Assembly (NCBI GenBank): GCA_013177815.1 | Contig: JABLXM010000010.1 | Span: forward strand, 1-43,884 | Source: Anaerolineae bacterium | GTDB lineage: Bacteria > Chloroflexota > Anaerolineae > Anaerolineales > Anaerolineaceae | DNA: 43,884 nt | Direction of reading: 5' to 3' | Part shown: in pieces, positions 1 to 43,884 of the stretch | Layout: the number at the start of each line of letters is the position of its first letter | How positions within the stretch are numbered: the stretch's first letter is position 1 | Notes under the pieces: generated by a model | Seen by the model: only the letters and a program-made list of their open reading frames with translations | Databases searched by the model: none | Told to the model about the DNA's origin: nothing | Position numbers and translations under genes: made by a program

Positions 1-985
1 GCCCCTGCTGCAACACAAGATCAACAGCTTGCAGGTACAATTCGGTTTTGCCGGAGCCGGTAACGCCATGCAGCAGGATGGGATCGTGCGAGGAACTGCC
101 GTCCATGCCTGCCAGCGCTCGCTGAATGACCTGCCAGGCGGCTGCCTGTGGGGTGGTCAGGTGCATAGGTTTGGTTTGGGCGGCAGCCACATTATCCAAC
201 GGGTCGCGCCAGCGTTCGGTTTCCCCCAGAGAGATCCAACCCTTTTCTGCCAGGTTGACCAGGTCCGCCATATTTGCACCGGTGCTTGCGAGAACCCAGG
301 GTGTATCCACTTGCCAGGGCTCGTGCGCCAGGAACTGCAACACTGCCATCCGGCGGGTTCCCGCTGCACCCCGTCCTAATTCGGCTGGTTCGGTCGGCAG
401 CGCCTGCGGCTTGACTACCAGTTGGGCGGTGCGGACGGTGCGTGGGTGAATGCCGGGCGGCGGCAGCACCGGCTGGGTCACCAACCAACCCTTGGCTGCC
501 AGGGCACGCACGGCTGGTTTCCAATCGATATGCCGGAAGCGCGCCTCCAACTGTCGACCGCGCAATGCGCCATTTTGACGCAGCACATTCACGATGCGCG
601 CCTGTAGAGGTGTAAGCTTATCGGCAGTGGTGGGTGGATCCGGATTGAGTTCGTAACGGGTGTCGGCGTGCTGGCTGAGACCGGGCGGTAGCATGGCATC
701 CAAACAGGCGGGCAAGGGCGCCAGCAGGGCGTGTTCCATCCAGCGTGCCAACGCCATCTGAGCTGTGGTAAGCGCCGGTTGGGGATCGAGCAGCGCCGCC
801 AGTGGTCTGGTCTCTGTCACGGAGGCTTCGTCCATCAAGGCGAACACTACTCCCTGAACTTGTTGTTTCCCAAAGGGCACTTGCACCAGGCAACCAGGCT
901 GCACCGCTGCCATCTCTGGCGGGATATCATAATCGAACATACTGCTGACTTGTGAGATGTTGACGGCGACCCGGGCGTAAGGCAT
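1..985 (-). CDS. priA: Primosomal protein N' (PriA helicase), N-terminal part, runs off the left edge
   Basis: Reverse-strand translation from ATG at 985: MPYARVAVNISQVSSMFDYDIPPEMAAVQPGCLVQVPFGKQQVQGVVF (PriA N-terminal domain); near the left edge GVTGSGKTELYLQ (PriA Walker A). The ORF is open to the window edge, so it is absent from the ORF track. Confidence 0.92.
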   Translation of the reverse strand, partial: MPYARVAVNISQVSSMFDYDIPPEMAAVQPGCLVQVPFGKQQVQGVVFALMDEASVTETRPLAALLDPQPALTTAQMALARWMEHALLAPLPACLDAMLPPGLSQHADTRYELNPDPPTTADKLTPLQARIVNVLRQNGALRGRQLEARFRHIDWKPAVRALAAKGWLVTQPVLPPPGIHPRTVRTAQLVVKPQALPTEPAELGRGAAGTRRMAVLQFLAHEPWQVDTPWVLASTGANMADLVNLAEKGWISLGETERWRDPLDNVAAAQTKPMHLTTPQAAAWQVIQRALAGMDGSSSHDPILLHGVTGSGKTELYLQAVDLVLQQG

Positions 986-990
986 GGCGA

Positions 991-2316
991 TCAGAGCGAA
1001 CGATTGAGCAAGACTTGGGCGATGCGCAGGCGATCCATTGCCTGCACCTTCAGTACAACGCCCCCCTCTTCATCCACCACAGTGTCGCCCTTATCGGGAA
1101 TGCGACCCAGCCGGCTGAGCATAAAACCGGCGATGGTGTCGTAGTATTCATCTACCAGGTGCAGATCCAGGTACTGGTTGACATCCTCGATGAAGGTCAT
1201 ACCGTCGATCAATATGCTACCGTCGGACTGCACCTGGAACGGCTCGGGTTCGGCATCGAATGGGCTGGAGACTTCGCCGATGATCTCTTCCAAGAGATCT
1301 TCCAGCGTGACCAACCCGGCAGTGCCACCGAACTCGTCCAGCACAATGGCGACATGTGTGCGGTGGTCACGAAAGTCGCGCAACAAGTCGTTGACCGAGA
1401 TGGTCTCTGGCACGAAGAGCGCTTCGCGCGCCAGTGACTTCGATGTCTTATGGTTGAAGTCACTGTCCCGTAAGTGCGGTACGACATCGCGCAGGTGCAG
1501 GATACCGGTGATATGATCCAGGTCGGCGGCGAAGAGCGGCAATTTTGTGATGTTGTTGGTGGTCATCAGGTCAATCGCATGGTTGAGGGCGGCAGATTCC
1601 TCGATGGCGACGATCTCGGTACGGGGGATGTTGACCTGGCGAACAACCATGGCGCCAAAATCGATGACCGCAGAGAGCATGTCGCGTTCCGGCTGCTTGA
1701 TGATACCCTCAACCTCCGGTCCGGTGACGATCTGCTTCAATTCCTCCAGCGTCACGGCGGTGTGGACGTTGTCGGAATCCGGGATGCCGATCAGGCGCAG
1801 GATAGCGCGTGTCGCCCAATCCAGCAGGTTGATGAACCACTTGAACACGCTGATGAAGATGGACATTACACCAGCCACGCGGATGATGAATTTTTCCGGT
1901 GCACGCAAAATTGCCACCTTGGGCACTTGTTCACCAAAAACGACATGGATGCTGGTGACGATGACCAGCGAGAGCGCCAGCGGCAGCACCGACAGGACGG
2001 ATTCCATGAATGACAGCCAGCCCGGCAGGTTGATATGTTGAAAATAGGGTTCGAGCCAGGCTTCGAAGGCGTTTTCACCCACGGCGCCCAATGCCAGGCT
2101 GACGACCGTGATGCCTAATTGGGTGGCAGCGATGAGTCGTTCGCGCTCTTTGGGTTGCTCCAGCCAGGTGTGAACGGTCGCCAGCGAACGCGATTCCGGG
2201 GTTGCCAGCAGGTCCAGCCGGGTGCGGCGTGAAGACACGGCGGCAAACTCCACCGCGACGAAGAATCCGTTCAATGCCACCAGTACCAGGATCAACAGGA
2301 TGTTGGCAATGGTCAT
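991..2316 (-). CDS. CNNM/CBS-domain HlyC/CorC family transporter
   Basis: 441 aa; N-terminal TM segment NGFFVAVEFAAVSSRRTRL, CBS pair region, C-terminal CorC_HlyC domain (LGRIPDKGDTV). Confidence 0.92.
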   Translation of the reverse strand: MTIANILLILVLVALNGFFVAVEFAAVSSRRTRLDLLATPESRSLATVHTWLEQPKERERLIAATQLGITVVSLALGAVGENAFEAWLEPYFQHINLPGWLSFMESVLSVLPLALSLVIVTSIHVVFGEQVPKVAILRAPEKFIIRVAGVMSIFISVFKWFINLLDWATRAILRLIGIPDSDNVHTAVTLEELKQIVTGPEVEGIIKQPERDMLSAVIDFGAMVVRQVNIPRTEIVAIEESAALNHAIDLMTTNNITKLPLFAADLDHITGILHLRDVVPHLRDSDFNHKTSKSLAREALFVPETISVNDLLRDFRDHRTHVAIVLDEFGGTAGLVTLEDLLEEIIGEVSSPFDAEPEPFQVQSDGSILIDGMTFIEDVNQYLDLHLVDEYYDTIAGFMLSRLGRIPDKGDTVVDEEGGVVLKVQAMDRLRIAQVLLNRSL

Positions 2317-3182
2317 TGGGATGCTGCTTGGCTCGCTCCCGGTTTCAGGATTGCCAAAGCGCCGTATCCGACGACCGAATCTTCGCCCGCGCCGCCATCC
2401 GCCGAGGTGCTATAGTGCAGTTGGATGGCTTGGGTGGCGCCAAGATCCAGGGCAGCCCATAGGACGGCAGCCACCGCCATGGCGCCACAGGCTTGCCCGG
2501 CGCCGCTGCGGTCGGCTTCCAGCACGGCTTGCGGCTGCAACAGCGCCATGCGTTCCAGTATGTGCGTGTCCAGCGAACGGGCGACGGAAAGTGGATAGAA
2601 GTGCGAAAGGTCGGTGCTGGCGACGAGCAAAGCCCGCCGCTCACCGATGACCTGTGCCAGCGCATCGCCCAGGTGGTGCAGGGCTGCTGCTTCATGGGTT
2701 GCCAACATAACCGGAAGCAACTGGAATTCATCTGCCAGCACACATTGTAGGAAGGGCAGTTGGATCTCGAGGGAATGTTCCTGGTCGCGCGCAAGGGGTT
2801 GCAGCGCCGGCATGTTGCGCTCTTGCAAGGCGAGGTCCAAGGCATTGAGCGCGGCGCGATCGACCGGCACGCGACCAAGAGGAGTTTCGTAAGCGGCATG
2901 GGCGCTGGTCAGCATCGACGCGGGCGGGTAGCGGTGGAATGGTGAAACGACCGCTACCATGTCGTAAGAATTACCCAATACCGCCCGGAAAGCGTGCGCG
3001 GCGGTGTGACCGGAATATCGGTACCCGGCGTGCGGCGCAACCAGCGCCACCACATCGCCCGGCAGGTCTGGCAAAATAGCTGATTGTAGACGCGCCTCGA
3101 TCTGCTGGCGCAGGGCTTCCGGCTCGCCGGGGTACCAGGTGCCGGCGATGGGGGAGAGACGGACATCTGGAATGGCGGACAT
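2313..3182 (-). CDS. amrB: AmmeMemoRadiSam system protein B (Memo-like)
   Basis: 289 aa; AGTWYPGEPEALRQQIE, VALVAPHAGYRYSGHTAAHAF, STDLSHFYP motifs typical of Memo; 4-bp overlap with the downstream CorC gene. Confidence 0.88.
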   Translation of the reverse strand: MSAIPDVRLSPIAGTWYPGEPEALRQQIEARLQSAILPDLPGDVVALVAPHAGYRYSGHTAAHAFRAVLGNSYDMVAVVSPFHRYPPASMLTSAHAAYETPLGRVPVDRAALNALDLALQERNMPALQPLARDQEHSLEIQLPFLQCVLADEFQLLPVMLATHEAAALHHLGDALAQVIGERRALLVASTDLSHFYPLSVARSLDTHILERMALLQPQAVLEADRSGAGQACGAMAVAAVLWAALDLGATQAIQLHYSTSADGGAGEDSVVGYGALAILKPGASQAASQ

Positions 3183-3385
3183 TGTGCTTACATTATATTA
3201 TTTCTTCAACGGAAATCCAACACCCGGCTGGTTTTTCTAACACGATCGCTCGTTGGTAACGATGGGAATATCGAGCGTCGACCGGATGGCGTCAACAATC
3301 CGGTTGTTCATTGGACAATTTATCGTAATAGAAGATGCCATGATGAGAGCAACGTCACACCGTTTTTGGATTTGCGTGTTGCCGG

Positions 3386-3601
3386 TCACATCCCGATCTT
3401 TTGGCGCAACTCACGAGGGTCCAAATATAGTTCAATGTAACCGCAGGTCATGCACGCGCGCGCCCAACGGGCAGGCGTCATGACCTTGAGGAAACCGGTC
3501 TGACGGTTGGAGGCATAGTGAATGCCCTCGCTTTCGCCGATGGTGCCTTCGTCCATTGGGTGGCTACATTTGGGGCAAGTGGGGGGTTCAGATTGATTCA
3601 T
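3386..3601 (-). CDS. Small zinc-ribbon protein
   Basis: CPKCSHPM...CMTCGYIELYLD; start placed at MNQSEPP (3601), preceded by GGGAG, rather than the longer 3661 start. Confidence 0.7.
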   Translation of the reverse strand: MNQSEPPTCPKCSHPMDEGTIGESEGIHYASNRQTGFLKVMTPARWARACMTCGYIELYLDPRELRQKIGM

Positions 3602-3783
3602 GTTGGCTCCCGGGTCAAATCGGTTGTCGCCTGAAATCACCCAAATTCTATTGCGAAACATTGATTATTTATTGATGGACAAGTGGAGTTTTTGATTTGT
3701 TCCGAGGTGGTATGGCGAGATTTGGTCGAAGTGAAACTGGACTATAATATTGCTCCCAGATTCAAAAATGCGGGAGGGAAGCC

Positions 3784-4566
3784 ATGAAAGAAGTCGATGC
3801 CTTGTACCACGTCCAGTTGCGCCCAGGTGATATCGGACGCTACGTGCTGCTGCCGGGTGATCCCGGACGGGTGGAGCGCATTGCGAATTATTTCGATGAT
3901 CCGTATTTCGTTAGCAGCAACCGTGAGTACACCACCTGGAGCGGCACGCTGCTGGGTGAGAAGGTCTCGGTTACTTCGACCGGGATCGGTTGCCCTTCCA
4001 CCGCCATTGCGGTGGAGGAACTGGTGATGCTGGGAGCCGACACCTTCATCCGGGTAGGTACGGCAGGCGGCATCCAGCCGGAGAACAAGACCGGTGACGT
4101 GGCGGTCGTCTCGGCTGCCATCCGTGACGAGGGTACCTCGCCGCAATACCTGCCGCTGGAATACCCTGCGGTGGCGGACCTGGACGTGACGCTGGCATTG
4201 CGCGATGCCGCCAGGCAATTGGGACTGCGACACCATGTCGGTGTGGCTCACTCCAAGGATTCGTTCTATGGCGAGGTGGAACCAGAGCGCATGCCGATGG
4301 TGGGCATGTTGCAAGCGCGCTGGGAAGCCTGGAAAGCGGGCGGCGCGATCGCCAGCGAGATGGAAGCGGCGGCGTTGTTCATCATCGCCGGCATCCAGCG
4401 GGTGCGCGCCGGCGGGGTGATGTTACTGATCGGCAATCCGGCGGAGGATATGCAGGGTGACGACCTGGCAGCCTGGAACCAGATGGTGAGCGAGGACCGC
4501 CAGATCCGGGTGGCGGTGGAGGCGTTGAAATTGCTGATCGCACGGGACCGCCAGGGCTTGGAATAA
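3784..4566 (+). CDS. Uridine phosphorylase-like nucleoside phosphorylase
   Basis: 260 aa; YVLLPGDPGRVERIA, GADTFIRVGTAGGIQ, SEMEAAALFIIAG; SD GGGAGGGAAGCC before the ATG. Confidence 0.9.
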   Translation: MKEVDALYHVQLRPGDIGRYVLLPGDPGRVERIANYFDDPYFVSSNREYTTWSGTLLGEKVSVTSTGIGCPSTAIAVEELVMLGADTFIRVGTAGGIQPENKTGDVAVVSAAIRDEGTSPQYLPLEYPAVADLDVTLALRDAARQLGLRHHVGVAHSKDSFYGEVEPERMPMVGMLQARWEAWKAGGAIASEMEAAALFIIAGIQRVRAGGVMLLIGNPAEDMQGDDLAAWNQMVSEDRQIRVAVEALKLLIARDRQGLE

Positions 4567-4569
4567 AAG

Positions 4570-4596
4570 CCAGCCCGGGCAATTCTCCCGGGCTGG
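4570..4596. terminator. Bidirectional stem-loop terminator between convergent udp-like and tnaA genes
   Basis: CCAGCCCGGG-caattct-CCCGGGCTGG, 10-bp perfect stem; on the minus strand followed by CTTTTATT. Confidence 0.65.
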
Positions 4597-4631
4597 GTAT
4601 CGGTTGCTTATCTCATTCTATATTTACTGCT

Positions 4632-6011
4632 TCATTTTATCCAATCCATCTTCGCCAAAAAGTGGCGCAGCAGTTTGGGGGCTTCCACGATCTTGACGCC
4701 CCGCACCGAGCCGGCGTTCTTCACCACTTCCGCCGCGACATCGCCGATATATTCCAGATGGCTGCGGGTGTAAACCCGGCGCGGGATGGCAAAACGCACC
4801 AGTTCCAAAGGCGGGGTGATCATCTTACCGGTGGCGGGGTCGGGGTGGGAGAACATCAGCGAGCCGATCTCGCAGGCGCGCACGCCGCCCTCCAGGTAGA
4901 GCATATCCGCCAATGCCACGCCGGGGAATTGCTCCGGTGGGATGTGCGGCAGACAGGCGCCGGCGTCGGCATAGACGGCGTGCCCGCCGGTCGGTTGGTA
5001 GACCGGAATGCCGGCGGCTTGCAGCACCTCGCCCAGGTAGCGGGTGTGCGCCAGCCGGTAACGCAGGTAGTCCTCGTCGACTCCCTCACGCAGCCCCTGC
5101 GCCACGGCTTCCAAGTCGCGACCTGCCAGACCGCCGTAGGTGATATAACCCTCATGCAGGATCAATTTTTCTGCCACCTGCTCATAGAGTCCGTGGTCGC
5201 GCAGTGCCAGGAAACCGCCGATGTTGACGATGGCGTCTTTCTTGGCGGACATGGTGCAGCCATCGGCGTAAGAGAACTCCTCGCGGGCGATCTCGATGAT
5301 GCTTTTGTCGGCATAACCTGGCTCACGCATCTTGATGAACATGGCGTTTTCGGCAAAGCGGCAGGCATCGATGATGAATGGGATGCCGAAGGAGCGGTAA
5401 ACTTTGGCAGTGGCGCGAATGTTCGCCATCGAGACCGGCTGACCAGCGGCGGAGTTGTTGGTGATGGTCAACATGCCGACCGGGATGTTCTCCGGACCGA
5501 CTTCCTCGATAAATGATTTGAGGCGCTCGATATCCATGTTGCCCTTGAAGGGGGCATCCAACTGCGGGTCGCCAGATTCTTTGACCGCCAGGTCGACCGG
5601 GCGCCCGCCCAACTCCAGGATGTTGCCCTGGGTGGTGTCGAAGTGACGATTGTTGGGCACCACCTGACCGGGTTTCAGGATGGCTTGGAAGAGCACGCTT
5701 TCCGCTCCGCGCCCCTGGTGGGTGGGCAGGACGAATGGGAATCCCATTACGTCCTCAACGGCTTCCTTGAGGCGAAAGAAGGATTTGGCGCCGGCGTAGG
5801 ATTCGTCGCCGACCATCAGGCGACCCCACTGGCTGTCGCTCATGGCGCCGGTGCCGCTATCGGTCAACATATCGACATAGACATCTTCGCCGCGGATGCG
5901 GAACACGTTCAGACTGGCTTCCGCCAGGGTCTTGGTCCTTTCTTCGCGGGTGGTCATGCGAATGGGTTCGACCATTTTGATGCGGAAAGGTTCCAGGAAT
6001 GGGATTGGCAT
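4632..6011 (-). CDS. tnaA: Tryptophanase (PLP beta-eliminating lyase)
   Basis: MPIPFLEPFRIKMVEPIRMTTREER..., DTTQGN, SYADGCTMSAKKDA, IPRRVYTRSH, LLRHFLAKM. Start set at 6011 (SD GGAGGACAAATG); the 67 extra N-terminal residues of the 6212 ORF overlap the antisense transposase remnant. Confidence 0.88.
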   Translation of the reverse strand: MPIPFLEPFRIKMVEPIRMTTREERTKTLAEASLNVFRIRGEDVYVDMLTDSGTGAMSDSQWGRLMVGDESYAGAKSFFRLKEAVEDVMGFPFVLPTHQGRGAESVLFQAILKPGQVVPNNRHFDTTQGNILELGGRPVDLAVKESGDPQLDAPFKGNMDIERLKSFIEEVGPENIPVGMLTITNNSAAGQPVSMANIRATAKVYRSFGIPFIIDACRFAENAMFIKMREPGYADKSIIEIAREEFSYADGCTMSAKKDAIVNIGGFLALRDHGLYEQVAEKLILHEGYITYGGLAGRDLEAVAQGLREGVDEDYLRYRLAHTRYLGEVLQAAGIPVYQPTGGHAVYADAGACLPHIPPEQFPGVALADMLYLEGGVRACEIGSLMFSHPDPATGKMITPPLELVRFAIPRRVYTRSHLEYIGDVAAEVVKNAGSVRGVKIVEAPKLLRHFLAKMDWIK

Positions 6012-6128
6012 TTGTCCTCCGGTGGATGTGATGAGAATATTATATCCGGAGCGAGCGAGAGGGGAAAGTGGCATGCGTAAAGAACAAGCAGGAGAAATTA
6101 TTTCTTCGCTCATCCATTTTCGTCTTGA

Positions 6129-6320
6129 GAACGGGGTACTAATGAAAATACGAACGGGCTTGTCCGCCAGTACTTTCCAAAACATTCCGCTTTCACTACA
6201 ATTGCTCATCAAGATGTTATTGCTGTGATGGATAAGTTAAACAATAGACCTCGAAAGCGTCTTGGTTTCATAACTCCTAGTGAGATTTACAATTCTTATT
6301 CAATTGCACTTGCTAGTTGA
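6129..6320 (+). pseudogene. 3' remnant of an IS30-family transposase
   Basis: Frame from 6129 reads ERGTNENTNGLVRQYFPKHSAFTTIAHQDVIAVMDKLNNRPRKRLGFITPSEIYNSYSIALAS*, the hallmark IS30 C-terminus (NGLIRQYFPK...LNNRPRKRLG). In-frame TGA immediately upstream; no N-terminal part. Confidence 0.9.
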
Positions 6321-6342
6321 ATTCAGCGGACAAACTTTTCGA

Positions 6343-7143
6343 TTAGTCTTGTTGTATTTGTTCGGACAATATGATACGGCTCGGCGCAGAATAGATGCGA
6401 AAACTACCCCCACGCGCATAACCGACCACGGTGATATTCCAAGCACATGCCATGGCAATAGAAAGGCTGGTAGGAGAAGTGCATGAAATTATAATGGGGG
6501 TTTTCGCTTTGACAGCCTCACCCAGCATCTCTGAACTAATTCGCCCTGTGCAAATCAATATTCTATTCTCAGTATCTATTCCACGTTTCAATGCTTGCCC
6601 CCACAAACGATCGATCGTATTGTGCCTACCGATATCTTCCGCCACAAGTAGAAGCTCGTTTCCATCACTCAAAGCTGATGCATGGATTCCTCGTGATTCT
6701 TTGTAAAGGATGGCAGCTTGAAACAACTTTTTTACTTGCAGTCCAACCTGAGCGGTTGTGATCGAAGTTAACGGTGGTAGAGGCATACGCTCTTTGAGTA
6801 GGTCATCAAAGGTTACGCCACCCCCGCAACCTGATGTGGTGATGCGGTGGGCAGGCGGTTCTTTCAGCTTGTTTTTCAACCAAACATCTATACAGGTTCC
6901 CTGTGCTGATAAGGTTAAACTGGCAATATCCTCAATGCTGGTAATCAGTTCTTCTGAGCGAAGAAAACCGATAGCCAGTTCATCGAGTTGATGGGGCGAA
7001 CACATCAGGGTCGCAAGTTCTTGCCCATTTAAGAAGATGCAGGCACGAATCTCTTCAACCACTTTATGGTTTATCGAGTGAAAGGCATTCCCCTCAAACA
7101 TGGCATAGCTGGTTAAATCCCCCTTTTTGGAAGTCATTACCAT
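6343..7143 (-). CDS. fdhD: Formate dehydrogenase accessory sulfurtransferase FdhD homolog
   Basis: 266 aa; CSPHQLDELAIGFLRSEELI, RITTSGCGGGVTF, SRGIHASAL, AEDIGRHNTIDRLWG, LICTGRISSEML. Confidence 0.92.
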   Translation of the reverse strand: MVMTSKKGDLTSYAMFEGNAFHSINHKVVEEIRACIFLNGQELATLMCSPHQLDELAIGFLRSEELITSIEDIASLTLSAQGTCIDVWLKNKLKEPPAHRITTSGCGGGVTFDDLLKERMPLPPLTSITTAQVGLQVKKLFQAAILYKESRGIHASALSDGNELLLVAEDIGRHNTIDRLWGQALKRGIDTENRILICTGRISSEMLGEAVKAKTPIIISCTSPTSLSIAMACAWNITVVGYARGGSFRIYSAPSRIILSEQIQQD

Positions 7144-7330
7144 TGATCACCTCTATCGCAGCATTTCTTCAAATAGTTTACCTTCTTGGACGCTATTACA
7201 ACCTCTTGCCACCTGTTTGTTACGCAAGTAGATCGCCATCTTAATCTGGGAAGGCAGAGCTGTCCCATTTTTATGGGACTGCCCTGCCTATACCATACTT
7301 TTCTTAAATACATCCTTTCTGATATGCATC

Positions 7331-8746
7331 CTAGAGGATGCCCAGCTTATCCAGTCCCAAAATCATCTTGGCAACAGCCATACCCGTGCTGGCTGCCCCA
7401 TCGCTGATGGCAGCGTAGTTGGGTTTCGTACCATCCCCGGCGAAGTAGAGATTCTCGATGTCAGGGGATTTTGCAAAGACCTTGTGCCCCCCGCTCAGCC
7501 CATTGTGAGATGCCGCTTCCGAGTAGAAGAACTTTTGCCATTTCGGCGTATTCAAAAATCCTGGATATACCCTATCAAGTATCGGGTTCAGTTTTTTGGC
7601 AACGAGATCATCTAGGTCTTTCTTCTTGATTTCTTCCAAATCATCCAGGTAGTACATCCAAATCAACTGTTTTCCTGCAGACGAGTTCCACGGCAGCTCC
7701 TCAGATTGATTAAATATCCCGCCGATATTATCCCCTGTCTTGGCATCCGTGACCAGCACAAAGCCTGGCTCATGACTTACCGTTTTGTCGAGCAGCGATA
7801 CAAGGAAGGCTCCCGCGCGATGAATTGTCTTCGGTTTCGCCAGAGCCTCTTGGATGTCTGCAGGAACCTCCTTGAACAGTTTCTCGACTTGCAGCCAGGA
7901 AGCAGTCACGATGACTCGGTCAGCATAGATTATCTGTTCACCATTTGGGCTTGTTACGCGAACACCTACCGCTTTGCCTTTTTCTACAATGACCTCCTCG
8001 ACTGTATGCTGCAAGCGTATCTCGCCACCCAGGGCTTCGATTGCCCTGGCAAATGGTTGGGCGATTCCTTCGATCAGGTTTGGGTGTGGAGCAACCGTAC
8101 TGCCTTCACCCGCTACCCATGCTCGGATCATCACAAATGTTTTGCCCGCCGATGCGTATTCCCAAGATAACCCTGCACTCCCCATGAAACACATACTGGC
8201 ACTCAGGGAACTAAACAGATGACGAACATACGGATTGGATGTCCGCGACTCGAAATATTCCTTAAGCGACAGCTCAGCATACTCTTCTGCCATCTCTAAG
8301 AGTGGCTTGCTCAGGATATCATTCCACAGCTTGAAGAGTTCAGGCCTAAGATCGGCAGGAAGTTTTTCGGTACACAGTGTCTGCAAATAGTCCAGTGACC
8401 AATCGGTCACGCCAGGTATGCTCATAATTCGGGGAATGTCAATCATGCAGGAACTATCTCCGTCAATAAATACTCTGGGTTCTTTACTATAGCGTTGTCT
8501 TACATCTGCACCCAGATCTTTTGCTGCGACTGCCCAAAATCCACCTTCCAGGGAACTCATGATCAGGGGCAAATGCATTACAACCGTGAAATTGCCCATT
8601 GGGAGGTGATGCCACCGTCCACCTACTACCTTATCCTTCTCAAGGAGTAGTGTTTTCTGACCGCCTTTGGCTAGATATCCGCCGCAGACCAATCCCGAAA
8701 TACCGGTACCCACCACGATATTTTCAAATTTCCCGACCATTTTCAT
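7331..8746 (-). CDS. FAD-dependent oxidoreductase, phytoene desaturase/amine-oxidase-like (CrtI-type fold)
   Basis: 471 aa; N-terminal ENIVVGTGISGLVCGGYLAKGGQKTLLLEKDKVVGGRW (Rossmann dinucleotide fold plus GGRW); C-terminal NLYFAGDGTKPNYAAISDGAASTGMAVAKMI. Confidence 0.82.
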   Translation of the reverse strand: MKMVGKFENIVVGTGISGLVCGGYLAKGGQKTLLLEKDKVVGGRWHHLPMGNFTVVMHLPLIMSSLEGGFWAVAAKDLGADVRQRYSKEPRVFIDGDSSCMIDIPRIMSIPGVTDWSLDYLQTLCTEKLPADLRPELFKLWNDILSKPLLEMAEEYAELSLKEYFESRTSNPYVRHLFSSLSASMCFMGSAGLSWEYASAGKTFVMIRAWVAGEGSTVAPHPNLIEGIAQPFARAIEALGGEIRLQHTVEEVIVEKGKAVGVRVTSPNGEQIIYADRVIVTASWLQVEKLFKEVPADIQEALAKPKTIHRAGAFLVSLLDKTVSHEPGFVLVTDAKTGDNIGGIFNQSEELPWNSSAGKQLIWMYYLDDLEEIKKKDLDDLVAKKLNPILDRVYPGFLNTPKWQKFFYSEAASHNGLSGGHKVFAKSPDIENLYFAGDGTKPNYAAISDGAASTGMAVAKMILGLDKLGIL

Positions 8747-8887
8747 TCTCCTTTTTGGGGTTACTTCCTCTGCATGACAACAGAAAAAGCTTTTCTAGGC
8801 TTGATGGAAAGGGTCCTCTGTGTAGGTTTTCTGGTTGAGCGATCTCCATGAGCATCGCAGGACCTTTGATCTACCACATCTGCAGAA

Positions 8888-10900
8888 TCAGGCCGGTACA
8901 CTCGCCGTTTTGGGCAGTTTACCTAAGGTTTCCAGTTCATCAGCAACATCTTTCAGGTCCAACGATTCCAAGTGTTCTCGGGTAGGCCAGCCGGTCTCGC
9001 GGTCCCAACCCAGATACTCATAGAAGTTACCTGTGGTTACCTTAAACTTTTCGGCGTCATAGGTACCATAGGTGCGTGGAATGATCTCCTCGAATTCCAT
9101 TTGAGCCGTCCGATTGTAATCACGAATTTGAATTGCGCGGAACAGCGTGTTGACGCGTTCACCGGCTTTGAAAAGCTCGTCTTCGGTCATTTTTTGACCG
9201 GTCACTGAAGAAAAGATTCTAGATTCGACTGCTGTCGTCCAAGTGCCTTCGCCAACTTGCTCGTCAAATTGCCAGCCCATATAATTACGAAGCGGGAACA
9301 TAAAGCACTCGGGTAAACAATCGATGATTGTTCCGCGAACCGTGCTCAATTTCGCCCATTTCAATGGAAATTCGGCAGTGTATGGATCTTCTTGTTTTGT
9401 CATTGCTTTCATTACAAAATTCTGAAAATCCTGATGTGCCCAATCTGGCCACTTGTTGTGATGTGGGTCACGCGTATCAATCATCCAGTTAAGCATGCTG
9501 GGCAGGTTCATTGGGAAAGGCATTTCCGTCCCCAGGCTTCGGGCGGTGTAACCCCACCCGCCGAGAACGGCGACCGGGAGCTTCATTTTTCCACCCTGCC
9601 AAGCAGCGCCTCTGGCTGCCTCTGGACCTTCGTATATGGTATGAGCGTAAACATCTGCTCCAAGCTTCTCGGTAGTCCGGCGTAATCCTTCTGCTAATTG
9701 GTCGCCAAAACCCTGTCGGTATGCAATCATATTTAACAGCTTAACCCACCATTCTACTGAGCGCACATCCGTGGGCATACCGACAAGCGATTCGGTATCA
9801 ATTCCGACCGCTTTGGTATAGTACAACCAGGGCACAATTCCATAGACAATTTCAAAGTGCCCAAACCCTAACTGTTCAGCGAGCTCATGAATTTCAAAGC
9901 CCTTGGCGAATTTGTCACCCTCTTCGGCATGGAAAAACTGTTCATAGCGGGTATGGTTACAGCCGGTCATCGCGTGCAAAAGTCCGGGGTGAGTCGTAGC
10001 CGGTACATCCCTGAGTTCATAGAATCCGCAACCGTGCAAGCAGCCTAACCCACACGAGTGACTGAGATAGGCATAAGGTTTGTTGTATACCAAGCCCATC
10101 CAGTTAATCGAGAAGTTTGGTTTTTCGTTGGGTCCGACCCAAGACCACCAGAAGGGGTTGTGTTCCTTATCTGCAAGGTTTTCTTTGATCCAAGGATGAT
10201 TGATTTTCTTGGGGAAGATATCTTCCGTTACCTTCAAAAGGGCTTCAGGATCGGCAACTTTGACCTGATGTTTGCCTTTGGTCAACGTAATGGCTTTCAG
10301 ATTCTTTGAACCCATAACCGCGCCCATACCGCCTTGACCGGTGGCACTGTGAATGCCACAGCCGATAATCGCAAAACGAACCAGATTCTCACCTGCCGGT
10401 CCAATTCCATAAGAGGTGGAGCCTTCGCCATGCCGTTTATGCAGAATTTCCTGAGCATCAACCAACCCCATCCCCCACAGATCTTGCGCTGACCGGAGTT
10501 CGGGTCCTTCGCTGGTGATGAGGAGGTAGGTTGGTTCCGGGGCTTTCCCCTCGAGAATGATGCCATCATATCCCAGCCACTTCAATTGGGTCGGGAAAGC
10601 TCCACCGATACTGGAGTTGGTATATTGCTCCGGGTAACTATAGGGAGAAATGCTGACAAATTCACCCCGACCGCTGGAAGGCGCCGCAGTTCCACCCGTC
10701 ACGCCAACGGTAAAGATCAGTTTATTTTCAGGGTCAAAAGCCTTGATTCCCGATTTCATCTCTTCCCACCAGATGCGGTGAGCTACGCCCATTCCACCAA
10801 TATACTTGGGAACGTATTTCATCGTATCCACAGTCGAGAAGGTTCCTTCGGTGAGGTTTACTCTCAAAATCTTTCCAGTCCATCCAAATTGTTCATTCAT
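8888..10900 (-). CDS. Aldehyde ferredoxin oxidoreductase (AOR) family tungsten/molybdenum-bis-pterin enzyme
   Basis: 670 aa; GWTGKILRVNLTEGTFSTV, GGMGVAHRI, GRGEFVSISPYSYPEQYTNSSIGGAFPTQLKWLGYDGIILEGKA, SHSCGLGCLHGCGFYE, CLPECF. Confidence 0.9.
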   Translation of the reverse strand: MNEQFGWTGKILRVNLTEGTFSTVDTMKYVPKYIGGMGVAHRIWWEEMKSGIKAFDPENKLIFTVGVTGGTAAPSSGRGEFVSISPYSYPEQYTNSSIGGAFPTQLKWLGYDGIILEGKAPEPTYLLITSEGPELRSAQDLWGMGLVDAQEILHKRHGEGSTSYGIGPAGENLVRFAIIGCGIHSATGQGGMGAVMGSKNLKAITLTKGKHQVKVADPEALLKVTEDIFPKKINHPWIKENLADKEHNPFWWSWVGPNEKPNFSINWMGLVYNKPYAYLSHSCGLGCLHGCGFYELRDVPATTHPGLLHAMTGCNHTRYEQFFHAEEGDKFAKGFEIHELAEQLGFGHFEIVYGIVPWLYYTKAVGIDTESLVGMPTDVRSVEWWVKLLNMIAYRQGFGDQLAEGLRRTTEKLGADVYAHTIYEGPEAARGAAWQGGKMKLPVAVLGGWGYTARSLGTEMPFPMNLPSMLNWMIDTRDPHHNKWPDWAHQDFQNFVMKAMTKQEDPYTAEFPLKWAKLSTVRGTIIDCLPECFMFPLRNYMGWQFDEQVGEGTWTTAVESRIFSSVTGQKMTEDELFKAGERVNTLFRAIQIRDYNRTAQMEFEEIIPRTYGTYDAEKFKVTTGNFYEYLGWDRETGWPTREHLESLDLKDVADELETLGKLPKTASVPA

Positions 10901-10913
10901 TGCATCACCTCCT

Positions 10914-11393
10914 CTAGTACTTTTTCAATTCAAGGCACATTGTCGGGCACATCTGCACGCAGATCGGTCCTTCGGGTCGGTCTTTGCACAGATCACACAT
11001 GATGGCTTTTTTCTTGACGCTGTTGAAGTTGATCGGCGCCGGATCAAAAGGACATGCCTTGATGCATAACTTGCAGCCAGTACACAAATCTTCGACGATG
11101 AACCGAGCACCGGTAACTTCGTCTACCTGGATGGCTCCAACTGGGCAAGCCGCCATGCAAGATGGTGAGATGCACTGTTTACAAGTGCGTACGTAATAAT
11201 CACCCGTGAAAGTTTCGCTAATCTCCCAGATTCGATTAAGTTCAGCACCGCAGGCACCTTCATGAATCATGGCACAGTACAGCTCGCAGACTTTACAATC
11301 CTGGCAAGCTGAAATTTCCGGGTCCACCATTCCAATGTAACCTTTGGCTTTGGGAACAGAGCGAGAATCGATGGTTACGTCTTTTACCTTCAT
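10914..11393 (-). CDS. Four-[4Fe-4S] cluster ferredoxin-type electron-transfer subunit
   Basis: Start at MKVKDVTIDSRS (11393; SD AAGGAGG). Four Cys clusters: CQDCKVCELYC, CKQCISPSCMAAC, CTGCKLCIKAC, CDLCKDRPEGPICVQMC. Confidence 0.9.
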   Translation of the reverse strand: MKVKDVTIDSRSVPKAKGYIGMVDPEISACQDCKVCELYCAMIHEGACGAELNRIWEISETFTGDYYVRTCKQCISPSCMAACPVGAIQVDEVTGARFIVEDLCTGCKLCIKACPFDPAPINFNSVKKKAIMCDLCKDRPEGPICVQMCPTMCLELKKY

Positions 11394-11539
11394 TGAACAC
11401 CTCCTTGGAAAATACTTTGGTTTGTGCCTATGGATTTTTACAAAAGGGCATAAACACATTTTGTAAAACACAACACATTTTATTCAAAGCTTCGTTCAGG
11501 GTTTACTTTTGTATTCTCCACCTTTCCTTTCTTGAAAAT

Positions 11540-11592
11540 AAAGGAGCCATAGCGCTCAACAATTCTTCATTGTTGATTACTATGGCTCCTTT
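11540..11592. promoter_or_regulatory. Two-tier inverted repeat upstream of the AOR operon (candidate attenuator)
   Basis: AAAGGAGCCATAG-cgct-CAACAAT-tcttc-ATTGTTG-atta-CTATGGCTCCTTT: 13-bp perfect stem, 4x4 internal loop, 7-bp stem, 5-nt loop; on the minus strand followed by ATTTTC. Confidence 0.75.
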
Positions 11593-11708
11593 TCAAATTC
11601 GGGAGGCAAAGGAATTACTCCCTTTACCCAATGTTCTCAAGAACCACGTGGGTTCACTGAGAATCGGAGCGCTGATTCAATTGCTTGCAAGGATTAATTT
11701 CATTAACG

Positions 11709-11736
11709 ATTATATAGATTCAGAATACTGTTTGAA
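11709..11736 (-). promoter_or_regulatory. Candidate sigma70-type promoter for the ferredoxin-AOR-FAD-fdhD operon
   Basis: Minus strand TTCAAA-N16-TATAAT (perfect -10, 4/6 -35). Confidence 0.45.
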
Positions 11737-11772
11737 TAGATAGATGATGACCAATGTTTTTAGGTCGAGCGC

Positions 11773-11801
11773 TTGACTTATTGTGCATTGTGCACTATGA
11801 T
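11773..11801 (+). promoter_or_regulatory. Candidate sigma70-type promoter of the PucR-like regulator
   Basis: TTGACT-N17-TATGAT; spacer contains tandem ATTGTGC ATTGTGC. Confidence 0.6.
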
Positions 11802-11829
11802 TTAAAAATAGCGGTTAACGGAAAAATCC

Positions 11830-13290
11830 ATGAAATTGAGCATGTTTATCCTGGCAGATTGGTTGGAGAAATACAAACCCACCATCAGCATTACTGGAGG
11901 GCTGCCCGTATTATCGGGCGCCAGAATTTGCTCTGACTGTTCTTTTGATGGCGATGATTCCGTCCTTTTAATCGGACGTGCTGCAGATCTTTTCCCCGAG
12001 AAATATCAGGGCGAGCAAGTCATTTGCAAGAACAAGGAAGATTGGATCCTGATCGACTCGATCAATGTTAATGAAGTACTGAACGATGTTCTCAAAGCCA
12101 TTGAATTCTATAACGATTGGGAGTTCAATCTGAAAGAGGCAGCTTTTTCGAATGAATCATTTCAAATGCTGATCGATATAAGCTACCCGATTTTTAAAAA
12201 CCCCATTTTCATGGTGGATTGGTTCGGTAAGGTGCTTGGACTGACCACTCAGAGTGAAGCGAAGATGGACGGGACCGTCTGGAATTACATGCGTACGAAT
12301 GGCTATCTTCCTGCCTATGTGTACGATGTGGTCAAGATGAGCAGCAAGCAATTTAGAGATATCGAAAACAACAAAGACGTCTTCTACCTGGAAATTCCAG
12401 ATTTTGATTATCAGTGCTTTCACTGTACTGTTTTCGTAGAGAACAAACCTTATTTGAATTTTGAAATATCAGAAAATGAAACTCGGCTGACGGAAAGCAC
12501 GAGGCAATTAGCAGAAATCCTGCGACAAGCTGTAGTCATTAAACTTCGATTTAGCGACACATCAGCCTTTAACCCTTCGGCTCAGACATTGCTTTCGGAA
12601 ATTCTGTATGGAAAACCGTACCTTCAAGAAGCATTAAACCAAGTTCTTTTTAAGCTTGGTTGGGTACATACAAAAAGCTGGTACTTGACCACTTTTCTTA
12701 ATCCCTTTTCAGGCGGAATGTCTGGAATGGTCTTATTGCAGCAGCTTGGACGAGAACTTCCGAAGGGCTATTGTTTCGAATGGGAAAGCCAGATCATTAT
12801 GCTGATGGACTGCAAAGATTGGGAAGAGTTCTTACCTGTGTTCACAATATTTTTACAGGATACCTCATTTTCCGCAGGCGTTTCATTGCCATTTAGCGAT
12901 TTTAAAGATATTCCGATCGCATTGAAACAAGCCAAAGCAGCCTTATTCTATTCCAAACGGGATTCTGGTCTGAGTATGATTGTAGATCATGCCTTGGATT
13001 ACATACTGAATGAATTTTCACAAAATTTTAAAAGCGAAGGCTTGATTCATCCTGCCCTTGAAACACTTGAGAATTATGACCTTGAAAATAACAGCGAGCT
13101 TTCAAAGACTTTGTATGTGTATCTAAAAAATGAACGGAGCATGAACGTGACTGCCAAGGCGTTGTTCATCCACCGCAACACTCTGCGCTACCGCCTGGAA
13201 CAGATCGGTCAGTTGATCAATGTTGACCTGGATGATTCCGACATCAGAATGTATCTTCTGCTTTCTTACCCTATGAGGTGCCGAAAGTAA
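11830..13290 (+). CDS. PucR/CdaR-family transcriptional regulator
   Basis: 486 aa; C-terminal PucR HTH: LYVYLKNERSMNVTAKALFIHRNTLRYRLEQIGQLINVDLDDSDIRMYLLLS. Confidence 0.88.
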   Translation: MKLSMFILADWLEKYKPTISITGGLPVLSGARICSDCSFDGDDSVLLIGRAADLFPEKYQGEQVICKNKEDWILIDSINVNEVLNDVLKAIEFYNDWEFNLKEAAFSNESFQMLIDISYPIFKNPIFMVDWFGKVLGLTTQSEAKMDGTVWNYMRTNGYLPAYVYDVVKMSSKQFRDIENNKDVFYLEIPDFDYQCFHCTVFVENKPYLNFEISENETRLTESTRQLAEILRQAVVIKLRFSDTSAFNPSAQTLLSEILYGKPYLQEALNQVLFKLGWVHTKSWYLTTFLNPFSGGMSGMVLLQQLGRELPKGYCFEWESQIIMLMDCKDWEEFLPVFTIFLQDTSFSAGVSLPFSDFKDIPIALKQAKAALFYSKRDSGLSMIVDHALDYILNEFSQNFKSEGLIHPALETLENYDLENNSELSKTLYVYLKNERSMNVTAKALFIHRNTLRYRLEQIGQLINVDLDDSDIRMYLLLSYPMRCRK

Positions 13291-13648
13291 AAAAAAACAG
13301 AACGGGCTATTCTTTGAATTGAATGGTCAGAGAAATTTATTCAAGCATCATATCAAGTAAACTGCTGCCGACTCGTGATTTAATTTGGAATGACTCTACC
13401 CGGAAAATGATCTTCTTTACTTCTCTCGTGCGCACCAAGCTGTATATGCGTGTGCTAGCTCCGGCTACCAGACCAAGCTATAAACAAAAAATTTAAGAAG
13501 TTTTTTTGCAAGATATCTTAGTGATAGTTGCAGAGAGGGAATTTTTTAGGGGAGGTGTTGGAGCCGATACCGATGGTCAATGAAGCGCAAACGGTAAGCT
13601 TGTATAATAGCGTGGTTGCATGTTTTAGATTTTGGATTGGATGACGGG

Positions 13649-14446
13649 ATGATGGAAGAGATCAAACCAGAGTTGGTCGAAGCATGGCTGCGAGAAGCCG
13701 GCGCGCTGGCGCTGCAATTTGCAGCCCGACCGGACATGACCGCGGAACATAAGGCAGATAATTCGCTGGTGACCGAGGCGGACCTGGCGGTGGAGCGATT
13801 GCTGGTCGCGCGGATCCAGGATACTTATTCCGGACATGCTATCATCGGCGAGGAGGCGACGCGCCAGAGTGGGAGTGAATACGCCTGGGTGATTGATCCG
13901 ATCGATGGCACCAGTGCGTTCTTCCTGGGCGCGCCGACCTGGTGCGTCTCGCTGGGCGTGCTGCGGGATGGACAACCGCACCTGGGCATGGTCTATGTGC
14001 CCTATACGGACGAATTGTTCATCAGCCGGGATGGGCAGACCAGCCGCAACGGGCACCTGCTAAGCGTCAGTAGCGCAACCAAGTTGAATCGCGACACGCT
14101 GTTCTGTGTATCGACATTGGCGCACCAGTTGTATCCCATGAAAGGCTTCCCGGGGCGACTGTATTCGTTTGGCAGTTGTGTGTATCAGAATTGCCTGGTG
14201 GCGCGCGGTGCTGTGTGCGGCACGCTCAGCCGGAGCCCGCGATTGTGGGACCTGGCGGGCGCGCTGCCGCTGGTGCGCGGGGCGGGCGGCGATATGGTCT
14301 ATCTTTCCGGCGAGCCGGTGGTGCTGGCAGATTTGATGGATGGCAGCCCGGTACACCAGCCAGTGCTTTCGGCGCCACCGCAGTTGATCGAGCTGCTGCT
14401 GGCGATCATCCGTCGGTCGGCGGTGGCGGGAAATGGCGGGGGATAA
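13649..14446 (+). CDS. Inositol monophosphatase family protein
   Basis: IIGEEATRQSG, WVIDPIDGTSAFFLGAPTWCVSLGVL, LWDLAGALPLVRGAGGD motifs; internal Met at 13649 preferred over 13616. Confidence 0.9.
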   Translation: MMEEIKPELVEAWLREAGALALQFAARPDMTAEHKADNSLVTEADLAVERLLVARIQDTYSGHAIIGEEATRQSGSEYAWVIDPIDGTSAFFLGAPTWCVSLGVLRDGQPHLGMVYVPYTDELFISRDGQTSRNGHLLSVSSATKLNRDTLFCVSTLAHQLYPMKGFPGRLYSFGSCVYQNCLVARGAVCGTLSRSPRLWDLAGALPLVRGAGGDMVYLSGEPVVLADLMDGSPVHQPVLSAPPQLIELLLAIIRRSAVAGNGGG

Positions 14447-14492
14447 AAAATACCTTGCAGGCGTTCTTGATGTTGCGAACGTGCTGCAAGGT
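14441..14492 (-). terminator. Rho-independent terminator of tRNA-Leu, overlapping the 3' end of the convergent IMPase gene
   Basis: Minus strand ACCTTGCAG...(GTTC/GAAC inner pairing)...CTGCAAGGT followed by ATTTTTTATCC, about 20 nt past the tRNA 3' end. Confidence 0.75.
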
Positions 14493-14511
14493 GCGCGTGA
14501 TATAATCCCAA

Positions 14512-14593
<82 letters not shown>

Positions 14594-14646
14594 TTGCGTT
14601 AGAGTATACCCAATCTTCATGGAAGGGTCAAGGTATTATCTGGCTT

Positions 14647-15717
14647 ATGCGATTAGGGATCATCGGTCTGCCGCAATCCGGTAAAACTACCTTGTTCAAC
14701 GCGCTGACGCGCGGCGATGCGCCAACCGGCGCCATCTCCGGTAAGCTGGAGGTGCACACCGCGGTGGTGGACGTGCCCGACCCGCGGGTGGATACGCTTT
14801 CTGCCATGTTCAAACCCAAGAAGACCATCTATGCCAAGGTGACTTACTCTGATATTGCCGGGCTGGATGGCAGCGCCGGTCGCAGCGGCATCTCCGGCAC
14901 GCTGCTGAACCAACTGACACAGGTGGATGGATTCATCCAGGTGGTGCGTTGCTTCGAAGACGAAAACGTCCCGCATCCCAACGGTAGCGTCGATCCGCAG
15001 CGTGACCTCGCCACCATGGACGGCGAGTTCCTGCTGAATGACCTGATTGCGGTGGAGCGCAAGCTGGAGCGCCTGGCGGAAGAGCGCAAGAAGGGCGGTG
15101 GGCGCGACAAAGGCGCCATCGAGCGAGAACAGGCATTGTTCGAACGGCTGGCAGCGGCGTTGAACGCCGAAAAGGTGCTACGTGACATCAAGCTGAGCGC
15201 CGAAGAAGAAAAGATGCTTTCGGGCTTCGGTTTTCTCTCGCGCAAACCGATGCTGGTGGTGCTGAACCTGGCGGAAAGCCAGGTAGAGCCGCACATCGAT
15301 TACCCGCATGCACGCAGTCAGGTGGTGGCATTGCAGGGCAAACTGGAGATGGATCTGGCGCAATTACCGCCGGAGGATATGGCGGCGTTTCTGGATGAAT
15401 ACGGCATCAGCGAACCCAGCCTCAACCGCATGATCCGGCTTTCCTATGACCTGCTGGGGTTGCAGTCCTTCTTTACGGTGGGACCGGACGAGGTGCGCGC
15501 CTGGACGGTGCGCCGCGGCGCCACTGCACCGGAAGCCGCCGGCGAGGTGCACACCGACCTGCAGAAAGGCTTCATCCGTGCGGAAGTGGTGGCATACGAT
15601 GACCTGGTGACGTTGGGGGGCATGAACGAGGTGAAAGCCAAAGGTAAAATGCGATTGGAAGGCAAGGAGTACATCGTCCAGGATGGGGATGTGATGACGA
15701 TCAGGTTCAATGTATAA
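14647..15717 (+). CDS. ychF: Obg-like/YchF-type GTPase with C-terminal TGS-like domain
   Basis: MRLGIIGLPQSGKTTLFNALTRG, SDIAGLDGSAG, C-terminal MRLEGKEYIVQDGDVMTIRFNV. Confidence 0.88.
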   Translation: MRLGIIGLPQSGKTTLFNALTRGDAPTGAISGKLEVHTAVVDVPDPRVDTLSAMFKPKKTIYAKVTYSDIAGLDGSAGRSGISGTLLNQLTQVDGFIQVVRCFEDENVPHPNGSVDPQRDLATMDGEFLLNDLIAVERKLERLAEERKKGGGRDKGAIEREQALFERLAAALNAEKVLRDIKLSAEEEKMLSGFGFLSRKPMLVVLNLAESQVEPHIDYPHARSQVVALQGKLEMDLAQLPPEDMAAFLDEYGISEPSLNRMIRLSYDLLGLQSFFTVGPDEVRAWTVRRGATAPEAAGEVHTDLQKGFIRAEVVAYDDLVTLGGMNEVKAKGKMRLEGKEYIVQDGDVMTIRFNV

Positions 15718-15798
15718 AGCAGGGAACGAAGTAGAGTAAAGGGTAAGAAATAAATTCTCAAGCGGGTGAGGCACCCTCCACGATCTATGCGTCGTGAG

Positions 15799-16623
15799 TT
15801 ACGGATTCTTGCACTGCATCTGCCGGCACAACGCATCGAAATCCACCCGCGAGGTCATATCCAAGCTGAGCGGCGTCACCGAGACCTGGCGGTCGATTGC
15901 CAGGGCGTAAATATCGCTGTCCTTTTCCAGGGCTTGAAGGTCGACAACGCGCTGCCCGTAGATGGCGCCGGGCTGATCCCAGGATTGCCGCGGTGTGGCG
16001 ATGGCGGTGTAGTAACGATGGGAAGCCAACCGGGTGATGCGCCAGGGCGTTGCGGGTGTGGCATCGTGAGGGACATCTACCTTCAGCAAGTGCACGTCCG
16101 ACGGCAGTTGACGGTCGAGCAGGACTTCGCCGAACAGGTAGGTGAAGTGTGCTGCAGTGGAGAAATCGATCTCGGGCGAGTTATCCAGGTATTCATCGAT
16201 GTTGACCAATTCCAGGGAGATTGCCAGGGCAGGAATGCCGAAGGAAGCTGCCTCGATGGCGGCGCCGACCGTGCCGGATATAGTGATGCTGGTGCCCATA
16301 TTCTCTCCATAGTTGATGCCCGAAACAACCAGGTCCGGGCGGCGCGGCATGATCTCGACCACGGCGTGCAGCACTGCCTGGGCAGGGGAACCTCCAACGG
16401 CGTAGACCTCCCACTCATCGCCGCCGACGGTTATGCGCGCAGGTTCGATCTTTCCGTCAGAGATGATCGGCAGGCTGCGACCGGTTGAAGATTGCTGCTC
16501 GCGTGGGGCGACTACGGTGACATAACCCAACCTGGATAGGGCAGCGGCGGCTGCCCACAGCCCGGGAGAGTGGATGCCGTCGTCATTCACTAACAGGATC
16601 TGACGTTGTTCGGATTTTGGCAT
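15799..16623 (-). CDS. surE: 5'/3'-nucleotidase SurE
   Basis: ILLVNDDGIHSPGLWAAA, VVAPREQQSSTGRSL, PDLVVSGINYGENMGTSITISGTVGAAIEAASFGIPALAISLE. Confidence 0.95.
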   Translation of the reverse strand: MPKSEQRQILLVNDDGIHSPGLWAAAAALSRLGYVTVVAPREQQSSTGRSLPIISDGKIEPARITVGGDEWEVYAVGGSPAQAVLHAVVEIMPRRPDLVVSGINYGENMGTSITISGTVGAAIEAASFGIPALAISLELVNIDEYLDNSPEIDFSTAAHFTYLFGEVLLDRQLPSDVHLLKVDVPHDATPATPWRITRLASHRYYTAIATPRQSWDQPGAIYGQRVVDLQALEKDSDIYALAIDRQVSVTPLSLDMTSRVDFDALCRQMQCKNP

Positions 16624-16758
16624 AAGAACTTCTCAAGTTTTAGATGAATTTTACCTTATCGCGGAAAATCTTGACCCCTGACAACAACCTAATCAGATAC
16701 AACTATCCAAATAAGAGTGATAGGGTAAATATCATAAAAAAAAGTGACATTATTAATA

Positions 16759-16786
16759 TTGATTTAATCTTATAAGTCAATATAAT
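16759..16786 (+). promoter_or_regulatory. Promoter with embedded operator upstream of the multiheme cytochrome operon
   Basis: TTGATT-N16-TATAAT; -35/spacer is the inverted repeat TTGATTTA-atctta-TAAGTCAA (7/8 pairs). Confidence 0.6.
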
Positions 16787-16844
16787 AGTAAATAGTGGTT
16801 AAATTTTTACACCTGATTTAGAAAAGGAGAAGAGACACCAGAAT

Positions 16845-19001
16845 ATGAGAACCAGCCATTTCAAGTATCTTGTGTTGGTGGGTATAGTTTTCCTCATGGC
16901 AGGGGTTCTGGCGGCTTGCGCGCAAACGACTCAGGTTCCAGAAGCGTCTCCGTGCCCGGAGGCGACACCATGCCCCGAGGTGCCAGAATCGGCGATGGTG
17001 GATGTGCCCTATGCCGACCTGTGGGCGGCTTCTGGTCACGCGGATGCCGCAGCGCCTGCTTTCACCCACTGGGATGAAGATGACCCGCAGGTTGTGGAGG
17101 TGGCGTGCGCCAAGTGCCACAGCGGCGCCGGATTCATGGATTACGTCGGCGCGGATGGCTCGGCGCAATTCACAGTGGATGTGGCGCCGCCGGTTGGGTC
17201 GGTTGTGACCTGCACGGCTTGCCATAATGATGCCACGGCAGACCTCAGTTCGGTCATGTTCCCGTCTGGCGTGATGATCGAAGGGTTGGGTGCCGAGGCG
17301 GTCTGCATGACCTGCCACCAGGGTAACGCTTCCAAGGTTCAGGTAGATGAATCGCTGGCTGGTGCAACCGATGAAGACACGGTTGTGCCCGACCTGGGCT
17401 TCACCAATATTCACTACTATGCCGCAGCCGTTGCACGATACGGCACGCTTGTCAAAGGCGGCTATGAGTACGATGATCAGACTTACGATGCAAAATGGGA
17501 ACATGTCCAGGGTGTGCAAACCTGCACAGATTGCCACAACTCGCACTCGCTAGAGTTGGAGTTGGAAACGTGTGTCACCTGCCACCCGGGCGCGACCAGC
17601 GTTGAGGGTGTACGTGACATCCGAATGCAGTCATCGAGCTCCGATTATGACGGCGATGGCGATGTGGAAGAAGGTATTGCCAGTGAGGTAGCAGGTTTGC
17701 AGGAATTGCTCTACAGCGCCATGCAAGCATATGCCAGCGAAATCGCCGGCAGTCCGGTCATCTATTCAGCCACAGCTTACCCGTACTTCTTCATTGACAC
17801 GAATGCGGATGGTCAGGCTGGAGAAGATGAAACGATCTTCCCCAATGCTTACAAGAGTTGGACGCCACGCCTGCTGAAGGCTGCTTATAACTACCAGACC
17901 TCCATCAAGGACCCCGGCGCCTATGTTCACGGCGGCAAGTATATCATCCAATTGCTGCATGACTCGATTGCCAGCCTGAACGAGAAACTTGCGACGCCGG
18001 TTGACCTGACGCTGGCGGAACGAGATGATCCGGGTCACTTTGCTGGCTCGGTGGAAGCCTTCCGCCACTGGGATGGTGAGGAGGATGGCGGCGTTGTGGC
18101 GCGAAGTTGTGCCAAATGCCACACCGGCACCGGATTGCCGCAGCTCATCGCCGAGGGCACCAACATCTCTCAGCCGGCGGGCGACGGCTTGTTGTGCGAA
18201 ACTTGCCACAGCGATGTGACCACCTTTGCGTTGTACGAACTCGAAACGGTCAGTTTCCCCAGCGGCGCGAAATTAGGTTTCGAGGGTTCGGCGGCGGACA
18301 ACATCTGCCTGAGCTGCCATCAGGGTGTCGAATCCACGGTCAGTGTCAACAATGCCATCACCGGGCTTGAACTGGATACCGTGGCAGAAGGTCTTGGCTT
18401 CCGCAACGTGCACTACTTTGCAGCCGGGTCTACTGTGTTCGGTACCGAAGCCAAGGGCGTGTATGAGTATGAAGGCAAAGAATACGCCGGTCGCTTTGCG
18501 CACCCCAATTATGAAACCTGCACTTCCTGCCACGATGCGCATATGCTCAAACCTGATATCGATGCTTGTGTGGGATGCCACCAGGTGGAGGACCCCGGTT
18601 CGATCAGGATGAATTCCAAAGGTGATTACGACGGCGACGGCGACACGACGGAAGGCTTGAAGGGCGAAACCGATACGCTGGCGGAGGCATTGTACACAGA
18701 ACTCCAGAAGTATGCCGCGGATGTGGTTGGTACGCCCATGGTCTATGCCTCCAGCGCGTACCCGTATTTCTTCATCGATACGAATGCCGACGGGGTCGCG
18801 ACGCCGGATGAGACCATCTATCCCAACCGCTACACCACGTGGACGCCGCGATTATTGCAGGCGGCTTACAATTACCAGTATTACCAGAAGGATCCGGGTG
18901 CCTATGTCCATAATGCGACCTATATGATGCAAGTGCTGTACGACTCGGTGGCTGACTTGGCGACCAAGACCGGCAGTTCTGTCCTAGGTGAGCGCCCATA
19001 A
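16845..19001 (+). CDS. Decaheme c-type cytochrome lipoprotein made of two pentaheme repeats with EF-hand-like loops
   Basis: 718 aa; lipobox VLAAC; ten CXXCH motifs (CAKCH, CTACH, CMTCH, CTDCH, CVTCH | CAKCH, CETCH, CLSCH, CTSCH, CVGCH); repeated YPYFFIDTNADG and DYDGDGD loops. Confidence 0.92.
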   Translation: MRTSHFKYLVLVGIVFLMAGVLAACAQTTQVPEASPCPEATPCPEVPESAMVDVPYADLWAASGHADAAAPAFTHWDEDDPQVVEVACAKCHSGAGFMDYVGADGSAQFTVDVAPPVGSVVTCTACHNDATADLSSVMFPSGVMIEGLGAEAVCMTCHQGNASKVQVDESLAGATDEDTVVPDLGFTNIHYYAAAVARYGTLVKGGYEYDDQTYDAKWEHVQGVQTCTDCHNSHSLELELETCVTCHPGATSVEGVRDIRMQSSSSDYDGDGDVEEGIASEVAGLQELLYSAMQAYASEIAGSPVIYSATAYPYFFIDTNADGQAGEDETIFPNAYKSWTPRLLKAAYNYQTSIKDPGAYVHGGKYIIQLLHDSIASLNEKLATPVDLTLAERDDPGHFAGSVEAFRHWDGEEDGGVVARSCAKCHTGTGLPQLIAEGTNISQPAGDGLLCETCHSDVTTFALYELETVSFPSGAKLGFEGSAADNICLSCHQGVESTVSVNNAITGLELDTVAEGLGFRNVHYFAAGSTVFGTEAKGVYEYEGKEYAGRFAHPNYETCTSCHDAHMLKPDIDACVGCHQVEDPGSIRMNSKGDYDGDGDTTEGLKGETDTLAEALYTELQKYAADVVGTPMVYASSAYPYFFIDTNADGVATPDETIYPNRYTTWTPRLLQAAYNYQYYQKDPGAYVHNATYMMQVLYDSVADLATKTGSSVLGERP

Positions 19002-19026
19002 TTCGGTTCCATATTACTGTATCCAC

Positions 19027-19061
19027 CATCCTTCCATCCTGAGTCTTGGGATGGAAGGATG
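19027..19061 (+). promoter_or_regulatory. Strong intergenic hairpin between cytochrome genes
   Basis: CATCCTTCCATCC-tgagtcttg-GGATGGAAGGATG, 13-bp perfect stem, not followed by a U-tract. Confidence 0.7.
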
Positions 19062-19192
19062 TCTTAAAAATAGATTACAAAATTCCTACAAAAAGTCTTG
19101 TATAATGAATTGGAGCACCCTGTGGCAGTTATTAGTTATTGCCGCGTTCCATGGACGGTTTTCCCATGCATCCCACATCACAGGAGATGAAA

Positions 19193-20443
19193 ATGAACCG
19201 ACCCAATCCAAGATTTTTCGGCTGGATGATGGTATCGGGTCTGGCGTTAATCGCAATTGCGCTTTCGATCTGGCTACTGGCAGCGCCGGTTGTGCCTGTG
19301 TTGGCGTCAGAACTGCCGGCTGCGCCAGCGCCCCAGGATGGCGCACCCAACAGCCAGTGCCTGCTTTGCCATGGTGAACCGGGGCAAGTAACTACTTTCC
19401 CCAACGGCGATCCGTTATATGTCTCGATCGATCCCAGTCTGTACGGCGCTTCTGTGCATGGCAGCGAAACGATGAGTTGTGTCTCTTGTCATGTCAATAT
19501 CAGTGGGTATCCGCATCCGGTCAGCGGCGCGCAATCCCGCCGTGATTACCAGTTGACTTACCTGGAAACCTGTAAAGCCTGCCACACTGAGCAGTTCGAT
19601 AATTTGCAGGACAGCATCCATGGTGAAATGTTCAAGGCTGGCAATGAGAATGCGCCCACCTGCACAGATTGCCACAACCCGCATACCCAGCCGCCAATGT
19701 ATAATGAAAGCGGCAAGGTCAACCAGAATGTGCGGGCAGAGATACCGGAGACCTGCGCCAAATGCCACAACAATATCTATGAAGTCTACGCCGGTTCGGT
19801 ACATGGCAGTGGTGTGATCGAGGGGAACAATCCCGATGTGCCAACCTGCGCCGATTGTCACGGCGTGCACGAGATCGTCGACCCCACCACGGCGAGCTTT
19901 CGCCTGAGTTCGGTCGAGATGTGCGCCAAGTGCCACACCGATGCGAGTATCATGGATAAATACGGGCTCTCGACGGCGGTGCTGGATACTTACGTGGCGG
20001 ATTTTCATGGCACCACCGTGACCCTGTTCGAGAAACAGCACCCAGACGAAGAGACCAACAAACCGGTGTGCTATGACTGCCATGGTGTGCATGATATCTT
20101 GAGTGTAAATGACCCTGAGAAGGGTATTGCGATAAAGCAAAATATGCTGGTGACCTGTCAGCGTTGCCACCCCGACGCTACCACCAATTTCCCGGAATCC
20201 TGGCTCAGCCACTATATACCCAGCCCGGATCGTTATCCGCTGGTTTATTGGGTGGGCATCTTCTATAAGATCTTCATCCCCACCGTATTGGGGGGGATGG
20301 GTTTGTTCGTGGCGACGGATATCTTCCGCCGCCAGGTAGAAAAGAAGAAAAAAAGTGAGCCTACTTCTCCCGATGAAAAATCCCCGCCCGGAGAGACAGG
20401 TGAGAAAGAAAATGCAAAATCAGATGAAGAGGTGAAGCCATGA
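19193..20443 (+). CDS. Membrane-anchored nonaheme c-type cytochrome
   Basis: Nine CXXCH (CLLCH, CVSCH, CKACH, CTDCH, CAKCH, CADCH, CAKCH, CYDCH, CQRCH); N-terminal signal/TM; C-terminal TM (IFYKIFIPTVLGGMGLFVATDIF) and charged tail; start at 19193 with SD AGGAGATGAAA. Confidence 0.9.
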   Translation: MNRPNPRFFGWMMVSGLALIAIALSIWLLAAPVVPVLASELPAAPAPQDGAPNSQCLLCHGEPGQVTTFPNGDPLYVSIDPSLYGASVHGSETMSCVSCHVNISGYPHPVSGAQSRRDYQLTYLETCKACHTEQFDNLQDSIHGEMFKAGNENAPTCTDCHNPHTQPPMYNESGKVNQNVRAEIPETCAKCHNNIYEVYAGSVHGSGVIEGNNPDVPTCADCHGVHEIVDPTTASFRLSSVEMCAKCHTDASIMDKYGLSTAVLDTYVADFHGTTVTLFEKQHPDEETNKPVCYDCHGVHDILSVNDPEKGIAIKQNMLVTCQRCHPDATTNFPESWLSHYIPSPDRYPLVYWVGIFYKIFIPTVLGGMGLFVATDIFRRQVEKKKKSEPTSPDEKSPPGETGEKENAKSDEEVKP

Positions 20444-21612
20444 GCGGCGAAAAAGGTTATAACCGTTTCTCGGTCAGCCAGCGTATCGAGCATATTGCAT
20501 TGGTACTCTCCTTCAGCACCCTGGGTTTGACCGGGTTAATCCAGAAATATGCCGCCTTTGGCATCTCGGACGCCCTTATCGTGTTCTTGGGGGGTATTGA
20601 GAACGTGCGCATCATTCACCGGGTGGCGGCGGTGATGTTCCTGGTTGAGAGCGTCTATCATCTGGTGGTGATCGGTTATAAAATGTTCGTTCTGCGGCTG
20701 GAAGCAAGTATGCTTCCTGGTTTGAAGGACGTCCGTGATGCCATTCAAGCATTATTCTACAATATCGGTTTGGGCAAGACGCGTCCCAAGATGGGGCGTT
20801 ATAACTTCGTGGAAAAAGCCGAATATTGGGCGATGTTGTGGGGTTTGATGGTCATGGCGGTCACCGGTTTCATGTTATGGAACCCAATTGCCACCACCCG
20901 GGCGCTGCCGGGGCAGTTCGTACCGGCTGCCAAGGTGGCTCATGGCGGTGAGGCAGTGCTGGCGGTGCTGGCGATCATCATCTGGCACTTCTATTCGGTA
21001 CATCTGAAGAAATTGAATTTGAGCATGCTGACCGGCAAGTTGAGCCGTGAGGAGATGGAAGAAGAACACGCCTTGGAATTGGAAGCGATCGAAGCCGGTA
21101 AAATAGCGGAACGACCGGCGCCGGCGGTGCTGCGCAAGCGCATGATCTGGTTCTCGCCTGTGGCGGCGGCGCTATCACTGTTGCTGGTCTATGGCATTTA
21201 TGTATTCGTGACGTATGAAGATACTGCCATTACGACCATCCCACCGGTGGAAAAGCCGGTTGAGGTATTCTCTACCCGCGAGCCGACGCCCCTGCCGCAA
21301 TTGGCGCCGGAGGCAACCACAGAGCCGGGCGAAAGCGTTGTTGGGGCAACCCCGTTATCCTGGAATGGCGAGATTGGTGTGCTGTTCGAGCAACGCTGCG
21401 GGATGTGCCATGGTCCGGCTGGCGGGCTGAACCTGACCAGTCTGGATGGGTTGCTGGCGGGAGGGGAATCTGGACCGGCAGTTGTCAGTGGCGATCCGGA
21501 GGCAGGTACGATCATGATCTCACAGACAAGCGGTAGCCATCCCGGGCAGTTCCTGCCAGAAGAGTTGGCGCGGGTCAATGAATGGGTCGCAGCAGGTTTG
21601 CCGGAAAAGTGA
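20440..21612 (+). CDS. Cytochrome b (b561/FdnI-like) membrane protein fused to a C-terminal monoheme cytochrome c domain
   Basis: 390 aa; multiple TM helices with conserved His (RIIHRVAAVMFLVESVYHLVVIG, KVAHGGEAVLAVLAIIIWHFYSVH), C-terminal FEQRCGMCHGPAGG...; ATGA overlap with the upstream gene. Confidence 0.87.
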   Translation: MSGEKGYNRFSVSQRIEHIALVLSFSTLGLTGLIQKYAAFGISDALIVFLGGIENVRIIHRVAAVMFLVESVYHLVVIGYKMFVLRLEASMLPGLKDVRDAIQALFYNIGLGKTRPKMGRYNFVEKAEYWAMLWGLMVMAVTGFMLWNPIATTRALPGQFVPAAKVAHGGEAVLAVLAIIIWHFYSVHLKKLNLSMLTGKLSREEMEEEHALELEAIEAGKIAERPAPAVLRKRMIWFSPVAAALSLLLVYGIYVFVTYEDTAITTIPPVEKPVEVFSTREPTPLPQLAPEATTEPGESVVGATPLSWNGEIGVLFEQRCGMCHGPAGGLNLTSLDGLLAGGESGPAVVSGDPEAGTIMISQTSGSHPGQFLPEELARVNEWVAAGLPEK

Positions 21613-21637
21613 ACCGATCTATTCGATTGTGTACTCT

Positions 21638-21666
21638 GACCGCGGCAAACGCCGCGGTCATTTTAT
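21638..21666 (+). terminator. Rho-independent terminator of the cytochrome operon
   Basis: GACCGCGGC-aaac-GCCGCGGTC then ATTTTATT; 25 nt after the stop codon. Confidence 0.8.
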
Positions 21667-21744
21667 TATCTCGTTCTGATGGTGGGGAGATGACAAGGGC
21701 GACTCGAATGACATCCCCTCAGTGGGGGCGTCGAAGCTTAACGT

Positions 21745-21767
21745 AAAATCCCGCCCCGAAGGACGGG
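21745..21767 (-). terminator. Terminator of tRNA-Arg
   Basis: Minus strand CCCGTCC-TTCG-GGGCGGG then ATTTTACG (UUCG tetraloop). Confidence 0.65.
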
Positions 21768-21776
21768 AGATGACAG

Positions 21777-21849
21777 CGCCCCCGCGGCGACTCGAACGCC
21801 GAACCTTTTGCTCCGCAAGCAGACGCTCTATCCATTGAGCTACGAGGGC
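21777..21849 (-). tRNA. tRNA-Arg (anticodon reads GCG)
   Basis: Reverse complement GCCCTCGTAGCTCAATGGATAGAGCGTCTGCTTGCGGAGCAAAAGGTTCGGCGTTCGAGTCGCCGCGGGGGCG; 7-bp acceptor with one G-U, D/T arms canonical, anticodon loop TTGCGGA. Confidence 0.85.
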
Positions 21850-21933
21850 TGAGATTATTGACCAAATATACCCCAGCCAACATAAATCGTCAAGATTGAT
21901 ACTTTTTTCGCTTGCCTGAAGCGTGGTTACCCA

Positions 21934-22962
21934 TCACCATTTTGCATGGTGTTCTTCCGCGAAGCCGTTCACATCCCGAAAATCCACCCTTTCTCCGCGA
22001 TCAGTAATGACGACACCGTCATAGCGCCCGAACATCTGGTGCACCTCACTGGCAAGCACCACCAAATCGGTTTTGGCGACACGCTCGATGGCTGGGGTGA
22101 AGGTCAGGTTGCAACGTCCTTCCCGGTCGTGCATTTGCCAGGGTTTCATGAAGTGATGATTGTTGTAAATGAAGTTCAGTTCGCCTAATTTATGCAATAT
22201 CCCATCCAGTATCAGGGCATTGTCGTTATTCATGGGATCGGTGCTGATGCCGCCGCCCAGGTTGAGAGCTGCCGACCTGCCGTCTTTCAACCGGGTGGCA
22301 GCGCCGCCCCAGATCCAGAAGGACCGATATGACCAAAGACCGCAGCCCCAGTCCTGGGTGCCAAAGCATGTTGCCGGGTCGAGGGTAAAACACTGTTCAC
22401 CGAGCTGGACGGCGCCAGAGACGGCGAGGGCGTGCATCTTGCGGGTGTAAAAGAAACGATCTTTGCCCATGGGGAAAACGTTGACCATGGATTCCTGGTG
22501 AGGGGTGTGGCTGAGGCAAAGGTCGGCTGTGAGCGGCATGCCACCAAAATCCTGCCATTCGACGTGGAGGCGGCGCTCGAATTGGGAGCGATCGAATTCC
22601 ATCATGACCGAATTGCTGCGATAGTACGCGATCCCTGCGTCGCTGGGGCGCGGCAACTTGACCCCCTTTGCCAGTGGAAGGTTCAGGGTGCGTTCCAGGA
22701 CTTTACCACTCGTCAGGTCGACGATATAGGCGAAGACTTGCCCCAAGTAACCGATATCGGCAAGCGTAAACGCGAAGAAATGGGTGGGGGTGAAAATGCC
22801 ATAATAATCCCAGCGCTTGAAGCGCAGGGGTTGCAGTAGACGTGGGCGTAACAACCTGGCATTTTCAAGGTTCGCCTGGATGATGGGGTGGCGCGCCCAG
22901 CCAAATTGCTGCACCTTGCCATTTTCGTCGAATAGGGGGGTGGTTTGCGTTATCTCTTGCAT
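21934..22962 (-). CDS. DUF2804 family protein
   Basis: 342 aa; KRWDYYGIFTPTHFFAFTLADIGYLG, FGTQDWGCGLWSYRSFWIWGGAA, RYDGVVITDRGERVDFRDVNGFAEEHHAKW. Confidence 0.8.
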   Translation of the reverse strand: MQEITQTTPLFDENGKVQQFGWARHPIIQANLENARLLRPRLLQPLRFKRWDYYGIFTPTHFFAFTLADIGYLGQVFAYIVDLTSGKVLERTLNLPLAKGVKLPRPSDAGIAYYRSNSVMMEFDRSQFERRLHVEWQDFGGMPLTADLCLSHTPHQESMVNVFPMGKDRFFYTRKMHALAVSGAVQLGEQCFTLDPATCFGTQDWGCGLWSYRSFWIWGGAATRLKDGRSAALNLGGGISTDPMNNDNALILDGILHKLGELNFIYNNHHFMKPWQMHDREGRCNLTFTPAIERVAKTDLVVLASEVHQMFGRYDGVVITDRGERVDFRDVNGFAEEHHAKW

Positions 22963-23116
22963 GGGAATTTCACTCCTGCACAGACATGATCATCTATTAT
23001 TATGGAACAATCATAATTATATGGAATTTTCACTGCATGAGATAGCGGTGTGAGGAGATAACCCGGCGGGTGGCAGGGCATGGGCAACCGCGCTTTAGGT
23101 CATCACATCGAAGGTT

Positions 23117-24016
23117 TCAGCCTGCGACAGACAGCCCGTAATAGCTTTTGAAGGATTCCTCCAGACTGGGGGTCTGGCTGATGACATCTATGACCTTGAA
23201 CTGGCTGGCGGTCTTGATGAGCGGGTCGGTGTCACCACAAACGATACAACGCAGGAAGTTATCGTCCACCTGCAACTGGCTCAAGTTCGGGATGCCGACA
23301 AACGATTGAGCTGTCACCGGCTGGGCGAAACGCATTTCGATCTTGCGGATGGCGCGTGACCGCAAGTGTACCCCTCGTTCCACTGCCAACAGGCGCCCGG
23401 CGTGCAGCACTGCCGTGCGGTCGCAGACCCGTTCGACCTCGGGCAGGGAGGTGGAGGTGAACACGACGCTACGCCCATCGTGGCGGGTTTCGCTGACCAA
23501 ATGATAAAAGGTATACAAGGCAGCTTCGCTGAGGTGGCGAGTGGGCTCATCCAACAAAATCAGTTCACGTTGGTGCATGAATGCTTGCAGGATGCCAAGA
23601 ATCTGCTTTTCGCTGGCGTTAAGGCTGCCGATGACGCGCTTCAAGTCCAGTCCGAACCGCTCGGCGGATTGCAGCGTCGCTTCATCCAAGGCTTTGCCGC
23701 GCTTGATGCACAAGTCGGAGAGGTAGCGTTCGGCGCTGTGGCGGGTGGGCAGGATAAGCCGGCGCGGTTGATAGCCCACCTGCTGGCGGATGACCTGCCC
23801 CTGGCTGCGGCTGTCCATGCCGAGCACGATTGCACGACCCGAGCTGGGATGCTGGACGTTCAGGATCAATTCGAGGATGGTGCTTTTACCAGCGCCCTGT
23901 GGACCGAGCAGACCGTAGATCTCGCCCGGTTCGACTTCAAAGGATAGGTCCTCCACCAGCCGCCGGCGACCGGCGATCTTGCTGAGCCCTTCACTACGGA
24001 TGACCATATAGCGCAT
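23117..24016 (-). CDS. ABC transporter ATP-binding protein with divergent signature motif
   Basis: 299 aa; Walker A GPQGAGKST, Walker B ELILLDEPT; signature position reads LNASEKQ. Confidence 0.85.
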   Translation of the reverse strand: MRYMVIRSEGLSKIAGRRRLVEDLSFEVEPGEIYGLLGPQGAGKSTILELILNVQHPSSGRAIVLGMDSRSQGQVIRQQVGYQPRRLILPTRHSAERYLSDLCIKRGKALDEATLQSAERFGLDLKRVIGSLNASEKQILGILQAFMHQRELILLDEPTRHLSEAALYTFYHLVSETRHDGRSVVFTSTSLPEVERVCDRTAVLHAGRLLAVERGVHLRSRAIRKIEMRFAQPVTAQSFVGIPNLSQLQVDDNFLRCIVCGDTDPLIKTASQFKVIDVISQTPSLEESFKSYYGLSVAG

Positions 24017-24093
24017 GATGCACCTCCTGATTAGTTAATCGAAACCGGCTGACTCACGAGCGAGCCAGCCGGTTGATCACCTGGGAGGTGGGT

Positions 24094-24609
24094 TCAGCCG
24101 GTCAATGCACCGCGTGCGAGCCATTCGGTATGCAGGCGCTGCAACATTTCATCCACCAGGTTCGCCCATGTGACCGCTTCCTGCAGGCGGGGAACCGCCG
24201 GGTCGTCCCCGGGCAATTCCGCCAGGCTATCCTCAGCCAGCTCTCGCAGTTCGTCAAAACTGCCCAAGCGTATGGCGAGGGCGGTTTGCCAGGCTTCGCT
24301 GGGGAAGGCGTAGTAATCCACCCGGTCACCGGGTAATGACACCTTTTCCACCAACTCAGCCATCAGCAGCGTCTTCAGATTGGTGGAGATGCTGCTACGG
24401 CTCACCTGCAGGGCGTCCGCCATCTCCTCAGAGGAGAGTGGGCGGTTGGCGACCATCAGAAGCCCCAAGATGCGCCCGCCGATGCGAGGGACATTGTAGG
24501 CTTCGAAGTGCAGCCCCATATTTTCAATGAGCTGGGATAACTCAGGACGATCCTCCCCAAGGGGAGGGGGCTTACTATCCGTTGCGTTATCCGCTTCCTC
24601 AGACGGCAT
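24094..24609 (-). CDS. GbsR/MarR-type winged-helix regulator
   Basis: GRILGLLMVANRPLSSEEMADALQVSRSSISTNLKTLLMAELVEKVSLPGDRVDYYAF; start at MPSEEAD (24609, SD AAAGGAG). Confidence 0.85.
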   Translation of the reverse strand: MPSEEADNATDSKPPPLGEDRPELSQLIENMGLHFEAYNVPRIGGRILGLLMVANRPLSSEEMADALQVSRSSISTNLKTLLMAELVEKVSLPGDRVDYYAFPSEAWQTALAIRLGSFDELRELAEDSLAELPGDDPAVPRLQEAVTWANLVDEMLQRLHTEWLARGALTG

Positions 24610-24825
24610 AAAACGTTTCTCCTTTGATCTCCGGGAAAGAGTGCAATACCCGGGATATGCTACCGATATCATTCTATTAGTGTTTGAAATTTCTGTCAAG
24701 ACTGAAATGACGGAAACATCAGTAAAATAAGTTGTTGTTTATATGATCCATCATATGCGGCTGATCTCAAGGTGATCATCAAAAACATCCATCCGTAATC
24801 CTTGAAAAAACCGTTTAATATTCGA

Positions 24826-25658
24826 ACGCTGGGGATGGTCTGTCCATCGTCAACTCGGGTGTCGCGGATGTCACAATCGATGGCTTTGTGCCGGATTACA
24901 ATACCCAAAATATGATCAACATCAGCAGCCAGGGCGTGGTGACATTGAGCAACATCAGCGCCCGCAGTTCGGGCGGGAATGGGATCCTGGTCGACAACTT
25001 CGGCAGCGGAAAGCCGGTCAAGATTACCAGGGCGACGGTCTGGGGAGCCAGCGTGATCGGGATTCAACTCAAGACCAGCGGAAATGTAACCATGACGGAC
25101 GTATCTGCCAAGTCGAACAACGGTATTGGTGCGTTGATCGATTACATCACAATTCCTACCCAGCGGTAATGTGACTGAGACCGCCTCATCTGTGCGCAAT
25201 GAATTTTCGTACAACTACGAAGACAGCTTGTTCATCATAACAAAAGGCACGGTCGTGATCAGTAAGATGGATGTCACCAATAACAGCCAAATAGGTATCA
25301 ACGTCGACACGGTGAGCGGTACCGGAACAGTCACATGAGCGACATCTACGCCAAGGAGAACTGCGGATCGGGTGTAGCGATCGAAGCCAACAACATCATC
25401 AACCTGACCAAACTAAACGTCTATCGCAATGGTTTGGCGGGTAGTGCTTCTGGTGTGACGGTAATCTCTAATAATGCCAACATTAACGTTACCTCAGCGA
25501 ATATCATAGGCAATGCCAACTACGGCGTCCAGGCGACCGCCGGAAGCGGCACGTTGACGATCAAGCAGTCCAATTACTTTGGCAACCACTTCTTCGCTTT
25601 GCCGGTTGGCACGCCCAACATCAACATGATCTCCGGTACGCTGGTGATCATCCCATAA
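24826..25658 (+). pseudogene. Frameshifted 3' remnant of a right-handed beta-helix repeat surface protein
   Basis: Three reading-frame segments with continuous beta-helix-like repeats: GLSIVNSGVADVTIDGFV...ISSQGVVTLSNISARSSGGNGILVDN; GNVTETASSVRNEFSYNYEDSLFIITKGTVVISKMDVTNNSQIGINV; MSDIYAKENCGSGVAIEANNIINLTKLNV...GTLVIIP*. No start region present. Confidence 0.75.
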
Positions 25659-25682
25659 GGCAGTATCCGTATCCGGTAATAC

Positions 25683-25712
25683 AGCAGCCCCACCGAGACC
25701 GGCGAGGCTGCT
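25683..25712 (-). terminator. Stem-loop downstream of gdh
   Basis: Minus strand AGCAGCCTCGCCG-GTCT-CGGTGGGGCTGCT (13 bp incl. 2 G-U); weak U-tract. Confidence 0.45.
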
Positions 25713-25733
25713 TAATATGCTGATGGCTTGGTG

Positions 25734-27020
25734 TTAGATCCAGCCGCGCAGTTCCATGGCTTTGGCAACCCGGGCAATGGCGACCATGTAGGCGGCGTCG
25801 CGCATGAAGACATTTTCCTTCAATGCCATATCCAGCACACTTTGGAACGCCTGGGTCATTTTGGTGTCCAGACGTTCCAACACTTCCTGTTTGGTCCAGT
25901 AGTAGTTCATATCGTTCTGAACGCCTTCGAAGTACGAAACAGTGACCCCGCCAGCGTTGCACAGGAAATCCGGAATGACGAAGACACCATTGGCTTTCAG
26001 CACTTCATCGGCTTCGGGCGTGGTGGGTCCGTTGGCACCCTCGGCAATGACGCGTACACGCGGTTTAATCAATTTGACCGTTTCAGCATTGATTTGCCCT
26101 TCCAGCGCGGAGGGAATCAGCACATCCACGTCCTTGCTAATCCAGGCGCCGCCATCCTCGATCTTGTAACCGGCATCTTTAGCTTTGGCTTTGTCGATGG
26201 AGCCGTACTGATCGGTGATTGACATGAGGAAATGCGGGTCTACGCCATCCTCTTTTGTGAAGGTATAGGCGGTGCGATCTTCGCGATCCCAACAGGAGAC
26301 ACATACCACTTTGCCGCCGATCAATTCGATGAAGCCAATGGCGGCGTATTGGGCAACATTGCCAAAACCCTGGATGGCTGCCAACGACTTGCTGCCATCC
26401 ATTTGGAGATGTTTCAATGCCTCGCGGATGGTGTAGATGACGCCATAGCCGGTGGCTTCGGTGCGCCCCAGCGAGCCGCCGCCGCCGACCGGTTTACCGG
26501 TGATGACGCCGGGCGTATACTCGCCGCTCAAGCGGGAATATTCATCCATCATCCACCCCATCATCTGCGGGGTTGTGCCAACATCCGGCGCGGGCACGTC
26601 GTTGCGGGGTCCGATGTTCTTCCAGATGGACTGGATATAGCCGCGAACCAGGCGCTCTTTTTCGCCATCCGTGAGTGTGGCGGGGTCGACGATGACGCCG
26701 CCCTTGCCGCCGCCCAGCGGAATATCCGCCACGGCACATTTCCAGGTCATCCAGGTGGCGAGGGCGCGCACCGTATCCACCGTCTCGGCGGGGTGGAAGC
26801 GAATGCCACCCTTGTTCGGTCCGCGCGCATCGTTGTGCTGGACGCGAAAACCCTGGAAAACGCGTATGCTGCCGTCGTCCATACGAACCGGAATGCGGAA
26901 GTGGTATTCGCGCAGGGGCCAGCGCAGAATCTCACGCACCTGAGAGTCCAGGTTGAGCAGGTCGGCAACGTGATCGAACTGCCGTTGTGCCATTTCAAAG
27001 GCATTGGTTGATACAGCCAT
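25734..27020 (-). CDS. gdhA: Glu/Leu/Phe/Val dehydrogenase (glutamate dehydrogenase)
   Basis: 428 aa; GGIRFHPAETVDTVRALATWMTWKCAVADIPLGGGKGGV, VAIQGFGNVAQYAA, AEGANGPTTPEAD. Confidence 0.95.
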   Translation of the reverse strand: MAVSTNAFEMAQRQFDHVADLLNLDSQVREILRWPLREYHFRIPVRMDDGSIRVFQGFRVQHNDARGPNKGGIRFHPAETVDTVRALATWMTWKCAVADIPLGGGKGGVIVDPATLTDGEKERLVRGYIQSIWKNIGPRNDVPAPDVGTTPQMMGWMMDEYSRLSGEYTPGVITGKPVGGGGSLGRTEATGYGVIYTIREALKHLQMDGSKSLAAIQGFGNVAQYAAIGFIELIGGKVVCVSCWDREDRTAYTFTKEDGVDPHFLMSITDQYGSIDKAKAKDAGYKIEDGGAWISKDVDVLIPSALEGQINAETVKLIKPRVRVIAEGANGPTTPEADEVLKANGVFVIPDFLCNAGGVTVSYFEGVQNDMNYYWTKQEVLERLDTKMTQAFQSVLDMALKENVFMRDAAYMVAIARVAKAMELRGWI

Positions 27021-27308
27021 CGATCGTCTCCTTAGGATGATCTATCCGCGCCGAGGGGATGGGCGCGAAAGGGTCACGGGCACTGTGCACATGTGCCCGT
27101 GTGATTAGTGGTTCCATATTGGGATGAAGCCTCCCCGTATAGTTACCATCACTATATACAGTAACAAAATTGGTGAGGGGCGTCAAGATGATGAAAATCT
27201 GTATTTGGTGGTGATGGATAGCGCTATTGTAATTGATTTATTACAACGATAATTCTTGTTGTAAGATAAAATAGTTAGAGCACTTTATCAGTAAGGAATG
27301 AGACTACT

Positions 27309-28181
27309 ATGCCAACACGACTGACTTCCCCAAACGGCGATCTCATCTTCGGCAGCGGGCACCCTGTGATGCTGATCAACGCCCAGTTACGTGTCATGGA
27401 TCAAAAACCCGAGATCTTGGATCAATTGCAGGCAGGCAACCTGGAAGGCATGCTTGCCCTGGCGCACCAGGGTGTAGATATCGGACTGGACATGGCGGAT
27501 ATCCTTATCAATCATCCCAGCCTGGATGAGGTCGAACTCCTCCCCCGTATCGCGCGCGCAGTCATGGATTCGACAGGTTGCCCAGTGGCGCTGGACACGC
27601 GTAACGTCGAAGCGCTGGAAGCAGCGCTGGATGCCGCCAAACCATACAAAGCCTTGATCAATTCTGTCAGCGCGGAAAAAGAAGTGCTGGAAGTGCTGCT
27701 GCCGCTGGCGAAGAAATATGGTGCGGCGTTCATCGCCATGCCGATGGGCTCGGCTGCAACGTTGCCGATGACGCCTGAAGCGCGCCTGGCGGAAACGCGC
27801 GTCATCCTGGAGGCTGTGGATGGCATCGGCATCCCGCGTGAGGATGTGGTGCTGGATGGCATTTGCATGGCAGCAGCGGCAGGGTTGGGGTCATTCGAGG
27901 TTGCCCTGGCAACCCTGGCTGCGGTCAAACGGGAAATGGATCTGACTACCACACTGGGCATTGGCAACGCCGGCTTTGGCATGCCCGACCGAACGGTCAT
28001 CGACCAGGCTTACCTGTTGGGTGCTGTGCCCTGGGGGCTTGATTCCGCCTTGGTGGAGCCCAACACAAGCGGTCTGATCGAGTCGGTGCGGGCGATGGAC
28101 TTTCTCACCGGACGCGACGAGGTGGGCAAGCGCTATATCCAACTTTATCGAAAAAAGAAATCGGAACAAATATTGAAGTAG
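27309..28181 (+). CDS. Pterin-binding methyltetrahydrofolate:corrinoid methyltransferase-like protein
   Basis: 290 aa; GVDIGLDMADI, CPVALDTRNVEALEAAL, ALINSVSAEKE, DVVLDGICMAAAAG, TTLGIGNAGFGMPDR (MeTr/DHPS-like TIM barrel). Confidence 0.8.
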   Translation: MPTRLTSPNGDLIFGSGHPVMLINAQLRVMDQKPEILDQLQAGNLEGMLALAHQGVDIGLDMADILINHPSLDEVELLPRIARAVMDSTGCPVALDTRNVEALEAALDAAKPYKALINSVSAEKEVLEVLLPLAKKYGAAFIAMPMGSAATLPMTPEARLAETRVILEAVDGIGIPREDVVLDGICMAAAAGLGSFEVALATLAAVKREMDLTTTLGIGNAGFGMPDRTVIDQAYLLGAVPWGLDSALVEPNTSGLIESVRAMDFLTGRDEVGKRYIQLYRKKKSEQILK

Positions 28182-28301
28182 GGCGAAAATATTACCGGTC
28201 GAATGATTGAAAGATCGATCCAGATTTTCCAGAATAAATGGAACTTATCCGATAAAACCAACGTCTTGTATGCTATAGATATCACGAAAGGAGTTTATCT
28301 C

Positions 28302-29009
28302 ATGAAAACAAAAGTTTTATGGGTTGTCGTTAGCTTGCTGGTTGTTCTCTCGCTTGGCGCCTGCCAGGCGGCTTCACCCAAAACACAGGGGCGAACAATG
28401 AACGCAAACGGTACCGGGGTGGTCTATCTGACACCGGACCTGGCTTATATTACGGTTGGCGTCCGTAGTGAGGAAGCCAATGTTGCCAATGCTCTCAACA
28501 GCAATACAGCCCAATCACAACGTATCCGCGATGCGCTGACCCAACTGGGGGTCGAGGACAAGGATATACAAACCAGCGCTTTCAATGTTTACCCCAATAC
28601 ACCCTACAGCCCGGAAGGACAGCCGCTGGATACCACTTATGTGGTGGAAAATACGGTCTATGTGACCGTGCGTGACTTGCAGTCGCTGGGTCAACTGCTG
28701 GATGAGGTGGTCAAAGCCGGCGCCAATACCATTTACGGCATCTCATTCGATGTGCAGGATAAATCGACTGCCATCACCGAAGCGCGACAACAAGCTATCC
28801 AGAATGCGCGCAAGAACGCTGAAGAAGTTGCCAGTGCCGCGGGCGTAGAACTGGGCGACCTGATCAACATTAATGTGTATTCTTCAGGGTATGCCTCTCC
28901 GATGGAGGGCAAGGTCTATGGAAGCGGTGGTGATTTCACCAACGTTCCGGTTGCCTCCGGACAGATGACCATCACCGTCACCGCCGATTTGGTCTACGAG
29001 ATCAAGTAA
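28302..29009 (+). CDS. SIMPL-domain (DUF541) lipoprotein
   Basis: MKTKVLWVVVSLLVVLSLGACQA lipobox; GTGVVYLTPDLAYITVGVRSE, TAITEARQQAIQNARKNAEEVASAAGVELG; SD GAAAGGAG. Confidence 0.88.
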   Translation: MKTKVLWVVVSLLVVLSLGACQAASPKTQGRTMNANGTGVVYLTPDLAYITVGVRSEEANVANALNSNTAQSQRIRDALTQLGVEDKDIQTSAFNVYPNTPYSPEGQPLDTTYVVENTVYVTVRDLQSLGQLLDEVVKAGANTIYGISFDVQDKSTAITEARQQAIQNARKNAEEVASAAGVELGDLININVYSSGYASPMEGKVYGSGGDFTNVPVASGQMTITVTADLVYEIK

Positions 29010-29053
29010 AACTGTACCACCGCCATGCTGCTGCCTGGCATGGGCATGATCGA

Positions 29054-29093
29054 GCCTTCCACGTTGGTCGCGTGGAAGGCTTGTTATGTTTTT
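29054..29093 (+). terminator. Rho-independent terminator of the SIMPL gene
   Basis: GCCTTCCACG-ttggtcg-CGTGGAAGGC then TTGTTATGTTTTT. Confidence 0.75.
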
Positions 29094-29108
29094 AGACCGG
29101 GAGGCAGT

Positions 29109-30092
29109 CTAGTAATCGATCATACTGATCTGATCTAGTTTGTCGAGGCGGTGTGTGGCGCGAATACGGCGCACCGTGCCGGTGAGACCGCGCAGCACCA
29201 GGCTGTCGGTATGGGCACCACCGGCGAAGTAATCCACTCCCGAAAGCAACTCGCCGTGGGTGACGCCGGTGGCGGCAAAGAAAGTATCATCCGATGAGAC
29301 CAGGTCTTCGATGGTCAGAATCTTGTCGACGTCGTACCCCAATTTTTCCCCGGCTTTTCGCTCCTCCGGTGTGCGTGGGTAAAGTGTGGCTTGCATATTG
29401 CCGCCGGCAGCTCGCAGTGCGCAAGCGGCGATGATGCCTTCTGGCGAGCCGCCAATGCCTAGCATTACGTCTATGCCGGATTCTGGCAGGGTGGTCATCA
29501 AAGAACCGATCACATCGCCATCCGGGATCAATCGAATGCGCGCGCCGGTCTGCCGGACGTCGGCGATCAATGGCTCATGTCGTGGGCGATCCAGGATCAT
29601 CACCGTCAGGTCTTGCACCTTTTCGCCGTGCGCTTTGGCAATCCACGCCAGGTTGGCTTTTATTGGCGCAGTGATATCGATGACATGTTTGGCTTCCGGT
29701 CCGACCGCAATCTTGTTCATATAAACGAAGGGTCCAGGGTCGAACATGGTGCCGCGTGGTGAAAGGGCGACCACCGACACCGAATTGAGCATCCCCTTCG
29801 AGAGCGTGTTGGTGCCATCCACCGGGTCCACTGCGATATCTACCGCGGGCGGGTCGCCGGTGCCCAGTTGTTCACCGTTGAACAACATGGGCGCCTGGTC
29901 CTTTTCGCCTTCGCCAATGCGAACGATGCCGTCCATTTCCACACTGTTGAGGATCAGGCGCATTGCGTTCACGGCAGCCTGGTCAGCGCCTTCTTTATCG
30001 CCGCGCCCCATGTAGCGACCAGCCGCAAGTGCTGCTGCTTCAGTGGTGCGTACCAATTCCAGTGCGAGATTTCTCGTCGGTACCAATGCCAT
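29109..30092 (-). CDS. glpX: Class II fructose-1,6-bisphosphatase
   Basis: [55 protein letters not shown]. Confidence 0.95.
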
Positions 30093-30120
30093 TGTTACAT
30101 GCCTCCTGTAAGATTAATGA

Positions 30121-30930
30121 TCATATCCAAAACCAAGTGATCAAATAATATCCGATCGCGACTGCCCAAAGCCATGTGTCTATTCGGTCCAGCATACCTC
30201 CGTGTCCGGGCAGCAGGTTGCTCGAATCCTTTTGGTTGAATTGGCGCTTGAGCATACTTTCCCCCAGGTCACCTGCCAGGCTGATGATCGAAAGCACCAA
30301 TGCCAGCACCAGCCCGCGCATGGCGGTGACAGATGCAGCTTTATAATGCCATAGTGCAGCAAAGAAAGGGGTTACCATCACGGAAATGACAATTCCACCA
30401 ATATAACCCTCCCAGGATTTATGAGGGCTGACGTTCGGAGCGAGTTTATGCATACCCCAACGGCTACCGATCAAATAGGCACCCATATCCGCCAACCACA
30501 CCGCCGGTAGCGCTGTTAGCGTCCACCACAAACCATCCGGCAAATTGCGGATCGAGATGAAATAGCCGCCCACCCAACCCAGGTAGAGCACACCGCCAAG
30601 TGTGATATTGAAATCCACCGCCCCACTGTTAGAACCGCGCTCATAGACCACGGTGTGCCAGGTCATGGCTGCCAACACCACCAGCATCAACACCAAGTCA
30701 CCCAGGTGAAAGCCAATAGCCTGTCGCAATATCACGATGGCGGTGACTCCGACCAGCATTACCGCCAGCGATGGGTTGTAGCCGGCACGTTTGAATAACC
30801 GGCAGTATTCCCAAGAGGAGATACCCAGCACGATGCTGATGAAAAGTGCGTATGCCCACCCGCCAAACGATAGAAAACCGGCGATGACCGGTATCAGAAA
30901 GATCAGGACCAGAACACGCTTAGCCAGCAT
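30121..30930 (-). CDS. cdsA: Phosphatidate cytidylyltransferase
   Basis: SPHKSWEGYIGGI, GDLGESMLKRQFNQKDSSNLLPGHGGMLDRIDTWLWA; internal start at 30930 avoids long overlap with uppS. Confidence 0.93.
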   Translation of the reverse strand: MLAKRVLVLIFLIPVIAGFLSFGGWAYALFISIVLGISSWEYCRLFKRAGYNPSLAVMLVGVTAIVILRQAIGFHLGDLVLMLVVLAAMTWHTVVYERGSNSGAVDFNITLGGVLYLGWVGGYFISIRNLPDGLWWTLTALPAVWLADMGAYLIGSRWGMHKLAPNVSPHKSWEGYIGGIVISVMVTPFFAALWHYKAASVTAMRGLVLALVLSIISLAGDLGESMLKRQFNQKDSSNLLPGHGGMLDRIDTWLWAVAIGYYLITWFWI

Positions 30931-31669
30931 CACCACCGTCAGGATCGCATGGGGATGGGGAAATGCGTCCGTATCTCCGGTCCCGGCGAGCGTATTCCTG
31001 CAAGGCAATGATCAATTGCTGGCGGTCAAAGTCTGGCCAGAAGGTGGGTGTTATGTACCATTCGGAGTAAGCGGATTGCCAGATCAAAAAGTTGCTGATG
31101 CGCATCTCGCCGGAGGTTCGAATGATGAGGTCGGGATCGGGAATATCTTTGGTGAACAGGTAGTTATTTACCAGCGACTCATCAACCTGCTCTATTTCAA
31201 TGCCGTCTTCGATCATCTGGCGAACGGCACACACGATCTCATCACGTCCCCCATAACTGAATGCCAGGTTTAGGGATAGCCGGTCGTTGTTTTTGGTCAA
31301 TTCGATTGCTTCATTGACCTTTGTGCGCAGTCCGGGTGAAAGATGTTCCAGGTGACCGATGTGGCGTAAGCGTACGCCGTTTTCGTGAAGGTCCTTCACT
31401 TCACGGTCGATGACCTCTTGCAAGATCGAGAGCAGCCCATCAACCTCCTCGCGCGGTCGTCCCCAATTCTCGGTTGAGAAAGCGTACAACGTCAGATGGC
31501 GGATGCCAAACTCGATGCTGGCATCGATGATCCGGCGTAGATTCTCGGTGCCGGCGCGGTGCCCGGCAAGGCGCGGTAGACCCCGGGCGGCTGCCCAACG
31601 CCCATTGCCGTCCATGATGATAGCAACATGAGCGGGGATTATTTCGAAAACAGGTGTGCTTTCTGTCAT
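30920..31669 (-). CDS. uppS: Isoprenyl transferase (undecaprenyl diphosphate synthase)
   Basis: HVAIIMDGNGRWAAARGLPRLAGHRAG, LTLYAFSTENWGRP, LNLAFSYGGRDEI, PDLIIRTSGEMRISNFLIWQSAYSE. Confidence 0.95.
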   Translation of the reverse strand: MTESTPVFEIIPAHVAIIMDGNGRWAAARGLPRLAGHRAGTENLRRIIDASIEFGIRHLTLYAFSTENWGRPREEVDGLLSILQEVIDREVKDLHENGVRLRHIGHLEHLSPGLRTKVNEAIELTKNNDRLSLNLAFSYGGRDEIVCAVRQMIEDGIEIEQVDESLVNNYLFTKDIPDPDLIIRTSGEMRISNFLIWQSAYSEWYITPTFWPDFDRQQLIIALQEYARRDRRYGRISPSPCDPDGGDAG

Positions 31670-31682
31670 ATAGGGTGGAAGA

Positions 31683-32240
31683 TCAGACTTCCATAATCTC
31701 TTTTTGCTTGTGTTCACCGATCTGGTCGATTTGTTGAACAATTTGATCGGTCAACTTTTGTAACTGATCTTCGCCATATTTCTGATCATCCTCAGAAATG
31801 AGTTTTTCATGTTCGAAGTCTTTGAGGTCCTTGATCGAATCACGACGCACATTGCGAACAGCAACGCGGGCTTCCTCTAGACGGTTGTGCACTACCTTGC
31901 CCAGATCGCGGCGGCGCTCTTCAGTCAGCGGCGGCAAGTTCAGGCGGATGGATTTGCCATCATTGTTGGGAGTCAACCCCAAGTCAGAAGCCAGGATGGC
32001 GCGCTCGATGCTCTTCATGGTGGATGGATCGAAGGGGCGAATCATCAGTACACGCGCTTCTGGCACGCTGATGGTTGCCAGTTGCATCAAAGGGGTGGGC
32101 GAACCGTAATATTCCACCATCAACTTTTCGACCAGCGCGGGTGACGCGCGACCGGTGCGGATGCCTGATAGGTCTTCTTCCAACGCCTGAATAGCGCCGT
32201 TCATGCGGGATTCTGCTTCTTTAACGACCTCTTTAATCAC
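31683..32240 (-). CDS. frr: Ribosome recycling factor
   Basis: AESRMNGAIQALEEDLSGIRTGRASPALVEKLMVEYYG..., DDQKYGEDQLQKLTDQIVQQID; GTG start at 32240 preceded by CAGGAGGCTGAA is more plausible than 32276. Confidence 0.93.
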   Translation of the reverse strand: MIKEVVKEAESRMNGAIQALEEDLSGIRTGRASPALVEKLMVEYYGSPTPLMQLATISVPEARVLMIRPFDPSTMKSIERAILASDLGLTPNNDGKSIRLNLPPLTEERRRDLGKVVHNRLEEARVAVRNVRRDSIKDLKDFEHEKLISEDDQKYGEDQLQKLTDQIVQQIDQIGEHKQKEIMEV

Positions 32241-32451
32241 TTCAGCCTCCTGTTTAATTGAGGTTGGTGGAACCAATCGTTAGATGTATCACGTGGGTAA
32301 AATAACAACCTAAGGATACCTTAAAACCAAAAAAAATGCCATCCAAAAGACATCAGGTTAACGGTTGACACGCCAGGCGAGGAATCATTTATTCAGGTAT
32401 GAAGGTGTTGCGAAAATAGAACAAATATACGATATTTTAAGGTTGAAACCC

Positions 32452-32502
32452 TTGACTTTCATCTATCAGGTATGTAAAATAGGTTTAGAAATAATGTTCT
32501 AA
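32452..32502 (+). promoter_or_regulatory. Promoter plus downstream palindrome (SOS-box-like) ahead of the FtsK-like gene
   Basis: TTGACT-N17-TAAAAT at 32452-32480; palindrome TTAGAA-ATAATG-TTCTAA at 32485-32502. Confidence 0.6.
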
Positions 32503-32523
32503 TACGTGAAAATTGGAGCCAAA

Positions 32524-33348
32524 ATGGAAGCCCAAATGACAGATACGCTATTCGATGTACTATATGACCGCGCACGCCAAGAACTCGGTCTGCCCACCCG
32601 AACACAAACGCACCGGGTGACGTTAAAAATGCCCCCTTTGAGGGAGGTATGTCGCGACCTGCCTACGCAAACCGCCATCCTGGGTGTTTGCGAGGATGGA
32701 ATTCCGCTGCTGCTTGACATGCATGATCCGTCCCCGGGTTCGCTGCTGGCGATTGGTGAATCGCTTGCCGAAGTTCGAGGCGTTTTGGCGCAGGTGGCTG
32801 CCTCCGTTTGTCTGACCAGTTCCTGCCACCAGGTTCAGGTGACGGTCATCAGTAACGATGTGCCAGCGTGGCAGAAAGCGCTGGCTGGGGCAGTAGCGCC
32901 TACCCATATGAGGGGCATCCACTCACCCTTTAGCCTGGAGGCTCGCGAGAAAGTGCTGGAACTTGCCCGCCTGGGCAACAGTCGCCTGCTAGGCAGGTTG
33001 CGTCAGCCACCAATTTTACTGGTGCTGGATGATCTCTCCTGGGTGCGGGATGCGGATCACGAAGTTCAGGTCTATCTGCGGTGGTTGTTGCAGAACGGAC
33101 CTGAGCATATGATCTGGTTGCTTGCGTCATTGCAAGAGTGGGCGGCTTTGGAGATGCACTCCTGGCTGCCCCACTTCGGCACGCGTGTGTTTGGAGGTGT
33201 GCAGCATGCCCTGGCGAAACAATTGGACGCGCCGTCTTCCATGATTTATGGCACAGCGCGCACGAACGGCGTGTTTGAGGTCAAGGCGCAGGAAGGTTGG
33301 ACGCGCTTCATGCTGGCGGACCTCCCTGCATATGAGGGTGAGCGATGA
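32524..33348 (+). CDS. FtsK/HerA-like ATPase-fold protein lacking a recognizable Walker A
   Basis: LGVCEDGIPLLLDMHDPSPGSLLAIGESLAEVRGVLAQVAA (FtsK-type strand without GxxGxGKS) and PPILLVLDDLSWV (Walker B-like); SD GGAG before ATG at 32524. Confidence 0.55.
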   Translation: MEAQMTDTLFDVLYDRARQELGLPTRTQTHRVTLKMPPLREVCRDLPTQTAILGVCEDGIPLLLDMHDPSPGSLLAIGESLAEVRGVLAQVAASVCLTSSCHQVQVTVISNDVPAWQKALAGAVAPTHMRGIHSPFSLEAREKVLELARLGNSRLLGRLRQPPILLVLDDLSWVRDADHEVQVYLRWLLQNGPEHMIWLLASLQEWAALEMHSWLPHFGTRVFGGVQHALAKQLDAPSSMIYGTARTNGVFEVKAQEGWTRFMLADLPAYEGER

Positions 33349-33599
33349 ATATCGGTATGTTATGGTTCGATAACGATCCCAAGACCGACCTCTCGACCAA
33401 AGTGGCACAGGCGGTGGCGTATTACCGCAAAAAATACGGGCACACGCCGGATATCTGTTTCGTTCATCCAAGTATGTTGCAGGAAGGCGAAACCAAAACT
33501 ATGGGTTTGGAACTCAAACCAAACCGGGTGGTTCGCCCGCATCACCTGTGGCTGGGCTTGCGCAATCCGACCGATTACTCTACACAGCAATCCGCTTGA
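33345..33599 (+). CDS. Small conserved-looking protein of unknown function, translationally coupled
   Basis: 84 aa MNIGMLWFDNDPKTDLSTKVAQAVAYYRKKYGHTPDICFVHPSML...; ATGA overlap with the upstream gene. Confidence 0.65.
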   Translation: MNIGMLWFDNDPKTDLSTKVAQAVAYYRKKYGHTPDICFVHPSMLQEGETKTMGLELKPNRVVRPHHLWLGLRNPTDYSTQQSA

Positions 33600-34553
33600 T
33601 CAGAGTTTGGTATGGGCGTCGTCTTCGTTGAGCACGGGTGACAACAGGCTTCCCGCGGCGCGGAACAAACCCAGGATGAACTTGCCAGGGGTGCGCGCAA
33701 ACTCGTCGGTGAATGATTTGGCAGCAATTTCAAGGCTGATATCGGCTTTATATTGTTCGCGCAGGTACCACAGGTGTTCAATGATCCACACATAGAGATC
33801 GGTTTCTGTGCGGTCGGTAAATTTTTTCATTATGTTGCGTTCACGCATCACACGTACCAACGGTAGGTAGACGTCATCATACCAACCGCGAACAGCCTCT
33901 TCCCAGGTAATATCCTTTTGACGGTCCAATCCCATGAAATATTGGTGCACTTGAATATGCTCCAGCAATTTGTCATATCCGCCTGGCAGGGTCAACTCCA
34001 GCCTGACTTCTGGGATGATTTCGGAAATCCGCGTTCGCTCCAGGAAGTAAGCCAGTTCGCGCACCCGGATTAGATCGTCGATGTTGGATTTTTCATCAAT
34101 CTGAACATCCACTTTGATCTCGGTGACATGGGCATCGATGAACGCCTGACCGCGTTGGCGCGCCACCGAGACACGATGATTGCCATCACGCACGAAGTAG
34201 GCATTGCCGAGTTTGTAGAGTTCGATTGGCGGTAGTGTGACCTCCTTGAGGTGCGCCTCATCGATGCTGACCCAGCGACCACGCGTGTGGGTATGGCGCG
34301 GCAAGAAAGCGCGATCAAAATCGCGGTACCGACCAACGCTACCGATGATCTTGTCAATCTCGACTTCTTTCAAACCGACATAAGATTGTCCGCGTAATGG
34401 GATCGTTTCCCGCACTTCATCGAAAGGTAAAAGATCGTTGGTGCGTTGGGTGAACCAACTGGAGATGGCACGCCAGAATCCGTGGCGGAATGCGGTTTCA
34501 AAGTCTGCCACAGCACGACGCTTGATCAATGGGTCAGAATCGTCATCCATCAT
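33600..34553 (-). CDS. ParB-like (ParBc)/DUF4032-type protein
   Basis: 317 aa; IELYKLGNAYFVRDGNHRVSVARQRGQAFIDAHVTEI resembles the ParB nuclease-like fold. Confidence 0.65.
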   Translation of the reverse strand: MMDDDSDPLIKRRAVADFETAFRHGFWRAISSWFTQRTNDLLPFDEVRETIPLRGQSYVGLKEVEIDKIIGSVGRYRDFDRAFLPRHTHTRGRWVSIDEAHLKEVTLPPIELYKLGNAYFVRDGNHRVSVARQRGQAFIDAHVTEIKVDVQIDEKSNIDDLIRVRELAYFLERTRISEIIPEVRLELTLPGGYDKLLEHIQVHQYFMGLDRQKDITWEEAVRGWYDDVYLPLVRVMRERNIMKKFTDRTETDLYVWIIEHLWYLREQYKADISLEIAAKSFTDEFARTPGKFILGLFRAAGSLLSPVLNEDDAHTKL

Positions 34554-35235
34554 GTCTTACCACCTTGTCCGTGCGTGGCTGCAAGGTGCGCCACGCTTTG
34601 CGCTGAACAAGGTTTAATTCTACCTCACGATAACCGTAGGCGTTGACGATCTGGGTATTCAAATATCGTGTTTTCCATATGTCATCCTGTCGGTAGAGGT
34701 GAGTGTGTCCGTGGATGTGGAAGGCTGGCTGAAAAACGCGGTCCAGCCAACAGAAGGCTTTGACGCCTTGATGTGGGCGATCGTCGCGGTCATGAATTTG
34801 CCAGGGCGGGGCATGCGTGATGAAGATATCCAGGTGGCGTCCGTGCAGGATGCGATTCCTCATCAATTTCAGCGAAAGCATGCCAACCAGCGCCCACATC
34901 TCCCCTTGAGTGTACTGGTGCGGACCATAGTTGTAGCGTAAGCTGCCTTCGATTCCCGCCAATAGCAATCCGGAGTCGTCCATCACCGTACGCATATGCA
35001 AGTTCACTGCACCCCAGGGGTGGGTGCGAGTTCCCCCAGTGGTGTGCTCGACGGCGGAAACATGATTTCCGTTGACATAATACAACGGTACATCCAGGCT
35101 GGAGACGACGTATTCAAGGTAATAGAAGGGCAGGTCGCCGCAACCGACAACAAGGTTGATGCCCTTGAAGCGTTTCTTTGCGGTGGGTGTGTATATCAGG
35201 TCGTGTTCGAGGTCGCTGACTGCTAGTATCTTCAT
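34543..35235 (-). CDS. Metallophosphoesterase
   Basis: MKILAVSDLEHD, VVGCGDLP, YVNGNHV, ITHAPP, HIHGHTHLY. Confidence 0.88.
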   Translation of the reverse strand: MKILAVSDLEHDLIYTPTAKKRFKGINLVVGCGDLPFYYLEYVVSSLDVPLYYVNGNHVSAVEHTTGGTRTHPWGAVNLHMRTVMDDSGLLLAGIEGSLRYNYGPHQYTQGEMWALVGMLSLKLMRNRILHGRHLDIFITHAPPWQIHDRDDRPHQGVKAFCWLDRVFQPAFHIHGHTHLYRQDDIWKTRYLNTQIVNAYGYREVELNLVQRKAWRTLQPRTDKVVRHDG

Positions 35236-35621
35236 GCTTGCCCGTCTGGCACCTCACCGGAAATGGCAACCACCACGGCTGCTGCCATCTCGCGTGCATG
35301 GGTGATGCTGACCGACCAGGTGGTCAGACCTAAAGCATTCGCCACCAAGGCAGCGCGACCGTGCAAATGCAGCACCGGTTCACCAAAAGGTCCGCGGATG
35401 ATCTCGATATCCTGCCAGGCGACTTTGCCGATGCCGGTGCCCAGCGCTTTGGATGTGGCTTCTTTGGCGGCGAAACGCCCGGAAAGCGAGGCGTTAGAAT
35501 CCCTGCAATCAGCGATTTCGCGCTGGGTATAGACTCGCTGGATAAAGCGCCGTCGGATGGCTGGGTTGATCTTCTCCAGCCGGTCAATCTCGATCAAGTC
35601 CAAACCGGTTCGCAGGATCAT
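35232..35621 (-). CDS. acpS: Holo-[acyl-carrier-protein] synthase
   Basis: MILRTGLDLIEIDRLEKI, LSGRFAAKEATSKALGTGIG, VSITHAREMAAAVVVA. Confidence 0.93.
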   Translation of the reverse strand: MILRTGLDLIEIDRLEKINPAIRRRFIQRVYTQREIADCRDSNASLSGRFAAKEATSKALGTGIGKVAWQDIEIIRGPFGEPVLHLHGRAALVANALGLTTWSVSITHAREMAAAVVVAISGEVPDGQA

Positions 35622-36925
35622 ACGTCGGTTGTGTCTCCTGGGCTGGTGCCTGCAGAGACGGTGACCGTCGACTCTGGCGTCAGGTATTTGCGGGCGACGT
35701 CGAGCACACTGGCTGGCGTGATCCCCGCAATGGCGGATGGATATTTTTGGTAGTAATCCAACCCCAAATCAAAGCGCTCAAGGTTGAGCAACGCGTTAAC
35801 CACCCCAGCGTTGGATTCCATCGATAAAGGCAGACGTCCAATGAAATTGGATTGACTGTCCTGCAATTCCTCATTGGTCACAGGTTCAGAGGTGAAGCGC
35901 AGAATCTCTTGTTGGATCAGGTCAATGGCAGCTTTCAGATTGGCGGGGTTGACTCCGGCAGAGACTTCCCACGAGCCGGCAGCGATCCATGAGCTCAGGC
36001 TGGTGCTGGCGTAGTATGCCAAGCCAGCCTGTTCACGAACCACGTCACCGATGCGCCCCATCATACCGAACTGACCCAGCACCGAATTACCCAGCAATGC
36101 GGGCAGGTAGTCTTCTGACCGGCGGCGGGGACCCAGGTTCCCCATCATCAGGTCGGTCTGACTCTTTCCGGGTATTTCCACATGCGCACGGTGTGGCGAA
36201 GGCAGGGGTTGGGGTGGATCGAGTTCGATTGATTCGGGCTGGTCTGGGTTTTGCCAATCGCCAAGGGTGGCGTTGACTACATCCAATACTTGCGCCGCTT
36301 CCACCCCGCCGACCATCACCAAGACCATCTGGCGTGGTCCGTAGTATTGGCGGTGAAAATCGATCAGGTCCTGGCGTTGGATGGCTTGCACAGTTTCGGG
36401 GTAGCCCGATTCAGGTCTGCCGTAGGGGTGGCTTGGAAACAGGCACCGGTCAAATTCCAGCGATGCCATTTCGTCAGTATCCTGGGAACGGATCGCCAGG
36501 GCGGTCAATATCTGCGCGCGCAAACGTTCGACCTGGTCCTGTGGAAATGTTGGTTGGCGCAGGCTTTCCGCCAGGGTTGTGAACAAGAGTGGCAGGTCAT
36601 CAACCAGCGCACGCCCGGTGAAACTGGTGGTGTGAATACTGGAGCCAAAGCCCAGCGATGCGCCAACTGACTCGAGAGCATCGTAAATCGCTTGGAAGTC
36701 GCGCCTATCTGTGCCGCGCATCAAAGAGAGCGCAGTCAGGTAGGACAACCCTAATTTGTCATCGTTATCGTAGACCGAGCCGCACGACAGGTAGCCGCCC
36801 AGCACCACAGAAGGGCTGTTGAAATTCGAGCGCACCAACACTGTGATGCCGTTCTGTAATTCAACCCGGGTGATGTCCTCAGGTCCGGGCAGACTGTTCC
36901 AATGCACATTGCCCAGTTTGATCAT
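35618..36925 (-). CDS. M16-family peptidase-like subunit (catalytic HXXEH lost)
   Basis: NGITVLVRSNFNSPSVVLGGYLSCGSVYD; LSYLTALSLMRGT at the HXXEH position; DFHRQYYGPRQMVLVMVGGVE. Confidence 0.88.
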   Translation of the reverse strand: MIKLGNVHWNSLPGPEDITRVELQNGITVLVRSNFNSPSVVLGGYLSCGSVYDNDDKLGLSYLTALSLMRGTDRRDFQAIYDALESVGASLGFGSSIHTTSFTGRALVDDLPLLFTTLAESLRQPTFPQDQVERLRAQILTALAIRSQDTDEMASLEFDRCLFPSHPYGRPESGYPETVQAIQRQDLIDFHRQYYGPRQMVLVMVGGVEAAQVLDVVNATLGDWQNPDQPESIELDPPQPLPSPHRAHVEIPGKSQTDLMMGNLGPRRRSEDYLPALLGNSVLGQFGMMGRIGDVVREQAGLAYYASTSLSSWIAAGSWEVSAGVNPANLKAAIDLIQQEILRFTSEPVTNEELQDSQSNFIGRLPLSMESNAGVVNALLNLERFDLGLDYYQKYPSAIAGITPASVLDVARKYLTPESTVTVSAGTSPGDTTDV

Positions 36926-38217
36926 AATTGACCTCCCGCCTGGTCATCTGGTAGATAGACCCCGATGACACGGCGCTCTGGTTGGAGGTAGGTCTGCGCG
37001 ATACGTTGAATATCGGCGGGCGAGACGGTTTGAATGGTGTCCAGATAGCCTTCGAACCAGTGATAACCGGCGAACATCTCGGCAAAACCAAGCCAGAATG
37101 CCTGGTTGGTAATATTTTCGGATGAGTAGGCAAATTGCGCCCGGGCTTGCTTTACTGCCCTTTCGACATCACCTACGGACACCTTTGCGTCTTGCAGCCG
37201 CTTGATCTCATCATCCAGTGCCACAAGCACTTCATCCGCGCTGTGTTGCGGATGGACCGTAGCCGTGATGCCGTACAAGTAGGGATCGATGGTGGCTTGC
37301 AGACCACCACTGACGCCGACCGCCAGTTCTCGTTCCACCAACGATCGGTAAAGCCGGCTGGTCTTGTTGGAGATGCCGCCACCGCCAAAGAATGACAGGC
37401 TGGAAGGTCCGGTCAACAGGCTGTCGAGTACGGTGAAGGCGAAGAAATCGTCGACGTTGGCGGGCGGGCTGGCGTAAGTCAACCTTAAAAAAGTGGTTTC
37501 GCCAGGACCACGGACCAGCACCCGTTTTTCCCCGTCTTGGATGGGATCCTGTGCCACCGGCAGCTTGTTAAGCTCGCCAGCCGGGATGGGTTCATAGTGT
37601 GTGCGGATCTTGTGCAGCATTTCAGCGCTGTCGAAGTCGCCTGCCACTGCCAACACGGCATTGTTGGGAATGTAGTAGGAGCGGTAATGTTGGTAAAGGT
37701 CACTTCGTTGGATGGTATGCAGGTCATCTTTGGATCCGATGACCTCGTTGCGGTAAGGATGGACGGTTATGGCTGCCATCTGGATGGCTTCGTCCAGGCG
37801 AAAGAGGGGTTCGTTTTCGTGTCCTTCGCGTTCGGAAATGATGACCGTTCGTTCAGATTCAACTTCCTCTGGCTCGAAAAGGCTGTTGACCATGCGATCG
37901 GATTCCAATTCGATTGCCAGATCGATATCATTGGCGGGCAAGGTCTCGAAATAGGCGGTCCAATCAAGGTAGGTGAAGGCATTCCACACGCCGCCGGTGC
38001 GCGAGATCACCTTGTCCAGATTTCCCGCTGGGAATTTGGGTGTGCCTTTGAACTGCATGTGTTCCACCCAGTGGGAAATCCCTGTCAACCCGGGAACCTC
38101 ATCCCGTGAGCCGACCCGGTACCACAACCAGTGGGAGATGATAGGCGCGGTGTGGATTTCCTTCAATTGAATCGTTAGCCCATTGGCTAATTTTGTTGTA
38201 TGATACGAATGTGTCAT
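36922..38217 (-). CDS. M16-family zinc peptidase (active, HXXEH)
   Basis: SRDEVPGLTGISHWVEHMQFKGT (HWVEH), LYQHYRSYYIPNNAVLAVAGDFD. Confidence 0.92.
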   Translation of the reverse strand: MTHSYHTTKLANGLTIQLKEIHTAPIISHWLWYRVGSRDEVPGLTGISHWVEHMQFKGTPKFPAGNLDKVISRTGGVWNAFTYLDWTAYFETLPANDIDLAIELESDRMVNSLFEPEEVESERTVIISEREGHENEPLFRLDEAIQMAAITVHPYRNEVIGSKDDLHTIQRSDLYQHYRSYYIPNNAVLAVAGDFDSAEMLHKIRTHYEPIPAGELNKLPVAQDPIQDGEKRVLVRGPGETTFLRLTYASPPANVDDFFAFTVLDSLLTGPSSLSFFGGGGISNKTSRLYRSLVERELAVGVSGGLQATIDPYLYGITATVHPQHSADEVLVALDDEIKRLQDAKVSVGDVERAVKQARAQFAYSSENITNQAFWLGFAEMFAGYHWFEGYLDTIQTVSPADIQRIAQTYLQPERRVIGVYLPDDQAGGQL

Positions 38218-38405
38218 GGCACCTCGTTGGTTTATATAACTTTAATGATTCTACAATAAAACCGAGAATACATCCTCAATATATATATCGTTCTCGAGTA
38301 GTAAGTAAGCCGGGTAAGGTTTTATAGCTTTGTATCGTCCTGGATTTTGAATGGAGGAATTCGGTTTATAATATCCGGAAATTTGCGAGGGAGAGACTCA
38401 CGCTG

Positions 38406-39776
38406 ATGGATTCTGGCTTCAAGATCGTTGCAGTTGTAGGTGCCGGACCGGCAGGTTTGTTCGCCGCACGTGAACTGGCAAGCCATGATGTCCGGGTGGT
38501 GCTGTTCAACCGGGATATCAAGCCTGGTGGATTGGCGGAGTACGGTATTTATCCAGATAAATATAAAATGAGAGAAGGTCTCCGTAACCAATTTCGCCAG
38601 GTTTTATCGCTGGAGGGTGTGGAATACTTCGGCAACGTTCGGGTGGGTGAGAATGCCGACCTCACATTGGATGATCTGCGCCAACTTGGTTTTCAAGCCA
38701 TTTTGGTGACCACTGGCGCGCAGGGCACACACTGGTTGAATATACCGGGTGAACACCTACTGCGTGCTTACCATGCCAAACAATTGGTCTATCACTATAA
38801 CAAGTTGCCGCCATTTTCAAAAATGGACATTCAATTGGGCAGCAAGGTTGCCATCATTGGCGCCGGCAATGTCATGATAGACCTGGCGCATTATCTGATC
38901 GCCGAGTGTAACGTGCAAGAGATCACTGCCATCGCGCGTCGTGGTCCGGCAGAGGTCAAGTTCGATAAAAAGGAACTGGAATTGGTGGCAGCCAATCTGG
39001 ATTATTCAGATCTGGACTTGCAGATCGAACAGACGGCGCCGCTGATGCGGGCATTGGGGCAGGACCCAGAACAGGCGCGCGAATTTATTCACAGCGCATT
39101 GGAGAAAGCGTCCCCAGCGCCTTCCGATGCCCATTTCAGGATCCGTTTCCTGCTTTCGCCAGTGCGAATTCTGGATGACGGTGCTGGCGGCGTGGGCGGT
39201 CTGGAACTGCAAGTCAACACGCTCGTTGCTTCAGGAGACCAGATCCGGGCGATCGGTACGGACGAACGTCAGATGCTGGCAGTGGATACTGTGCTTTTTG
39301 CGGTTGGCGACCAGGTGGACGAAGAATTCGGTCTGCCGGTCAGTGGCGGCGAGTACATCCGCAACGAGTCTCCCCGCTACCCGGTGGATGGTTTATCTTA
39401 TGAGGTTTGCGACCCAGCACAGCACCGCTCGTTGGAAGGCATCTTTGTTGCCGGTTGGTCACGAAAAAGCAGCACCGGGCTGGTGGGAGTGGCGCGCAAG
39501 GATGGCGTGAACGGAGCAAAAGCCATTCTGCAATATTTGGATGGTCAAAGTGTCCCATTGGATTTCAAGTTGGATGATTTATGTAACCGTATACACAGCG
39601 TTCAACCCTATGCTGTGAGCAAGCAGGACCTGATCCGGCTGGATGTGGTGGAGCAAGCGGAAGCCGCCGCGCGCGGGCTGGTGGAGTTCAAATTTGGGAC
39701 GAATGATGAAATGTTGGCGGCGATGGGCATCCTGGCGGCAGTGACTGCCAACCCGGACAGAAGTTCAAAGGGGTGA
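38406..39776 (+). CDS. FAD-dependent ferredoxin/adrenodoxin reductase-like oxidoreductase
   Basis: VAVVGAGPAGLFAARELASHDVRVVLFNRDIKPGGLAEYGIYPDKYKMREGL, VAIIGAGNVMIDLAHYL, GLVGVARKDGVNGAKAI. Confidence 0.85.
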   Translation: MDSGFKIVAVVGAGPAGLFAARELASHDVRVVLFNRDIKPGGLAEYGIYPDKYKMREGLRNQFRQVLSLEGVEYFGNVRVGENADLTLDDLRQLGFQAILVTTGAQGTHWLNIPGEHLLRAYHAKQLVYHYNKLPPFSKMDIQLGSKVAIIGAGNVMIDLAHYLIAECNVQEITAIARRGPAEVKFDKKELELVAANLDYSDLDLQIEQTAPLMRALGQDPEQAREFIHSALEKASPAPSDAHFRIRFLLSPVRILDDGAGGVGGLELQVNTLVASGDQIRAIGTDERQMLAVDTVLFAVGDQVDEEFGLPVSGGEYIRNESPRYPVDGLSYEVCDPAQHRSLEGIFVAGWSRKSSTGLVGVARKDGVNGAKAILQYLDGQSVPLDFKLDDLCNRIHSVQPYAVSKQDLIRLDVVEQAEAAARGLVEFKFGTNDEMLAAMGILAAVTANPDRSSKG

Positions 39777-39800
39777 TACCAGCGGTATTTCCACAAAACT

Positions 39801-40289
39801 TTATGCGTCGTCGTGCCAGCGGTAGGGAATCATCAAGATAAATCCCAACCCGATCAAAAATTCACCGATCATTACTCCGGTTGCCTGCCAGACGCCGAAG
39901 AATGGAATGCCGGATTCCGGCGGGTGACTGCCAAATCCGAACAGGTCTGCCATGCCGGTGAAGACAGACACCAGGTAGCCGGTGCTCACCAACCGCAGCC
40001 CGATATCCGCAGCGATCGAGATGGGTGTGTTCTTCCACAACCCCATCATACTGAGATAACCACCAATAGTGATCATTGCCAGACCCACCAGGAAGACTGC
40101 CACCTGCACGAAACCGATCACCGGGCTGCGGTCCAATCCGAACATGCCGGGGCGCGCGCCCAGCAGGAAGATCAAGAAGCCGATCAACGAGAACACCAGA
40201 CCGGTGCGGATGCGCCGGCGTGAATATGGTCGTGTGACGGTATTCTCTTCTTTATCGATGCTATTCGGGTGGGGCGCTTGGGTGGTCAT
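39801..40289 (-). CDS. Small membrane protein of unknown function
   Basis: 162 aa with four hydrophobic segments; 4-bp overlap with the upstream M19 gene. Confidence 0.65.
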   Translation of the reverse strand: MTTQAPHPNSIDKEENTVTRPYSRRRIRTGLVFSLIGFLIFLLGARPGMFGLDRSPVIGFVQVAVFLVGLAMITIGGYLSMMGLWKNTPISIAADIGLRLVSTGYLVSVFTGMADLFGFGSHPPESGIPFFGVWQATGVMIGEFLIGLGFILMIPYRWHDDA

Positions 40290-41380
40290 GCGTCAGGCAG
40301 GTTCCTTTCCAGCATTCTCAGCCAGTTAGCGCCCAAAATGTTTTGTGTATCTTCAGGGCTGTACCCTTTTTCCTGCAGCAACCCATCCAGTATCTGCAAG
40401 TCGGAGATGTTGTCCATCTCTGTCGGGATATCTTGCAGTCCGAAGCCGCCGTCGAAATCGGAGCCGATACCGACGTGCAGCGAATCCCCTGCCATCTGGC
40501 ACAGTGTGTCGATGTGGGTTATCAGCAGATCGACCGATGTCAGGCGGCGATCTTCGCCCGCCACCCAGCCAGGGCGTAAAAATTTATTGAATGGGATCAC
40601 GCCGATGATGCCATCGCGACTAAAAAGCTCCTGGATGGTGGCGTTGCTAAGATGGCGTTCCCCGGGTAGGTCCTTTAACAAACTGCGGACATTGGCATGC
40701 GATGCAATGACCGTGCCCTGGTAACGCCCGATCGCTGTCAGCGCAGAGCGTTCATCCATGTGGGCGATATCCAACACATATCCGTGTGATGCCATCACTT
40801 CCAGCAACTGATAGCCTTCTGGGGTGAAATCACGGTGTTCCATGGAGCCGCCGCAAAAGCGCATACCTGCCCAGACCGGACCGATCAGGCGCAACCCGCG
40901 TTCCCAGAACTCCGTCAGATCGTCCATGCTGCGGATGCCTTCAGCGCCTTCCATCGATAAGACGATGCCAACCGGGCGTTCGGTCTTTTCTGCAGCCGGA
41001 GCCAGGTGCGGCGCCATGATTTTCGCCAATTCGCTACGGTTGCGCACCAGTGAAAAAGCATGAGGGTTATCATCCGCCAGCCGCCGGTAGTAATCGAACT
41101 GCTCCAATGCCAGCGGGTAGGCTTCTTGGGGGGTTGCGTAGGTGAAACCAGGCCAGTTGGGGCTTTGGTATTTCTTGGGGGTGAGGTAGATGGTTCCGAT
41201 CACCAGCGCTACCTGCCCACGTTGATACTCCCGCCAGCCGAGTGTGGCGTCGCCGGTATCAGCCGGGATGCTGCTGCCGGCTTCACGACGTCGGGTTTCG
41301 GAGACAGATTGCAGATAATTGCGATTAAATGTCAGGGCACTGTAGGCAATGTCTTCATGAGCATCGATGATGAAAGGCAT
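40286..41380 (-). CDS. Membrane dipeptidase (peptidase M19)
   Basis: MPFIIDAHEDIAYSAL, VLDIAHMDERS, VIASHANVRSL, HVGIGSDFDGGFG. Confidence 0.93.
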   Translation of the reverse strand: MPFIIDAHEDIAYSALTFNRNYLQSVSETRRREAGSSIPADTGDATLGWREYQRGQVALVIGTIYLTPKKYQSPNWPGFTYATPQEAYPLALEQFDYYRRLADDNPHAFSLVRNRSELAKIMAPHLAPAAEKTERPVGIVLSMEGAEGIRSMDDLTEFWERGLRLIGPVWAGMRFCGGSMEHRDFTPEGYQLLEVMASHGYVLDIAHMDERSALTAIGRYQGTVIASHANVRSLLKDLPGERHLSNATIQELFSRDGIIGVIPFNKFLRPGWVAGEDRRLTSVDLLITHIDTLCQMAGDSLHVGIGSDFDGGFGLQDIPTEMDNISDLQILDGLLQEKGYSPEDTQNILGANWLRMLERNLPDA

Positions 41381-41516
41381 ACGATCTCCGTGTAAGACGC
41401 ACTAGATGAACGGGTCAGTATCTGCGGGCATAATGACAGCGCATCAATGTGACCTGCGGCGGGATGTGCTTGCTTTGCCAAGCCAGCATTGGCGCACCGC
41501 AAGACGGAATTCTATC

Positions 41517-42953
41517 TCAGGCTGCCGGTTCTTCCGAAATGGGCGGGGTGGCGGCGTTAGGATCATCTGCGCTTTCAGCAGGTAATTCTTCGCTTGCTGC
41601 CCCAAGTCCAATCTCTGGTTTTGCGTCGGCAGCTTCATCCTCGCCATTGCCTGTCCCGGTTGTTTCTTCATTTAGCGCTTCTACCGGTTTGGTTTCCTCT
41701 GCTTTGCCAGCATCGGCAGTCGTTGCCTCTTTGGCAGCGGATTCCGCCTGTTGTTCCAGCAGGGTTTGCCAATCCATGTCGGCGTACTGCATCGAATCGA
41801 CCCGGCGCACGCTGAGCGCGATGCGGTGGTTTTCTGGCTCGATGCGGATAACGCGCAGGGTGACGTTCTCGCCTTCGTGTAGCGCTTCGCGCGGGTGTTC
41901 GATACGCTTCTCGCTAATCTCGGAGATATGGATCAGTCCTTCCACATCCTCCATGCCTGCCAGGCGGGCAAAAGCGCCAAATTTAGCCAGGCGCGTGATG
42001 GTGGCTTCCACCAATTGACCTACTTTGATGGCTGCCACCCGTTCGTTCCACGGATCATGCTGAAGCTGCCGGATGGAGAGACCGATACGGCGCTTTTCGC
42101 GATCCACCGCAATGATCTTGACTTTGACCTCTTGACCAACCTTGAGAAGTTCACTGGGATGGGTAATGCGGTCCCAGGAAATCTCGGAAAGGTGCACCAG
42201 ACCATCGGCGCCGTTGATGTTGACGAAAGCGCCAAAGTCTGCCAGGCTGGTCACGCGACCAGAACGGACGTCTCCGACGTTCAATTCTTCGATCAGCCGG
42301 TCTTTGACCGATTCGCGCGTTTCAGTAGAGGCGGCGCGCTCCGAAAGGATAAGGCGCCGACGTTCGCGATCTACCTCGATCACCGATACGCTGATTTCAT
42401 CTCCGACCATGCTGGAATAGCGCTGTTCGGGTGAGTCGCCGGTCATGCCGGCGCGGCGCCCCAATGCAATCTGTGATGCGGGAATGAAGCCGCGAATACC
42501 TTTGACCAGGGCGATCAGACCGCCCTTGTTGTAACCAACGATCTTGGTGTGGATGGTTTCCTTGCTTGTCAACAGGGCTTCGACTTCCTGCCAGTTGACC
42601 TCATCGCGGGCACGCGTCAGCGAGAGTACCAATGTGCCACTGGAATCCTCAGGATTGATCACATAGACGGGGACATTCTGACCGACTGCGAGCGCCGCCA
42701 GTTCCTCGGCGGGAATTGATTCATACTCACGACCGCTGATAACGCCCTCGGATTTGGTGCCAACACTGACCAAGATCTGACCAGGCGTGATACTTGCGAT
42801 CATGCCATCGCGAATCTCGCCCTGGCGGGGAAAGTCGATTCCCAGCCCCTCTTTTTCCAGCAGGCTTTCCATGTTGTTGACGGATTCTGTGTTCTCATTA
42901 CTTACATCCTCTTGCTCCGTTCCCTGCTCGAGGGGGGTGTCATTCTGGTCCAT
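41517..42953 (-). CDS. rpsA: 30S ribosomal protein S1 (four S1 domains, acidic low-complexity tail)
   Basis: GMIASITPGQILVSVGTKSEGVI, SGRVTSLADFGAFVNINGADGLVHLSEISWDRI, EATITRLAKFGAFARLAGMEDVEGLIHISEIS. Confidence 0.92.
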   Translation of the reverse strand: MDQNDTPLEQGTEQEDVSNENTESVNNMESLLEKEGLGIDFPRQGEIRDGMIASITPGQILVSVGTKSEGVISGREYESIPAEELAALAVGQNVPVYVINPEDSSGTLVLSLTRARDEVNWQEVEALLTSKETIHTKIVGYNKGGLIALVKGIRGFIPASQIALGRRAGMTGDSPEQRYSSMVGDEISVSVIEVDRERRRLILSERAASTETRESVKDRLIEELNVGDVRSGRVTSLADFGAFVNINGADGLVHLSEISWDRITHPSELLKVGQEVKVKIIAVDREKRRIGLSIRQLQHDPWNERVAAIKVGQLVEATITRLAKFGAFARLAGMEDVEGLIHISEISEKRIEHPREALHEGENVTLRVIRIEPENHRIALSVRRVDSMQYADMDWQTLLEQQAESAAKEATTADAGKAEETKPVEALNEETTGTGNGEDEAADAKPEIGLGAASEELPAESADDPNAATPPISEEPAA

Positions 42954-43139
42954 ACGTTTCGATACTCCGGTGGATTAAAGATAAACATGATTATAGCGGT
43001 TAATAGGGATAAAATCAACCCTCACCGTCTCGCCGGAAGGGTCGATATTAAACTCAGATTAATTTCTACCCTAAACAAGCTGTAGGTGTTGTGTTGGGGG
43101 TCTTATCCTGGGGAGGTCAGGTTCAACTCGCGCTGAAGC

Positions 43140-43884
43140 TCAATGCCGCCGGCGTTTTTTCTTCCCGGATGGGTGTGGTTGTGCCTGATTGCCTGGGGCG
43201 CTGGCGGCACCTTGTGCTGACGGCGCAACGCCGGCGGGTTGGGCGCCAGAACTGGTGGGCAGGGCGCCGGTTTGTACCCGGAACAGGTTGCCGATCACGT
43301 CCAGACGAATATTGCCCAGCAGCGTCTTGAAAAGATCGGTGGCGCGGCTCTTGTACTGAACCAGCGGATCACGCTGTCCATAGGCTTCCAGGCCGATTGA
43401 GATGCGCAGTGCTTCCATCTGCGTCAGGTAATCGATCCATTGATTGGAGATCGAACGCACCAGTGTGACTCGGTAAGCTTCATTTTGCAACCGTCGCCCC
43501 AGCACCCGCAAGATGGTCTCACGATCTTGGGTTGGGATTTCCTGAATGGCTTTCGCCTGGATGGACTGGTACTTTTCCGTTCCCAGCACTTCGCTCAACC
43601 AGTGACGGGTGTGACCATCCAATTGTTCCAGCGTCGAGCCAGCCTGCGCCAGGCGCGCCAGTTCCATTTGACCGCGCGCCAGTTCCATCACCTTCAACGC
43701 ATTCTGCAGATGTTCCAAGATGCGCTGTGTGGTTTCTTCTACAGGTTGGTCATGCAGCAAGCCGGCAGCCGCATGAATGAACTGTAACCGCTGGTAGCGC
43801 TGGGTGGCGCGGCGGTGCGTGCGCGGGTCGAAAGCCAGTTTGCTGCCATGCGTCATCAAGCCGAACAATTGGATCAGGTTTGGG
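43140..43884 (-). CDS. secA: SecA C-terminal portion (N-terminus beyond the right edge)
   Basis: ISNQWIDYLTQMEALRISIGLEAYGQRDPLVQYKSRATDLFKTLLGNIRLDVIGNLFRV; ends in GKKKRRRH. Confidence 0.87.
   Translation of the reverse strand, partial: PNLIQLFGLMTHGSKLAFDPRTHRRATQRYQRLQFIHAAAGLLHDQPVEETTQRILEHLQNALKVMELARGQMELARLAQAGSTLEQLDGHTRHWLSEVLGTEKYQSIQAKAIQEIPTQDRETILRVLGRRLQNEAYRVTLVRSISNQWIDYLTQMEALRISIGLEAYGQRDPLVQYKSRATDLFKTLLGNIRLDVIGNLFRVQTGALPTSSGAQPAGVAPSAQGAASAPGNQAQPHPSGKKKRRRH

Follow-up and report, generated by a model that had tools for sequence, protein, structure and literature searches.

Three consecutive cytochrome genes on the plus strand, here called A, B and C, probably encode a module for the respiratory export of electrons in a single-membrane anaerobe, in which electrons would run from menaquinol through C, B and A to an extracellular acceptor. 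The genes lie within positions 16759-21666 of the window, the whole 43.9-kb stretch of DNA that was analyzed, which is an entire contig of a 3.24 Mb, 89% complete genome. Together they carry 20 c-type heme sites, with ten CXXCH motifs in A, nine in B and one in C, and C matches the cytochrome b family PF01292. This gene content had been claimed in an earlier, sequence-only reading of the DNA. However, that reading placed the decaheme gene last, whereas A is the first of the trio. A six-frame scan of the window outside A, B and C found only a few isolated CXXCH matches, so the cluster of heme motifs is not a chance occurrence.

Gene A (16845-19001, plus strand) encodes a decaheme protein of 718 residues. 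A signal peptide and the lipobox GVLAAC, with its cysteine at Cys25, support its earlier description as a lipoprotein. The protein consists of two pentaheme repeats (17034-18002 and 18033-18983, both on the plus strand), which are 46% identical (E 4e-102). In a tree of the halves, the first halves formed one clade and the second halves another (supports 100/96 and 100/99), indicating a single old tandem duplication of the pentaheme module. Alignment of 53 homologs showed that ten proximal and ten distal histidines are conserved. The ten histidines outside the motifs (H65, 190, 220, 234, 362, 398, 523, 553, 566 and 689), one per heme, were kept in every row of the alignment that has the column. 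A profile search left A below the cut-off of every multiheme equivalog model, and comparison with PDB sequence profiles gave only a marginal match to nine-heme cytochrome.

Gene B (19193-20443, plus strand) encodes a nonaheme cytochrome of 416 residues, the best start being at 19193 after AGGAG. The protein has an N-terminal signal or anchor and a C-terminal transmembrane helix at approximately residues 349-387 followed by a basic tail, in agreement with the proposal that the nonaheme protein is membrane-anchored. All nine distal histidines are kept, eight of them in 102 of 102 homologs and H108 in 100 of 102. The PDB sequence profiles showed a weak relation of B to NrfA and NrfB. An eight-heme paralog of B was observed at L055:6343-13435 beside genes for an FeS protein, an NrfD-like membrane protein and a sensor kinase/response regulator; sets of this type occur in several genomes of one genus, which also carry A-E-B-C, where E is a further cytochrome gene described below.

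Gene C (20440-21612, plus strand) encodes 390 residues, in which an FdnI-type diheme cytochrome b is fused to a monoheme c domain. It matched PF01292 (1.4e-9), TIGR01583 of the FdnI/Ni-hydrogenase type (2.7e-16) and the PSCyt1 cytochrome c family (2e-7), and aligned with E. coli FdnI across the whole b domain (profile match 1kqf_C, E 1.3e-13). The quinol-oxidase-like cytochrome b of the sequence-only reading is thus of the quinone-linked FdnI type. PF00033 was also considered as the cytochrome b family, but there was no match to it in the genome. Within the b domain (20440-21099, plus strand), His18, His60, His168 and His183 are candidate ligands of two b hemes; they are invariant in 103 of 103 homologs and correspond in place to the b-heme ligands of FdnI. 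Four hydrophobic peaks were above the cut-off, and the fold of FdnI has four helices, to which C would add one before the c domain. The C-terminal class I-like c domain (21361-21609, plus strand) contains CGMCH, and the usual distal Met is replaced by His367 in an HPG motif; this histidine is present in 60 of the 63 homologs possessing the domain. In two relatives (L061:7145 and L082:7255) the frame of C stops without a heme motif, perhaps as a result of frameshifts or assembly errors.

A conserved second histidine is available to each of the c hemes of A and B, which leaves none of them open as a site of catalysis. An enzymatic function was considered and rejected, as the distal histidine is present for all hemes of A among its 53 homologs and of B among its 102. 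As judged from these alignments, a standard way of predicting heme ligation, the A and B hemes would be fully bis-His-ligated and would make electron carriers of the two proteins, not enzymes; the predicted ligation pattern of all three proteins suggests low-potential closed hemes that serve as wires. The predicted models had a mean pLDDT of 71 and 73 and are heme-free, so they are silent on heme-to-heme geometry. Fold searches of the A and B models against the PDB returned nothing at E <= 0.001. The best matches were HAO for B and, for A, chance-level ones including NrfA, with TM scores below 0.4, and no fold is claimed for either protein on this account.

The sequence-only reading had placed the three genes in one operon, and this holds only in part. 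B and C share 4 bases where the one gene ends and the other begins. However, a 13-bp perfect stem (19027-19061, plus strand), terminator- or attenuator-like and with only a short, weak T run, parts A from B-C. Within 120 bp downstream of A, 34 of 46 loci had a perfect stem of 10 bp or more, compared with 12 of 920 random windows drawn from these loci and 1 of 920 shuffles; 33 stems of 9 bp or more ended in T-rich sequence. The position directly after A is conserved, while the sequence of the stem is variable. With A first and a hairpin behind it, the trio is probably not one simple operon. Probably A is produced in larger amounts than B-C, with transcription continuing only in part past the hairpin, or A forms a unit of its own, and the position-conserved hairpin argues against a fixed A:B:C ratio. 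A consensus scan identified a promoter-like site upstream of A (TTGATT-16-TATAAT, 16759-16786, plus strand, 10/12 matches), which is weak because shuffled sequence yields just as many such sites as the region does. The gene set ends in a strong intrinsic-terminator-like hairpin (21637-21660, plus strand), a 10-pair stem followed by TTTTATTATC, and the interval ends just past it at 21666. Elsewhere in the window there are minus-strand genes for tRNA-Leu(CAA) at 14512-14593 and, just downstream of the cytochrome genes, tRNA-Arg(GCG) at 21776-21849. Short frames with beta-helix-like repeats and no single long frame at 24888-25658 are possibly a broken surface-protein gene.

A gene-neighborhood search, of the kind suggested with the sequence-only reading, showed that across genomes A, B and C keep together as a functional unit would. 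The closest relatives by B belong to Anaerolineaceae and other Anaerolineae (Levilinea, Thermanaerothrix, Bellilinea, Anaerolinea, Longilinea and many metagenome-assembled genomes), and of 396 genomes sampled from the class 212 had B, with weak matches up to E 0.001 counted. In 75 of 78 loci the gene immediately after B is C. Among 147 genomes of the family, B (E < 1e-80) and full-length A were each present in 36 and both in 35, a co-occurrence with two exceptions and a Fisher p of 1.5e-31, a statistic that ignores shared ancestry. In one exception (G060) the only A-like protein accompanying B is a divergent one with 9 hemes; the other (G002), a genome that is 61% complete, has A only. A lies within the neighborhood of B-C in 20 of 25 family loci and is unlinked to it in four genomes (G004, G005, G006 and G031), in two of which, G005 and G006, it is beside gene E. 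The module is present in the cultured type strains Levilinea saccharolytica, Bellilinea caldifistulae and Thermanaerothrix daxensis, and B-C also in those of Anaerolinea thermolimosa and Longilinea arvoryzae. A fusion of B and C was sought in the long open frames of G348 and G461, and none was found; in these frames B is fused to more multiheme sequence, or C is extended by additional CXXCH motifs.

Apart from local synteny, the only further recurrent partner in the family loci was the ImcH-like gene E, which in many relatives sits either in the A-B gap or behind C and was not found in the window genome. Its product has a PF03264 (NapC/NirT) match, CX3CH beside a single helix, six CX2CH, CX4CH and, at the C-terminus, a c domain resembling the one in C. 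An octaheme-FeS-NrfD set often adjoins B-C in other orders, where C often has no c domain and extra heme modules are sometimes fused to B. In another family, a 1253-residue 32-heme protein with GSu_C4xC__C2xCH motifs and a 630-residue 22-heme protein were observed beside B-C (L185:8941-14600). Single-module pentaheme relatives of A adjoin a ferric-reductase-like flavocytochrome b (PF01794 plus FAD/NAD domains) in ten inspected regions (L199-L206, L212 and L213, e.g. L199:8136-10864), which come from family genomes mostly without B-C. Cytochromes of the A family thus occur again and again beside electron sources in the membrane, and A-type modules may accordingly be supplied by different ones; the single-module relative and its flavocytochrome b are a possible second electron-export pair.

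The host genome was searched for the functions that surround such a module. MenA, which supports the classical menaquinone route, scored above the cut-off; the futalosine-pathway MqnA/D were not detected in the 89% complete genome. A CcmF/NrfE-family heme lyase is present. Neither COX1 (heme-copper oxidase) nor Omp85 was detected in the genome; nor was NrfA, for which PF02335 gave only a sub-threshold stretch of B. Given the completeness of the genome these absences are provisional, but they support a host that is an anaerobe with menaquinone and c-type cytochrome maturation and without an outer membrane. PF14537 matches in the genome are confined to the A-B-C locus, and the cytochrome set is small compared with Geobacter. 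There is no porin beside the trio, which together with the Omp85 result supports the suggested lack of a porin partner and the monoderm-like envelope. No terminal reductase is linked to the genes in the window or in the family loci, again as the sequence-only reading had it. FdnG/FdnH-type molybdopterin and FeS subunits are absent beside C in the window and in the family loci, and an Hmc/Nhc-type FeS protein with an NrfD-like membrane subunit is absent beside the trio in the window.

In the proposed mechanism, C would take electrons from menaquinol via its two b hemes and pass them outward to its own c heme and then to B, the nonaheme protein presumably fixed at the outer face of the membrane. 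B would hand the electrons to the lipid-anchored A, and A, if exposed at the surface, may relay them to an outside acceptor such as a mineral, a humic substance or a partner cell. A would thereby replace the periplasmic shuttle and the outer-membrane conduit, which a single-membrane cell would not need, although the wall of such a cell may bury the lipoprotein. This mechanism is favored by the FdnI-type b domain, the full bis-His ligation, the pairing of B with C and the co-occurrence of A with B, as well as by MenA and CcmF and by the failure to detect Omp85, NrfA or COX1. Counting against export are the absence of an ImcH-like gene from the window genome, its small cytochrome set and the fact that many members of Anaerolineaceae are described as fermenters. 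No experiment on any member of the A, B or C families was found in the open-access literature.

The possibility was considered that the same machine works inward or both ways, with Fe(II), a cathode or a partner cell as the electron source for A, and menaquinone reduced by B-C in the manner of MtoC; this reading, which also takes the form of direct electron exchange with methanogens, is unlikely. FdnI itself delivers electrons to menaquinone. However, Anaerolineaceae are organotrophic, for which the disposal of electrons is the likelier need; the remaining features fit both directions equally. MtoC, a relative of CbcL, has been implicated in reducing quinones, and the sequence has no feature by which the two directions could be told apart (PMC6295460), so the flow may be reversed. 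Furthermore, the current of Ardenticatena maritima is cathodic as well as anodic (PMC5808234).

It is also rather improbable that the proteins form a redox hub of the cytoplasmic membrane that feeds one or more unlinked reductases, soluble or membrane-bound, with no extracellular transfer. The octaheme-FeS-NrfD set beside relatives in other orders and the weak relation of the B profile to NrfA and NrfB are consistent with such a hub, and NapC/NirT-type quinol dehydrogenases are a common electron source of periplasmic reductases. However, the family loci contain no linked reductase, the genome search did not detect NrfA, and the ten hemes of A, a lipoprotein that co-occurs with B, are all closed. 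Very improbable is a role as a redox buffer or in protection from oxidative stress, in which the hemes would store charge or reduce traces of peroxide or oxygen. Multiheme proteins can store charge and the host has no detected heme-copper oxidase, but none of the hemes has a free ligand position and a dedicated quinone-linked cytochrome b indicates respiration.

The export of electrons from menaquinol through C, B and A would bear on a phylum that is abundant in digesters, sediments and the subsurface and in which extracellular electron transfer is often suspected. In the open-access literature no gene set assigned to this process in Chloroflexota was found, and no description of the A-B-C cluster. 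The cluster is a concrete, testable candidate that is present in cultured type strains. More tentatively, the class Anaerolineae might possess a modular export system for single-membrane cells, in which a pentaheme or decaheme surface protein of the A type is driven by interchangeable sources: the split CbcL-like B-C, the ImcH-like E or, for single-module A, an NAD(P)H-fed ferric-reductase-like flavocytochrome b. If this were true, organisms described as fermenters would respire, or feed partners, via their surface.

Among known systems, the FdnGHI formate dehydrogenase resembles the module in that C is related to FdnI, but the partners of C are multiheme cytochromes, with no FdnG or FdnH adjoining. 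The NrfAH and NrfABCD systems of nitrite reduction differ by their catalytic NrfA. The MtrCAB and Pcc porin-cytochrome conduits likewise relay electrons through decaheme and multiheme proteins toward the cell exterior; the trio, however, has no porin, its host has no detected Omp85 and A falls below all the multiheme equivalog cut-offs.

There is a close likeness to CbcL of Geobacter, which combines a diheme FdnI/HydC-like b domain with a nonaheme domain, all bis-His (PMC9129911, PMC6295460), and which G. sulfurreducens needs for low-potential acceptors (PMC9129911). B and C together would likewise provide nine bis-His c hemes and an FdnI/HydC-like b domain with conserved membrane histidines, as in CbcL, MtoC and MtrH, and would, like these, link the quinone pool to multiheme carriers further out (PMC9129911, PMC6295460). 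By analogy with its published composition, B-C may be the functional equivalent of CbcL split into two genes. Membership of the CbcL family is not claimed, because CbcL is a single chain and the likeness is one of composition, not of alignment. CbcL is one polypeptide, whereas B and C are separate genes (75 of 78 loci); its b part has six helices compared with perhaps five in C; and C has an extra c-heme domain in a module with no outer-membrane conduit. The duplicated pentaheme lipoprotein A is another real difference from CbcL/ImcH-type systems. In a 2018 survey, Chloroflexi had no CbcL homolog, and their one ImcH homolog was that of Anaerolinea thermophila, with one helix (PMC6295460). The signature of ImcH is CX3CH with six CX2CH (PMC6295460), and E of the relatives has CX3CH by its single N-terminal helix, six CX2CH before the c domain and the PF03264 match; it differs from ImcH by CX4CH, the C-type c domain and its location adjoining A-B-C.

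For the monoderm metal reducers Thermincola potens and Ardenticatena maritima, a multiheme route through the single-membrane envelope has been proposed (PMC5808234). No description of a B-C-A module was found in the open-access papers, and the cytochrome described in A. maritima differs in having seven hemes (PMC5808234). A. maritima is a Chloroflexota isolate for which anodic and cathodic electron transfer was shown experimentally (PMC5808234), and Anaerolineales of bioelectrochemical cells have large multiheme cytochromes and no porin conduits (PMC7399161). The sequence-only reading had described the architecture as distinct from the Mtr, Omc/Pcc and flavin-based systems. That distinction is weakened by the CbcL composition of B-C and the ImcH-like E of relatives, but it stands for the split genes, the extra c domain, the missing conduit and the duplicated A. 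The module shows how the logic of CbcL and ImcH may be built in a single-membrane cell.
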